Of a stretch of 51,622 nt of DNA, positions 1 to 51,622 are shown piece by piece. The position numbers and the translations under genes were made by a program. Every line of letters begins with the position of its first letter. Positions within the stretch are counted from its first letter, which is position 1. The notes beneath the pieces are model-generated. The model was given only the letters and a program-made list of their open reading frames with translations. It did not search any database and was not told the origin of the DNA. Origin of the DNA: Gluconobacter oxydans (lineage in GTDB: Bacteria; Pseudomonadota; Alphaproteobacteria; Acetobacterales; Acetobacteraceae); assembly GCF_006539685.1 (NCBI RefSeq), contig NZ_BJNM01000019.1, positions 1-51,622 on the forward strand. The letters are read 5' to 3'.

Positions 1-142
1 GGGCGATGGGGCTGTTGACGATGAAGCCGTACAGCATGCCGGCAGGATGGGGCTCGGCGGCGTATCGGGCCTGTCCTGTCACTTTGGCGAGGCCGTCGAT
101 CCGGGAGACGGGCTGTCCGATTTTTGCTGAATGGAGGGTCAT
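1..142 (-). CDS. paoC: Molybdopterin-binding large subunit of PaoC/xanthine dehydrogenase-type aldehyde oxidoreductase (N-terminal fragment)
   Basis: Only the first 47 codons are inside the window; the gene runs off the left edge. The ATG at 142 opens with MTLHSAKIGQPVSRIDGLAK, followed by VTGQARYAAE. This is the standard N-terminus of the molybdenum-cofactor subunit of the xanthine dehydrogenase family (G-x-P-x-x-R-x-D-G-x-x-K-V-T-G). In that family this subunit carries the Mo-cytosine dinucleotide cofactor and the substrate pocket. It starts 12 bases after the stop of the FAD subunit, so the three genes form one transcript in the order 2Fe-2S, FAD, Mo. The catalytic glutamate lies outside the window. 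Assignment to the PaoC branch rests on the neighbouring PaoB-like subunit. Confidence 0.85.
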   Translation of the reverse strand, partial: MTLHSAKIGQPVSRIDGLAKVTGQARYAAEPHPAGMLYGFIVNSPIA

Positions 143-154
143 ACCCGGGTTCTT

Positions 155-1162
155 TCAGAAAATGGTCTTTTGCGTCTGGGACTGGGGCGTGCCCGCGGCG
201 GCCTGCGACAGGGCGCGGATGATCATGCGGGGGGCCAGCTTCAGCTTTGCGGCGTTGTCGCGGTCGGTGACGGCACCTTGCAGCAGGCATTCGGCAGCGT
301 CGCGGAACAGCGAGGGAGACGGTGTTTTGCCTTCAAAGAGGGCTTCGGCCTCCGGGACGCACCAGGGTTTTGTGCCGACGCCGCCCATGGCGATGCAGGC
401 TTTTTGGATCGTATTGTTTTCCATCTGCAGACCTGCTGCGACGGAGACAATCGCGAAGGCGAAAGACAGGCGGTCGCGGATCTTGAGATAGGTGTGATGA
501 GGGCCGAAGGAGATCGACGGTAGGTCGATGGATGTGACGATTTCACCGGTACGCAGGATGTTGTCCTGCCAAGGTGTGTCTTCCGGCAGGCGGTGATAGT
601 CGCGCAGGGGGACAGAGCGCTCGCCTTCGGGGCCTGTGAGGTTGACTGTTGCGTTCAGGGCTGCGAGAGCCACGCACATGTCGGACGGGAACGTGGCGAT
701 ACAGGCATCGCTGGTGCCGAGGATGGCCATGATCCGGTTGCGGCCGCCTTTTGCGGAACATCCCGTGCCGGGGGAGCGCTTGTTGCAGGCCATGTCTGGG
801 TCATAGAAATAATGGCAGCGTGTGCGCTGGTTCAGGTTGCCACCGTTCGTGGCCCTGTTGCGGATCTGTGGGCTGGCACCGGCGAGAATGGCGGAGGCCA
901 GAAGGGGATAGCGCTCGCTGACGAGCGGATGGGCTGCTGTGTCGGCATTGGTGGCGAGGGCGCCGAGGCGCAGGCCGCCATCAGGGCATTCCTCGATCTG
1001 GCTCATGGACAGGGCATTGAGATCGACGACATGTTCGGGTCGTTCGACGTCCGATTTCATCAGATCGATGAGATTGGTGCCCCCTGCGAGAAAGCGCGTG
1101 TGGTCCGGGGTGTGGCAGGCAGTGTCGAGCGTGTCGGGGCGGGAATAGGAGAACTGTCTCAT
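155..1162 (-). CDS. paoB: FAD-binding medium subunit of PaoABC-type aldehyde oxidoreductase
   Basis: This 335-residue protein is the flavin subunit that passes electrons from the 2Fe-2S subunit towards an external acceptor. The FAD-binding signature of the CO-dehydrogenase flavoprotein fold is visible as FLAGGTNLIDLMK near the N-terminus and as RNRATNGGNLNQRTRC in the middle. The latter leads into a cysteine cluster (C-x-YFYDPDMA-C-NKRSPGTG-C). E. coli PaoB (YagS) has the same insert and binds an extra 4Fe-4S cluster there, and plain xanthine dehydrogenases lack it. That is the main reason for the PaoB call. The start overlaps the stop of the 2Fe-2S subunit by 4 bases. The substrate is likely an aldehyde, but sequence does not show which one. 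Confidence 0.88.
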   Translation of the reverse strand: MRQFSYSRPDTLDTACHTPDHTRFLAGGTNLIDLMKSDVERPEHVVDLNALSMSQIEECPDGGLRLGALATNADTAAHPLVSERYPLLASAILAGASPQIRNRATNGGNLNQRTRCHYFYDPDMACNKRSPGTGCSAKGGRNRIMAILGTSDACIATFPSDMCVALAALNATVNLTGPEGERSVPLRDYHRLPEDTPWQDNILRTGEIVTSIDLPSISFGPHHTYLKIRDRLSFAFAIVSVAAGLQMENNTIQKACIAMGGVGTKPWCVPEAEALFEGKTPSPSLFRDAAECLLQGAVTDRDNAAKLKLAPRMIIRALSQAAAGTPQSQTQKTIF

Positions 1163-1665
1163 GCGGCTTCTCCGGCCCGGTCCTGCTGTTGCTGGGCGAC
1201 GACCTGCTCGATAGCTTCGATGATGCCGTTATAGGCGCCGCATCGGCACAGATTGCCGCTCATGAACTCCCGGATTTCCTCGCGGGTGCGGACATGGCCT
1301 TCTTCCAGAAGCGCCACGGCCGACATGATCTGGCCCGGCGTGCAGTATCCGCACTGGAAGGCGTCCCGGTCGATAAAGGCCTGTTGCATCGGGTGCAGAT
1401 GCCCGTCCGGCGCCAGGCCTTCGATCGTTGTGACCTCGGCATTCGGGATCGAGACGGCCAGGATGAGGCAGCTTTTGACCCGTTTGCCATCGACGAGAAC
1501 GGTGCAGGCGCCGCACTGTCCGTGATCGCATCCCTTCTTCGTTCCCGTGAGGTCCAGACGCTCCCGCAGCAGGTCCAGCAGGGTCACGCTGGGCGGCAGG
1601 TCGGCAGAACAGGATTTTCCATTGATCCGGAGATGACAGGGGCTGGCGACAGACACATCGGTCAT
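1159..1665 (-). CDS. paoA: 2Fe-2S small subunit of PaoABC-type aldehyde oxidoreductase
   Basis: This 168-residue iron-sulfur subunit is first in its operon. It shows the plant-ferredoxin cluster motif GCDHGQCGACTVLVDG and the second, C-terminal cluster motifs FQCGYCTPGQIM and GNLCRCGAY, which fits the usual two-domain architecture of the family. E. coli PaoA carries a Tat signal and is periplasmic. Here the protein begins MTDVSVASPCHLRINGK with no twin-arginine or hydrophobic leader, so the enzyme is probably cytoplasmic, closer to ordinary xanthine dehydrogenase-type complexes. A run of glutamines (VVAQQQQDRA) ends the protein. The upstream 250 bases separate it from a divergent MFS gene. 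Confidence 0.9.
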   Translation of the reverse strand: MTDVSVASPCHLRINGKSCSADLPPSVTLLDLLRERLDLTGTKKGCDHGQCGACTVLVDGKRVKSCLILAVSIPNAEVTTIEGLAPDGHLHPMQQAFIDRDAFQCGYCTPGQIMSAVALLEEGHVRTREEIREFMSGNLCRCGAYNGIIEAIEQVVAQQQQDRAGEAA

Positions 1666-1735
1666 GGGAGGGCGCTCCGTTCGGTGTCAGGTTTTTCAGC
1701 GTGTCAGGGTGTAAGAGTCCGGGAGCGTTCAGGTT

Positions 1736-1753
1736 TCACGGAATTCTCTGTGA
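1736..1753. promoter_or_regulatory. Imperfect inverted repeat in a divergent intergenic region
   Basis: TCACGGA (1736-1742) and TCTGTGA (1747-1753) form an inverted repeat with one mismatch around ATTC. It lies between the divergent paoA and MFS genes, where an operator serving either direction would be expected. No promoter elements could be fixed with confidence, and the repeat is short enough to occur by chance. Confidence 0.25.
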
Positions 1754-1919
1754 TCCCGGTCATAAAATGCGTGCTGATAATAAACATCCCGCAGATACGG
1801 GCCTGACCGCGCAGGATCCGTCTTTTCAGAACAGAAAAACCCTTACTGTTTTTTGTAACGGACCCGTGACCCGGCCGTTCAGTACGGGGGACGACTGCGA
1901 AAAGACTTTGACGGGAATT

Positions 1920-3146
1920 ATGGTGACGAAAAACAAAGCACAGATCCGGCCCCGGAGGGATGACGTTTCCCTGGACGGTCTGAGCTTCCTTCTTGCGGAT
2001 GTTCAGGACAATCTGGGGAACTTCCTGACAGCCTTCCTGACCACACAGGGCTGGCCTTCAAGCCGGATTGGCGCGGCGATTGCAGCGGGTGGACTTGGGG
2101 CGGTTCTGGCCCGGTTCATCGGCGGGTGGGTTCTGGATATCTTTCCGCGCCGGCGCCTGATGCTCGCTGTATGCTGTGCCGTGACGTTCCTGTCTGTGGC
2201 GGTGATGGCCTGGGCACCGCTGTTTTATCCCATTGTTCTGGCGCATTTCATTGCGGGCGGCGCAGGAGCCCTCTTTACGCCCATTCTTGCGGCCATCAGC
2301 CATCATACGGCGGGGACCAGAGGCTATATCGCGCGTATGGGCCGCAATGAATCCTTCAATCATCTGGGCAATGCATCGTCCGGTTTCGTGATGAGTCTTC
2401 TTGGCAGGATGATGGGACCTGTTGCGCCCCTGTGGGGTGTGGGCGGCCTTGCGGCCGTCAGTCTGCTGCTGGTCGGGGGCTTTTCGAAACGTGCGGACGT
2501 CCCTTCCGAACAGTCGCGGGATGCTGCCTCGCTGCAGCAGACACTGCAGGCCATCTGCACACTCCTTTCCGAAGCGCGGCTGGCCGTTTTTCTGGCGACC
2601 TATCTGCTCTTCAATGTTGCCAATGGCGCCGTGGTCCCGCTCATGATCGAGCGTTATGCCTTTTTCCATCTTGGCGATCCGGCAAGCGTGACGGCCATCT
2701 GCATCGTGGTGGCCCAGATCACCATGGCGCCTGTGGCCCTGCTCGTGGGCAAGAAGGCGCCGCAATGGCCACGCAAGCCGCTGTTCGTGTTCGCACTCGC
2801 CCTGCAACCCCTGCGGGACGGTCTCGTCATCCTGAGCGCGGACTGGCCGACGCTGGTTCTGGTCCAGATCCTTGACGGCTTGTCTTCAGGCATCATTCTG
2901 GTGCTGTTCTATGCCATCCTTTCGGACATCGCTTCCGGTAGCGGACGGCGTAATCTGCTGATTGGGCTGGGGCTGGCGCTGGGAACGATCGGGGCGCTGC
3001 TGTCCAATCTTGCAGGGGGGGCGCTGGCGTCGGGCTATGGGTTCAATACGACGTTCGTGGTTCTGGGGCTGACAGGGGCAGCTGTGGCCTGTCTGTTTGC
3101 GTGGGGGATGCCGGAGACGCATTCACCGGTCGCTGAGGGGGCATGA
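1920..3146 (+). CDS. MFS transporter
   Basis: From the ATG at 1920 this is a 408-residue integral membrane protein with about a dozen hydrophobic segments, typical of the major facilitator superfamily. The first loop region has FIGGWVLDIFPRRRLML, an MFS motif-A-like stretch between helices 2 and 3. The open frame extends upstream to 1701, but those extra 73 residues are hydrophilic, unlike any transporter N-terminus, and would cover the intergenic promoter region, so the 1920 start (MVTKNKAQIRPRRDD) is preferred. The substrate cannot be inferred. The gene is divergent from the aldehyde oxidoreductase and stands alone, with about 125 bases before the next gene. Confidence 0.85.
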   Translation: MVTKNKAQIRPRRDDVSLDGLSFLLADVQDNLGNFLTAFLTTQGWPSSRIGAAIAAGGLGAVLARFIGGWVLDIFPRRRLMLAVCCAVTFLSVAVMAWAPLFYPIVLAHFIAGGAGALFTPILAAISHHTAGTRGYIARMGRNESFNHLGNASSGFVMSLLGRMMGPVAPLWGVGGLAAVSLLLVGGFSKRADVPSEQSRDAASLQQTLQAICTLLSEARLAVFLATYLLFNVANGAVVPLMIERYAFFHLGDPASVTAICIVVAQITMAPVALLVGKKAPQWPRKPLFVFALALQPLRDGLVILSADWPTLVLVQILDGLSSGIILVLFYAILSDIASGSGRRNLLIGLGLALGTIGALLSNLAGGALASGYGFNTTFVVLGLTGAAVACLFAWGMPETHSPVAEGA

Positions 3147-3271
3147 CAGGACGGAGGATGGGCGCCAGCTCCATTCCCGCAGAATAGTGACCGGCGCTGC
3201 GATTTTAATCGGGATCCCTGCCTGACTTACAGACGTTGCCCAGAACGGGCTGCGTGGAAGGGTCACAGGGC

Positions 3272-4408
3272 ATGTTGAATTCTGGTCATGAAATGACGGA
3301 GGGGGAAGGGTCTGCCTTTCGGACCAGACTGAAGCATCTGTTCGCGGACTGGAAAGTCAGGCCCTTCACGCCAGCAGAAAATCTGTTCCCGTCAGACCTC
3401 CTGAAATCCCTGCGACAGATCGGGGCGCTGGATGCCCTTCTTTCTGTTGAGGAAGGTGGGCTGGGACTGGCCTCCCCACGTGACGGGGGGCGGCTTCTGT
3501 CGCTGCTTCTGCGGCGGACGGGTTATTTGAGCCTGTCTCTGGGACGGTGTCTTGAAGGGCATGTGAATGTTGTCCGTCTTGTAGCGCTGTATGGCACGCC
3601 AGAGCAGCGTTATAGCCTGGCCACCACGCTGAAAAACGGGGTTCTGGCCGGGATATGGGTTACGGATGGCGAGCCATCTGTGAGGCTGCGAAAGGATGGC
3701 GAAACATACAGGCTTTCTGGGATCAAGGGATTTGCCAGCGGTGTCAGTGAGGTTGGTCTTGCGCTGATCACTGCAACGACCGAGCAGGAAGAGTCGGTCA
3801 TGCTCCTCGTGCCGACCACGGATCCCGCTCGCAGGCGGCCAGGACCGGGCAAGCTGACCGGGATGCAGGCAAGTGGCACGGGAGCCTATGATTTTAGCGG
3901 TCTGACGGTTTCTGCTCAGGATATTCTGGGGTCTGCGGGGGATTATCTGCGACAGCCTGAGTTTTCTGCGGGAGCTTGGCGCGGATCGGCTGTTGCGCTG
4001 GGCGCTGTAGATCGGCTGGTTGATCTGCTGAGGGAAGAACTGCTGGCCCGCAAGCGGGCTGACAACCCGCATCAGCTCTGCCGGATCGGAGAGGCCATGA
4101 TTCTTCAGAAGACAGCCTCCCTGTGGGTCGAGCAGGCTGCTCAGGCGGCGGGTGACTGTCCGGGCCTGTCCCCCGAGGAGGTTACGGCGACTGTCAATCT
4201 GGCGCGGCTGGCCGTTGAACGCGCGGCCCTGGAACTGATCACGCTGGTGCAGCGGGGTCTGGGCCTTTCGGCTTTTGTAAAAGGGCGGGCGGTCGAGCAG
4301 GTCATGCGGGATCTGGCGACTTATCTGCGACAGCCCGCTCCGGACGAGGCCCTGACAGAAGGCGCGGCATGGTTTGTCAGACATGACTGGCCAGAGGGTG
4401 GCTTATGA
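3272..4408 (+). CDS. Acyl-CoA dehydrogenase-like flavoprotein of a PIG-L/methyltransferase/glycosyltransferase cluster
   Basis: About 378 residues from the ATG at 3272 (an ATG at 3293 is also possible; the TTG at 3236 is less likely). The length and the all-alpha/beta-barrel/all-alpha layout match the acyl-CoA dehydrogenase superfamily: an N-terminal helical part, a central segment with GIWVTDGEP and LSGIKGFASG, and a C-terminal helical part. The C-terminus has LATYLRQPAPDE, and I see no YEGT-type segment holding the general-base glutamate of true acyl-CoA dehydrogenases. Either the reaction differs (oxygenase or other flavin chemistry) or the base lies elsewhere. It overlaps the PIG-L gene by ATGA, so the two are translationally coupled. 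No acyl-CoA metabolism genes are nearby. The substrate is unknown. Confidence 0.75.
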   Translation: MLNSGHEMTEGEGSAFRTRLKHLFADWKVRPFTPAENLFPSDLLKSLRQIGALDALLSVEEGGLGLASPRDGGRLLSLLLRRTGYLSLSLGRCLEGHVNVVRLVALYGTPEQRYSLATTLKNGVLAGIWVTDGEPSVRLRKDGETYRLSGIKGFASGVSEVGLALITATTEQEESVMLLVPTTDPARRRPGPGKLTGMQASGTGAYDFSGLTVSAQDILGSAGDYLRQPEFSAGAWRGSAVALGAVDRLVDLLREELLARKRADNPHQLCRIGEAMILQKTASLWVEQAAQAAGDCPGLSPEEVTATVNLARLAVERAALELITLVQRGLGLSAFVKGRAVEQVMRDLATYLRQPAPDEALTEGAAWFVRHDWPEGGL

Positions 4409-5136
4409 AAGTCCGGGATATGCTTCAACATTTTGCAGAGTTTCCGGTTGCGCCCCTTGAGACGATTGCCCCTGGAACCGCGCTTATTCTTTCCCCGCAT
4501 CCGGATGATGAAAGTCTGGGATGTGGGGGATTTATTGCCTCTGCGGTGAGGGAGGGGCATCCGCCGCTGGTTGTGATCGTTTCTGACGGTTCCGCGTCCC
4601 ATCCTGGTTCAGTGACATGGCCGCCTGCGCGGATTGCGCGGCTTCGTCAGGAGGAAAGCCGGGACGCGGCGGCAGTGCTCGGCCTTCCTTCCGAGCGGCT
4701 GCTGTTTCTGGAATTGCAGGATGCAGGTGTTCCAACATACGGCGACAGTTTCGATGCCGTCATCCGTCATCTTGCGGAAATGATCGGTCGCTATGGGTGT
4801 CAGACGGTTCTGGTCCCCTGGCGGTATGATCCGCACTGCGATCACGAGGCTGTCTGGATGATGGGGCAAAAGCTGAAGGCGCTGCTGCCGTATCTGCGGC
4901 TTCTGTCGTACCCTGTCTGGGGGCTGACGCTGCCACCTGAAATGGAACTTGATGAGGCCACCCCGGCAGGCTGGCGGCTTGATATCCGGCCGTTTCTGGA
5001 CAGGAAACGGGATGCCATTGAGGCACATCGAAGCCAGAGGGGGCTGGTCGTAGATGATGATGCGGGCGGCTTTGTTCTTCCCGAACATCTGCTGGAGAAA
5101 ATGCTTCAGCCCTATGAAATCTTCATCGCGTCATGA
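4405..5136 (+). CDS. PIG-L (LmbE-like) family zinc deacetylase
   Basis: This 243-residue protein has the two metal-binding motifs of the PIG-L/LmbE fold: SPHPDDESLGCGG near residue 30 and DPHCDHEA near residue 150. In this family the His-Asp-Asp and His residues bind zinc, and the enzyme removes an N-acetyl group from an N-acetylglucosamine-type or related sugar conjugate (GlcNAc-PI, mycothiol and BshB pathways). There is no signal peptide, so it is cytoplasmic. The start codon overlaps the previous stop (ATGA), and the stop overlaps the methyltransferase start in the same way. With the neighbouring glycosyltransferase this suggests a glycosylate-then-deacetylate sequence on an unknown acceptor. 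It is not MshB or BshB by context. Confidence 0.87.
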   Translation: MKVRDMLQHFAEFPVAPLETIAPGTALILSPHPDDESLGCGGFIASAVREGHPPLVVIVSDGSASHPGSVTWPPARIARLRQEESRDAAAVLGLPSERLLFLELQDAGVPTYGDSFDAVIRHLAEMIGRYGCQTVLVPWRYDPHCDHEAVWMMGQKLKALLPYLRLLSYPVWGLTLPPEMELDEATPAGWRLDIRPFLDRKRDAIEAHRSQRGLVVDDDAGGFVLPEHLLEKMLQPYEIFIAS

Positions 5137-5765
5137 GTGCGGGGACATGGAAACCGGAGGTCTTTGAACGCCTCTTTCAGGATAATCCCGACCCATGGGG
5201 CTTTGAAAGCAGTCCGTATGAGCGCCAGAAACTGTCTCGGGTTCTGGAATCTCTTCCGGCCTCGCCCATTTTCTTTGCGGTGGAACTCGGATGTGCGATC
5301 GGCGTCGGTACTCTGGCGCTGGCGCAGCATTGCGGGCGTGTTCTGGCGGTCGATGCGTCGGAAAATGCTCTGGCGATTGCAGGACGGCGGTGTGAGGGGC
5401 AGGAGCATGTCAGCTTTCTGAAAGCCTTCCTGCCTTCAGATTATCCTGCGGCAGACGCTTCGGGCTGTGATCTCGTTCTGATCTCCGAGCTGCTTTATTT
5501 TCTGACGCCACAAGACATCCGCAGTCTTGCGGGGATGGTCATGGAGAGTCTCAAATCCAACGGCCATATCCTGATCGTCAACTGGACCGGACAGACGGAT
5601 ACGCCCTGCACCGGGAGTGAAGCGGCCGAATATTTTATCCGGGCCTGCCATGAAAGACACTGGGTTCCGGACCTGTCAGAACAGGGGGAGGGATATCGTA
5701 TTGACCGGCTGTCCCGATCGGGAAATTCTCCATTGAGCGGCGGTTTATCTGACGAAGGCGCTTGA
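5133..5765 (+). CDS. NodS-like SAM-dependent methyltransferase
   Basis: This 210-residue class I methyltransferase has the SAM-binding motif I as AVELGCAIGVGTLALAQ, with an acidic residue at the end of strand 2 (VLAVDASENAL). The layout resembles NodS, the N-methyltransferase that acts on de-N-acetylated chitooligosaccharide in rhizobia. That fits its position straight after a deacetylase: the freed amine could be the methyl acceptor (inference). Its start overlaps the PIG-L stop by ATGA. The 3' end runs 131 bases into the end of the convergent glycosyltransferase gene. Similarity typical of the family seems to end near GYRIDRLSR, so the last ~15 residues may be dispensable. Confidence 0.82.
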   Translation: MSAGTWKPEVFERLFQDNPDPWGFESSPYERQKLSRVLESLPASPIFFAVELGCAIGVGTLALAQHCGRVLAVDASENALAIAGRRCEGQEHVSFLKAFLPSDYPAADASGCDLVLISELLYFLTPQDIRSLAGMVMESLKSNGHILIVNWTGQTDTPCTGSEAAEYFIRACHERHWVPDLSEQGEGYRIDRLSRSGNSPLSGGLSDEGA

Positions 5766-6756
5766 GAACCCGTAAGGCCCGTTCATGATGTTGGGGCAGT
5801 TCCTTCCTGCGGATGCAGACCACAGGAAAGTCCGGATAGGGGATATCGAGGAAAGAAGACTGGCTCTGCCAGTACGCGAGTTCTCTGCGGATGCGCAGCA
5901 GGCGCCGGGAGACGGGTTCGAAGGCATCGTCAATATATTCGTCCTGGGCGATCAGGCGCCGCGCCAGAGTTTCCGCCATTCCACCGCGAGCACGCCCCTG
6001 AAGGCGCGCCGAGACATAGACCTGCACCTGGGGCGCATGACGAACCGCAATGCCGTTCTGTCGCAGGGCCCTGGCGAATGCCCGGTCTTCTCCGGAAGGC
6101 ACGTCCGGAATGCCCCCCACCCTGCGCCAGGCCGCATGGGTTACGGCGATACTGGCGCCTGAATGTTCCAGATGCCGTGGCCACGGGTCATGGGGTTCGG
6201 AGCTCAGCAGAAGCCCGATCTGCTCCAGAAGCGCGCCATAGGCCCGTTCGGATTGTTCATCTTCGTGCAGATGAAGCGGAATCTTCCTGTATTCTTCAGG
6301 CAGGAGCAGGACCCGCCCGAAAACCGCTTCCACAGGATACTGGATAAAGGCTGCAAGAATGCTGTCGATCCAGTCAGTGGCGACTTCGCTGTCGGCGTCC
6401 GTGGTCAGGAGGATCGCATCAGGAGATGCAGTTCTGGCGGCATGAGCCATGGCGTCGCGGCGCGCCTGTCCGGCACTCGCAATGGCCGGGGGATAGCAGG
6501 CCGTGACCGTTTCCAGTTCAAACGGAAGCCTGTGGGCTACAGAGAGAACCCGATCACAGGTCTCGTCCGTCGTATTGTTGATCCACAGAACGACCCTGTC
6601 CGGAAGGGACGTTTGCGCTGCCAGGGCGAGGAGACAGGCGACGATGTGGTCTTCCTCATTGCATACGGGGATCGCCACAATTCTCGGTTTTTTCCAGAAC
6701 AGAGCCTCTTTGCCCTGCGATGCGGAAGCTGTGTCTTCCGTTCGTGCATGGGCCAT
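5635..6756 (-). CDS. Family 2 glycosyltransferase
   Basis: A 373-residue cytoplasmic glycosyltransferase with a GT-A fold. The nucleotide-sugar-binding start is RIVAIPVCNEEDHIVACLLA after about 25 residues. The metal-binding D-x-D is LLTTDADSEVATDW, and an acceptor-side acidic region follows (GGIPDVPSGEDRAFARALR). There are no transmembrane segments. It is transcribed towards the ACAD/PIG-L/methyltransferase genes and overlaps the last one by 131 bases, so it is not in their operon but is probably part of the same system. The last ~40 residues, rich in proline and glycine, lie over the methyltransferase gene and may not be structured. Confidence 0.82.
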   Translation of the reverse strand: MAHARTEDTASASQGKEALFWKKPRIVAIPVCNEEDHIVACLLALAAQTSLPDRVVLWINNTTDETCDRVLSVAHRLPFELETVTACYPPAIASAGQARRDAMAHAARTASPDAILLTTDADSEVATDWIDSILAAFIQYPVEAVFGRVLLLPEEYRKIPLHLHEDEQSERAYGALLEQIGLLLSSEPHDPWPRHLEHSGASIAVTHAAWRRVGGIPDVPSGEDRAFARALRQNGIAVRHAPQVQVYVSARLQGRARGGMAETLARRLIAQDEYIDDAFEPVSRRLLRIRRELAYWQSQSSFLDIPYPDFPVVCIRRKELPQHHERALRVLKRLRQINRRSMENFPIGTAGQYDIPPPVLTGPEPSVFHGRPG

Positions 6757-6864
6757 TCTCAGATGCTCACCATAAATAATGGAGCAAGCACAGACTGAGC
6801 CCGGTTACGCGGGTTTTCAGGAGCATCAGGGAAAGTGCGGTCTGGAAAAGGCATGAGCGCCTCC

Positions 6865-6883
6865 ATTGAGGAGACAACTCAAT
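6865..6883 (+). promoter_or_regulatory. Inverted repeat over the ribosome binding site of a small ORF
   Basis: ATTGAG (6865-6870) and CTCAAT (6878-6883) form a perfect 6-base inverted repeat around GAGACAA. The Shine-Dalgarno GAGGAG (6868-6873) is partly in the left arm, and the right arm includes the first two bases of the ATG at 6882. Such a hairpin could hide the start site in the transcript. The stem is short and its role is inferred. Confidence 0.35.
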
Positions 6884-6965
6884 GGCTGAGAACAACCAGA
6901 GTTCAGATCACTTAAAAAAGACACCGCTGTATCCGCGCCTGAACGCAGAAGGTCAGCGTCTGTAG
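6882..6965 (+). CDS. Probable small protein of 27 residues
   Basis: The ATG at 6882 opens 27 codons ending in TAG, coding for a polar, charged peptide that starts MAENNQSSDHLKKTPLYPRL. It has a strong GAGGAG Shine-Dalgarno with 8 bases of spacing, which is the main evidence. It sits in the otherwise empty region between the glycosyltransferase and tRNA-Glu. Right after the stop, GGTCTCAGGAGACC (6967-6980) can form a small hairpin without a T tract. There is no hydrophobic segment. The LKKTPLY stretch loosely recalls the start of the glycine-cleavage T protein, but nothing beyond it matches. Function unknown; it could be non-coding. Confidence 0.4.
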   Translation: MAENNQSSDHLKKTPLYPRLNAEGQRL

Positions 6966-7022
6966 CGGTCTCAGGAGACCATTACCTGACATGGCGGAAA
7001 AGCTGTTTTTGGCTGAAAGCCG

Positions 7023-7098
7023 TGGCGTCCCGTACGGGATTCGAACCCGTGTTGCCGCCGTGAAAGGGCGGTGTCCTAGGCCTCTAGACGAACGGGAC
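7023..7098 (-). tRNA. tRNA-Glu (anticodon UUC)
   Basis: The reverse complement from 7098 to 7026 folds as a cloverleaf. The acceptor GTCCCGT pairs with ACGGGAC, the anticodon stem-loop CCGCCCTTTCACGGCGG presents UUC, and the T arm is ACGGGTTCGAATCCCGT. The CCA end is encoded (7025-7023). It lies 41 bases downstream of the recJ stop on the same strand. Confidence 0.97.
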
Positions 7099-7139
7099 TG
7101 GAGGCGTGAGCGGGTGTATAGGGGTGGCTCCTGCGTCCG

Positions 7140-8939
7140 TCAAGCGGGGGCAGCGTCAGAAATGAAAAAAGACAGATTTTTTCTCTCCTGCCATGTCTCG
7201 GCCCGTAATGTGCCTGCGACATGGACCAGTGGCATGGAGCGGTCTTCCAGCAGGGCGGCGAAGGGTTTGTCGGCTGCACGGAAGACCAGGCCACGCAGGC
7301 GTGTGCCTCCGTCCTCGCCTTGCAGGATGACGCGCAGGGTGTTGCCATCCTTGCCGATACGCTCGCTTTTGACGCAGCGGACATTGCTGATGGCGAGGAC
7401 CGGTTCCTCGTTGCCGGGGCCGAAAGGTTCCAGCCGGGCGAGCTGGTCCGCCACCGCGACTGAGGCGCCGGCCAGAGTCATGATGCCGTCGAGCTTCAGG
7501 GCGTCCTGTTTGGGGAGGGTGAGGGCGCCGGAAAGCTGACTGTCGAGCCAGCTGTGGAACTCGTCGGCACGATCGGCCGAAAGCGAGAAGCCGGCAGCCA
7601 TGGCGTGCCCGCCGCCGCTGAGCAGCAGGCCGTTCTGGCGGGCTGCGATGATGGCGGTCCCGAGGTCCAGTCCCGGAACGGAGCGGGCCGAGCCTTTGAT
7701 GACGCCATCCGTCAGGGCGGCGACGAGGGCAGGGCGGTTGTAGCGCTCTTTCAGGCGGCCTGCGACGATGCCGACGACGCCGGGGTGCCATGTTTCACCG
7801 TGCAGGAAGATGACGGCGTGGCCCGCATCGAGCTGCTGCTGTGCCTGTTCCATGGCGGAATCGAGGATTGTGGATTCGACGGTCTGGCGCTGGCGGTTGA
7901 CGCGGTCGAGCTGTTCGGCGAGGGCGCGGGCTTCCACGACATCATCCGACAGTAGGAGTTTCAGACCCAGATCGGCCTGTGCGATGCGGCCACCGGCATT
8001 GATGCGGGGGCCGAGGGCGAAGCCGCAGGCCATGGCGCTGGCTTCTTCCTTTACGCCTGCAACGGAGGAGAGCGTGGCCAGCCCGAGGCGCTCGCCGCGG
8101 GACATGACGCGCAGACCTTGCATGACCAAGGCGCGGTTTAGGCCGGTCAGGGGCATGACGTCGCAGATGGTCGCCAGCGCCGTGAGGTCGAGGCGTTTGA
8201 GCAGGTCGGGAATGACCTGATCTTCATCGAACCAGTTACAGCGGCGCAGGTGGCGGATCGTGGCGACCATGGTGAGGAAGGCGACGGCGGTGGCGCAGAT
8301 GCTGCCCAGACCGGAGGTGCAGTCCAGACGGTTCGGATTGACTACGATGCCTTTCGGCAGGGCCGCGCCGTCGGGTTTGTGGTGATCGAGCACGATGATA
8401 TCGGCGCGGTCGGTTAGGCCGTTGAGGATATCGATCGCTGCCGTGCCGCAGTCGATGCAGACCAGAAGGGTGGCGCCTTGGGAAAGCAGGTTTTCAAGGG
8501 CTGCGGTATTGGGGCCGTAGCCTTCGGTCAGGCGGTCGGGAATGTGGGTGCTGACGGTGCAGCCCAGTTCGCGCAGTGTGTCGCAGACGAGGGCAGTTCC
8601 GCAGGCGCCGTCCACGTCGTAGTCGCCGAACAGGCCAACATGCTCGCGGTTGCGCACAGCCTGGGCGAGGCGTTCGGCGGCCCGGTCCATGTCCTGCAGA
8701 CAGGACGGGTCAGGCATGGCGTCGCGCAGACGGGGATTGAGAAAGGAGGAGGCGTCGGGTGGGGCGACGCCGCGTGCCGAGAGGATACGGGCCAGAAGTT
8801 CGGGAATACCGGCCTGCTGGGCCAGGGCGAGTGCCAAGCGGTTGTCTGCTTCCGCCAGGCGGGGATCGCGCCAGATCCAGCGGCGGTGTCCTGCACTTCG
8901 GGTTACGCCGAGGACGGCACCCGTATCGTCTGCGAGCAT
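7140..8939 (-). CDS. recJ: Single-stranded-DNA-specific exonuclease RecJ
   Basis: This 599-residue protein has the expected RecJ length. It is a 5'-3' single-strand DNA exonuclease of the DHH phosphoesterase superfamily, acting in recombination and mismatch repair. The metal-binding motifs are visible: HVGLFGDYDVDGACGTALV (motif I, DYDVDG), LLVCIDCGT, IIVLDHHKPDG (the DHH signature), and the DHHA1-domain glycine motif LLSGGGHAMAAGFSL. The C-terminal OB-type domain follows. It starts 10 bases after the glpX stop and is the last protein gene before tRNA-Glu in a run of co-oriented genes (aminotransferase, hom, glpX, recJ). Confidence 0.96.
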   Translation of the reverse strand: MLADDTGAVLGVTRSAGHRRWIWRDPRLAEADNRLALALAQQAGIPELLARILSARGVAPPDASSFLNPRLRDAMPDPSCLQDMDRAAERLAQAVRNREHVGLFGDYDVDGACGTALVCDTLRELGCTVSTHIPDRLTEGYGPNTAALENLLSQGATLLVCIDCGTAAIDILNGLTDRADIIVLDHHKPDGAALPKGIVVNPNRLDCTSGLGSICATAVAFLTMVATIRHLRRCNWFDEDQVIPDLLKRLDLTALATICDVMPLTGLNRALVMQGLRVMSRGERLGLATLSSVAGVKEEASAMACGFALGPRINAGGRIAQADLGLKLLLSDDVVEARALAEQLDRVNRQRQTVESTILDSAMEQAQQQLDAGHAVIFLHGETWHPGVVGIVAGRLKERYNRPALVAALTDGVIKGSARSVPGLDLGTAIIAARQNGLLLSGGGHAMAAGFSLSADRADEFHSWLDSQLSGALTLPKQDALKLDGIMTLAGASVAVADQLARLEPFGPGNEEPVLAISNVRCVKSERIGKDGNTLRVILQGEDGGTRLRGLVFRAADKPFAALLEDRSMPLVHVAGTLRAETWQERKNLSFFISDAAPA

Positions 8940-8949
8940 GGTTCTCCGT

Positions 8950-9951
8950 TCAGGAAGCGGCTTGCGCCTTCGGTTTGAAGGTATGGTGGCTTTCTATATA
9001 GCGCACCGTGCCGGATTTTGAACGCATGACGATGGAATGTGTGCGGGCCCGGGTCGGACTCGGACGTTCCACGCCTTTCAGCAGCGGGCCGGATGTGACG
9101 CCTGTTGCGGAGAACAGGACGTGACCGGAGGCCATGTCGTGCAGGAAGAGCTTGCGGGCCGGATCGAGGCCGTTGGCCATTTCACGGGCACGCTCACGCT
9201 GGCTGTCATCCTCGAACAGGAGGCGGCCCTGCATCTGGCCTTCCATGCAGCGGATGGCTGCGGCGGCCAGAACGCCTTCGGGAGCGCCACCCGAACCGGC
9301 ATAGAGATCCACGCCGCTGCCATCGATACAGGTGGCGATGGCAGCCGCCACGTCACCGTCGCTCAGGAGCATGACGCGCGCGCCGGCTTCGCGGGCATGG
9401 GCGATCATCTCTTCATGTCTTTCGCGGTCAAGTGCGCAGAGAACCATGTCCGAAACATCGCGCTTCTTGGCCTTGGCCAGCGAACGGAGGTTGTTGCCGA
9501 TCGAGGCATCCAGATCCACCACGCCTTCGGGAAGATCGGGGCCGACGACGATCTTTTCCATGTAGATGTCAGGCGCGTGGAGGAACTTGCCGCGCTCGGC
9601 GAGGGCCACGACCGTCAGGGCGTTGGGCAGGCTCTTGGCGCAGAGATTGGTGCCTTCGAGCGGATCGACCGCGATGTCCATGGCCGGGCCACCGGAGCCG
9701 ACTTTCTCGCCGATGTAGAGCATCGGGGCTTCGTCCATCTCGCCTTCACCAATGGTGACGACGCCATCGATGGCGACGGTGTCGAACGCAGCGCGCATGG
9801 CCTGCACAGCGGCGCCATCGGCTTCGTTCTTCTGGCCGCGACCGGTCCAGTGGGCGGAAGCGATTGCGGCCGCTTCCGTTACACGGACGAGCTCGAGAGC
9901 AAGATTACGGTCAGTGACGCGGTACGGGAGAACATTCTGAGGGTCGATCAC
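8950..9951 (-). CDS. glpX: Class II fructose-1,6-bisphosphatase GlpX
   Basis: This 333-residue enzyme hydrolyses fructose-1,6-bisphosphate to fructose-6-phosphate (in some bacteria also sedoheptulose-1,7-bisphosphate). The GlpX motifs are GEGEMDEAPMLYIGEKVG and the metal/phosphate site DIAVDPLEGTNLCAK; the later GSGGAPEGVLAAAAIR is also typical. Its start overlaps the hom stop by 4 bases, so the two are translationally coupled. This order (hom, glpX, recJ) occurs in other alphaproteobacteria. A class I aldolase is encoded about 20 kb away in this window. Confidence 0.96.
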   Translation of the reverse strand: MIDPQNVLPYRVTDRNLALELVRVTEAAAIASAHWTGRGQKNEADGAAVQAMRAAFDTVAIDGVVTIGEGEMDEAPMLYIGEKVGSGGPAMDIAVDPLEGTNLCAKSLPNALTVVALAERGKFLHAPDIYMEKIVVGPDLPEGVVDLDASIGNNLRSLAKAKKRDVSDMVLCALDRERHEEMIAHAREAGARVMLLSDGDVAAAIATCIDGSGVDLYAGSGGAPEGVLAAAAIRCMEGQMQGRLLFEDDSQRERAREMANGLDPARKLFLHDMASGHVLFSATGVTSGPLLKGVERPSPTRARTHSIVMRSKSGTVRYIESHHTFKPKAQAAS

Positions 9952-11237
9952 GCAAGGGGATCCTCGATTTTGAGCACCAGTGGCTTTCCTGTCACGACAG
10001 GAAGAGCCGCAAGCGCTGTGGCAGCTGCGTGGATGGCCTTTTCAGGAACCTGATGGGTTACGATCGCCAGGTCAGCACATCCTGTTGCAGCATCATGCTG
10101 GGAAACAAAGTGAACAGAGACATCATGGTCCCGAAGAACCGATGTCAGGTCAGCCATTACGCCCGAACGGTCCTGAACGTTCACACGTAAATAAAATGCG
10201 CTGTTCAAATCAGCGAGATTCGCGCAGGCGACGGGGGCCGGAACGGACTGCGTACCCCAGACGGGAATGGCGGTTCCCCGCGCCAGATCGATCAGATCGG
10301 CGACGACGGCGCTGGCGGTCGGGCCTTCGCCGGCGCCGCGACCGGAAATGGTCATGGGGCCGCTGAACACGCCTTGCGTGGAGACGGCGTTGAAGACGCC
10401 CTCGACGCTGGCGATGGGGGCGCTGGCCGGGACGAGGCACGGACGCACCCAGGCGGCGACGGTGCCGTTTTCGGCCTGCCGGGCCATGCCGAGCAGCTTG
10501 ATGCGGTATCCGAGCTGATCGGCGAATTTCAGATCGGTCGCGGTGATGTCGCGGATACCCTGCACGGACAGGGTGTCGAACGCGACGGGCTGGAAGGCCA
10601 GGCCGGCAAGGATGGCCAGCTTGTGGGCCGTGTCCCAGCCATCCACGTCCGTTGACGGTTCGGCTTCGGCATAGCCCTTGGCCTGCGCTTCGGTCAGGAC
10701 GTCGGTGAAGTCCCGGCCCGTGGCGCGCATTTCGGTCAGGATGTAGTTGCAGGTGCCGTTCAGGATGCCGCCGACGCTGAGCAGACGGTCGGCCGCCAGT
10801 CCTTCGCGGACGAGCTTGATGGCGGGGATGCCCCCAGCCACGGCCGCCTCGAACAGGAGGGGTGCATTCTTTTCCGAGGACAGGCGGCTGAGACGGTCGG
10901 CATGCAGGGCCACGAGTGCCTTGTTGGCGGTCACGACCGGCAGGCCGCGTTCGAGCGCGGTGCGCACCATCTCGCGGGCCGGGCCTTCGGAGCCGCCGAT
11001 GAGTTCGACGGCGACGTCAATCTCCGGGTCCTGCGCCACGGCGGTGGCGCTGTCGTGCCAGCGCATGGTGGACAGGTCCACGTCGCGGTCGCGGTTACGG
11101 TCCCGGGCCGTGATGGCCACGACTTCGATCGGCCGGCCGGCCCGGGCGGTAATCATGTCAGCGTTCTCACGCAGGAGACGAATGACACCGATCCCGACAG
11201 TCCCGAGTCCAGCCAGTCCGATCCGCAGTGGTTTCAC
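9948..11237 (-). CDS. hom: Homoserine dehydrogenase
   Basis: This 429-residue enzyme reduces aspartate-semialdehyde to homoserine on the way to threonine and methionine. It starts with the Rossmann motif RIGLAGLGTVGIGVIRLL. The catalytic region has GGILNGTCNYILTEM and AQAKGYAEAEPSTDVDGWD. The last ~80 residues form an ACT domain (YLRVNVQDRSGVMADLTSVL), the usual site of threonine feedback in monofunctional enzymes. It overlaps the aminotransferase stop and the glpX start by 4 bases each, so it is the middle gene of a tightly coupled operon. Confidence 0.97.
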   Translation of the reverse strand: MKPLRIGLAGLGTVGIGVIRLLRENADMITARAGRPIEVVAITARDRNRDRDVDLSTMRWHDSATAVAQDPEIDVAVELIGGSEGPAREMVRTALERGLPVVTANKALVALHADRLSRLSSEKNAPLLFEAAVAGGIPAIKLVREGLAADRLLSVGGILNGTCNYILTEMRATGRDFTDVLTEAQAKGYAEAEPSTDVDGWDTAHKLAILAGLAFQPVAFDTLSVQGIRDITATDLKFADQLGYRIKLLGMARQAENGTVAAWVRPCLVPASAPIASVEGVFNAVSTQGVFSGPMTISGRGAGEGPTASAVVADLIDLARGTAIPVWGTQSVPAPVACANLADLNSAFYLRVNVQDRSGVMADLTSVLRDHDVSVHFVSQHDAATGCADLAIVTHQVPEKAIHAAATALAALPVVTGKPLVLKIEDPLA

Positions 11238-12460
11238 GATGATGCAGCTCCAAGAAGGTCAGCGGTTCCGGCCCCGGCGCCGTGCCGGGACATGAAGCCC
11301 TTGATGGCCCGTGTCGCCTGACGCAGCCGCTGGGTGTTTTCGACAAGTCCGATCCGGACAAAGCCCTCACCGTATTCCCCGAATCCGAGACCGGGCGCAA
11401 CCGCCACGCCAGCTTCCTTGAGAAGCAGCTTGGAGAAAGCGACGCTGCCCATTTCGGCGAAAGCGGGCGGGATGGGCGCCCAGGCGAACATCGAGCCTGC
11501 CGGTGCGGGGACGTCCCATCCTGCGCTCTGAAGGCCGCGCAGCAGCACGTCGCGGCGGTCCTTGTACATGGCGCGGATTTCGGAAACGTAGTCCTGCGGG
11601 CCGTTCAGGGCAGCGACGGACGCGACCTGGATCGGGGTGAAGGCGCCATAATCCAGATAGGACTTGATACGCGTGAGGGCCTGGATCAGCCTTGGGTTGC
11701 CAACCGCAAAGCCCATGCGCCAGCCTGCCATGGAATAGGTCTTGGACATGGACGTGAACTCGACGGCCACGTCCTTTGCGCCCGGAACGGCGAGCAGGGA
11801 CGGGGGCGGTTCGTTCTCGTTGAAATAGATTTCCGCATACGCCAGATCGGACAGGATCCAGATCTCTTCCCGGCGCGCGAAGGCTACGAGTTCCTTGTAG
11901 AAATCAAGGTTCGCGACAAAGGCTGTCGGGTTGGACGGGAAGTTGACGATCAGGGCCGTCGGCTTGGGGACCGAGTGCCGAACGGCACGTTCGAGCGCGC
12001 GGAGCATGTCCTCATCCGGCGTGGCCGGGATCGAGCGGACGGACGCACCGGCGATGATGAAGCCGAACTGGTGGATCGGATAGGACGGGTTCGGGACCAG
12101 GATCGTGTCGCCGGGGCTCGTGATGGCGGCGGCCAGATTGGCCAGGCCTTCCTTGGAGCCAAGGGTCGCGATGACCTCGGTTTCCGGGTCCAGCGAGACG
12201 TTGAACCGGCGCTCGTAATAGTTCGCCATGGCCTTGCGCAGGCCCGGAATGCCGCGGCTGACGGAATAGCCATGCGCGCGGGGATTGCCGACCGTCTCGA
12301 TCAGCTTCTGCACGACATGAGCCGGGGGCGCGCTGTCGGGATTGCCCATTCCCAGATCGATGATGTCGTCACCGGCGGCTCGCGCGGCGGCCTTGGCCTT
12401 GTTCACTTCAGCGAACACGTAGGGCGGCAGGCGGCGGATGCGGTGGAACTCTTCGGTCAT
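11234..12460 (-). CDS. Class I/II PLP aminotransferase (AlaC-like)
   Basis: This 408-residue fold-type I aminotransferase has the PLP lysine in SMSKTYSMAGWRMGF and the supporting motifs IVNFPSNPTAF and WILSDLAYAEIYF. It is most like AlaC (glutamate-pyruvate transaminase) and the LL-diaminopimelate aminotransferase-related group that precedes hom in many alphaproteobacteria. The substrate is not certain, and the link to hom suggests amino-acid synthesis from the aspartate or pyruvate families. It is the first gene of the operon. The 117 bases upstream contain a hairpin and no gene. Confidence 0.88.
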   Translation of the reverse strand: MTEEFHRIRRLPPYVFAEVNKAKAAARAAGDDIIDLGMGNPDSAPPAHVVQKLIETVGNPRAHGYSVSRGIPGLRKAMANYYERRFNVSLDPETEVIATLGSKEGLANLAAAITSPGDTILVPNPSYPIHQFGFIIAGASVRSIPATPDEDMLRALERAVRHSVPKPTALIVNFPSNPTAFVANLDFYKELVAFARREEIWILSDLAYAEIYFNENEPPPSLLAVPGAKDVAVEFTSMSKTYSMAGWRMGFAVGNPRLIQALTRIKSYLDYGAFTPIQVASVAALNGPQDYVSEIRAMYKDRRDVLLRGLQSAGWDVPAPAGSMFAWAPIPPAFAEMGSVAFSKLLLKEAGVAVAPGLGFGEYGEGFVRIGLVENTQRLRQATRAIKGFMSRHGAGAGTADLLGAASS

Positions 12461-12521
12461 GACCAGCTCTGGGACAGAGGGTGAAAGGGAGCAGCGACGA
12501 TAGACAGGTTTTTTCAGGAGT

Positions 12522-12540
12522 GGAACAGCCTGACTGTTCC
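12522..12540. other. Hairpin between lipoprotein and aminotransferase genes
   Basis: GGAACAG (12522-12528) and CTGTTCC (12534-12540) form a perfect 7-base inverted repeat with a 5-base loop. It lies between the stop of the OmpA-like lipoprotein (12578) and the start of the aminotransferase (12460), both on the minus strand. No T tract follows in that direction, so it is not a standard intrinsic terminator. It could be an operator or an RNA-processing structure. Confidence 0.35.
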
Positions 12541-12577
12541 CGATCTCACAATGTCGCCTTCCGGGCTGCTTGCTGCG

Positions 12578-13576
12578 TCAGTCGTTGATCGTAACCCGGA
12601 CGCCGTCGCCAATGGCTTCCGCCCGGAGAATGATTGCGGATGCGGGCACGCCGCGTGCGATCAGGGCGCGGGCGACCACCCGGGCGCGCAGCAGGCCCAG
12701 CGCGATTTCCCGGTTCTGGTCCGCGGGCGCGAGGGCCGCATCCGCGCTCATGAAGGCCCCGAAGCCAAGGATGGTCAGGCGCCTGTTCCCGCGCAGAGAA
12801 ACAATGTGCTGGTAATCGCCCTGCGGATCACCCGTGACGTGGTCCGTTGCGGGCTGGAAGCGGATCAGGGTGCCTTCGGGCGTGGACGTGTCGATATCCG
12901 GACGAACGGGATCACTGACCATTGCATCACGCGGCAGGTCGAAGCCCGGGAACTGCGGTGGGGGCGGAGGCAGATCACCGATTTTCGGGAACTGGCCCGG
13001 CGGGGTCGGGGGGATGGATTTTGCGACGACGGCGGGGAGTTCGGCTTCTGCTGCCGGGGCGGAGGGAGCCGTCTTTTTTGCCGGTGCGGAAGCATTGGGG
13101 GCCGATGTCGTCGCCAGATGATCGGGCGCCAGATCGGGCGCCGGATTGATGGCGGAAGGGCTTTCCGGTTCCGGCTGTCCGACTGTCGTCATGGTCATGC
13201 CGCTCTGTTCCGTATTGGCTGTGGTGGCAGCCGGGACAGGTTTGGGGGGCGGGGGAATGGTCGGCAGAGCGCCTTGGGCCGCGCTTTCGCGCTGGGCCAG
13301 GTTCCGCTGGGCTTCAAGCTGTGTCGTTAGTGACAGACGTGCCTCGGGCGTCGGAAGGTCGGGGGCCTGCGTCGGGGTACGGCCGACATGCGGATAGCGC
13401 AGGTTCTCGCCCGGCGGCGGGGCGCGCAGCTTGGCAATCTCGCCACCTTCAAAGTTGTGCCACCAGCCGGTTACGGTGTCCGTTGCGTCCTGATGCTGGC
13501 AGGCCGCCAGCAGCGGCGCGGTCATCAGCAGGAGAAACGGGATTTTCCCCGCAGTCCTGCGTGTCGCCGCTGTCAT
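12578..13576 (-). CDS. OmpA-like domain lipoprotein
   Basis: From the ATG at 13576 this is a 332-residue lipoprotein. The signal peptide ends in LLAAC with the lipid-modified cysteine at residue 26. A long, low-complexity middle rich in proline, alanine and glutamine would span periplasm. The C-terminal ~90 residues (RRLTILGFGAFMSADAALAP, then LRARVVARALIARGVPASAI) look like the peptidoglycan-associating OmpA/MotB fold. The frame stays open to 14410, but that part is antisense to clpP, so the 13576 start with its clean lipobox is chosen. It probably links outer membrane and cell wall; the exact role is unknown. Confidence 0.78.
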   Translation of the reverse strand: MTAATRRTAGKIPFLLLMTAPLLAACQHQDATDTVTGWWHNFEGGEIAKLRAPPPGENLRYPHVGRTPTQAPDLPTPEARLSLTTQLEAQRNLAQRESAAQGALPTIPPPPKPVPAATTANTEQSGMTMTTVGQPEPESPSAINPAPDLAPDHLATTSAPNASAPAKKTAPSAPAAEAELPAVVAKSIPPTPPGQFPKIGDLPPPPPQFPGFDLPRDAMVSDPVRPDIDTSTPEGTLIRFQPATDHVTGDPQGDYQHIVSLRGNRRLTILGFGAFMSADAALAPADQNREIALGLLRARVVARALIARGVPASAIILRAEAIGDGVRVTIND

Positions 13577-13753
13577 GGGCTGCCTGCTGTTCCCTGGGAC
13601 CACTGTGCCGTTCCTGCCGTCTGTAGAATGTCCAAATGCGGCGGAGACTAGCGGTTCGTGGCAGGGATGGCGAGAGTTCCTGTCGGTCCGGATCGGAAGC
13701 CCGATCCGAAGGAGGACTTGGCACCGACGAAAACGAAGCGCAGGATAGGGGGT

Positions 13754-14431
13754 ATGAAGATGCATGCTGGATCTGGAAACGATATGGATATCACCAGAAT
13801 GACCCCGACCCGCCTGGACGACGAGCCGGATGCTCCGGAGCCCGAAACCCGGGAAGACGACAACAAGACGCTGAACAGCCCAATCAGCGAGCTTGAGGGC
13901 CGTCTGTTCGATCAGCGGAAAGTCCTGATCTTCGGCGGTATCAACGACAAGATCGCCCGTGATGTCACCGGTCGCCTTCTGGCGCTGGCCGGAACGTCCG
14001 ACAAGCCGATCGACGTGTATGTGAACTCGCCGGGTGGTCATGTGGAGAGTGGTGACACCATCCATGACATGATCCGTTTCGTGGATTCGATTGCGCCGAT
14101 CAACATGATCGGAACGGGCTGGGTCGCCTCCGCCGGTGCGCTGATCTACGCCGCTGGCCGTCCCGAGCGTCGCGTCTGCCTGCCGAACACACGCTTCCTG
14201 CTGCATCAACCGATGGGTGGCGTGCGTGGTCCGGCAACGGATATCGATATCGAAGCCCGCGAGATCATCAAGATGCGCGAGCGTCTGAACCGGATTTTCG
14301 CCAAGGAAACCGGGCAGACCTACGAAAAGGTCGCCAAGGACACGGACCGGAACTACTGGATGTCGGCCAATGAAGCCATTGCCTATGGCCTCGTGAACCG
14401 CATCATCCACTCGGCAACCGAACTCAAGTAA
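13754..14431 (+). CDS. clpP: ClpP-like serine protease, variant proteolytic subunit
   Basis: From the ATG at 13754 this is 225 residues, preceded by a purine-rich ribosome site (AGGATAGGGGG). The ClpP catalytic triad is present: Ser126 in GWVASAGAL, His151 in LLHQPMGG and Asp196 in KDTDRNYW. The usual serine context GQAASMG is changed to GWVASAG, and the N-terminus carries a ~45-residue charged extension. Such divergent ClpP paralogues occur beside the standard ClpP in several bacteria. No ClpX/ClpA or trigger-factor gene is adjacent, another sign that this is not the housekeeping clpP. It probably forms tetradecamers with, or apart from, the main ClpP. Confidence 0.85.
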
Positions 14432-14453
14432 AAACTACAAGCTCCAAGGGGCA

Positions 14454-14476
14454 CGGCGTGCCTGTCCGGCACGCCG
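14454..14476 (+). other. Strong hairpin between clpP and the ferritin-like gene
   Basis: CGGCGTGCC (14454-14462) and GGCACGCCG (14468-14476) form a perfect 9-base GC-rich stem with a TGTCC loop. It starts 22 bases after the clpP stop and ends 11 bases before the ATG at 14488. A possible alternative GTG start (14458) lies in the left arm, behind an AAGGGG ribosome site. No T tract follows, so it may be an attenuator, an RNase-stop structure or a translation control element. Confidence 0.6.
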
Positions 14477-14487
14477 CGAACACAGTC

Positions 14488-15462
14488 ATGAAAAGTCTGG
14501 CCGAAATCTATTCCCATCTTCCCGATGCACCGTCGGAGAAGACGCTCGAGCGCGTTGATTACGAAGCGCGCCACTGGAGCAGCCCGATCCAGGGGCCGCT
14601 CAAGCCTGGTACGGAAGAGCACAAACGGGCCGTCGCCGCGATGTTCCGCGATACGTTCAATCCGTACAAGCCGTCCGTGATCGACTGGCCGAAGCTGGAT
14701 CCGGAGACGCTGCATCGCATCACGTCGCTGCCGATCTGGGATATTGCGGTCCAGACCGAGGGCAAGGCCCGCCTGCGCATGGCCGCCTATGCGGACATGA
14801 TCACCGATCCGGACATGAAGGACGCGCTGTCGCGCAATGCCTGGGAAGAGAACCGGCACAAGGAAGTCCTGACCAAGCTGGTCGAGGCCTACAACATTCC
14901 GATGGCGCCGGAGCCTCCGTATGTGAGGCCGAAGGATACGGAATGGGCATATCTGGTCACGGGTTTCTCGGAATGTGTGGACAGCTTCTTTGCGTTCGGT
15001 CTGTTCGCTCTGGCCGAGCGCGCCGGGCTGTTCCCGCAGGAACTGATCGAGACGTTCGAGCCGGTGATGCAGGAAGAATGCCGCCATATCCTGCTGTTCG
15101 CGAACTGGCTGGCCTGGCACCGGGCGACCATGCCGTTCTGGAAACGGCCGTGGTTCGAGCTGCGTGTGATCGGGGTCTGGCTGTTCCTGGCCTATGAGCG
15201 CATGGGGCTGGCCCGTTCGATTGACGAGAACGGGGAAGAGCACACCCAGGACAACAATTTCACGGTCACGGGTGCCAAGGACATGACGACGATGGACATC
15301 AGTCTTCCAGACCTGATGCAGCTCTGTCTGGACGAGGATGACCGCCGGTTCTCCGGCTATGACCCGCGTCTGCTGCGGCCGACGACGACGCCGATGATCG
15401 CCCGCGCAATCATCAAGGGTGCAAAGCTCTGGGATCGTGTCCGGAGCAAGATCGCCGCCTGA
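14488..15462 (+). CDS. Ferritin-like domain protein of unknown function
   Basis: 324 residues from the ATG at 14488; a GTG at 14458 with a better-placed ribosome site would add ten residues. The protein contains helices with two E-x-x-H type di-iron motifs, AWEENRHKEVL near residue 130 and MQEECRHILLF near residue 200, which suggest a ferritin-like four-helix bundle binding a di-iron centre. A short hydrophobic stretch (IGVWLFLAYERMG) follows. It could be an oxidase/oxygenase or a storage-type protein; its substrate is not evident. It is downstream of the clpP variant, separated by a hairpin, and ends at a bidirectional terminator shared with recA. Confidence 0.65.
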   Translation: MKSLAEIYSHLPDAPSEKTLERVDYEARHWSSPIQGPLKPGTEEHKRAVAAMFRDTFNPYKPSVIDWPKLDPETLHRITSLPIWDIAVQTEGKARLRMAAYADMITDPDMKDALSRNAWEENRHKEVLTKLVEAYNIPMAPEPPYVRPKDTEWAYLVTGFSECVDSFFAFGLFALAERAGLFPQELIETFEPVMQEECRHILLFANWLAWHRATMPFWKRPWFELRVIGVWLFLAYERMGLARSIDENGEEHTQDNNFTVTGAKDMTTMDISLPDLMQLCLDEDDRRFSGYDPRLLRPTTTPMIARAIIKGAKLWDRVRSKIAA

Positions 15463-15491
15463 CGACCTTCTCCTCGACAGTCACACGGCAT

Positions 15492-15520
15492 AAAAAAGGG
15501 CTCCGGAAGGAGCCCTTTTT
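15492..15520. terminator. Bidirectional intrinsic terminator
   Basis: A run of A, then AGGGCTCC-GGAA-GGAGCCCT, then a T run. The 8-base stem with A and T tracts on either side would stop transcription both from the ferritin-like gene (plus) and from recA (minus), which end on either side. Confidence 0.9.
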
Positions 15521-15524
15521 CGTT

Positions 15525-16562
15525 TCAGTCTTCCGGGGTGCCGTCTGCGTCGGGCTCCGGATCCGTCATCAGGGCGTCGGAGAGGACACCGGCTTCAGCG
15601 CGGATGCGACGCTCGATTTCGGAGGCCATTTCCGGATGTTCGCGCAGGAACTGCTTGGCGTTTTCACGGCCCTGTCCGATGCGCTGGCTGTCGAAGGAGA
15701 ACCAGGCGCCGGATTTCTCGACGATGTTGCCCTTCACGCCCAGATCGAGCAGTTCGCCCATCTTGCTGATGCCTTCTCCGTACATGATGTCGAACTCGAC
15801 CTGACGGAACGGAGGCGCCATCTTGTTCTTCACGACCTTGACGCGCGTCTGGTTGCCGACAACCTCGTCTTTGTCCTTGATGGACCCGATGCGGCGGATG
15901 TCGAGGCGGATGGACGAGTAGAACTTCAGCGCGTTACCGCCAGTTGTCGTTTCCGGATTGCCGAACATCACGCCGATCTTCATGCGGATCTGGTTCAGGA
16001 AGATGACGAGCGTGTTGGAGCGCGAGACCGTTCCCGTGAGCTTGCGGAGGGCCTGGCTCATGAGACGGGCATGCAGGCCGACATGGCTGTCGCCCATGTC
16101 GCCTTCAAGCTCGGCGCGGGGAACGAGGGCAGCCACGGAGTCCACGACCAGCACGTCAACGGCGCCGGAACGGACCAGCGTGTCGGCAATTTCCAGCGCC
16201 TGTTCGCCGGCATCCGGCTGGCTCAGGAGAAGATCGTCGATGTTGACGCCAAGCTTGCGGGCATACCCCGGATCGAGTGCATGTTCCGCATCGATGAAGG
16301 CCACGGTCCCGCCCTTCTTCTGGGCTTCAGCCAGAACGTGAAGGGCGAGGGTGGTCTTGCCGGAGCTTTCCGGTCCGTAGATTTCGACGATACGGCCGCG
16401 GGGCATGCCGCCGATCCCCAGCGCGATGTCCAGCCCGATGGACCCGGTGGAAATCACATTGGTTTCCACTTTCGGGCGCTGGCCCATGCGCATGATCGAG
16501 CCTTTGCCGAAGGCACGCTCAATCTGGCTGAGTGCGCCTTCAAGCGCCTTGGTCTTGTCCAT
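15525..16562 (-). CDS. recA: Recombinase RecA
   Basis: This 345-residue protein is full-length RecA. The Walker A motif is [17 protein letters not shown], Walker B is [18 protein letters not shown], and the L2 DNA-binding loop region reads [18 protein letters not shown]. The acidic C-terminus ends in [12 protein letters not shown]. RecA coats single-stranded DNA, carries out strand exchange and triggers LexA self-cleavage. A LexA box about 100 bases upstream supports SOS control. The gene is monocistronic between its own promoter region and the shared terminator. Confidence 0.99.
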
Positions 16563-16663
16563 TCAATCCTCGCAATAGGTTTGGGCTGGCGTTTCCAGGA
16601 TACGATAGACCGGGCGGCCACTCTCGCAAAGAGCCGTGATTTCCGCGATTGCCGGCTTCCTGT

Positions 16664-16678
16664 GTTCGCAAAATGTTC
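16664..16678 (-). promoter_or_regulatory. LexA (SOS) box of recA, alphaproteobacterial type
   Basis: GTTC-GCAAAAT-GTTC on the plus strand (GAAC-N7-GAAC along recA) exactly matches the direct-repeat LexA site GTTC-N7-GTTC known from alphaproteobacteria. It lies 102-116 bases upstream of the recA start, so recA is very likely LexA-repressed. Promoter -35/-10 elements nearby could not be fixed. Confidence 0.8.
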
Positions 16679-16765
16679 TCGTTCAGACATATCATGCCTG
16701 ACCCCCCTGTCGCCAAGGGGTATGGTCGCTTCCAGGAAAGATTTTTTCAGGACCGGCGGCTGTGT

Positions 16766-17842
16766 CTATCGCAGGGGAGCAGAACGGCTGGCAGGGCGTT
16801 TGAGTTTCCAGACATAGGCAATGATGGCCGCGACGACCTTGAAATGCTCAGCAGGGATTTCGCTGTCGAGGGGAAGGGTGAAAAGCGCACGGGCCAGGGG
16901 CGGATTGGCCACAATCGGGATCCGGTTGTCCTGTGCGATGTCTCTGATGCGCGCCGCGACATCGTCCATGCCTTTTGCGACGATCCTGGGCGCGCCACCG
17001 CCACCTCTCTCGTAAACGAGTGCGACGGCGTAATGCGTCGGATTGGTGACGACAACGGTCGCTGTCTTGACGGCAGCCATCATGCGCTGCCTGGCCGCTT
17101 TTGCGCGCAGGGCTTTCTGGCGGCCTTTGACGTGCGGATCGCCTTCCGTGTTTTTGTACTCGTCCTTGAGGTCTTCGCGGCTCATCTTCAGTTTGGAGAT
17201 ATGCCGGAAACGCATCCAGAAAATATCAAAGCCGGCGATGACCAGTTGCGCCAGAATCATGGCAGATGCGGCCCTGAAGCCGAGATCTGTCATCATTTTC
17301 AGGAGGGGGCCGGGTTCCAGCCCGACCATCCGCGGCGCGCTCGGGATGGCACCTTTGGAAATATTCCAAAGGACCACGGCAAAAATCGCAAATTTCGCGA
17401 GGGCCTTGAACGTATCGGGAAGGGTTCCGCCACCGGCAATGCGCTTGAAACCAGCCAGAGGAGAAATCCGTTCGAATTTCGGAAGCAGGGATTCGGGATG
17501 GATGAGGAACCCTGTCTGCAGGAACCCGCCCCCCAGACAGAGCACGGCGACGGTCGCTGCCATTGGTACGGCCAGCTTCAGTCCGGCTTCAATGGCGTGG
17601 TCCGTACTGTTGAGCAGGCCCCCCTGTGCCATCGGGACCGTACCAGCATTGGCCATGAGGACCTGCATGACGTGTACAAAGTCCGTCACCAGATATGGCA
17701 GGACCATGAAAATTCCTGCAAATCCGCCCAGAAGAGCCACGAAATTCATGGCCTCGCGGGACATGACGATCTGCCCGTCCTCACGCGCCTTCTGAAGGCG
17801 TTGTGAGGACGGGGCTTCTGTCTTGTCGTCGGAATCAGACAT
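16766..17842 (-). CDS. flhB: Flagellar export gate protein FlhB
   Basis: This 358-residue membrane protein of the flagellar type III export gate switches substrate class from rod/hook to filament. It has an N-terminal hydrophobic domain with four membrane segments and a cytoplasmic C-terminal domain with the self-cleaving NPTH motif (VVTNPTHYAVALVYERG). The N-terminal DDKTEAPSSQRLQKAREDGQ is typical of the family. It is the last gene of the minus-strand operon flgB-flgC-fliE-fliQ-fliR-flhB, three bases after fliR. Confidence 0.97.
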   Translation of the reverse strand: MSDSDDKTEAPSSQRLQKAREDGQIVMSREAMNFVALLGGFAGIFMVLPYLVTDFVHVMQVLMANAGTVPMAQGGLLNSTDHAIEAGLKLAVPMAATVAVLCLGGGFLQTGFLIHPESLLPKFERISPLAGFKRIAGGGTLPDTFKALAKFAIFAVVLWNISKGAIPSAPRMVGLEPGPLLKMMTDLGFRAASAMILAQLVIAGFDIFWMRFRHISKLKMSREDLKDEYKNTEGDPHVKGRQKALRAKAARQRMMAAVKTATVVVTNPTHYAVALVYERGGGGAPRIVAKGMDDVAARIRDIAQDNRIPIVANPPLARALFTLPLDSEIPAEHFKVVAAIIAYVWKLKRPASRSAPLR

Positions 17843-17845
17843 GCT

Positions 17846-18700
17846 TCAAAGTCCTGGAAGGGCCCGGAGGACGTCGAAAGCCTGCCCCTGCCAGATCGTA
17901 ACCATGGTGCTCAGCGTGAGGCCCAGAAGAGCGATGCCGCCAAGAAGCTGAAGAGGACTGGCGGCATTATAGATCTGCAGGGTGGGGAGCAGACGAGTCA
18001 TGATGCCGAGCATGCCCTGCCAGACAAGCGACAGGATCAGAAATGGCGCACTGAGCTCCAGCCCGAGGGCGAAGCTGCGTTCCGTGAGCTGGATGATGCC
18101 CTGCGCGGAATCGCCCAGCAGGTTCCAGTGTGCGTGAGAAGCAGCGGCAAGCAGGGCTCCTCCCGGCGGAATGATGCTGTAACTGCCGAGGATCGCGCGG
18201 ACGGGCAGGATATATGCGCCGGTCACGAGAAGCACGAGAGGCGCCAGCAGGTTCAGGAAGCGGGCAGGCGCGGAACTGCCCGAACCCAGATCGGGGTCCG
18301 GCTGAAGAACGCTCGAAATCCCCATGCAGACCGCGATGATCTGCCCGGCAATCGGGAGGGCCATGCAGATCAGACGCGCCATCCAGCCGATCAGGATCCC
18401 GGCAAAGAGCTCGACGGCGATCATGCCGCAGAGCCCCAGCGGGGCCAGTGCATCCAGATGGCCCTGCATCAGCAGGGGGGCGACGAGTGGAAGGAGCAGG
18501 ACCGTGAGGGTGATGGCGCATCCCGCACGGATCATCATGGGCATGGACTGTTCGCCAAGACCCGGCATGACCATGACGACCGCCCCGGTGCGGGAAAGGA
18601 CCAGAACAAAGGCGAGGGCCCAAACGCTCAGGGCCGGTCCACTGAGATCCAGCCTCTGTAGCGCGCTTGCTCCGCCCGGACCGGCAAGACCAGCATTCAC
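17846..18700 (-). CDS. fliR: Flagellar export gate protein FliR
   Basis: This 284-residue, very hydrophobic protein has about six membrane segments. FliR forms, with FliP and FliQ, the core pore of the flagellar export apparatus. The N-terminal region AFVLVLSRTGAVVMVMPGLG and the C-terminal GGIALLGLTLSTMVTIW are typical. It lies directly before flhB and 73 bases after fliQ; some bacteria fuse fliR and flhB, but here they are separate. Confidence 0.94.
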   Translation of the reverse strand: MNAGLAGPGGASALQRLDLSGPALSVWALAFVLVLSRTGAVVMVMPGLGEQSMPMMIRAGCAITLTVLLLPLVAPLLMQGHLDALAPLGLCGMIAVELFAGILIGWMARLICMALPIAGQIIAVCMGISSVLQPDPDLGSGSSAPARFLNLLAPLVLLVTGAYILPVRAILGSYSIIPPGGALLAAASHAHWNLLGDSAQGIIQLTERSFALGLELSAPFLILSLVWQGMLGIMTRLLPTLQIYNAASPLQLLGGIALLGLTLSTMVTIWQGQAFDVLRALPGL

Positions 18701-18773
18701 AGCAGAGCGTCTTTCAGACCGGAAAATCCGGACACAGGCATGTCAGTCAACTCCGGATCCGGAAGGCGGGGGC

Positions 18774-19046
18774 TCAGGTGGTACCGACGAGGATGAGCTG
18801 GTCGAAGAGATGTCGGGTAAAGCTGATCAGTGTCGCGGTCATGAAGGAGCCAGCCATGACCATGACGGCACCGATGGCCAGAACTTTCGGTACGAAGGAC
18901 AGCGTGGCTTCATTGAGCTGGGTGACAGCCTGTACGAGCGAAACCAGAAGACCGACCCCGAGCGCGGTCAGAAGAGCAGGAGCACTCAGCTTGAGAGCGA
19001 CGAGGAAGGTCTGCTCCAGAATGGCGCCGAGATCGATGGCCTGCAT
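18774..19046 (-). CDS. fliQ: Flagellar export gate protein FliQ
   Basis: A 90-residue protein with two long hydrophobic helices (LKLSAPALLTALGVGLLVSL and VLAIGAVMVMAGSFMTATLI), exactly the FliQ architecture. Four FliQ copies pack around FliP and FliR in the export pore. It begins two bases after the fliE stop, so it is in the same operon. Confidence 0.95.
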   Translation of the reverse strand: MQAIDLGAILEQTFLVALKLSAPALLTALGVGLLVSLVQAVTQLNEATLSFVPKVLAIGAVMVMAGSFMTATLISFTRHLFDQLILVGTT

Positions 19047-19048
19047 GG

Positions 19049-19396
19049 TCAGATCGTCATTTTCATCACGTCCTGATACGCCTGAACCATGCGGTCGCGG
19101 ATCACGGTCGTGGTCTGGAGGGCAAGCTGGGCATTGGAGACCGCAGTGACGATCTGCGTCATATCACCGCCGCCTGTCAGGCCCTGTGCGGCCTTGGTTT
19201 CGGCATCATGGCCACCGTCGATGACACTGCTGACGGACTGGGACAGGATGGATCCGAAATCTGTACCGGAACTGCTGCTGGCGGTCGTTGCGGATGACTG
19301 GATGCCGTCATCAACATTGTCCGTAACCCCCTGCAGACGGCTCTGGAGACTTTGAACGGCGTAGGCATTATGGGCCTGGGTGAGGGATGTGAGCAT
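19049..19396 (-). CDS. fliE: Flagellar hook-basal body protein FliE
   Basis: This 115-residue FliE joins the MS ring to the proximal rod. The conserved C-terminal helix is clear (MTQIVTAVSNAQLALQTTTV, then IRDRMVQAYQDVMKMTI). The N-terminal part is rich in serine and threonine and poorly conserved, as is usual. It lies five bases after flgC. Confidence 0.94.
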   Translation of the reverse strand: MLTSLTQAHNAYAVQSLQSRLQGVTDNVDDGIQSSATTASSSSGTDFGSILSQSVSSVIDGGHDAETKAAQGLTGGGDMTQIVTAVSNAQLALQTTTVIRDRMVQAYQDVMKMTI

Positions 19397-19401
19397 CTGG
19401 A

Positions 19402-19809
19402 TTACTTCAGTAGATCGAGTGTACGGGACAGCATGGTCCGGGTGCTCGATAGAGCGTTGAGGTTGGCTTCGTAGGAACGTTCGGCTTCACGCATGTCCAT
19501 CATCTCGGTCATGGAATCCACGTTGGAAACCTTGACGTAGCCGCGCTCATCAGCGGCGGGATGGGATGGGTCGTAGCGGGTGTCGAAGTCCGACATGTCC
19601 TGTCCGACATTCTGGACATCCACGGTCGAGGCGCCCGTTTCGTCGTCTACATGTTCGGCGAAGGTAATGGTCTTGCGACGATAGGGATCCGCGCCGGGCT
19701 GGGAGCCGGTCGTATCCTGATTGGCGAGGTTTTCCGCGACGATGCGCAGGCGCTGGGCCTGTGCGTCCATGCCGCTTGCGGAAATGCCGATGGTGGTGGA
19801 CAGGTTCAT
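19402..19809 (-). CDS. flgC: Flagellar proximal rod protein FlgC
   Basis: This 135-residue rod protein shows the N-terminal rod motif SASGMDAQAQRLRIVAENLA with an N-x-x-N-x-x-T-T pattern, a PYRR segment, and the C-terminal MMDMREAERSYEANLNAL of the axial family. It is exported through the gate whose FliQ, FliR and FlhB parts are encoded downstream in the operon. Confidence 0.96.
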   Translation of the reverse strand: MNLSTTIGISASGMDAQAQRLRIVAENLANQDTTGSQPGADPYRRKTITFAEHVDDETGASTVDVQNVGQDMSDFDTRYDPSHPAADERGYVKVSNVDSMTEMMDMREAERSYEANLNALSSTRTMLSRTLDLLK

Positions 19810-19821
19810 CCGTCAGGCTCC

Positions 19822-20232
19822 TTACTTGCCGAGCGCCGTCTGGAACATGCTCAGGTATTTCGAATAGACGTTTACGGCGAGATGCTGCTGGTCGTTCACG
19901 TCCGCGACCTGTTCCATCTGCTGGTCCAGGGAAACCTGGTTACCGTCCAGGGACTGTTCGGATGTGGTCTCGATGGTATGGGTGCCTGAGGCGTTGTAAC
20001 CGATATGACCGGGCTGGGTGACGGTGGGCGTGATGTCGAATTCGCTCATTGCAGCCTCGAACGGGGAGACGTCCTTGGCCTGGTAGTCTGGTGTGTCGGA
20101 ATTGGCGATGTTGCCAGCCAGCACCTGCTGGCGCGCCTGAAGCCAGTTCATGCGGTCACGGCCCAAAGAGAAAAGGTCGGTGCCGCCTGCGCTGGTTGGG
20201 TCGATGTTACGCATCGAGACAGTCTCCATCAT
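19822..20232 (-). CDS. flgB: Flagellar proximal rod protein FlgB
   Basis: This 136-residue rod protein is first in the minus-strand flagellar operon. The N-terminal NWLQARQQVLAGNIANSDTP and PDYQAKDVSPFEAAM are the FlgB family pattern, and the C-terminus ends in a helix (VYSKYLSMFQTALGK). The 108 bases before it separate it from the GIY-YIG gene; no sigma-54 or sigma-28 promoter could be seen there. Confidence 0.95.
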   Translation of the reverse strand: MMETVSMRNIDPTSAGGTDLFSLGRDRMNWLQARQQVLAGNIANSDTPDYQAKDVSPFEAAMSEFDITPTVTQPGHIGYNASGTHTIETTSEQSLDGNQVSLDQQMEQVADVNDQQHLAVNVYSKYLSMFQTALGK

Positions 20233-20340
20233 GCAGGTGCCGGAAAAATCCCGGCGAAGCGCATGATGGCGTGAAATCTTTAATAAATGGTTGCCTGAGC
20301 CGTCGATTCTGCTGCAGGAGAAGAGTGTGAGGGGGCTTCG

Positions 20341-21261
20341 TCAGGTTTCGCAGTCGTTACCGGGCGTAGAGCGATCCATAGCCTGTTCTAAGGTCCTTCC
20401 GATGCTGTCTTTCCACTTCGTCCAGCCGTTGACTGAATGTCCCAGCAGGACGGTGGCCGCAGGGCTTGGGGCTTTGAACAGTACGTCGCGGGTGAAATAA
20501 ATGCGGTCGCCTTCAATGCGGAGAAGACCTTGCTCCAGCATGACCTGTCGCTTCTGAGCATAATTAAAACTGCCAGAAACTTCAGTGCGGCCATAAGAGC
20601 CTGCCAGTACCACCAAGCCTTCTTGCGTATATTGGGCGCGTCCGTCCACGCCGGATGCGTGACAATAAAATTCGGTTGGGATGGACTGTTTCTGTGAATC
20701 CAGAACAGGTTCAGTCGTCTGAGTGACAGCGACAGGATTACGGTTGCGGATGAGGGGTTCGAAAATCGGGTACCCCAGAGTTGTCAGCAGGATATCGATT
20801 GTTTCGAAAATTTCACGACATTCTGCTTCCAGCGCGGGCAAGGTGTGGGGTCTTGTACCGCCTGTGCCATTGTCCATTTCAAAGCGCTGGGCCTGTGTGG
20901 CATGGCTGTGGGCCAGCCATTCCAGATAGTGCGCGTGTGTGACGGTCAGGCTTTGGGTGAGCGAGAAGGCGACGACGGCCCGGTTCCACCAGAGACCCTT
21001 CTTCTCGTTATGCTGTTTCAGGCGGTTTCCGAAATTTCCGGTCTGTCCGATATAGGCTTTCGGCCGTTCCGTTTCGTCGTTTTCACCGAACAGGATGTAG
21101 ATGCCGACCGAGTTGGCTTCAGGCCGCTCCAGAAATTCCTCCAGTCGCAGGCGGGGGATTTCGACAACCTGCACGATCCGGGTGGTGATGGAGGCGATCC
21201 GGATTCCTTGTGGATCGCCGGAGGGAAGAAAAATCTGGATAGTCTGGGGGTGGGCGTTCAC
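20341..21261 (-). CDS. GIY-YIG nuclease domain protein with DUF4357
   Basis: This 306-residue protein has two parts. Around residues 50-90 the GIY-YIG fold is visible (SVGIYILFGENDE, then RPKAYIGQTGNFGNRLKQH), with the catalytic arginine region following. The C-terminal ~110 residues (LVVLAGSYGRTEVSGSFN, then LLGHSVNGWTKWKDSIG) match the DUF4357 pattern often fused to such nucleases. Homologues in this architecture are uncharacterised; DNA cleavage or repair is assumed from the fold. It sits between two halves of the flagellar gene set, upstream of flgB and divergent from fliO, which is unusual. Confidence 0.8.
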   Translation of the reverse strand: MNAHPQTIQIFLPSGDPQGIRIASITTRIVQVVEIPRLRLEEFLERPEANSVGIYILFGENDETERPKAYIGQTGNFGNRLKQHNEKKGLWWNRAVVAFSLTQSLTVTHAHYLEWLAHSHATQAQRFEMDNGTGGTRPHTLPALEAECREIFETIDILLTTLGYPIFEPLIRNRNPVAVTQTTEPVLDSQKQSIPTEFYCHASGVDGRAQYTQEGLVVLAGSYGRTEVSGSFNYAQKRQVMLEQGLLRIEGDRIYFTRDVLFKAPSPAATVLLGHSVNGWTKWKDSIGRTLEQAMDRSTPGNDCET

Positions 21262-21379
21262 GACGTCTGGTCCTGCGCAGAAACATTCAGAAAAATATCT
21301 GTGACAGGGACAGGGCGCTCAGGACAGGGGGTTTCTGCTTTTTGAGCGGCATTTTCAGTAAAACTGACGGGCAATTAAG

Positions 21380-21397
21380 CGGTCGTTAACCGGTCGT
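21380..21397 (+). promoter_or_regulatory. Direct repeat upstream of fliO
   Basis: CGGTCGT occurs twice (21380-21386 and 21391-21397) with an 11-base period, about one helical turn, about 35 bases upstream of the fliO start. It could be a regulator binding site for the fliO-fliP operon. It is short and unsupported by known motifs. Confidence 0.25.
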
Positions 21398-21431
21398 GGG
21401 CATCATGTCAGGGAATGAGGATGACTGACCT

Positions 21432-21737
21432 ATGACCCTGCATGAGTGCGTGAACGCGATTGCCGCTCTGATTTTCATTATTGTGCTGATTTTCTGTGCG
21501 CGGCCACTTCTCCGTTTGCTGGAGCAGAAAAAGAGCGGGGCGCGGGACGGGCAGGCGGGGCTGTCGCTTGTGGGGCAGATGGCTTTGGACCGGACACGGC
21601 GTCTTTCGGTCGTTCGGTATGGCGCACGGGAAGTGCTGGTTCTGACGGGCGGCAGTCAGGACATCCTGATGGACTGGACAGAGCGAGACACGTTTGCTTC
21701 GGCGCTCGATGCTTCTGGCGCGGAGGACGTGGCATGA
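21432..21737 (+). CDS. fliO: Flagellar biosynthesis protein FliO
   Basis: A 101-residue protein with one N-terminal membrane helix (IAALIFIIVLIFCARPLLRL) and a small cytoplasmic domain (LSLVGQMALDRTRRLSVVRY), matching FliO. FliO assists assembly of the FliP ring. The identification is strengthened by translational coupling to fliP through an ATGA overlap. FliO is poorly conserved, so position matters more than sequence here. Confidence 0.85.
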   Translation: MTLHECVNAIAALIFIIVLIFCARPLLRLLEQKKSGARDGQAGLSLVGQMALDRTRRLSVVRYGAREVLVLTGGSQDILMDWTERDTFASALDASGAEDVA

Positions 21738-22501
21738 AGAAGGGTCTGTCCGTACTTCGGGGGCTGGTCCCGGTTTTCGTATTGCTGGCCTGTCTGGCTT
21801 TCCCGCATCTGGCGCATGCCCAGGCTGTGAGTATCGATCTGGGGCAGAATGGCGCTTCTGGTGGTGCAGGCACGACCAGTCGGCTGGTGCAGCTGACGGC
21901 ACTGATCACTGTTCTGTCGCTGGCGCCGAGCCTGCTGGTGATGATCACGGCGTTTACGCGGATCGTGATCGTCCTGTCCCTGCTCCGAAGTGCGCTGGGG
22001 GCGCAGGGGATGCCCCCCAATACGGTTCTGATCGGGCTGGCGCTCTTTCTGACGCTGTTTGTGATGCAGCCGACGCTTCAGAAATCCTGGGATGCGGGGA
22101 TCGAACCGCTGATGGCCGGGCGTGTCGGGGAAATGGAAGGTCTGACGGCCGCGGCCCAGCCGTTCCATGATTTCATGGCGGTGACGGCACGTCCTGCGGA
22201 TGTGGCGACGTTCCTGAACATCGCGCATGAGAAGCCGCCCGCGAAGATCGGGGATACGCCGTGGCGCGTGTTGGTTCCGGCCTTCATGATCGGAGAACTG
22301 CGTCGCGGTTTTGAGATGGGATTTCTGCTCTATCTGCCGTTTCTGGTCATCGATCTGGTGGTGTCCAGCGTGTTGATGAGCCTTGGCATGATGATGCTGC
22401 CACCCAGTACCGTGTCCCTGCCGTTCAAGCTGATCTTTTTCGTTGTGGTGGACGGCTGGTCATTGGTGGCGGGAAGTCTGGTGCGAAGTTTCACCGGGTA
22501 G
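21734..22501 (+). CDS. fliP: Flagellar export gate protein FliP
   Basis: This 255-residue protein starts at the ATG overlapping the fliO stop. It has a cleavable signal peptide (VFVLLACLAFPHLAHA) and the FliP signatures FTRIVIVLSLLRSALGAQGMP and VLVPAFMIGELRRGFEMGF. FliP forms a ring with FliQ and FliR in the export gate; those partners are encoded on the opposite strand 3 kb away. It ends just before a bidirectional terminator. Confidence 0.97.
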   Translation: MKKGLSVLRGLVPVFVLLACLAFPHLAHAQAVSIDLGQNGASGGAGTTSRLVQLTALITVLSLAPSLLVMITAFTRIVIVLSLLRSALGAQGMPPNTVLIGLALFLTLFVMQPTLQKSWDAGIEPLMAGRVGEMEGLTAAAQPFHDFMAVTARPADVATFLNIAHEKPPAKIGDTPWRVLVPAFMIGELRRGFEMGFLLYLPFLVIDLVVSSVLMSLGMMMLPPSTVSLPFKLIFFVVVDGWSLVAGSLVRSFTG

Positions 22502-22515
22502 GGGCCGGGGTCAGG

Positions 22516-22554
22516 AAAAAGCCCCGCCGGTCAGGAGATCGGCGGGGTTTTTTT
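22516..22554. terminator. Bidirectional intrinsic terminator
   Basis: AAAAA, then CCCCGCCG (22522-22529) pairing with CGGCGGGG (22540-22547), then a run of seven T. It lies between the ends of fliP (plus) and the GGT-like gene (minus) and can serve both. Confidence 0.9.
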
Positions 22555-22556
22555 CG

Positions 22557-23975
22557 TCAATTCCTGCTGTCGTTCGTCGTACCGGCGGCGAGGCCAGCGG
22601 CGCGGGGGTCTGTGGAGCCGCGGCACGAATCGTTGCCGTGGCAGAGGATGGCGTTGATGCGACCAGCCCCTTCATGCGGGATCGGGGTTTCATGTGTGGC
22701 AGCGCGGGCAGCGTCTCCAACGGCATCGGCGGCTTCGTTCTGGCCGGAGGCCGCAATGACGGCGCGCAGGTTGCGCTGGTCACGCAGGACAGCGGCGGAG
22801 AGCAGCGGCTGGGGTGTACGGGCGGGAGATGCGCCGAGCACGACGCCGGTGCTGCCCGCGATACGGCCGGTTCCGAACAGGTTGTTGTCACTCAGGACGC
22901 AGGCCACGGCCATGCCGGAATGGTCGGTCACGACAAAGGACGTCGAAGCCGGAAGGGCCGGAAGGGAGCCGCCACCGGAACGGCCGCTGTTGAGGGCTGC
23001 CTGAGCGGCGGCGAGCGATGTGTTTCCGGAGGCGCGCCATGCAGCGACAGTGCCCTGAGCGGAGACGCCCGTCGTGTAGCGGACGGCAGCTCCAAGGCCA
23101 CCATCGGCTGGCGGGGCCAGGAAGGAGGCATCCACACCGCCCTGTCGCGTCGTCAGGGCTTCTGTCTGGAGGGGAAGGGTCTGGCGCATGTCGTCATCAT
23201 TCAGGCCACCCCCGGCTTTCTGGGCTGCGGTCACGTAGACGTCAGCCAGAGCCCCGTTATAGAGGTCGCCGACGCCGGCAACCCGGATGCGCTCCAGGAA
23301 GCCTGCGAGGCGCGGCTGGGCCAGGCTGTCACCGGCCACGAGAGTGGAGGCGTCGCCGCGGCCGAAGATGGCGCGGGCACCGTCATCGGCCAGAAGGGCC
23401 GGACGCACGGCGGCCAGATCGGCTGCCAGCGTGCGGCTGACAGTGATGCCCGTGCTGGCGAGATTGAGGGCCGGGGCGATCAGATCATTGAAATCGACCG
23501 TGCCGTAATGGAGCTGCATCAGATACAGGCCACGGAAGTCGGCCGGTGTGGCTGCCGGACGATCGGCGCCCTTGCTGGTGCCGGCGCGGGTCTGGAACGT
23601 GATGGACTGTGCCACTTCGCCCGGCCGGCTGACGAGGCAGGCACCACCGCCGCCGAAAGACGCACGGGACGGCAGGGTGACGCCGAGCGCCAGGGCCGTC
23701 GCGGTGGCGGCATCGGCTGCGTTGCCGCCACGGGCCAGCACGTCATGGCCGACCAGGGCAGCCTGCGGTTCGTCAGCGACGACCGTGCCGATGCTGCCGC
23801 CTGCGGGAGCGGATGTTTCGCTGATGCCGACGAGATGGGAGCCCGGGATCCACGAGCAGGCGCCCAGCAGAAGGCCCGAGGCGACCGACGCCATCAGTGA
23901 GGCGGGCAGGCGGGAAGAGACGCGACGGGCCTGTGTGGCGTCCGGGGTGGAAATCTGGTGCTGTCGATGCGCCAC
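22557..23975 (-). CDS. Gamma-glutamyltranspeptidase-like lipoprotein, divergent
   Basis: Starting at the GTG at 23975 (GGAG ribosome site 9 bases before) it is 472 residues; an ATG at 23894 is an alternative. Either way it is a lipoprotein (GLLLGAC lipobox). Ntn-hydrolase features of the GGT family are visible: GGNAADAATATALALGVTLP, SFGGGGACLVSR, and near the C-terminal third PASTSFVVTDHSGMAVACVL, which aligns with the TTHxSVVD autocleavage site. The FREMAP-like arginine motif that holds the gamma-glutamyl group is replaced by FQTRAG, and the TTH is changed. It may process a different gamma-linked peptide or be inactive. Its place in the envelope is inferred from the lipobox. Confidence 0.75.
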   Translation of the reverse strand: MAHRQHQISTPDATQARRVSSRLPASLMASVASGLLLGACSWIPGSHLVGISETSAPAGGSIGTVVADEPQAALVGHDVLARGGNAADAATATALALGVTLPSRASFGGGGACLVSRPGEVAQSITFQTRAGTSKGADRPAATPADFRGLYLMQLHYGTVDFNDLIAPALNLASTGITVSRTLAADLAAVRPALLADDGARAIFGRGDASTLVAGDSLAQPRLAGFLERIRVAGVGDLYNGALADVYVTAAQKAGGGLNDDDMRQTLPLQTEALTTRQGGVDASFLAPPADGGLGAAVRYTTGVSAQGTVAAWRASGNTSLAAAQAALNSGRSGGGSLPALPASTSFVVTDHSGMAVACVLSDNNLFGTGRIAGSTGVVLGASPARTPQPLLSAAVLRDQRNLRAVIAASGQNEAADAVGDAARAATHETPIPHEGAGRINAILCHGNDSCRGSTDPRAAGLAAGTTNDSRN

Positions 23976-24207
23976 CTGGCGTTTCTCCAATGTCTGGTCA
24001 CGACTGTCCGGCCTCGTGGCCTTCGCGGATGGCGGGCGCGGGCAGACGGGTCTGCGCCGTGGGTCCTGGTCCGGTTGTTGTTCCCTCATAACGGGAATCT
24101 GTTGTTTGTGGGAGAGGCGAGTTGGTGTCTTCTCTTTGCCACAGACCTTCTTTATGCCGTATGGACCTGATGTCCTGTGTTTCCTTCAGCTGATCCGGAG
24201 CTTTCCG

Positions 24208-24966
24208 TTGAGACACCCTCTGCTTGCCACCGCGTCTGCCGTTGTTGCCGGAATGGCCTTTTTTGTGGGCGGTCAGGCTCTGGCAGCTCCGGCGACATCC
24301 TTCACACCTGCCCAGCGGGCCGAAATCGTCGGCATCATGCGTGATGCGCTGCAGAACGATCCGAGCATCCTGACGGACGCCATCCGTGCGATCCGTGAAA
24401 AGGCCGAGGAGCAGAAGCAGGATTCGACGCTTGCTGCCGTGAAGGCGCATCAGTCCGAGCTTCAGACTGCGCCTGATTTCGCCATCCGGGGCAACCCGCA
24501 TGGCAGGATCACGGTGGTGGAATTCTACGATCCGCGCTGTTCGTACTGCCGGTCCATGATGGGCGAGGTGGACAGTTTCCTCAGCCGCCATCCGGATGTC
24601 CGGCTGGTCGAGAAGGTCGTGCCGGTTCTGGGCACCAACAGCGTTCTCGACACGCGGGCGATTTTTGCTGCCAGCGCGCAGGGCAAGTATGAGGCCATGC
24701 GTCGGGCGCTGATGGCAGATACCACCAAGCCGAGCATGGAGCGGATTGTCGAACTGGCTCAGGCCAATGGCATCGACACGAAGAAGCTGACGGCCGACAT
24801 GAGTTCTCCCCAGACCGTGGCGCTGATCAACACCAATCTGGATCAGGGGCGCGCCGTTGGTCTGGACGGAACGCCGACGTTCATTTTCGGTACGGCGGCC
24901 GTGGCTCCGGGTGCGCTTGAAGCGGACCAGATGGATGCGTTTCTGGAGCGTGCCCGCAAGGCGTGA
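24208..24966 (+). CDS. Periplasmic DsbA-family thiol-disulfide oxidoreductase
   Basis: A TTG start at 24208 with GGAG seven bases before gives 252 residues with a good signal peptide ending QALAAP; an ATG at 24154 would add 18 unlikely residues. A helical N-terminal arm (LQNDPSILTDAIRAIREKAE) resembles the oligomerising arm of Com1/ScsC-type proteins. The thioredoxin fold carries the active site FYDPRCSYCRSM (Cys111, Cys114) and the cis-proline loop LDGTPTFIFG. CSYC is less usual than the CPHC of DsbA. It may act as an oxidase or isomerase. It is divergent from the GGT-like gene. Confidence 0.82.
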   Translation: MRHPLLATASAVVAGMAFFVGGQALAAPATSFTPAQRAEIVGIMRDALQNDPSILTDAIRAIREKAEEQKQDSTLAAVKAHQSELQTAPDFAIRGNPHGRITVVEFYDPRCSYCRSMMGEVDSFLSRHPDVRLVEKVVPVLGTNSVLDTRAIFAASAQGKYEAMRRALMADTTKPSMERIVELAQANGIDTKKLTADMSSPQTVALINTNLDQGRAVGLDGTPTFIFGTAAVAPGALEADQMDAFLERARKA

Positions 24967-25001
24967 GCCTCCGGACACTTTCATCAGAGCACTTTAAGGT
25001 G

Positions 25002-25358
25002 TCAGCGTTTCTCGCTGTCTGCGCCTGAACCATCCGCGTCCCCGTTGCCGTCAAGGACACCGGCGCGGGACGGAGCATCCGAACCCGGCTGAACCGTGCG
25101 GGTGATCGCGGCGACCTCGTCATCGGATGCGGGAGGAGGCGTTCTGTGGTTCGGGGACCGGCTGTCAGGACTGTCAATGTCGCGCTGCAGCACATTGGCC
25201 AGCGCTTCGGGATCCGTGCGTTCGGCAGCGTCCAGAAGGCGTTCGGCCAGGACGTCGTCCCCGATCTGCCGGGCGCGGAGAGCAGCCTCGGCCTGTTCGG
25301 TCGCGACCTGGTATTTGCGGTCTTCGCCTTCGAAGGGAGTGTCATCGATGATGGACAT
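25002..25358 (-). CDS. Hypothetical protein, acidic, 118 residues
   Basis: From the ATG at 25358, with an AAGAAGG ribosome site eight bases upstream, the protein begins MSIIDDTPFEGEDRKYQVAT. It has an alpha-helical, charged N-terminal half (EAALRARQIGDDVLAERLLD), then a disordered tail rich in aspartate, serine and proline. No family recognised. The frame remains open far upstream, but there it is antisense to folP. It is divergent from folP and its end lies 35 bases past the DsbA-like gene end. Confidence 0.6.
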   Translation of the reverse strand: MSIIDDTPFEGEDRKYQVATEQAEAALRARQIGDDVLAERLLDAAERTDPEALANVLQRDIDSPDSRSPNHRTPPPASDDEVAAITRTVQPGSDAPSRAGVLDGNGDADGSGADSEKR

Positions 25359-25457
25359 GAAGCGTACCTTCTTTCTGGGGGCGCGATTGAGTTGGGGTAG
25401 AACTGAAAACACGATCATGCTGCCGCAGTTCCCGAAAGGCATGTTGAGGATCTCCGT

Positions 25458-26285
25458 ATGATAACGGCGCGGATGAAGGAAAATCGGATGAAGCTGGCTG
25501 GAAACGGGCTGGTGGCAGTGATGGGGATCGTGAACGTCACGCCGGATTCCTTTTCCGATGGTGGCCGTTTTCTGCGCCCTGAAGCGGCTGTGGCCCATGG
25601 ACGCGCGTTGCTGGCAGATGGGGCCGACCTGCTGGACGTCGGAGCTGAATCCACGCGACCGGGATTTGAGCCTGTCCCGGCGGAAGAGGAATGGGCGCGG
25701 CTTTCGCCTGTTGTGGGAACGCTGGTGGCAGAAGGTGCGGTTGTTTCGGTCGATACCACCAAGGCGTTCGTGGCCCGACGGGCGCTTGAGGTCGGGGCTG
25801 GCCTTATCAATGATGTCTGGGGACTGCAGGCCGATCCGGAAATGGCATTCGTGGTGGCGGATTCGGATGCCGTGGCCGTGCTGATGCATAACCGGCATGA
25901 GGTGGATGCGGCACTCGATTTGCGCGCGGACTGGCGGCGATTTTTTGACCGCTCGCTGGAGCTGGCGGAGCGGGCCGGGCTGGTGCGGGAACGGATCGTG
26001 CTCGATCCCGGTGTCGGGTTTGGCAAGACGCAGGCACAGAATGTCGAAGCCGTGGCACGGCTTGGGGAGTTGCGGTCCGAATATGAGCTGCCGGTTCTGC
26101 TGGGGGTGTCGCGTAAGTCGATGTTCGGGCATTTTCTCGGGCGCGCGGCATCTGAACGGCTGGCGGGGACGCTGGCGACCAATCTGTATGGAGTGGAGCA
26201 GGGGGCCGCGATCCTGCGGGTGCACGACGTGCGCGAGCATGTGGATGCACTGAAAATACGCCAGATTCTGAAGGATATCCGATGA
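25458..26285 (+). CDS. folP: Dihydropteroate synthase
   Basis: This 275-residue enzyme joins 6-hydroxymethyl-dihydropterin pyrophosphate to p-aminobenzoate. The signatures are MGIVNVTPDSFSDGG at the N-terminus, LLDVGAESTRPG, INDVWG, RIVLDPGVGFGKT and LLGVSRKSMFG. It is first of three folate genes and overlaps the folB-folK gene by 4 bases (ATGA). Several in-frame ATGs lie within the first 15 codons, so the exact start is uncertain. Confidence 0.97.
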   Translation: MITARMKENRMKLAGNGLVAVMGIVNVTPDSFSDGGRFLRPEAAVAHGRALLADGADLLDVGAESTRPGFEPVPAEEEWARLSPVVGTLVAEGAVVSVDTTKAFVARRALEVGAGLINDVWGLQADPEMAFVVADSDAVAVLMHNRHEVDAALDLRADWRRFFDRSLELAERAGLVRERIVLDPGVGFGKTQAQNVEAVARLGELRSEYELPVLLGVSRKSMFGHFLGRAASERLAGTLATNLYGVEQGAAILRVHDVREHVDALKIRQILKDIR

Positions 26286-27181
26286 TCACTCCTGCCCTGA
26301 CCTCCGTTTTCGTGCGGGATCTGTGCCTGTTTGGCTATCACGGCGTGCTGCCGGAGGAGACGCGGATCGGGCAGCGCTTTGTGGTCGATATCGAGATCCG
26401 GGCCGATTTGTCAGGCGCGATTGCGGGCGATGATTATGAGCAGGCTGTCTGCTACGGGACGCTGTGCGATATCGCTTCGGCTATCGTGACGGGGCCGCCT
26501 CTGCAGCTGATCGAGACAGTTGCGGGGCGGATTGCCGAGGCGGTTCTGGCGACGCTGGAGCGTGTGGAATGGGTGCGGGTCGAGGTGCGCAAGCCTTCCG
26601 CGCCGGTGCCTTATGCGGTGTCGGGGACGGCGGTGTCTGTGGAGCAGGTGCGGGTGCATGAGGTTGCGTTCTCGCTGGGGAGCAATCTGGGGGAGCGTGA
26701 GGCTGTTCTGGCGGCGGCGGTGGATCGGCTGTCGCTGGTGGACGGGCTGGAGATTGGGAAAGTCTCGTCGCTGTATGACAGCGCGCCCTGGGGCGGGGTG
26801 GAGCAGCCGACGTTTGTGAATATCTGCGCTACCGGCCGGACAACGCTGGAGCCTCACGCGCTTCTGCGGGTCTGCAAGGCGATCGAGGCCGATCTGGGTC
26901 GTGTGCCGGGTGTGCGCTGGGGCGCGCGGGCTGTTGATATCGACATTCTTTATTATGGGGAGCGGGAAATCCGGGACCGGGTGCTGACGCTGCCGCATGC
27001 GTGTCTGTTCGAGCGGGCTTTTGTGCTCGAGCCCCTTGCAGAAATTGATCCAGATCACGTCATTGGTGGACGTCGCGTGCGGGACGCGCTAGCAGTCCTG
27101 CCGCGGAGCCCGGGGGATGTGACCCGGCGCGCGCCTGACGGCACCGGCCGTTGGGGCATCAAGGAGCCTGAACCCGCATGA
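26282..27181 (+). CDS. folBK: FolB-FolK fusion: dihydroneopterin aldolase and HPPK
   Basis: A 299-residue bifunctional protein. Residues 1-~120 form dihydroneopterin aldolase ([45 protein letters not shown]). Residues ~125-280 form hydroxymethyl-dihydropterin pyrophosphokinase ([64 protein letters not shown]). The two steps are consecutive and feed FolP, encoded just upstream. The gene overlaps folP and folE by ATGA at both ends. Such fusions are known but not universal. Confidence 0.95.
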
Positions 27182-27852
27182 CCAACCTGAACGCCACGAT
27201 CATGACCGCCGCCTCGGCACGTCTGTCGGACAGTCAGGACAGCTTTTCTTCTGAAGAATTGCGCCCCATGGGAGCATTGCCGCTGCCTGCGGATGCGGAA
27301 GTGCGGATTGCGGGTGCGGTGCGGGAGATCCTTAAGGCACTGGGCGAAAATCCGGAGCGTGAAGGCCTGCTCGATACGCCGCAGCGCGTGGCGAAAATGT
27401 ATCTCGAAGTGTTCAGCGGTCTGCATCAGGACCCGCGGGATCATCTGAAGACGCAGTTCTCGGCGGACCGGCATCATGGTGCGGTGATCGTCAAGGATAT
27501 CCGCTTTCATTCCATGTGCGAGCATCATCTGCTACCGGTTTATGGCAAGGCGCATGTCGCCTATTTGCCCGCAGGTGGCCGTCTGACGGGGCTGAGCAAG
27601 ATTGCCCGGCTGGTCGAAGGCTTTGCCCGCCGTCCGCAGCTTCAGGAGCGTCTGACGGACCAGATCGCGCAGGGCATGGAAGATGTGCTCGCGCCAGAAG
27701 CCGTACTGGTCGTGATCGAAGCCGAGCACATGTGCATGAGCATGCGCGGCGTGCGCTCACCCGGCTCCACGACCGTGACCTCCATTGCGCGTGGCACCTG
27801 GCTGCGGGATAGCGCAGCCAGAACGGAAATCATGTCGCTTCTGCGGGGCTGA
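27178..27852 (+). CDS. folE: GTP cyclohydrolase I
   Basis: This 224-residue enzyme forms dihydroneopterin triphosphate from GTP, the first step of folate and also the entry to queuosine. The motifs are [37 protein letters not shown] (zinc Cys and His), [20 protein letters not shown] and [13 protein letters not shown]. The N-terminal ~35 residues are a variable extension. It is third in the folP-folBK-folE operon and also supplies the substrate for the que genes in the window. Confidence 0.97.
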
Positions 27853-27868
27853 GACAGCTCTTCCGGCT

Positions 27869-28711
27869 TCAGACTGGCGTGGCAGGCTTGATGTCGTAAG
27901 CCTTCTGGACCAGTTCGGGGCGCTTGCCGAGGCCGTCTGTCACCTTCTGGCTCCAGATGGCGTCCAGCTGTTCGCGCTGCTGGGAAATGATCTCTTTCGG
28001 TTCCACGTTCCGGTAGGTGTCGATGGCTCCGGTCAGAACTCCGATTGTCGTCTCAAAGACGGGTTCCGGATCGTACTGCTCATGCGGGAAGGCGATCTTG
28101 CTGTAATCGAACAGGCGCCGGGCGGGATCGTCCTGCCAGCTCTTCCAGGTTTCGAACATGCGGTCGTTGAAGCCGGTGAGGAACGGCCCCGGATTGACGG
28201 TGGCGACCTCGATTCCGAATTCCTTCACTTCCTGGCTCAGCGCGGAGGCGATGGCTTCCAGAGCGTGCTTGGACGATGAATAGGCTCCGGCGAACGGGTC
28301 TGTGGTCAGACCGGCGACGGAAGACATGAAGACAACCCGGCCTTTCTTCTTCGCAACCATTTTCCGCAGTACGAGCTGCGTGAGCATGACGGGCCCGATG
28401 ATGTTGACTTCGTACTGACGGCGGAGGTTTTCGGCGGGAATATCGGCGACGGAGCCGCCTTCGGAAATGCCGGCATTGTTGAGCAGGATGTCCACGTCCC
28501 AGTCTGCGGCTTTCTGACGGTCACCTTCGCAGGTGACGTCGAGCTTCTCGACGCGCAGGGAGACACCGCGCTTTTTCGCGTCTTCGGTGACGGCATGGAC
28601 CTGTGCAGCGATTTCCACGCCTGCGATGACGTCAAATCCCTTCGCCGCCAGTCGCAGTGCGACTTCATGCCCGAATCCGGTGCCTGCGCCTGTGATGAGG
28701 ATGGTTTTCAT
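27869..28711 (-). CDS. Short-chain dehydrogenase/reductase (SDR)
   Basis: This 280-residue classical SDR has the cofactor motif LITGAGTGFGHEVALRLA, the NNAG motif (DILLNNAGISEGG), the catalytic Ser in VFMSSVAGL and Tyr-x-x-x-Lys in GAYSSSKHALEA. The substrate is not evident. It is convergent with folE (16-base gap) and divergent from the acetyltransferase. The C-terminal ~60 residues are charged and atypical, which may mark a subfamily. Confidence 0.88.
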   Translation of the reverse strand: MKTILITGAGTGFGHEVALRLAAKGFDVIAGVEIAAQVHAVTEDAKKRGVSLRVEKLDVTCEGDRQKAADWDVDILLNNAGISEGGSVADIPAENLRRQYEVNIIGPVMLTQLVLRKMVAKKKGRVVFMSSVAGLTTDPFAGAYSSSKHALEAIASALSQEVKEFGIEVATVNPGPFLTGFNDRMFETWKSWQDDPARRLFDYSKIAFPHEQYDPEPVFETTIGVLTGAIDTYRNVEPKEIISQQREQLDAIWSQKVTDGLGKRPELVQKAYDIKPATPV

Positions 28712-28830
28712 GCTGTTCTTTTCCGGCCTGAGGAGGTTACCCTTATCCCAACGCGCCGGTCAGTTCCGTTGTTCCGTTTCTTTCTCCCCGGCACGAAGAG
28801 TCGCATGGCCGGCATCAGACTGAAGGAGTG

Positions 28831-29448
28831 ATGCCCGTGTCATTTGGAAAGAAAGTGTTTCAGGCCCTCACGCGTTACGCGCTGGCGGCGCAGATCGACG
28901 AATGGGGCTGGGATATCGGCCCGCATACTTATGGCGCGCCCACTGTTCTGGAAGTGGAGGAAGCAGGTCTCAGCATCGGCGATTACTGCTCGATCGGGCC
29001 CGGTGTCACGATCATCCTGGGCAATCATCGCGCCGATCTCGTCAGTACCTATCCTTTCAGAACCCTGTCGCATTTCTGGCCATCTGCTGCAGAGGGAGAG
29101 AACGATCACTCCTCAAAAGGAGACGTCATCATTGGCAATGACGTCTGGATCGGGGCGCATGCCACGATCATGTCCGGGGTGACGATCGGGGATGGCGCCG
29201 TCATTGCCGCACAGGCTCTCGTCACGAAATCGGTGCCCCCTTATGCGATTGTCGGTGGCAATCCGGCAAAAGTGATCCGCTACCGTTTTTCCGAAACGGT
29301 CATTGCGCGCCTGCTGGCGCTGGCATGGTGGAAGTGGCCGGAAACGCTGGTGGAAGAACGCTCTGGCCGTCTGATGAGCGACGGTATCGAAGCGTTCCTG
29401 GACCTTTATGAAAATGCTCCGTACGGGTCCGGGGACGGTTCATCCTGA
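28831..29448 (+). CDS. Hexapeptide-repeat O-acetyltransferase, CatB/XAT type
   Basis: About 205 residues of left-handed beta-helix acetyltransferase. The hexapeptide turns are seen as GLSIGDYCSIGPGVTIILGN and SKGDVIIGNDVWIGAHATIM, the latter being the acetyl-CoA site of the xenobiotic/CatB-like group. GGNPAKVIRYRFSE is a conserved end. The AAGGAG at 28823-28828 spaces best with GTG 28837; ATG 28831 is only two bases away from it. Acetyl acceptors in this family are diverse (chloramphenicol, sugars), so the substrate is unknown. It is not a resistance gene by itself. Confidence 0.82.
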   Translation: MPVSFGKKVFQALTRYALAAQIDEWGWDIGPHTYGAPTVLEVEEAGLSIGDYCSIGPGVTIILGNHRADLVSTYPFRTLSHFWPSAAEGENDHSSKGDVIIGNDVWIGAHATIMSGVTIGDGAVIAAQALVTKSVPPYAIVGGNPAKVIRYRFSETVIARLLALAWWKWPETLVEERSGRLMSDGIEAFLDLYENAPYGSGDGSS

Positions 29449-29493
29449 TTTGGTGAGTGGCGTTACGCCTTCATGAGACGGCAGGCTTGCAGT

Positions 29494-29511
29494 ACGGTTT
29501 CTTGAAACCGT
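29494..29511. promoter_or_regulatory. Perfect 8-base inverted repeat upstream of the aldolase gene
   Basis: ACGGTTTC and GAAACCGT are separated by TT, giving an 18-base dyad. It lies about 124 bases upstream of the aldolase ATG at 29635 and 46 bases after the acetyltransferase stop. The form suits a dimeric repressor operator (LacI-type operators are often dyads of this size), although the central spacing differs. A two-base loop makes an RNA hairpin less likely. Confidence 0.5.
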
Positions 29512-29634
29512 CGTGCCGGAACTCCCCGGGTGTCCGTGCGATTGGGCTGTGTCGGGAAACGTGCCGCGACAGGGGGTGATCCGTGGGGTCCTTCGGGAGT
29601 GGTGACGGTTTTCCCTGTATCGAAGGGGATCTTG

Positions 29635-30534
29635 ATGAGTGCCGCGGAAACGATGATGTCTCAGATGGCGGAAAAAGGCGGGTTTATCGCTGCTCTGGAT
29701 CAGAGCGGCGGATCCACGCCTGGTGCGCTGAAACAGTATGGCATCCCTGAAAGCGATTACTCGGGTGAGAGCGAGATGTTTGCGCGCATGCACGAGATGC
29801 GGGTGCGGATCATCACGGCGCCGTCTTTCACAGGGGACAAGGTGATCGGAGCCATCCTGTTCGAACGAACCATGGATGGAGACGTGAAAGGCGAACCGGT
29901 CCCGGCCTATCTCTGGCGCGAGCGGGGGGTCGTTCCGTTCGTGAAGATCGACAAGGGCCTGGAAGCGGAAGCGGACGGCGTCCAGCTCATGAAGCCGATG
30001 CCGGGGCTGGATGACCTGCTGGAGCGGGCAGTGAAGCTGGGTATTTACGGCACGAAGGAGCGCTCCACGATCCGCCTGCCGTCCGAGAGCGGGATTCGCG
30101 CTATCGTGCAGCAGCAGTTCGCGGTGGCGGAGCAGGTTCGCAGGCACGGGCTGGTCCCCATCCTGGAGCCGGAAGTGCTGATCAAGAGCCCGGACAAGAA
30201 GGCCTGCGAGCAGCTTCTGCACGACTATGTTCTGGAGGAGCTTCAGAAGCTTCCCGAAGACGCGCGGATCATGCTGAAGGTGACGATCCCGGAAGTGCCG
30301 GATCTGTATGACGATATCGCGCGGGATCCGCGCATGGTGCGTGTCGTTGCGCTGTCCGGTGGCTATCCGCTGGATCAGGCCTGCGAAAAGCTGCGGCACA
30401 ATCATCGGATGATCGCGAGTTTCTCCCGGGCCCTGATCGGGGATCTGCGCCGTCAGATGGATGATGCGCAGTTTGATGCGACGTTGGGCAGGACGATCGA
30501 CGAGATCTACGACGCTTCGGTCCACAAGGTCTGA
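29635..30534 (+). CDS. Class I fructose-1,6-bisphosphate aldolase
   Basis: 299 residues from the ATG at 29635, preceded by AAGGGGAT. It is the bacterial class I (Schiff-base) aldolase type: GFIAALDQSGGSTPGALKQY, FERTMDGDV, VPFVKIDKGLE, EPEVLIKSPDKK and LKVTIPEVPDLY with the reactive lysine. The enzyme cleaves fructose-1,6-bisphosphate into two triose phosphates, or condenses them in gluconeogenesis. The frame continues upstream to 29530 but that part is not protein-like. Together with glpX in the window it can serve gluconeogenesis or pentose-cycle recycling. Confidence 0.94.
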   Translation: MSAAETMMSQMAEKGGFIAALDQSGGSTPGALKQYGIPESDYSGESEMFARMHEMRVRIITAPSFTGDKVIGAILFERTMDGDVKGEPVPAYLWRERGVVPFVKIDKGLEAEADGVQLMKPMPGLDDLLERAVKLGIYGTKERSTIRLPSESGIRAIVQQQFAVAEQVRRHGLVPILEPEVLIKSPDKKACEQLLHDYVLEELQKLPEDARIMLKVTIPEVPDLYDDIARDPRMVRVVALSGGYPLDQACEKLRHNHRMIASFSRALIGDLRRQMDDAQFDATLGRTIDEIYDASVHKV

Positions 30535-30556
30535 GACCCGGGTTCCGGGCCGGATG

Positions 30557-31084
30557 TCAGGCGATGCTGGCGTCCGGCCTGTTCCACCAGCACTGTTCCG
30601 GTGGCCGCGAAACGGTGGGCAGGTAATGCTGTGGGTTGCCGCCAAGACGGACAGTGTTGGTGGGCGTTTCTTCCAGTTCGATCTCATGGACACGCAGGAT
30701 GTCGCCCTGATCCGCGAGGATGGCGGTCAGTTTGGCGAGCATGAGAGCCGCCATAAGCTCGGTCGTCGGATCGCCGGGGGTAACGACGATGCGCTGGGCG
30801 CGTTCGGGCTCGTTAGTGCGGAACCATGCAAGCAGCGGATCGGTTTCCGAGAGCTGAAGCGCGTGATCGAGGCTGTTATCCACGAAATGGTGCCAGCGCG
30901 TCTTGGCCTCGGCGAAGGGCAGGATCATGTTCGCGTGGCCGTCCAGCCGGGTCTGCTTCGCCGGACGCAGCGTCACGCGGACATATTCGTTATGGCCATG
31001 CGGGATGGCGCAGCGTTCACTGGCGCCCGTAATGAGGCGGTGGCCCATGCAGAAACGCCGGGTGAAGACGAGTTCGGCGGTCAT
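30557..31084 (-). CDS. queD: 6-carboxytetrahydropterin synthase QueD
   Basis: This 175-residue member of the 6-pyruvoyl-tetrahydropterin synthase fold has the zinc/catalytic pattern [21 protein letters not shown] (catalytic Cys followed by H-G-H), SLDHALQL with the Asp-His pair, and LEETPTN with the pterin-anchoring glutamate. It converts dihydroneopterin triphosphate to 6-carboxy-tetrahydropterin. It is third in queE-queC-queD and overlaps queC by 4 bases. A C-terminal tail ending [10 protein letters not shown] is longer than in short QueD proteins. Confidence 0.92.
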
Positions 31085-31809
31085 GCGGCGCCTCCGTGAG
31101 AAGGACGGCTTTGCTGGTAACGCCGCCAGCCATCGGCACGCAGGTTACAGGCCGGGCAGGTGCCACAGCCATAACCCCAGTCATGCTGATGGGTCCGATC
31201 GCCCATATAGCACGAATGGCTGTCACGATTGATGAGGTTCACGAGCTTCTGGCCGCCGAGTTCTTCGGTCAGATCCCAGGTCTGGGCCTTGTCGATCCAC
31301 ATCAGGGGCGTGTGCAGAACGAAGCGCTGGTCCATGCCGAGGTTCAGCGTGACCTGAAGGGCCTTGATCGTATCGTCCCGGCAGTCCGGATAGCCGGAAT
31401 AGTCGGTTTCGCAGACGCCCGTGACAATGTGCCGCGCGTTGCGGCGGGCGGCGAGAGCCGCTGCGAAGGTCAGGAAGATGATATTGCGGCCCGGCACGAA
31501 GGTGTTGGGCAGGCCGTTCTCGCTTAGTCCAATCTCGGCCTCACGGGTCAGGGCCGTTTCGGACAGGGCGCCGAGGGAGGCGAGATCGATCGTGTGATCT
31601 TCGCCAAGGCGTGCTTTCCAATCCGGAGAAAAGGCGGCCATCTCGTTGCGCAGGGTTTCGCGGCACTCGAGTTCGATGGCGTGGCGCTGTCCATAAGCGT
31701 ATCCGACCGTTTCGACACGATCGAAGCGGGAGAGGGCCCAGGCGAGGCAGGTGGCGGAATCCTGACCGCCGGAGAACAGGACAAGAGCAGTGTTGCTGCT
31801 GATGGTCAT
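31081..31809 (-). CDS. queC: 7-cyano-7-deazaguanine synthase QueC
   Basis: This 242-residue ATP-dependent enzyme turns 7-carboxy-7-deazaguanine into preQ0. The PP-loop is [35 protein letters not shown] is conserved, and the zinc knuckle near the C-terminus is CYMGDRT followed by [14 protein letters not shown]. It starts two bases after queE ends and overlaps queD, so all three are co-transcribed. Confidence 0.97.
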
Positions 31810-31811
31810 GG

Positions 31812-32453
31812 TCAGGGGATTCCGATCAGCTTGTGGGTCTGGAGCGACAGGCGCCAGCGCGGGTGGCGCAGGCAGTGAGCCACGGCGGCCTCTGTGTTGG
31901 CGATGCGGTCGGGGCCGTCCATCGGCTGGAGCCAGAAATGGCGGAAGGAAAGCTTCTCGAACATCTCGGGCGGGAGTTCCGGCTGGGGATAGACCAGCTT
32001 GAGTTCTGCACCTTCAGTCTGCACGAGTGCACCGCCCGGTTTGGGACTGACGCAGACCCAGTCGATTCCTGCGGGGGCCGCGATGGTGCCGTTGGTTTCC
32101 ACGGCGATCTCAAAGCCCCTCGCTTTTACAGCGGCGATCAGGGCGTCATCGAGCTGGAGCAGGGGCTCGCCGCCTGTGAAGACGACATAGCGCCGGCCGC
32201 TTTCATCGGCGGTGCTGGTCCAGCAGGCTGCAATAGTATCGGCCAGAGCATCAGCGGTTTCAAAACGGCCACCGCCTTCACCGTCCGTGCCGATGAAATC
32301 GGTATCACAGAACGAGCAGGCGGCCGTGGCGCGATCCTGCTCGCGGCCCGACCACAGGTTGCAGCCGGCGAAGCGGCAGAACACCGACGCGCGGCCTGTC
32401 TGTGCACCCTCGCCCTGGAGGGTCACGAACATTTCCTTCACAGCATATGACAT
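31812..32453 (-). CDS. queE: 7-carboxy-7-deazaguanine synthase QueE, CX14CX2C type
   Basis: This 213-residue radical SAM enzyme contracts the pterin ring. Its 4Fe-4S motif is expanded: the first Cys ([16 protein letters not shown]) is followed 15 residues later by [13 protein letters not shown], that is CX14CX2C rather than CX3CX2C. The same insert is known from Burkholderia multivorans Que[19 protein letters not shown] is the SAM-binding GGEP motif. It is first in the que operon and reads divergently from the ABC permease. No preQ1 riboswitch could be seen in the 134 bases upstream. Confidence 0.95.
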
Positions 32454-32587
32454 GACCGCAGCATGTCGGCGAGGTTGGCGCAGGATGCAAGGGAAATCAT
32501 CATGCCAGCCTGCTGCAAGGGCGGCAGAGGGTGGTTTCGGCCCTCAGGGGGGATGGGCAGGACACGCTTTCATGGTAGGGAGAGCGC

Positions 32588-33427
32588 ATGGAAGACATGA
32601 ATGCCCGTTCTCCTGTTCTGGTTCTTGAACCCCAGCGTGGATGGGGGCTTGTCCGCTCTGCCGCAGCCGATCTGAGGGCAGGTCTGCGGCTGTTTCCGCT
32701 CGCCGCGGCACTCGGCTGGCTGGACATCAAGATGCGGTATCGCGGCTCCATTCTGGGGCCGCTGTGGCTGACGCTCTCCACTGCCGTGATGATCGGCGCA
32801 ACAGGTGTGGTGTACGGCTACCTCTTCCACATGGACCTGAAAACCTATCTGCCCTTCCTGTCGCTCTCGATCGTGCTGTGGGGATATATCGGCACGGTCG
32901 TCAATGATGCAGGAACGGTCTTCACGCAGAACACCCCCTTGTTCCATTCAATGCGGATTCCGGCCAGCCTGCCCGTCATGCAGGTGATCGTCCGGAACCT
33001 GCTGATCCTGCTTCATAATATAGTGGTGGTCGCTGTCGTATTCGCGGTCTTCCGGATCTGGCCACACCAGATCTGGAGCCTGCTGTTCAGCCTTCCGGTC
33101 TGGATCGTGGACAGCTTCTGCGTCATCCTGCTGATCGGGATGCTGGGCGCGCGTTTTCGCGATATTGCACCGATCGTGGCGTCCCTGATGCAGATCTTCT
33201 TCTTTGTGACGCCGGTCATCTGGAAGCCCGAGCTGATCACGACCGGACGTCAGTATCTGCTGCTCGATCCGTTCTATTCGCTTCTTGAAATCGTGCGCGC
33301 GCCTCTTCTGGGGCGGACGGTGGATGCGGTTGTCTGGGGCGCAGCACTCGGACACAGCGTGCTTCTGTGGCTTCTGGCGGCCATCCTGTTCTGCCGGATG
33401 CGGTCGCGCATTCCCTACTGGATCTGA
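32588..33427 (+). CDS. Polysaccharide-type ABC-2 exporter, permease
   Basis: A 279-residue permease with about six hydrophobic segments of the ABC-2/Wzm-KpsM-TagG family. The N-terminal WLDIKMRYRGSILGPLWLTL is the typical amphipathic entry, and FFFVTPVIWKPELI with YLLLDPFYSLLEIVRAPLLG is the conserved C-terminal region. It exports a lipid-linked polysaccharide or similar polymer with the ATPase that follows four bases later. No glycosyltransferase for such a polymer is adjacent, so the cargo is unknown. Confidence 0.88.
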   Translation: MEDMNARSPVLVLEPQRGWGLVRSAAADLRAGLRLFPLAAALGWLDIKMRYRGSILGPLWLTLSTAVMIGATGVVYGYLFHMDLKTYLPFLSLSIVLWGYIGTVVNDAGTVFTQNTPLFHSMRIPASLPVMQVIVRNLLILLHNIVVVAVVFAVFRIWPHQIWSLLFSLPVWIVDSFCVILLIGMLGARFRDIAPIVASLMQIFFFVTPVIWKPELITTGRQYLLLDPFYSLLEIVRAPLLGRTVDAVVWGAALGHSVLLWLLAAILFCRMRSRIPYWI

Positions 33428-33431
33428 TCTG

Positions 33432-34202
33432 ATGCCCGGTATCGTTGTTGACCGTCTCTGTATCGATTTTCCGCTGTATCATGGCCAGAGCCGCTCCCTG
33501 AAACGGCAGGTCGGCAAGACCCTGACCCGCTTTGCACCGTCATCGCCATCGGCGCATCTGATGCATGACCAGCGGGAACGCACGATTGTCAGCGTGCTGC
33601 GGGAAATCAGTTTCACGCTGCGCTCCGGCGAGCGGCTGGGGCTGATTGGCAGTAACGGCGCTGGCAAGACCACGCTCCTGCGGGCCCTTGCGGGCATCTA
33701 TGAGCCTGTCGCCGGGCGGGTCCGGCTTGAGGGAACGATGCGGACCCTGCTGGATAGCAGTCTGGGCATGAATCCCGATCTGACCGGTCGGGAGAACATC
33801 CGTCTCAAAGGTCGGTATGAAGGACTGTCACGCCAGCAGATCGACCGGATCGAACAGGACGTACAAGACTTCGCGGAACTCGGGCCTTACATGGACATGC
33901 CGGTGAAGGCCTACAGTGCGGGCATGAGTGTCCGTCTGGCGTTCGGTCTGGCGACGGCGTCTGCTCCGGAGATCCTGCTGATGGATGAATGGTTTCTGGC
34001 GGGCGACGGCATTTTCATGAACAAGGCCCGCACCCGGCTTGAGGAACTCGTCCAGAAGGCGGAGATTTTGGTGCTTTCGACCCATCAGCCCGAAATCATG
34101 CGTCAGTGGTGCACGCGTGTCCTGTGGCTGGAGAATGGACATGTCCGGATGGATGCCTCACCGGACGAGGTTCTGGACGTCTATCTGGCACACACGGGCT
34201 GA
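33432..34202 (+). CDS. Polysaccharide-type ABC exporter, ATP-binding protein
   Basis: From the ATG at 33432 this is a 256-residue ATPase of the Wzt/KpsT/TagH type. Walker A is LIGSNGAGKTTLLRALAG, the signature motif is KAYSAGMSVRLAF (YSAGM instead of LSGGQ, as is usual in this subfamily) and Walker B is EILLMDEWF. The D-loop region has FLAGDGIF. There is no C-terminal carbohydrate-binding domain as in O9a-type Wzt, so it resembles the KpsT/TagH branch. The open frame extends upstream into the permease gene, but the start just after the permease stop is chosen. Confidence 0.9.
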   Translation: MPGIVVDRLCIDFPLYHGQSRSLKRQVGKTLTRFAPSSPSAHLMHDQRERTIVSVLREISFTLRSGERLGLIGSNGAGKTTLLRALAGIYEPVAGRVRLEGTMRTLLDSSLGMNPDLTGRENIRLKGRYEGLSRQQIDRIEQDVQDFAELGPYMDMPVKAYSAGMSVRLAFGLATASAPEILLMDEWFLAGDGIFMNKARTRLEELVQKAEILVLSTHQPEIMRQWCTRVLWLENGHVRMDASPDEVLDVYLAHTG

Positions 34203-34209
34203 GACGTCC

Positions 34210-34560
34210 TCAACTCCCTGAACCAAACCGGGTGAGCGCCCAGGTCGTCCCGAGATACAGGATGATCGTAAGGGCACACCCTGCCATCAGGGCCACCCAG
34301 AACGGCACTCCCACCCTCAGCAGCCGCGGAATGAGCAGAAACATCGGCAGGGACGGAAGCACATACCAGAACGTCGCTTCCGCATGGCGGCTCATGATGA
34401 GACGGTCAGGCTTTTCCATCCAGAGCCAGATCATGCCCAGAACCGATACCAGCGGCAGGGATGCAATCAGGGCACCCGCCCCCGGATAACGTCGCGCGAC
34501 GCCTGAGGCTGCAGCGATCAGAACACCCGAGATCAGACATTTCAGAATGAAGAAAACCAT
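34210..34560 (-). CDS. DUF3147 family membrane protein
   Basis: A 116-residue integral membrane protein from the ATG at 34560. It has four hydrophobic segments (LKCLISGVLIAAASGVARRY, ALIASLPLVSVLGMIWLWME, FWYVLPSLPMFLLIPRLLRV, WVALMAGCALTIILYLGTTW). The pattern with the charged loop between segments 2 and 3 matches the uncharacterised DUF3147 family. It ends seven bases from the ABC ATPase, convergently. Upstream lies tRNA-Asp on the same strand. Confidence 0.8.
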   Translation of the reverse strand: MVFFILKCLISGVLIAAASGVARRYPGAGALIASLPLVSVLGMIWLWMEKPDRLIMSRHAEATFWYVLPSLPMFLLIPRLLRVGVPFWVALMAGCALTIILYLGTTWALTRFGSGS

Positions 34561-34634
34561 ATCCTTACCTAGGAGTAAGCGATCGTTTTCGGAATTTGTT
34601 TTTTCTGGGAATGTGGCCAACTCCAGGAGAGGAG

Positions 34635-34711
<77 letters not shown>

Positions 34712-34914
34712 AAAGCTGCTTTTCAGCATCTTGGGACCTTCCGTTCGGGAAGCTGTTTGGCTTCCTCTCGGTCGGTGGCGGTGATTTATCAGCCTGCCCG
34801 GGGGGTGGCAATAGGGTTTTCTGAAAAAAAAGCTCACCTGGCCAAAAAAACTGCCTTGCCCGGTCCGGATGGGACGTATCCTTTGTAACGGATCGATACA
34901 GATGCGGGGATGTC

Positions 34915-35844
34915 ATGACGCTGGGCCGACTGGGTGCGCTTCTGCTGATGGGGACTGTTCTTGCCGGGTGCGAGAGTGGTCCGCGTCAGTGCAAACTGAT
35001 CATAAGCGGGGACATGCCGGTTCTGAATGACTGGGGAAGCCCCATCGTTCGTGCCGCAATCAATGGGCATCCCGTCGCGCTGATTGTTGATACGGGGGCT
35101 TTCTCCACCACGATCGGGAAGAGTTTCGTGGAGCCGCTCGGTCTGGACGATACAGGTGGAACCGTGTTCGTCCGTGGCGTCGGGGGAGACGAGTACGCGC
35201 GTGTCATGACAATCCGCACGCTGGACATGGGAAGCTCCAAGGCCCTGAACATCGCTGTGGCCGGAGCCGGGAAATTTACCGGAAAGATCGCCGGCCTTCC
35301 GATCGTGGGATTGTTTGGGCGTGATTTCCTGGGGCGCTACGATACGGTCGTGGACATGCCATCCCATCGGGTACGCCTGGTTGAAACCGAGGACTGTGAA
35401 ACGCCGACGCCCGGATGGACGGGGCGTATTCATACGGTTCCCATCAGCCATCCCTATAACGGCGGCCAGAAGACCACGCTGGATATCCGCCTGAATGGCC
35501 ACGCGACCGATGCTGTTCTTGATACGGGAGCAGCCAGCAGCCTGATCAGCATGGATGGCGCAAGAGCTGCGGGTGTGACGCGGGCCATGCTGGAAAAGGA
35601 CCCGGTTACGACCGGTTATGGCCTCACGCGGGATCCGGTGAAGAATTATCGCCATCATTTCGACACCCTCCAGATGGGCGATATCGTCTTTCGCGATGTC
35701 GTATTGAGGGTCGGGGGTGATCTTCCCGATACGGATGCCCTGCTGGGAGCGGATGTTCTACGGCATTACCGGATCTGGATTCCCCGCTGGGGCCACCGGA
35801 TGTTCGTCCAGCACGATGTCGATATTCCAGCATCAACCAATTGA
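34915..35844 (+). CDS. Tandem retropepsin-like aspartic protease lipoprotein
   Basis: A 309-residue lipoprotein (lipobox VLAGC, Cys19). It has two retroviral-protease-like halves, each with a D-T-G-A active-site loop: LIVDTGAFSTTI (Asp59) and VLDTGAASSLI (Asp203). Each half also has the later hydrophobic-glycine flap partner (VGLFGRDFLGRYDTVV and ALLGADVLRHYRIWI). In retropepsins two such loops from a dimer make one active site, so the tandem arrangement could work as a single-chain enzyme. Cleavage targets are unknown. It ends 115 bases before the chemotaxis operon, on the same strand. Confidence 0.78.
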   Translation: MTLGRLGALLLMGTVLAGCESGPRQCKLIISGDMPVLNDWGSPIVRAAINGHPVALIVDTGAFSTTIGKSFVEPLGLDDTGGTVFVRGVGGDEYARVMTIRTLDMGSSKALNIAVAGAGKFTGKIAGLPIVGLFGRDFLGRYDTVVDMPSHRVRLVETEDCETPTPGWTGRIHTVPISHPYNGGQKTTLDIRLNGHATDAVLDTGAASSLISMDGARAAGVTRAMLEKDPVTTGYGLTRDPVKNYRHHFDTLQMGDIVFRDVVLRVGGDLPDTDALLGADVLRHYRIWIPRWGHRMFVQHDVDIPASTN

Positions 35845-35959
35845 AGAAGTCTGAGAGGCATTAACGGAGTTTCAATCAACTGTTCTCTAGGAAGGGAAGC
35901 ATCTGGTCGGCTGCATGCGGCTGCCGTGGTGTGATCTGTGTTTCTGGAGGCGGTCTGGC

Positions 35960-37435
35960 ATGTCCGACATGCGCTTTGTTCCCATGCAGCGGAGTTCCCT
36001 GTTGCGCAGGCGCCTGCTTCTGGCGTTTGCCATCCCTGTCGCTGTTTCTGTCTGTCTGGTGGGATGGCGCCTGAAGACTGCGGCGAGCCATACTGCAGGT
36101 ATCTGGCAGTCCGTTTCCCCTGAACTGGCTCTTCTTGGTCTCTTTTGTGTTGCTGGAATCGTCGCTTTCTTTCAGGTTGCGGCTTACGGGGACGATCTGG
36201 CCGGAGGCTTGAGGCAACTTGCGTCGGAAGGAACGCTGCCACGAAACGTCCGTGAAGCCAGCCTGATCCGCTTGCAGGTCCTGCTCGGTGAAGCTCGGAC
36301 GCATGCCGAGCGCAGCGACGCCATGACCGCCCAGGCGCAGTCGGCCCTTGCTGCTGTGCGGATCGAAGCCGAAGACGCCCGCCAGTCGGCAAGAGAAGAA
36401 GCATCCGAGCATGAGCGCGTTATTGCGGTTCTCGGAAATGCAATGGCCAGTCTGCGCGATGGCGAACTGGACTTTCGTCTCGAAGAGGCTCTGCCGGACC
36501 GGTACGACCGGCTGAGGCAGGATTTCAATGATACCGCATCGTCGCTTCAGAAGATGATGCTGTCGCTGAATGACAGCATTTCAACGATCTCCTCCGGATC
36601 GGCGGAAATCGCCTCGGCTGCCGACGATCTGGCCCGTCGTACGGAACTTCAGGTCGCCCGGCTTGAAGAAACCACAGTCTCGGTGGGGAACGTCACGGAG
36701 ACGGTCCGCAAGACGGCGGCAGCGTCCGTCCATGCCAGTGAAGTCGCAAGTCAGACCCGCGATCGGGCCGAGCGGTCGGGTGAAGTGATGGCGGCGGCCA
36801 CGGCGGCCATGCAGGACATCCAGCAGTCTTCCATCCATATTGCGCAGATCCTTGGCCTGATTGATGACATAGCCTTTCAGACCAATCTCCTGGCATTGAA
36901 TGCCGGCGTTGAAGCCGCCCGAGCGGGAGATGCAGGCAAGGGATTTGCCGTCGTCGCTGCCGAAGTCCGGGCCCTGGCTCAGCGCTCGGCTGATGCCGCC
37001 AAGGAAATCAAGGGGCTCATCACCTCAAGCACACAGCAGGTCAGCCGGGGCAGCTCCCTGGTTGAAGAGACAGGGGTCGCGATGAAATCCATCGTCGAAA
37101 ATGTCAGTGAAATCAGTGTTCTGATCGGGGAAATCGCGACGGCTGCGCGCAGTCAGGCCAATGACCTTTCGGAAATCAGCGTTGCGGTCAGCCAGATGGA
37201 TCAGAACACCCAGCAGAATGCTGCGATGGTCGAAGAGGCCACGGCCGCCAGTCATAATCTGAGCGCGGAAGCTCGGGAACTCGTCGGAAGCCTTCAGCGG
37301 TTTCGTCTGAAAAGCCTGCATGACGCCGAAAAACCTCTTTTTGAGAGCGAAATGCCAGCCTCTGATCTTCCATCGTCGCAGTGGGGAAATGAGTCCTTTC
37401 AGACATCGGATGAAGGATGGGAGGAGTTTCGCTGA
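35960..37435 (+). CDS. Methyl-accepting chemotaxis protein without a periplasmic sensor domain
   Basis: 491 residues from the ATG at 35960 (GGAGG nine bases before); the frame is open 15 codons earlier but without a ribosome site. Two membrane helices near the N-terminus ([18 protein letters not shown] and [19 protein letters not shown]) leave only about 25 residues outside, so there is no ligand domain. A HAMP-like linker ([20 protein letters not shown]) and a long coiled coil follow, with the conserved tip [20 protein letters not shown]. It heads the che operon and shares one base (TGATG) with the next gene. It probably senses an internal or membrane cue. It resembles IcpA-type receptors leading rhizobial che operons. 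Confidence 0.9.
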
Positions 37436-37704
37436 TGAGCGTTCTGATGCTGCCTGAGCTACTGGACACCAAATACGCCCTTCCTTTTTCGGAACTCCTC
37501 AAAAAGGAAGAGAGGGAGTTTGTTCTGGATGGAAGTCAGGTTGGCCGGGTCGGTGGCCTCTGTTTCCAGATGCTTGTCTCCGCGTACCGAACGGCGCAGA
37601 TGCAGGGTGCCGGTTTCGAGATCAGGAATATTTCTGATGCGATGAGAGAAAATCTTCAGCTGATGGGCGGGGATTTTCTTCTGGAGGCGAAGGGCGACGC
37701 ATGA
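37435..37704 (+). CDS. Small STAS-domain protein, CheS-like
   Basis: An 89-residue protein with a STAS-type pattern (LDGSQVGRVGGLCFQMLVSA, then YRTAQMQGAGFEIRNISDAM), the fold of MlaB and anti-sigma antagonists. In Sinorhizobium meliloti the 97-residue CheS is encoded at the same place, between the first receptor and cheY1. It binds CheA and speeds dephosphorylation of CheY1. By position, size and gene neighbours this is probably its counterpart; sequence similarity could not be tested here. The serine in LDGS is a possible phospho-acceptor position in STAS proteins, but that is speculative. It overlaps cheY1 by ATGA. Confidence 0.65.
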   Translation: MSVLMLPELLDTKYALPFSELLKKEEREFVLDGSQVGRVGGLCFQMLVSAYRTAQMQGAGFEIRNISDAMRENLQLMGGDFLLEAKGDA

Positions 37705-38060
37705 ATATTCTGGTCGTTGATGATTCCCGAACCATGCGGGACCTGGTCAGTCGAGAGCTGCGTAAAGACGGTTATGAGGTGGAAACTTCGGAAGACGGCG
37801 TTGAAGCGCTGGAAAAAATTTCCGATTTTCTGCCGGCAGTCATCATAACAGATCTGAACATGCCGCGTATGGATGGGCTGCAACTGACCAGAGCCCTGCG
37901 CGCGCGGTCAGATACAAAATACGTCCCCATCATTTTTCTGACGACGGAATCCGGTGACGATCTTCGTCGTGCCGCACGTGAAGCAGGTGCGACCGGGTGG
38001 ATCGTCAAACCGTTCGATGGTCCCAGGCTGCTTGCAGCGGTGAGGCGTGTCAGCGCATGA
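37701..38060 (+). CDS. cheY1: Chemotaxis response regulator CheY1
   Basis: A 119-residue single-domain receiver: acidic pair ILVVDDSRTMRD, phosphorylated Asp in IITDLNMPRMDG, threonine switch IIFLTTESG and lysine WIVKPFDG. It stands between the cheS-like gene and cheA, as in rhizobia where CheY1 serves as a phosphate sink for CheA. Which of the two CheY proteins here drives the motor is not shown by sequence; the rhizobial analogy favours CheY2. It overlaps both neighbours by 4 bases. Confidence 0.9.
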   Translation: MNILVVDDSRTMRDLVSRELRKDGYEVETSEDGVEALEKISDFLPAVIITDLNMPRMDGLQLTRALRARSDTKYVPIIFLTTESGDDLRRAAREAGATGWIVKPFDGPRLLAAVRRVSA

Positions 38061-40105
38061 GCACTGAAGATTTCACCGATGATATGGACGCGATCCGACT
38101 GATTTTCTTTGATGAATGCGACGAGCAACTCACGCTTCTGGAAGAAGAGCTGACGGCGCTTGAGGACGAGCCGGAAAATGGAGAGAAGATCAACACGATC
38201 TTCCGGTGCGTTCACTCCATCAAGGGCGGAGCGGCCGCCTTTGGCATGGAAGATCTGGTAAGATTCTCCCATCTTTTCGAGAGCGTGCTTGACCGTTTCC
38301 GGTCAGGAGAACTGTCCGTAAATGCTGAGAGCATCAGGGTTTTTCTCAAGTGCAAGGATGCGCTGTCGGATATTGTTTCAGACTTTAAAAATGGGGGCAG
38401 CACTTATGAGGTTGCTCCGGAGATAACTGCCGACCTGGAGCACTATCTCGGGTCTGATGCTTCGGAACCGGAGCCGGCCTCTGAAGAGGTCAGGACGGAA
38501 GATATCTTCGGCATGTCTTTTGCGCCGGTGAAAATTGAAATTGATGCGCCCAGTGAGCAGCAGTTTTCAATTGTTCTGACTGTATCCCCGGAGTTTTATG
38601 AGCGCGGAGATGACATCCGGAATATCCTGATGGCATTGGAAGGTCTGGGGCAGATTAAGGTACAGGTTGATAGTGATGCTGTGCCACTTCTTGCCGATAT
38701 TTCACCGGGCCAGAGTTATCTGACGTGGCAAATTCTGCTGACAACAGAAAAGTCACGAGAGAGCATTGATGAGATTTTTGACTGGTGTGGCGATGATCTG
38801 CAGGCGGTCATTACATCCGTGCCGGAAGAAGCTGAACAAACCAAAATACCATCTGCTCCGGTTGCAGAAGAGAAAACGGATCCACCGGTCCGAAAAGGAA
38901 CCGAGCGAAAGGACTCTGCGACCGTTCGGGTTGATATCCAGCGGATCGACAAACTGGTCGATCTGATTGGAGAACTGGTGATCAACCAGGGGGCTATTCA
39001 ATCCCAGATGCGTCGTAACAAGGTGCCGGGAGATTCATTTCTGGGGAGTGTGGTCACAGCGCAGGAGCAGCTTATCCACGAACTGCAGGAAAACGTCATT
39101 ACGATGCGCGCCTATCCGATCAAGACGGTCTTCCAGAAGCTGGGGCGTGTTGTGCGGGAGACGGCCAGACTGACAGAAAAGCAGGTTCGGCTTGTTCTGG
39201 AAGGAGAGGACACAGAGGTTGATCGGTCCATTCTTGAAAAGCTCTCCGATCCTCTGACCCACATGGTTCGCAATGCCATTGATCACGGCATTGAAAGTCC
39301 AGAGGTCAGGGCGCAGGCGGGAAAGGATCCTGAGGGTCTGCTCCGACTGCGTGCCTTTCAACGCTCTGGTCGGATCATCGTGGAAATTCAGGATGACGGG
39401 GCCGGTCTGGACCCGGACAGGATCTACGAAAAAGCTGTTGAAAAGAAGATTATTGAAAAGGGTCAAAGGCTGGATCGGGAAGAAATCTATTCTCTGATTT
39501 TCGAGCCGGGGTTTTCGACTGTTGCAGAAGTGACCGATGTCTCAGGCCGGGGCGTGGGAATGGACGTTGTTAAACAGAGTCTTCAGCAGATCAACGGACG
39601 GATTTTCATCAGTTCATCGAAGGGAAAAGGAACTATATTTTCCATTTCTCTGCCTTTTACCCTCTCCGTTATCGAAGGCATTATCTTCAAGTCGGAAGGA
39701 CAGGATTTTGTCGTTCCGATCAATAATGTTTCGGATACAATAATATTCGATAATAGTAAGGCGTTTCATATTGGAGAAGGAAAATATGGATACCCTTATC
39801 GGGATGGTTATCTGTCCGTAATTTATGCTTCAGACCTTTTGGACGTTCCTTCTGATAAGAAAAATCAGAAAATATGCTTCGTTATCGAAAATGAAAACGA
39901 AGAAAAAATGGCATTCATTGTAGATAAGATTATTGATCAATCGAGGTTCGTGGTGAAAAATCTCGAAGATAATTATCGAAAAATTGCCTGCTTCTCGACT
40001 GCGACCATTCTGGGCGATGGCAACGTAGCATTTATTCTGGATGTGGAATTTCTCTTTGGTGAGCTTTTGAAGAAAAGAGAAAGTTCATTGGAGGAAAGAG
40101 TATGA
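38057..40105 (+). CDS. cheA: Chemotaxis histidine kinase CheA
   Basis: 682 residues from the ATG overlapping the cheY1 stop. Domains in order are: Hpt with phospho-His53 (FRCVHSIKGGAAAFG); a CheY-binding region around residues 165-265; dimerisation helices (IDKLVDLIGELVINQGAIQS); the ATPase domain with the N box HMVRNAIDHGIESPE, G1 IQDDGAGLDPDRI and G2 DVSGRGVGMDVV; then a CheW-like regulatory domain to the end. All kinase motifs are intact. The last ~150 codons are strikingly AT-rich compared with the rest of the window. It overlaps cheW by ATGA. Confidence 0.97.
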   Translation: MSTEDFTDDMDAIRLIFFDECDEQLTLLEEELTALEDEPENGEKINTIFRCVHSIKGGAAAFGMEDLVRFSHLFESVLDRFRSGELSVNAESIRVFLKCKDALSDIVSDFKNGGSTYEVAPEITADLEHYLGSDASEPEPASEEVRTEDIFGMSFAPVKIEIDAPSEQQFSIVLTVSPEFYERGDDIRNILMALEGLGQIKVQVDSDAVPLLADISPGQSYLTWQILLTTEKSRESIDEIFDWCGDDLQAVITSVPEEAEQTKIPSAPVAEEKTDPPVRKGTERKDSATVRVDIQRIDKLVDLIGELVINQGAIQSQMRRNKVPGDSFLGSVVTAQEQLIHELQENVITMRAYPIKTVFQKLGRVVRETARLTEKQVRLVLEGEDTEVDRSILEKLSDPLTHMVRNAIDHGIESPEVRAQAGKDPEGLLRLRAFQRSGRIIVEIQDDGAGLDPDRIYEKAVEKKIIEKGQRLDREEIYSLIFEPGFSTVAEVTDVSGRGVGMDVVKQSLQQINGRIFISSSKGKGTIFSISLPFTLSVIEGIIFKSEGQDFVVPINNVSDTIIFDNSKAFHIGEGKYGYPYRDGYLSVIYASDLLDVPSDKKNQKICFVIENENEEKMAFIVDKIIDQSRFVVKNLEDNYRKIACFSTATILGDGNVAFILDVEFLFGELLKKRESSLEERV

Positions 40106-40530
40106 TTGGGGAAAAAGCGCTGGTCTTTTCTTTGGGAAATCAGGAATTTTCCATCCCGATTTCGGCTGTCAAGGAAATCAAGACTTGGTCAAAAGCAACG
40201 CCTTTCCCGGCGGCACCGGCGTTTGTTGAAGGCGTGGTGAATGTTCGGGGATCCGTAATTCCACTCGTGGATATGGCCCGGATGATGGGCGTTTCTGAGA
40301 ACAGTAATGAGAAGAAAGCTATTATTTTTCTGAAAAACAAAGACAAGGTTATCGGGTTCTCCGTTTCAAATGTGACAGATATTTCGGATTTGGATGAGGA
40401 GGAATTCAAGCCTCTTCCTGAATTGTCCAGCGATGATCTCAAATATTTTCTGAATGGAATCCAGCCTGTAGCAGATCGTCTGATATTCTCTGTGAATGTA
40501 GACGCGCTGTTTGAGGGGAGTCTGCAATGA
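40102..40530 (+). CDS. cheW: Chemotaxis coupling protein CheW
   Basis: A 142-residue CheW that bridges receptor and CheA. It shows the CheW-fold pattern VFSLGNQEFSIPISAVKEIK, PAFVEGVVNVRGSVIPLVDM with the conserved glycine-valine-asparagine-leucine-like loop, and a C-terminal DRLIFSVNVDALF. Base composition is AT-rich like the 3' part of cheA. It overlaps cheR by 4 bases. Confidence 0.96.
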   Translation: MIGEKALVFSLGNQEFSIPISAVKEIKTWSKATPFPAAPAFVEGVVNVRGSVIPLVDMARMMGVSENSNEKKAIIFLKNKDKVIGFSVSNVTDISDLDEEEFKPLPELSSDDLKYFLNGIQPVADRLIFSVNVDALFEGSLQ

Positions 40531-41384
40531 CAGCGATCCCTGTGCTGGAAACAGACGGAATTTCTGATGGAAATTTCCGGATTATCGCTGGAATTGCCAA
40601 GAGTTACGCTGGAATTTCTCTGTCAGAAAAGAAAAAGAGCCTCGTCTATTCCAGAATTTGCCGCCGTGTCCGGCAGGAAGGGTTTGGCTGTTTCGACGAG
40701 TATTGTGCCTTCCTGATGAGCGAAGCAGGTTCTGACGAACGTCAGCATCTCGTTTCGGCGTTGACAACAAATGTCACCAGTTTTTATCGGGAAAAACACC
40801 ACTTTTCATACTTGGAATCCCTGCTTCGTCAGCAGTTATATGGTCGTTTTGAACGCGGAGAAGAACTCAGGATCTGGTCTGCGGCCTGTTCGAGTGGCGA
40901 GGAAGCATATTCGATCGCCATGACAGTCATAAAATGTCTGTCCACCATTCCGCATCTGAAAGCGAAAATTCTGGCAACAGATATAGATTCCGATGTTCTG
41001 CAGCAGGCTCGCCTGGGGAGCTATGCTTCCATAGAAGCCGAGGCTCTTTTTGAAGACGGAGTGCTGACGTCCTGTCGGCTTGAAGACGACCGGGTCGTCA
41101 TGTCTGAAAAAATCCGGGAGATGATCCGTTTCCGACGCCTCAATCTGGTTGAACCCTGGCCATTTTCATCCTGTTTCCATGCCATTTTCTGCCGGAATGT
41201 CGCGATCTATTTTGATCGCGAAACGCAGGACCGGTTATGGGGTAACCTTTCTGCGCGTATTTTCCCGGGGGGAGAGCTTTATCTGGGGCACTCGGAGCGT
41301 ATAGCTCATCCTGAGCGGTTTGGAATGGAAAGCTTCGGGCATAATGCCTATCGCAAGGTTTCGTCTGGCAGGAGGCGCTCTTGA
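40527..41384 (+). CDS. cheR: Chemotaxis protein methyltransferase CheR
   Basis: A 285-residue SAM-dependent methyltransferase that methylates glutamates of receptors. The motifs are LTTNVTSFYREKHHF, the SAM site LRIWSAACSSGEEAYSIAM, ILATDIDSDVLQQAR, FHAIFCRNVAIYFD and ELYLGHSERI. The first 60 codons remain AT-rich, then composition returns to normal. It overlaps cheB by TTGA. Confidence 0.96.
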   Translation: MTAIPVLETDGISDGNFRIIAGIAKSYAGISLSEKKKSLVYSRICRRVRQEGFGCFDEYCAFLMSEAGSDERQHLVSALTTNVTSFYREKHHFSYLESLLRQQLYGRFERGEELRIWSAACSSGEEAYSIAMTVIKCLSTIPHLKAKILATDIDSDVLQQARLGSYASIEAEALFEDGVLTSCRLEDDRVVMSEKIREMIRFRRLNLVEPWPFSSCFHAIFCRNVAIYFDRETQDRLWGNLSARIFPGGELYLGHSERIAHPERFGMESFGHNAYRKVSSGRRRS

Positions 41385-42436
41385 GTGGCGCAAGACCCCT
41401 GACTGTCGTGGTCGTCGATGATTCCCTGACGACCCGCGCCCTGATCGCGGCCGCACTTCGGCGGGATCCCAGAGTAAAGATCGTGGGGACTGCCGGAACG
41501 CCCTTTGAAGCGCGTGATCTTATCGTGCGGCTGAATCCGGATGTGCTGACGCTCGATTTCGAGATGCCGTCCATGAATGGTCTGCAGTTTCTTGAAAAGA
41601 TTATGAGGTTGCGGCCGATGCCCGTCGTGATGGTGTCGGGTCATCTTTCCAGTCACCGGGGACTGGTTGAGCAGTCGCTCCGGATGGGAGCTGCGGAATG
41701 GTATTCGAAAACGACCACGGCTAACGGCGAGGATCCGTTTGCAGGGCTGGGAGATGCGATTGTCCGGGCTGCGGCCATGAAGCAGCAGGCTCCTGTGCCG
41801 GTTGCTACAGATTCTGCAAACAGGACTGTTCCGAAGATAGGCACTGTCGTCGGGATTGGGGCATCGACAGGGGGCGTGGAAGCCTTAACGGATGTTCTGG
41901 GGCATTTCCCCGTGGCCTGTCCGCCAACGGTTATCGTGCAGCACATGCCGCGGCAGTTTTCAGAAAGCTTCGCACGTCGTCTGGACCGGATCGTGAAGCC
42001 GGAAGTCAGGCTTGCGGAAGAGGGCGATATGCTGAAACCCGGCACGGTGTATGTCGCGTCTGGTGGAGAGCGCCATCTGCGCGTCCGCTGTGGCGCTCGG
42101 TCTGGAGAATATGTCTGCCAGCTGGTTGCGGCCCCACCCGTTAACGGACATCGCCCTTCGGTGGATGAGCTGTTTTATTCCCTCGCCACCACAGTCGGGA
42201 AAAATGCTGTGGGGGTCATTCTGACGGGGATGGAATGTGACGGGGCGCAGGGTCTGCTGGCCATGCGTCATGCCGGCGCCTCCACAATCGGTCAGGACCG
42301 GGCGAGTTCCGTCATCTATGGCATGCCCCGAGCCGCATACGAACTGGGCGCTGTCGAGACGCAGCTTCCACTTTCCGCCATTGGCCCAGCCATTCTCAAT
42401 CTTTGTGAACGTCGCTCTCTGGAGACATATCCATGA
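41381..42436 (+). CDS. cheB: Chemotaxis methylesterase CheB
   Basis: A 351-residue two-domain enzyme that removes receptor methyl groups. The receiver domain (residues 1-~125) has VVVVDDSLTTRALI and LTLDFEMPSMNGLQF with the phospho-Asp. The esterase domain has IGASTGGVEAL with the active Ser, VIVQHMPRQFSESF with His, and ILTGMECDGAQGLLAM with Asp. It starts at a TTG in the stop overlap with cheR, an unusual but coupled start, and it overlaps cheY2 by 4 bases. Confidence 0.95.
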   Translation: MSGARPLTVVVVDDSLTTRALIAAALRRDPRVKIVGTAGTPFEARDLIVRLNPDVLTLDFEMPSMNGLQFLEKIMRLRPMPVVMVSGHLSSHRGLVEQSLRMGAAEWYSKTTTANGEDPFAGLGDAIVRAAAMKQQAPVPVATDSANRTVPKIGTVVGIGASTGGVEALTDVLGHFPVACPPTVIVQHMPRQFSESFARRLDRIVKPEVRLAEEGDMLKPGTVYVASGGERHLRVRCGARSGEYVCQLVAAPPVNGHRPSVDELFYSLATTVGKNAVGVILTGMECDGAQGLLAMRHAGASTIGQDRASSVIYGMPRAAYELGAVETQLPLSAIGPAILNLCERRSLETYP

Positions 42437-42828
42437 TTTCAGCCTCCTCCATGTCCGTCCTTCTTGTCGACGATCAGACATCCATCCGCTCTATCCTGCG
42501 TAATACGCTGAGCCAGATCGGCTTCGTACAGATTGCGGGTGTCCGGAATGGGCTGGAAGCGCTCGAACATCTCAAAAGCAATCAGGTTCATCTGATTATT
42601 TCGGATTTCAACATGCCGGATATGGATGGGCTTGAGCTTCTGAAAGCGGTCAGAAGTAATGCACGGACTGCGAAAACGGGTTTCATCATGCTGACCGGAC
42701 AGGCCAGCAAGGAGCTGGTTCAGCAGGCCATTGCGGAAGGGGTGAACAATTTCCTGGCCAAGCCCTTTACGGCAAGTTCGCTCAAATCCCGTATCGAAGC
42801 CGTTTTTGGACCGATCTGCAGTGTCTGA
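42433..42828 (+). CDS. cheY2: Chemotaxis response regulator CheY2
   Basis: A 131-residue receiver with VLLVDDQTSIRSIL, phospho-Asp in LIISDFNMPDMDG, switch IMLTGQASKE and NFLAKPFTASS. The arrangement cheB-cheY2 near the operon end matches rhizobial operons, where CheY2 is the motor regulator. In rhizobia cheD follows; here it does not. It overlaps the following small gene by eight bases. Confidence 0.9.
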   Translation: MISASSMSVLLVDDQTSIRSILRNTLSQIGFVQIAGVRNGLEALEHLKSNQVHLIISDFNMPDMDGLELLKAVRSNARTAKTGFIMLTGQASKELVQQAIAEGVNNFLAKPFTASSLKSRIEAVFGPICSV

Positions 42829-43159
42829 GGTGTCAGGGACGCTGGCATTGCCGCAAATTCTGGAAGGCGTGGGGGCGCAGCTGTCTTCAAGTCTTCAGGA
42901 CCTGCGCCGGCTGGAGGACGCCTGTCTTAAGGCGTGTGTGGGCGAGAGTGCCATGCATCTGCAGGATTTCGACAGGATCACGCAGGTTCTGGGCCAACTG
43001 GCGCAGTGTTGTGAGCAGCTGAGTCATGAAAGCGGTGTGAGGGAGGTGCAGGTTCAGCGTTCCATAGTGGATGGCCTGACACTCTCAGAGGTTCGGCAGC
43101 GTCTGCTGGCAGGTGCCGTTCAGGTTTCCCCCGAGGCGGGGGAGATGGAACTTTTCTGA
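42821..43159 (+). CDS. CheT/CheZ-like small protein with a DxxxQ motif
   Basis: From the GTG at 42821 (a TTG at 42806 is possible) this is a 112-residue, mainly helical, Gln/Leu-rich protein. It contains HLQDFDRITQVLGQLAQ with Asp51 and Gln55, a D-x-x-x-Q signature flanked by QDF and V-[LI], as in the active helix of the phosphatase CheZ (QDFQDLTGQVI). S. meliloti CheT is a similarly small protein at the end of the che operon; it has a DxxxQ motif and dephosphorylates CheY1. This gene sits at the same place and is probably its counterpart. It lacks the length and coiled-coil domain of classical CheZ. Role inferred, not proven. Confidence 0.65.
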   Translation: MSEVSGTLALPQILEGVGAQLSSSLQDLRRLEDACLKACVGESAMHLQDFDRITQVLGQLAQCCEQLSHESGVREVQVQRSIVDGLTLSEVRQRLLAGAVQVSPEAGEMELF

Positions 43160-43177
43160 AATCCCGGAAGGATTTTG

Positions 43178-43573
43178 TCAGCTCGGTTTGCTCGCGTCAT
43201 CGGGGTTGGAGCGGATCATGGTTCGCTGTTTCTGCAGGCCGCGAATGATCTGCTCGACGTCCTGCGGGCCGAAGACGATCCCTACCGGACCATAAGCCGG
43301 GTGCTGGAAAGCCAGCATGGAGCCTTCGGTCAGGGCATCGATCTGCAAGGCCCAGTTCGTTGTGTAGACCGGCGTAAAGCGCGCACCGGCAATAGGTGCC
43401 GGAGGCTGTTTTTCAATGAGGCTCGCATGTGCCAGCCCGAGACTGGTGATCAACTGGGAGAGCTGCTTCTCGTCCAGGGCAATGCTGCCTGAAACGCCGC
43501 TGCCTTCCAGGAAAGACAGGATGATGGTCTTGCCGTCCTCTGAACGTGTGACCTGCATGCGTGGTGCTGTCAT
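43178..43573 (-). CDS. Conserved-looking hypothetical protein, 131 residues
   Basis: The ATG at 43573 gives a 131-residue soluble protein, beginning MTAPRMQVTRSEDGKTIILS. It has a mixed alpha/beta pattern with LGLAHASLIEKQPPAP in the middle and a charged tail ending DDASKPS. No family recognised. It is on the minus strand 35 bases downstream of ispE and so probably the last gene of the TPR-ispE transcript. It converges on the che operon with an 18-base gap. Confidence 0.6.
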   Translation of the reverse strand: MTAPRMQVTRSEDGKTIILSFLEGSGVSGSIALDEKQLSQLITSLGLAHASLIEKQPPAPIAGARFTPVYTTNWALQIDALTEGSMLAFQHPAYGPVGIVFGPQDVEQIIRGLQKQRTMIRSNPDDASKPS

Positions 43574-43608
43574 GACGTCCGTCGCCTTTCTGCCCGGTTG
43601 CGTTGTGA

Positions 43609-44538
43609 TCAGGTGGAAGCCCCAGTGTGGTGAAAGCCGCCCGCCCATGTCCACCAACCCAGACGTGCGCTCTGTGCATTCAGGACGTGGGCTGCGGCAA
43701 CAGCGCTTTCGGGACTGGAGAAAATGCCGAAACAGGTGGCACCCGAACCGCTCATGCGGCTGAGCAGGCAGCCTGGCAGGCTCTCGATCGAGGCCAGGAC
43801 CGTGCCGATGACAGGGCATTGTGACAGAGCCGGGGCCTGAAGATCGTTCGTGGTGGCGTTTAGGTCGGCCACCATGTCCTGCGCCGTGTTCCAGCGGTCA
43901 GGCAGAAACGGCTCGGGACGCTCAACAATACCGCCTCCTGCCGCGAAGGCCCGGAAAACGTCCGGTGTCGAGACACCGACGCCCGGATTGACCAGCAGGA
44001 GACCTGCATCTGGCAGGACAGGAGCGGGGGCGAGGATTTCCCCGATGCCCTGCATCCGTGTCGGGCGCTGGGCAACGCAGACGGGAACATCCGCCCCCAG
44101 TGTCTCGGCGATCGGAAAGAGGGCTGCCTGATCGACATTCCATTCCCGCGCCAGCAGACGCAGCGTTGCGGCGGAGTCAGCCGACCCGCCACCGATCCCG
44201 GATGAGACGGGCAGGTTCTTTTGCAGTTCCAGATGAAAGGATTCAGTCAGCCCGCCAATCGTGGTGCCAGCCTGGGCCTGAAGGGCGCGGGCGGCACGGA
44301 GCACGAGATTCTGGTCGTCCGCTTCAAGGCCCTGTCCGAACGGTCCGTCGATCGTCAGCGACATGGTGTTGCTTGGAGCAGTAAGGGTAACGCGGTCTGC
44401 AGCGCCTGCGAACACGGCAAGACTGTCGAGCAGGTGATAGCCGTCATCGCGGCGGCCGGTGATGTGCAGGAACAGGTTGATCTTGGCGTGCGCGGTGGCC
44501 TGAGGAGCGGCGGAAGAAGTCGTGTCTGGAAAGGTCAT
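43609..44538 (-). CDS. ispE: 4-diphosphocytidyl-2-C-methyl-D-erythritol kinase IspE
   Basis: From the ATG at 44538 this is a 309-residue GHMP kinase of the non-mevalonate isoprenoid pathway. It has the N-terminal [20 protein letters not shown], the ATP-loop [20 protein letters not shown] and the C-terminal [14 protein letters not shown]. It starts inside the TPR gene stop (ATGA overlap), so it is translationally coupled to it. The frame opens further upstream, but only as antisense to its neighbour's codons. Confidence 0.96.
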
Positions 44539-46310
44539 TGTTTCTGTTCGAAAGCTGCGAGATGGGGGCCGCCGTTCTGGAGCGCCTGCATCAGAAGGGC
44601 GCGATCCTGCGGCTGGGGGTTGTCGTCCAGGGACTGGTTCCACTGGTCCTGTGCGTCGGTATGCCGTCCGAGATACCAGTAGGCAACGCCGAGATGGTAG
44701 CCGATTTCAGCATCGCTGGGCGCATGTTCCGCAGCCTGCACCAGGATGGGGAGTGCGGTTTTGATATCCGCGCGATATTTGAGCAGGGCCCAGGCATAGC
44801 TGTCCTGAATGGAGGCATCAGTCGGCTGGAGATCGACGGCCTTTTTCAGCATGGCAAGGGCCTGAGCCTGATCGGCGTCGTGCTCGATATTGGCATAGCC
44901 CACGAAATTGAGCACTTCGGGCTGGTCTGGCGCGAGTTCCAGCGCATGCTTCATGTCGTCCTGCACCATGGGCCAGTTGCCGCTCTCTTCCGCAGCCATC
45001 GCGCGGCCGAGCAGGATGGGCCACAGGATCTCCTTGCGGGGCGGAGAAGCCTTGAGGGCGCGGGTATAGAGATCAATGGCCTGCGTATGATTCCCGCGCT
45101 GGTCTTCGACTTCCGCCAACTGGATCAGGAATTCGGGATTGTCGGGACGCAGGACGAGGGCGCGATGCAGGGCATCGGCTTCCTGCTCGAGGTCGCCCGA
45201 GCGCAGGGCCAAGTTGATGCGCTCCTGTGCAGCCAGGGCGGCGAGAGGGTCGGAAGGCGGGATGCCATCCAGTTCAGCCAGTCCGCTGGAGATCTGGTTG
45301 GCTTCCCGAAAGGTGTCGGCCAGAAAGATGCGGGCGATCGTCAGGCCGGGATCAAGAAAAATCGCCTGTTGCAGGGCAATGATGGCCGGGTCCCGCGGAA
45401 TGCCGTCCTGCTGGATGACATCCGTGATCATGAGGGCGATCTGCAGGTTGAGAACCGCGCCGCCAAGGGCCGGGCTCGGGCTCTTCAGATGCGGAAGGCT
45501 CTGCTGGATCGGGCCGATGACGAGAGAGGCCAGAGGAGACGTCACGCCAAGGGCTGCGATGGCGTCACTGGCCTCCTTGTGATGGCCGTGGCGTTCAAGC
45601 CAGCTCCCATAGAGCTGTGCATAGAGGATTTGGAGTGTCAGCGGGTCGCCGGAAGCATTTCCCGTCCGGTGATAAAGCTGTCCTGCCAGCTGCGGGTTGG
45701 GAAGAGATTCCGCGATCATGGCCGCATGCAGAAGATACAGTCTGCGGGTCGCGGGTTGGGCTGCCGCTTCTCCCAGCAGATTCAGGGCCTTGTCGGCATG
45801 TCCCTCGGCCGCAAGGCTCCAGGCCATGAGAGTGGGGGCAGCAATGGCGACGAGCGGACCGTGATGGGGGCTGCGGGTCAGGATACGGCGCATTTCGGCC
45901 CAGTCCTGACGGGCAAAGGCATCCTGCGCGAGAATGAGGGTCCCGATATCGCTGCCGACGTCATGATCGGGCAGTGCGTTGGCGAGTCTGACAGCCTCGG
46001 CCTGTTTCCCGGCCATCGCGGCGTAACGCAGGGCATCATGCTGCAACTGGAGATTGTGCGGGGCGAGGGGCAGGGCATGCGAAAGCGCCAGATTGGCGGC
46101 GGAAACGTCTCCGCGTTCCATCATGACGGTCGCGGCCATCATCCAGCCGGTCAGGGATTTTTCGGGATTGACGGCCGGCAGCATAGCGGGAGGAACGGCG
46201 GCCGCGGCGCCCCCCGTGAGGCAGCCACCCAGCACAAGAGCGGGAAGCGCCAGACGGAGCGGACGGGAAAAATCCTCGAATGATCTGGGCCAGCCGCGTG
46301 TGATCTGCAT
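44535..46310 (-). CDS. TPR-repeat lipoprotein
   Basis: From the ATG at 46310 this is a 591-residue protein with a lipobox (PALVLGGC) after a positively charged N-terminus. It is built of about ten tetratricopeptide repeats, for example [40 protein letters not shown] and [23 protein letters not shown] proteins hold protein complexes; this one probably acts in the envelope. In alphaproteobacteria a TPR gene commonly precedes ispE, a conserved but unexplained pairing. The TTG at 46349 is a weaker alternative start. It is divergent from the uracil-DNA glycosylase gene. Confidence 0.83.
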
Positions 46311-46411
46311 AATGGACGAAACTCTAGCCCTCTTGAAGCCTGACGCCAACCGCTCCTCCTTTTCCGTGAGAGCAGGGCTGCCGGCCCGGAGGCAACCAGA
46401 ACGGATAGATC

Positions 46412-47257
46412 ATGACGCCCCAGCCGGTTGTGAGCCGGGCCGAACTTCTGGCCGCGCTCCAGCTTCAGTATGAATGGGGAGCCGACGAGGCTCTGTGCGA
46501 ACTGCCCGTGGACCGTCTCTCCGAGGCGGCCCCCCGGCTGCCTGCTTCCATGCCGCAGCGTGAGGGCGAGGGACAGCGGACGGCTGCGCGGCCTTTGCCG
46601 GAAATGTGGGATGGCACGCGTCCAGCCGGCGCAAAGGTTACCGGAGTGGCAACGGGGAGCCTCTCCTTGCAGGCGCTGGAGAAGGCGCCTGATCTTCCGA
46701 CCCTGATGCGACTGACAGAGGCACCGGACGACCTGTTTCTGGCCCGGACCGCCACGCACCGGCTGGAACCGGTCTTCGTGGAGGACGCACCCTTCATGCT
46801 GATCGGCGAAGCGCCCGATGCAGACGAGGACCGGTCCGGCACACTCTTTGCGGGAGAGGCGGGGGCGCTTCTGGAGAAGATGCTGCGGTCAGCAGGGCTG
46901 GAGCGGGGGCAGATCTCCATGGCGCCGGCCCTGCCGTGGCGACCGCCGGGCGGGCGGACTCCGAGCGATACGGAGATGCAGGCCTGCCATCCGCTCCTGC
47001 TGCGGACGATTGCCCTGTGTCGGCCCCGCTTTCTGGTGACGATGGGGGTGACGCCCCTGAAGATGCTGCTGGGGCCGGATGCGGCTGTCGGACGGTTGCG
47101 CGGGAAGTGGACGGAGGTTTCGGTTCCCGGGCTTGCGACTCCGGTTCCGCTCCTGCCGATGCGTCACCCCCTTCAGCTGCGGGCCAGTGCGGCTGCGCGG
47201 CGGAATGCGTGGCAGGATCTGCTGATTCTGATGGAGAAACTGGCTCCGGAGGGATGA
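46412..47257 (+). CDS. Uracil-DNA glycosylase family protein, iron-sulfur ligands reduced
   Basis: A 281-residue protein of the family 4/5 uracil-DNA glycosylase superfamily. It has a FMLIGEAPDADEDRSGTLF motif (usual GEAPGADED with G to D), a wing PALPWRPPGGRTPSD, RPRFLVTMGVTPLKMLLG and MRHPLQLR with the H-P motif. The canonical family-4 cluster cysteines at the N-terminal C-x-x-C are absent here (the region reads DDLFLARTATHRL), while the cysteine in QACHPLL remains. Many alphaproteobacterial members already lack part of the set. About 110 N-terminal residues rich in proline and alanine precede the domain. Enzyme activity is likely but unproven. Confidence 0.8.
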   Translation: MTPQPVVSRAELLAALQLQYEWGADEALCELPVDRLSEAAPRLPASMPQREGEGQRTAARPLPEMWDGTRPAGAKVTGVATGSLSLQALEKAPDLPTLMRLTEAPDDLFLARTATHRLEPVFVEDAPFMLIGEAPDADEDRSGTLFAGEAGALLEKMLRSAGLERGQISMAPALPWRPPGGRTPSDTEMQACHPLLLRTIALCRPRFLVTMGVTPLKMLLGPDAAVGRLRGKWTEVSVPGLATPVPLLPMRHPLQLRASAAARRNAWQDLLILMEKLAPEG

Positions 47258-47439
47258 GGACCAAACCGGTACAAATGGCATCGTCAAAAAACTTCGGGAA
47301 AACGTAAAAAAACGCGCCAAGACAGGTGTTTGCCACTGGATTGTTTTGAGGTTGGGTTATATCATTGCCCAGTCCAAGGCTGCATCAAACTTAACAAGTT
47401 CTTGCCAACGGCATGCAAAGCGGCTAGCAACCCGCTGCT

Positions 47440-49404
47440 ATGCGAAGGACAACCCCTTTCATTTCTGGCAGTAACGCACGGGCTCTGCTCGTCAGCGTGC
47501 TGATTCTGGCTGGTGGCTCACTGTCCCCGGCGCGTGCGGCAAGCACACGAGAACTCCCCCCTCAGCCGGAGCGGGTGGGAGATGAGACCGCTTTTGCCGA
47601 AGCCCGTCCGTCTCTGGGCGGGGATGGCATTGTTTCGCTTCCCCATCCGCTCACCGCTGCAATGGCCAGCCGCTACCGGCTGATCTTCCAGGCCCAGCGG
47701 GAAGGCAACGCCCGGATCGTTCAGGATCAGATGCGTCTGGTGACGGATCATGTCCTGCTGCCGGATGTGCTGGCCGAGCGCTATCTGGCGCCGGGCGCCC
47801 ATCCGGCCGTCGAACAGCTCCGGGAATGGCTACATGACTATGCCTCCCAGCCCGATGCCGCCAGTATTCAGGCCCTGCTGCTGAAAATCGCGCTTCCGGG
47901 AACGGTGCAGCCCCAGTCCTTCGTCCGTCCGCTCGCTGCTGATGCGCGGGCTGAAGACGTGAAGGGCATATCTGCTCCGGTTGATCCCCTGCTTCATGCC
48001 TTTGTGCGTAATCCGCTTCTGGACCGGACGGTTCAGGAGCGGGTGCTCTCCGGCGTGCGGGGGGCGGAAAGCGCCCTGCATCTTGTGGATATCACGCCGG
48101 GCATGACGGCGCCCTATGCCGCCCAGCTTTATGGGGAGGTGGCGCTTGGACTGCTGTCCCAGGGCGAAACCCTGCTGGCTCTGCGGCATGGCAGCGCGGG
48201 ATTTGGCCGCGGCAACAGTCAGGTGGGACTGCCTGCTTATGTTGCGGGTCTGGCAGCCTGGCGTGAAGGCCATATCGAGGCGGCCTACGACCTGTTCCAG
48301 TCCGCCGCCAATGCGCCTGTCACGACGGTGGAACTCCGCGCGGCTGCTGCCTTCTGGGCCGCACGTGCCGAAGGGCGGCGTCATGACATGGTCGGCTATG
48401 TGAAATGGCTCCATCGCGCCGCCATTCACCACGAGACGTTCTACGGTATTCTGGCGTCCCAGACGCTTGAGCTCGGACGGCACGGTCATGCGCGTCTGCC
48501 GGATGGCGGCGTGGAAATCACGCTGCACGATCCGGTGCCCGTTCTTGCGGAAATCGACGTCGAGGCAGTCGGGGCCCTTCCGCAGGGGCGTCAGCTCTTC
48601 GCTCTGCTGCAGGTCGGCGAGCGGATGCGGGCCGAGAACCTGATCCGGCGCATGTGGGTCGATGTTGCGGATGACAGCGCGCGGTCCCGCTCGCTTCAGC
48701 TCGTGGCGCAGGCGGCGGGTTATGAGGACCTGTCCGAACAGCTCGCCTCCCTCATCATGCATCAGGAAGCGCAGATGACGAAGCCGACGCCGCTTCCCCT
48801 GCCATCCCTGAAGCCCAGCCATGGCTTCCGGATGAACCCGGCGCTGGTCTATGCCCTGACGCGGGTTGAATCCAACTTCGACCCCTCGGCGACGTCAGGT
48901 GCCGGAGCGCATGGTCTCATGCAGATCCGTCCCGTAACGGCCAGCTTCGTCACCGCGTCGCACATGACGTATGACGCGCATGGCGTGGCGGTGATCCCGG
49001 TTGCGCCGGATATGGTCAGCCGTCTGCACAACCCGTCCTCCAATCTGGAGATCGGGCAGCTCTACGTGCTGTATCTGGCGAACCAGTCCAGCCGGGTCGC
49101 AACCGTTACGCCTCCCGAAGGCGGTGATCTGGTCCGGGTTCTGGCCTCCTATAATGCCGGCCCGGGTGCCATTGCTCGCTGGGAAGGCGCACAGAAGGCG
49201 GATATGCACGATCCGCTGTTCTTTATGGAAACGCTCCCCAATGGGGAAACGCGGGACTATGTCCATCGCGCCCTGACCTACACCTGGCTTTATGCGCACC
49301 GCATGGGGCTGCCTTCTCCGTCGCTGAAGGCGCTGACACGGTCCGAATGGCCGTCCTTCGGGGAAGAGCAGGCCATGGCGCATGAGCGAATGGCGCTGAA
49401 CTAA
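47440..49404 (+). CDS. Soluble lytic murein transglycosylase (Slt-type)
   Basis: A 654-residue periplasmic protein with a signal peptide (SVLILAGGSLSPARAAS). A long alpha-helical superhelix (U/L-domain-like) fills residues 40-~455, and the C-terminal catalytic domain follows. There the transglycosylase pattern is ALVYALTRVESNFDPSATSG with catalytic Glu, GAHGLMQIRPVTASFV, and LASYNAGPGAIARWEG. It cleaves the MurNAc-GlcNAc bond forming the 1,6-anhydro product. It ends before a strong terminator. Confidence 0.94.
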   Translation: MRRTTPFISGSNARALLVSVLILAGGSLSPARAASTRELPPQPERVGDETAFAEARPSLGGDGIVSLPHPLTAAMASRYRLIFQAQREGNARIVQDQMRLVTDHVLLPDVLAERYLAPGAHPAVEQLREWLHDYASQPDAASIQALLLKIALPGTVQPQSFVRPLAADARAEDVKGISAPVDPLLHAFVRNPLLDRTVQERVLSGVRGAESALHLVDITPGMTAPYAAQLYGEVALGLLSQGETLLALRHGSAGFGRGNSQVGLPAYVAGLAAWREGHIEAAYDLFQSAANAPVTTVELRAAAAFWAARAEGRRHDMVGYVKWLHRAAIHHETFYGILASQTLELGRHGHARLPDGGVEITLHDPVPVLAEIDVEAVGALPQGRQLFALLQVGERMRAENLIRRMWVDVADDSARSRSLQLVAQAAGYEDLSEQLASLIMHQEAQMTKPTPLPLPSLKPSHGFRMNPALVYALTRVESNFDPSATSGAGAHGLMQIRPVTASFVTASHMTYDAHGVAVIPVAPDMVSRLHNPSSNLEIGQLYVLYLANQSSRVATVTPPEGGDLVRVLASYNAGPGAIARWEGAQKADMHDPLFFMETLPNGETRDYVHRALTYTWLYAHRMGLPSPSLKALTRSEWPSFGEEQAMAHERMALN

Positions 49405-49410
49405 AAGATA

Positions 49411-49456
49411 CGGAACAAAAAAAGCCCCGGCCTGGACCGGGGCTTTTTTGTTCCGC
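49411..49456. terminator. Strong bidirectional terminator with extended stem
   Basis: GCCCCGG (49424-49430), loop CCTGGA, CCGGGGC (49437-49443), flanked by A and T tracts. The pairing continues through the A/T tracts to CGGAAC and GTTCCG, with one unpaired base, so the full stem is about 19 pairs. It ends the transglycosylase (plus) and can also serve the Hint protein gene (minus). Confidence 0.92.
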
Positions 49457-49543
49457 TGCTGTGGGTCCGTATGAAAGACCGTAAATCTGCTCACGGCCAT
49501 AAATGGAACCGTGAGCAGATCGCACAGTGGTTTTCCTACACCT

Positions 49544-51381
49544 TCAGGCCCGACGGGCCGTCTGTTCCGCGGGGAGGACGGTGTCTGTAAAATAGGTGTT
49601 GGTCGCCAGGATGGTGATGGAAAGAACGCCAAAATGCAGAGGCGCGCGCTCGCCGAGCGGGATGAGACCGTTTCCGGTCGTCCAGCGGCAGCGTGCGTTT
49701 TCCGGCCCTGCCCATCCGTCGAGGGGCTGATGCTCCAGATGCGCTTCGAGATCGGTGGTGTTTCCTGAGTCGAAAAACACGATATCGCCCACAAGAACGC
49801 CAAAGGCGCGACGGTCATCGACGAAAGGACCGATCGTGTCACAGGGACGCGATGCGCGGGACATGAGCCTGACCGAGCTGATCCCTGGCGGAATCATGAA
49901 CAGGATCCGGTCTTTCGTCTGTCGCATCGGATAGATGATCTGGCCGTCTGATGCGAGGAGATGCAGATCGGGGTCTTCTGTGATTTGCTGAGTCTGGCCC
50001 GTGCTCGCCTTTGATGTGTCCAGCTGGCAGTGAGTAAGCGCGCGGGCTTCGATCTGGCGATAGAGGGGCTCGACGAAGGCCCGGCTGACTTCCAGCGGCG
50101 CTGCGGCATCTTCCCAGCTTTTGTGCTGGCCACCGATGGCGAGGATTTTTCCGTCCTGCCGGAAGGTGTGACGGTTGCCTGTATCGAGATAGCTTTCGGT
50201 CAGCATGCCGTCAGCCATGATGACCGAATGCTCCCTGGTCTCGAGGTGGAAGTATTCGTAGGAGGTCAGGGACCGGTCGTAGAAGATGGAACTGCCGTTT
50301 ACGAGCATTCGGGCGGGGACAAAGCGGCCGTCCATGAACAGGCAGTGTTCCGCTGTGATCAGCATGTCCTTGTAAGGGACATTTTCCGAAATGGCGTTGG
50401 CGAGGATGCGGATGGGATAACCCGCCTGGTCATCCGGCATGAACGGGTTGGTGGTGGCCTGTCGCCAGCCGGTCCAGATGACTTCGCGGACAACGGGTGT
50501 GCCCTCCTGCCATACGAGGATCTCGTCGCCCGTGCGGATGTCCTGGATCGGGGTTTCGCCAGACGGCGTGCGGATCATGGAGTCAGCAAGGAAGCAGACG
50601 CCAATATAGGTGTTACCGTCGGAATAGGTGATGCTGAGCGGGTTATTGTCTGTGCTCAGGGCATTGTAGGTGCCGGTTGCGAGTGTGGTGCCGCTGGCCA
50701 GCGTGACAGTATAGGTGGCGATTTCGGTATTGCCATTCCCGCCATAGAGCGTGATCGTGCGTGAGGAACCGCTCCCGGCTATTGTATATCCGGTAATTTC
50801 GGTAACCGTATTCTGGAGTTCGATCGTGTCCTTGGCCGGGTATAGTTGGTGATCGATGTGCCGCTCAGGTTAATGAGCGTACCGCCGCCATTGAGGATCA
50901 GGGTTCCGCCGCCAGTACCGAAATTGATTGTGGAGCCGGTCAGGACGCTGGCGAGATTTGACCCGGAAACGTAGGAACCGCCCTCACTGATGTTGATGGT
51001 GGAGCCCTGAAGCGCGCTGGCAATAAGGCCGCTTGAGAAGGTCAGTTCCCCACCAACGACATTCAGTGTCAGTCCTGATACAGCGCTGACGCCTAGAGTG
51101 ACAGTCGTGTCGCCGCCAATATAAAAATTCACGGCACTGAGTGCATTGAGAAGAATATCAATATCGCCGGTTGATCCGGGAACACTGACATAGGTTCCAC
51201 TCAGAAGGCTGGCCGGAACGACAACAGAATCGGACCCAGTGACGATATTACCTGTTGGAACATTGGACAGTGTGGTGATGGTAGTGCCAGAACTGTCTTT
51301 AATGGTGACATTCTGCAATAAGCCCAGGAGGTCAGACTGAGTAACGGTATAAGTGGTGTTGGTACCGGGATATGAAGTCAT
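49544..51381 (-). pseudogene. Hint-domain, repeat-rich protein interrupted by a frameshift
   Basis: Two open frames on the minus strand read as one protein. The N-terminal part (51381 to 50779, 200 residues) is a serine/threonine/glycine-rich beta-type region, beginning MTSYPGTNTTYTVTQSDLLG, with repeats such as SALQGSTINISEGGS and SVLTGSTINFGTGG. After an in-frame ITNY it runs off frame to a stop. In the other frame the same region continues as PAKDTIELQNTVTEITGYTI, and after ~75 residues it enters a Hint domain (YIGVCFLADSMIRTPSGE, Cys at 50597-50595; later ITAEHCLFMDGRFVPARML). Removing one TA at about 50844-50841 restores 611 residues. An internal ATG at 50578 would lack the Hint cysteine. 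It could be a true mutation, a sequence error, or two genes. Confidence 0.75.
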
Positions 51382-51622
51382 GATACTTCCCCTTTTGTGT
51401 TAGGATTGCACTAACATCCGTCCTGATTTTATCCTGCATTTTGTTAGCGATATAAAAACAAGACTTATATAACTCCCACAATTTTTCGATTCTGCTCAAC
51501 AAAAAATTAACTCAAATATAGGTTACTTTATCGATACTTTATTTAGAAAAAAATTGATTGTATTTAACAAATAAAATGTGTCTTCCGTGGTTTATGAGAT
51601 GTATTCTCAATACGGATTTTAG
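51382..51622. promoter_or_regulatory. AT-rich leader of the Hint-domain gene with an inverted repeat
   Basis: No gene is seen in these 241 bases, which are clearly more AT-rich than the rest. Next to the Hint gene start is an AGGGGAAG ribosome site (minus strand, about 51386-51393). TGTTAG (51398-51403) and CTAACA (51411-51416) form a 6-base inverted repeat around GATTGCA, a possible operator or leader hairpin; TGTTAG recurs at about 51443. The rest holds A/T runs. Promoter elements cannot be fixed. Confidence 0.45.

Follow-up and report, generated by a model that had tools for sequence, protein, structure and literature searches.

A recurring four-gene set in Gluconobacter oxydans with a distinct acyl-CoA dehydrogenase-fold flavoprotein and a predicted amino-sugar conjugate pathway

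Four contiguous genes near the start of a 51,622-nucleotide stretch of Gluconobacter oxydans DNA (the whole of which is called the window hereafter) raise the question of whether their products act together and, if so, on what. On the forward strand, a flavoprotein with the acyl-CoA dehydrogenase (ACAD) fold (3272..4408; 378 aa from the ATG at 3272, a TTG start at 3236 giving the open reading frame 3236-4408 being possible) is followed by a PIG-L/LmbE deacetylase (4405..5136; 243 aa) and a NodS-like SAM methyltransferase (5133..5765; 210 aa) bearing an N-terminal DPW-YE-K signature. As the first-pass annotation had noticed, the three genes are coupled by ATGA stop/start overlaps, found at both junctions (4405..4408 and 5133..5136, forward strand), and a GT2 glycosyltransferase encoded on the reverse strand (5635..6756; 373 aa) faces and overlaps the last of them. 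This convergent 3' overlap covers 131 nt (5635..5765) and places the glycosyltransferase stop inside the methyltransferase gene. The ten loci L031-L040 all show it, with lengths of 92-131 nt, which rules out a sequencing error.

In order to follow the set across genomes, family HMMs were built on loci L031-L088, before the phylum loci L119-L150 were added, and applied to a phylum sample of 398 genomes. Members were accepted at scores of at least 160 bits for the flavoprotein (next hit 102), at least 149 bits for the methyltransferase (next 135) and at least 122 bits for PIG-L. The flavoprotein and methyltransferase families were each present in 34 genomes, and 33 of the 35 genomes with either had both; PIG-L was found in 32 of the 34 flavoprotein-bearing genomes vs 3 of the 364 others. 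Fisher values for this co-occurrence, 6e-46 and 2e-41, ignore relatedness and use thresholds set after the scores had been seen. Within 6 kb of the flavoprotein gene in 32 phylum loci, PIG-L was present 27 times, the methyltransferase 31 times, GT2 25 times and all four genes 23 times; three of the four genes were present in five of the nine loci lacking the full set. Glycosyltransferases were counted by family HMM, loci with another GT2 nearby (L121, L148) being scored as missing. The next-best ACADs, taken as controls, adjoined the full set in none of eight cases, three of these stretches being cut by a contig end.

A similar picture was obtained for 40 order loci, with PIG-L in 36, the methyltransferase in 39, GT2 in 37 and all four in 34 (including L070 and L071, where genes are broken). 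A family hit or remnant occurs in 48 order genomes, of which these loci represent 40; the other eight are the window itself, six matching L031-L040, and G108, represented only by the short L030. The glycosyltransferase gene may be convergent, upstream, between the others or downstream. In G536, a single open frame encodes both PIG-L and the methyltransferase, and where the locus is split, PIG-L family members lie elsewhere in the genome (G299, G177) or 12 kb away (G286). The proteins of the set also diverge together (r 0.87-0.95; 78 loci, or 71 for the glycosyltransferase; L070, L071, L151 and loci in which any of the other three proteins fell short of 100 bits left out). The set was found on Deinococcus and Nostoc plasmids as well, and its distribution within the genus is patchy (8 of 16 genomes). 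It was concluded that the four genes are one inherited unit, and the earlier statement that the set recurs in other proteobacteria proved right far outside close relatives, both by gene proximity within 6 kb and by shared phylogenetic profile. A separate case is G425, where frames are shortened in mid-contig without a methyltransferase or GT match, probably a decayed copy.

For three of the four proteins, the activities first proposed were borne out by the conservation of known active-site residues, so far as sequence can tell (L070, L071, L136 and L083 left out of the counts). PIG-L, the only PF02585 match in the genome (87 bits, cut-off 28.2), has the PHPDDE ... DH pattern, and His32, Asp34, Asp35 and His147 are present in 77 of 77 sequences; His32, Asp35 and His147 are presumably the His-x-x-Asp ... 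His metal ligands and Asp34 the catalytic Asp. The glycosyltransferase (Glycos_transf_2, 43 bits) carries a DxD motif (TTDAD), the metal-sugar site, conserved in 75 of 75 sequences and an ED motif, that of the base, in 73 of 75 (two gaps); residues 345-373 are modelled with low confidence. The methyltransferase matches Methyltransf_25 (44 bits) and the NodS family PF05401 (38.3 bits, cut-off 24). Its nearest PDB structure is 4isc (167 bits, profile positions 28-191), listed merely as 'Methyltransferase', followed by NodS 3ofj, the nearest methyltransferase of known function. A search for anti-phage systems returned a single match, in which mad2 hit the methyltransferase at 45 bits; it was taken as generic.

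The flavoprotein behaved differently. It has the ACAD fold, with dehydrogenases among its top structural matches, and its Pfam matches fall below the cut-offs (PF02770, 18.8 vs 33.3 bits; PF02771, 16.7 vs 22.9 bits). In an alignment of 86 family members (rows L070, L071 and L136 left out), the catalytic Glu of the Y/LEGT loop was found in none, vs seven of nine ordinary ACADs, while an Arg-Gln motif (Arg353-Gln354, numbered from 3272) was present in all 86 and in none of the nine controls. The column of this Glu is occupied by Pro, Ser or Ala, apart from a single Thr and a single Cys. The idea that the Arg substitutes for the loop Glu is wrong, since the Arg-Gln pair stands immediately before that column. 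Isovaleryl-CoA dehydrogenase-type enzymes use an alternative catalytic Glu in helix G; columns 235-237 are without Glu in the flavoprotein family, in an alignment that contained no isovaleryl-type enzyme to fix the column. The missing loop Glu and the invariant Arg-Gln indicate that, judged from its residues, the flavoprotein belongs to a distinct family and is not an ordinary, canonical acyl-CoA dehydrogenase. A family labelled acyl-CoA dehydrogenase in public records very likely has another activity.

Profile comparison with the PDB pointed towards oxygenation: the best matches were DszC, TdsC and MsuC, and the first five were all monooxygenases. The amino-sugar N-oxygenases KijD3, ORF36 and DnmZ rank below these, among ordinary dehydrogenases (E-values against the family profile, 5e-19 to 3e-16). 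ACAD-fold flavin monooxygenases such as DszC and KijD3 have an active-site His and Ser. This pair was rejected as proof of a monooxygenase because most ordinary ACAD controls share both residues with the flavoprotein family.

The first-pass annotation had brought the four genes together in a joint pathway. One recurring system with an active-site-complete PIG-L, GT2 and methyltransferase stands, whereas the flavoprotein cannot be counted as a canonical acyl-CoA dehydrogenase. The reading that we favour, and to which we give about an even chance, is that four enzymes dedicated to one cytosolic pathway assemble and modify an amino-sugar glycoconjugate. First, GT2 would move a hexosamine with an N-acetyl group onto a putative acceptor (GlcNAc being the likeliest sugar and UDP-GlcNAc its donor); the zinc PIG-L enzyme would then strip the acetyl group from the transferred sugar, and the NodS-like methyltransferase would methylate the freed amine, on nitrogen rather than on oxygen. 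Finally, the flavoprotein, devoid of the dehydrogenase base, would use reduced flavin to oxidise the product, a monooxygenase reaction being the most likely, and the conjugate would stay in the cytosol. The genome has one flavin reductase match outside the set, in line with this step. Fusions elsewhere combine some of these activities: a GT2, a NodS-type methyltransferase and a NodB-type deacetylase share one polypeptide in L159-L161, and GT2 is fused to PIG-L in L165.

Tailoring in the style of Nod factors, as had been suggested, holds as an analogy, given these three-part polypeptides and the presence of a glycosyltransferase, an N-deacetylase and a NodS-type methyltransferase both here and in NodC/NodB/NodS. 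As an identity it lacks support: PIG-L is not of the CE4 NodB fold, a flavoprotein is added, and the methyltransferase scores 56.3 bits against the NodS equivalog NF041650, for a cut-off of 300. NodA had no match in the Gluconobacter genome, a weak negative given that 14 control genomes gave none either. Mycothiol and bacillithiol synthesis (MshA/MshB, BshA/BshB) also proceeds by a glycosyltransferase and then a PIG-L deacetylase to a cytosolic product, a logic that the set shares. However, MshA and BshA belong to GT4 instead of GT2, the cysteine ligase of those pathways is replaced here by a methyltransferase and the flavoprotein, and PIG-L reaches 55.9 bits against the BshB1 equivalog (cut-off 182.5). 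KijD3, ORF36 and DnmZ are likewise ACAD-fold flavoproteins that act on amino sugars, but they belong to antibiotic clusters and their substrates are nucleotide sugars; the flavoprotein of the set differs by its invariant Arg-Gln and its GT/PIG-L/methyltransferase context. DszC, TdsC and MsuC, which act on sulfur substrates, are 18-19% identical to it and lie in an unrelated gene context. LmbE proteins are treated in a review (PMC4101496), and DnpA (PMC6048251) is a 473-aa PIG-L protein of an LPS cluster, a context different from that of the set. The module, present in 34 of 398 phylum genomes as judged by its flavoprotein family and on Deinococcus and Nostoc plasmids, had neither a paper nor a described product in the full-text literature searched, whose coverage leaves out most subscription journals; its gene content gives a testable chemistry.

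The same joint pathway might instead yield a membrane glycolipid or surface glycan, in which case GT2 would glycosylate either a lipid or a glycan linked to one and the sugar would be tailored by the remaining three enzymes; we consider this possible if somewhat unlikely. In the sphingomonad loci L177 and L179, a GT4 and two more glycosyltransferases form a single run with the set. A GT4-type cluster is found repeatedly (L083, L123, L124, L125, L126 and L128), and the set of D. gobiensis is followed by a GT and a UDP-galactopyranose mutase. The Deinococcus flavoprotein moreover carries, fused at its N terminus, a domain that other records label beta-glucosidase; this domain occurs in 12 of 398 genomes, four of them among the 34 set-bearing ones (a weak association with the set), and has no match in the Gluconobacter genome. 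That the extension could be a fused GT was rejected, no GT profile matching it above noise. Against a membrane product, no clear membrane-spanning segment is seen in any of the four proteins of the set in the window: their highest 19-residue hydropathy is 1.1-1.5, except for methyltransferase residues 46-64 (2.04), which form the SAM-binding motif (MFS control, 2.35). The neighbouring MFS gene (1701-3146), too, accompanies the set in no more than six further loci, each of them close to the window. An ABC-ATPase cluster lies near the set in 11 of 91 loci, and export of the product is possible.

It is unlikely that the flavoprotein, rather than being a tailoring oxygenase, dehydrogenates some unusual substrate other than a thioester, for example the amine of the sugar or a side chain of the acceptor. 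Its fold and structural matches would suit this reading, as would the fact that no flavin reductase is listed in 14 annotated neighbourhoods of the set, but the loss of the loop Glu in every sequence and the monooxygenases heading the profile matches speak against it. That the four genes have separate roles and are joined by shared history alone, as on a mobile stress island, is highly improbable: plasmid copies, the patchy distribution within the genus and stress genes adjoining some loci are consistent with it, yet near-complete co-occurrence across the phylum sample despite changing gene order, the PIG-L/methyltransferase fusion and the retention of members elsewhere in the genome by split loci argue for joint function.

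Returning to the favoured cytosolic pathway, its product may have a role in stress survival, as neighbouring genes suggest. EcfG-type general-stress promoters upstream of the flavoprotein and GT genes were rejected as evidence: the strict motif was found 5 times vs 0.7 expected and the relaxed motif 15 times vs 3.6, in rows not all independent of one another (L048 resembles L079, and L073 resembles L074). The first control shuffled single bases and the second used motif density in the loci; the region scanned in the window (2901-3400) has no such motif. Single-linkage clustering of neighbours in 91 loci, many top clusters resembling antisense shadow ORFs being ignored, gave clusters represented by a catalase in 8, DNA ligase D (that of L083) in 9 and Ku in 7, counts taken over set-bearing loci alone. 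We regard it as quite improbable that the flavoprotein oxidises the nitrogen of an N-methylated amino-sugar conjugate, giving a sugar hydroxylamine or nitrone that serves as an intracellular redox buffer or radical trap. Such a stress metabolite would explain why the set recurs beside catalase and Ku/LigD and why it is present in Deinococcus and Nostoc, which are known for their tolerance of radiation and drying.

The ORF listing of the window confirmed the four genes of the first-pass annotation: an ACAD-fold flavoprotein (3272..4408, +), a PIG-L deacetylase (4405..5136, +), a NodS-like methyltransferase (5133..5765, +) and a GT2 glycosyltransferase (5635..6756, -). ATGA overlaps were found at 4405-4408 and 5133-5136, and the convergent GT2 overlap measured 131 nt (92-131 nt across loci L031-L040). 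When 2900-7200 was scanned for promoters and terminators, no signal clearly exceeded the shuffles (1 versus 0.8; 6 versus 3.3). The PIG-L has its closest counterparts in Gluconobacter (L037 and L040, at 90-91% identity) and is the sole PF02585 match in this 2.7-Mb genome.

The four genes form a unit. In the order sample, the flavoprotein scored 100 bits or more in 47 of 150 genomes, with remnants in one more (G118), and 8 of 16 genomes of the same genus carried the set. All four genes stood together in 34 of 40 order loci, including L070 and L071, whose genes are broken. In the phylum sample, for which the bit thresholds were chosen after the scores had been seen, the flavoprotein family was found in 34 of 398 genomes, all at 165.8 bits or more and separated by a gap from other ACADs (at most 102.5). 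The methyltransferase family (at least 149 bits) was likewise found in 34 genomes, 33 of them shared. The exceptions were G474, with the methyltransferase only, and G425, where a flavoprotein with shortened frames, probably a decayed copy, stands alone. PIG-L reached at least 122 bits in 32/34 flavoprotein-bearing genomes versus 3/364 others.

Co-occurrence within 6 kb, the check named in the first-pass annotation, was borne out: 23 of the 32 loci fetched from the phylum sample held all four genes (at least 100 bits), five held three and four held two (PIG-L in 27, methyltransferase in 31, GT2 in 25). None of the three partners lay near the next-best ACADs in eight loci, three of these stretches being cut by a contig end. 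Furthermore, pairwise divergence was correlated between families (0.87-0.95), a correlation that partly reflects common descent of the hosts.

The flavoprotein model (pLDDT 76; 11 close sequences) showed a full ACAD fold, and monooxygenases tied with dehydrogenases among its structural matches. Sequence-profile matches placed DszC, TdsC and MsuC on top, with KijD3, ORF36 and DnmZ lower, mixed with ordinary dehydrogenases. At the catalytic loop Glu of acyl-CoA dehydrogenases, the family (n=86) has Pro (56), Ser (20), Ala (8), Thr (1) or Cys (1), while 7/9 controls have Glu. Arg353 and Gln354 are present in 86/86 members and Glu95 in 85/86, versus 0/9 controls in each case; His97 and Ser156 did not discriminate family from controls. 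The name acyl-CoA dehydrogenase does not fit this protein.

The other enzymes keep their signatures. PIG-L metal and base residues are retained in 77/77 sequences; its top PDB match is the unnamed 3wl4, and diacetylchitobiose deacetylase, the top named one, ranks above BshB, glycopeptide deacetylases and MshB. Eleven methyltransferase signature and SAM-loop residues are each kept in 80-84 of 85 sequences (profile matches: 4isc, E 3e-48; NodS 3ofj, E 8e-29). The GT2 DxD is kept in 75/75. Because the GT2 model (pLDDT 71) resembles GT-A enzymes loosely (PcManGT first, TM 0.43; also chondroitin polymerase and TarS), the sugar donor is not readable from it.

Read from gene content, the steps would be sugar transfer, deacetylation, methylation and flavin oxidation. 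That the GT2, deacetylation and methylation steps belong together is supported by fusions. Proteins of about 1000 residues in three genomes combine GT2 with a methyltransferase of NodS type and a CE4 deacetylase of NodB type (L159:5373-8381 +, L160:5950-9054 -, L161:5531-8731 -); one of these genomes, G475, has the four-gene set too. In addition, a 620-aa frame (L165:6291-8150 +) fuses GT2 to PIG-L in a genome that lacks the flavoprotein family. The L159-L161 proteins stand among other GT matches. The four-gene set is a real, widespread pathway, apparently uncharacterised, and a variant of the known glycosyltransferase, deacetylase and methyltransferase kind with an added flavoprotein. The one flavin reductase match lies elsewhere in the genome.

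No clear membrane span was detected in the four window proteins (top hydropathy 1.1-1.5; 2.04 across the methyltransferase SAM motif), and we prefer a product that is cytosolic or at the membrane face. The product may nevertheless be exported, since members of an ABC-ATPase cluster occur in 11 of 91 loci, and both here and in six close loci the set is preceded by an MFS transporter gene (window 1701-3146). Genes for molybdenum-enzyme FAD and 2Fe-2S subunits (window 155-1665) also adjoin the set in six close loci, plus L133. On the other flank lie tRNA-Glu and recJ; no other locus searched yielded recJ. Elsewhere, catalase shares the strand run of the set in L177 and L179 and also lies beside it in L082; other stress genes are Ku/LigD (L083), CsbD (L088), and universal stress protein and manganese catalase (L182). 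In L139 and L145 the set is flanked by genes of the alpha-amylase and 4-alpha-glucanotransferase type, as in glycogen or trehalose metabolism. Window 38001-42000 has a G+C of 0.49-0.52 versus about 0.57-0.67 over the rest of the stretch, resembling acquired DNA.

The GT2 gene may be convergent (window), upstream, downstream, or between PIG-L and methyltransferase (L048, L079). In G536, a single open frame spans PIG-L and methyltransferase. All four genes are listed in 12 of 14 annotated plasmid stretches, from Sulfitobacter, Bradyrhizobium, Sphingomonas, Komagataeibacter, Paracoccus, Novosphingobium, Jiella, Sphingobium, Roseivivax and Deinococcus (L180, L181, L185). Of the other two, D. radiodurans L081 is without a listed GT and carries an extra gene ahead of the methyltransferase, and Pandoraea L088 lists three genes, its GT being in pieces. 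Nostoc L084, a stretch without annotation, has all four by profile. The Deinococcus flavoprotein bears an N-terminal domain of about 420 aa (L081:5660-6925, L181:5576-6835, L185:6980-9229), without a Pfam match in L081; other records annotate it as beta-glucosidase or GT4, and some of these adjoin UDP-galactopyranose mutase genes.

PIG-L lies away from the set in G299, G177 and G286, is divergent but in place in G403, and went unmatched at E 1e-15 in G018, G010 and G131 (one genus) and in G468. GT2 family members lie away from the set in G012, G138, G299, G177 and G419. Decayed copies were seen in L071 (6564-10966; flavoprotein gene split in two, with 3.3 kb between the parts), L070 (frame-broken genes), L080 (remnants only) and L136 (shortened frames, methyltransferase absent). 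Finally, in other phylum members (L129, L131, L132, L135) the cluster holds two PIG-L genes, and the GT2 frame, where matched (L129, L132, L135), is just 222-230 aa long.
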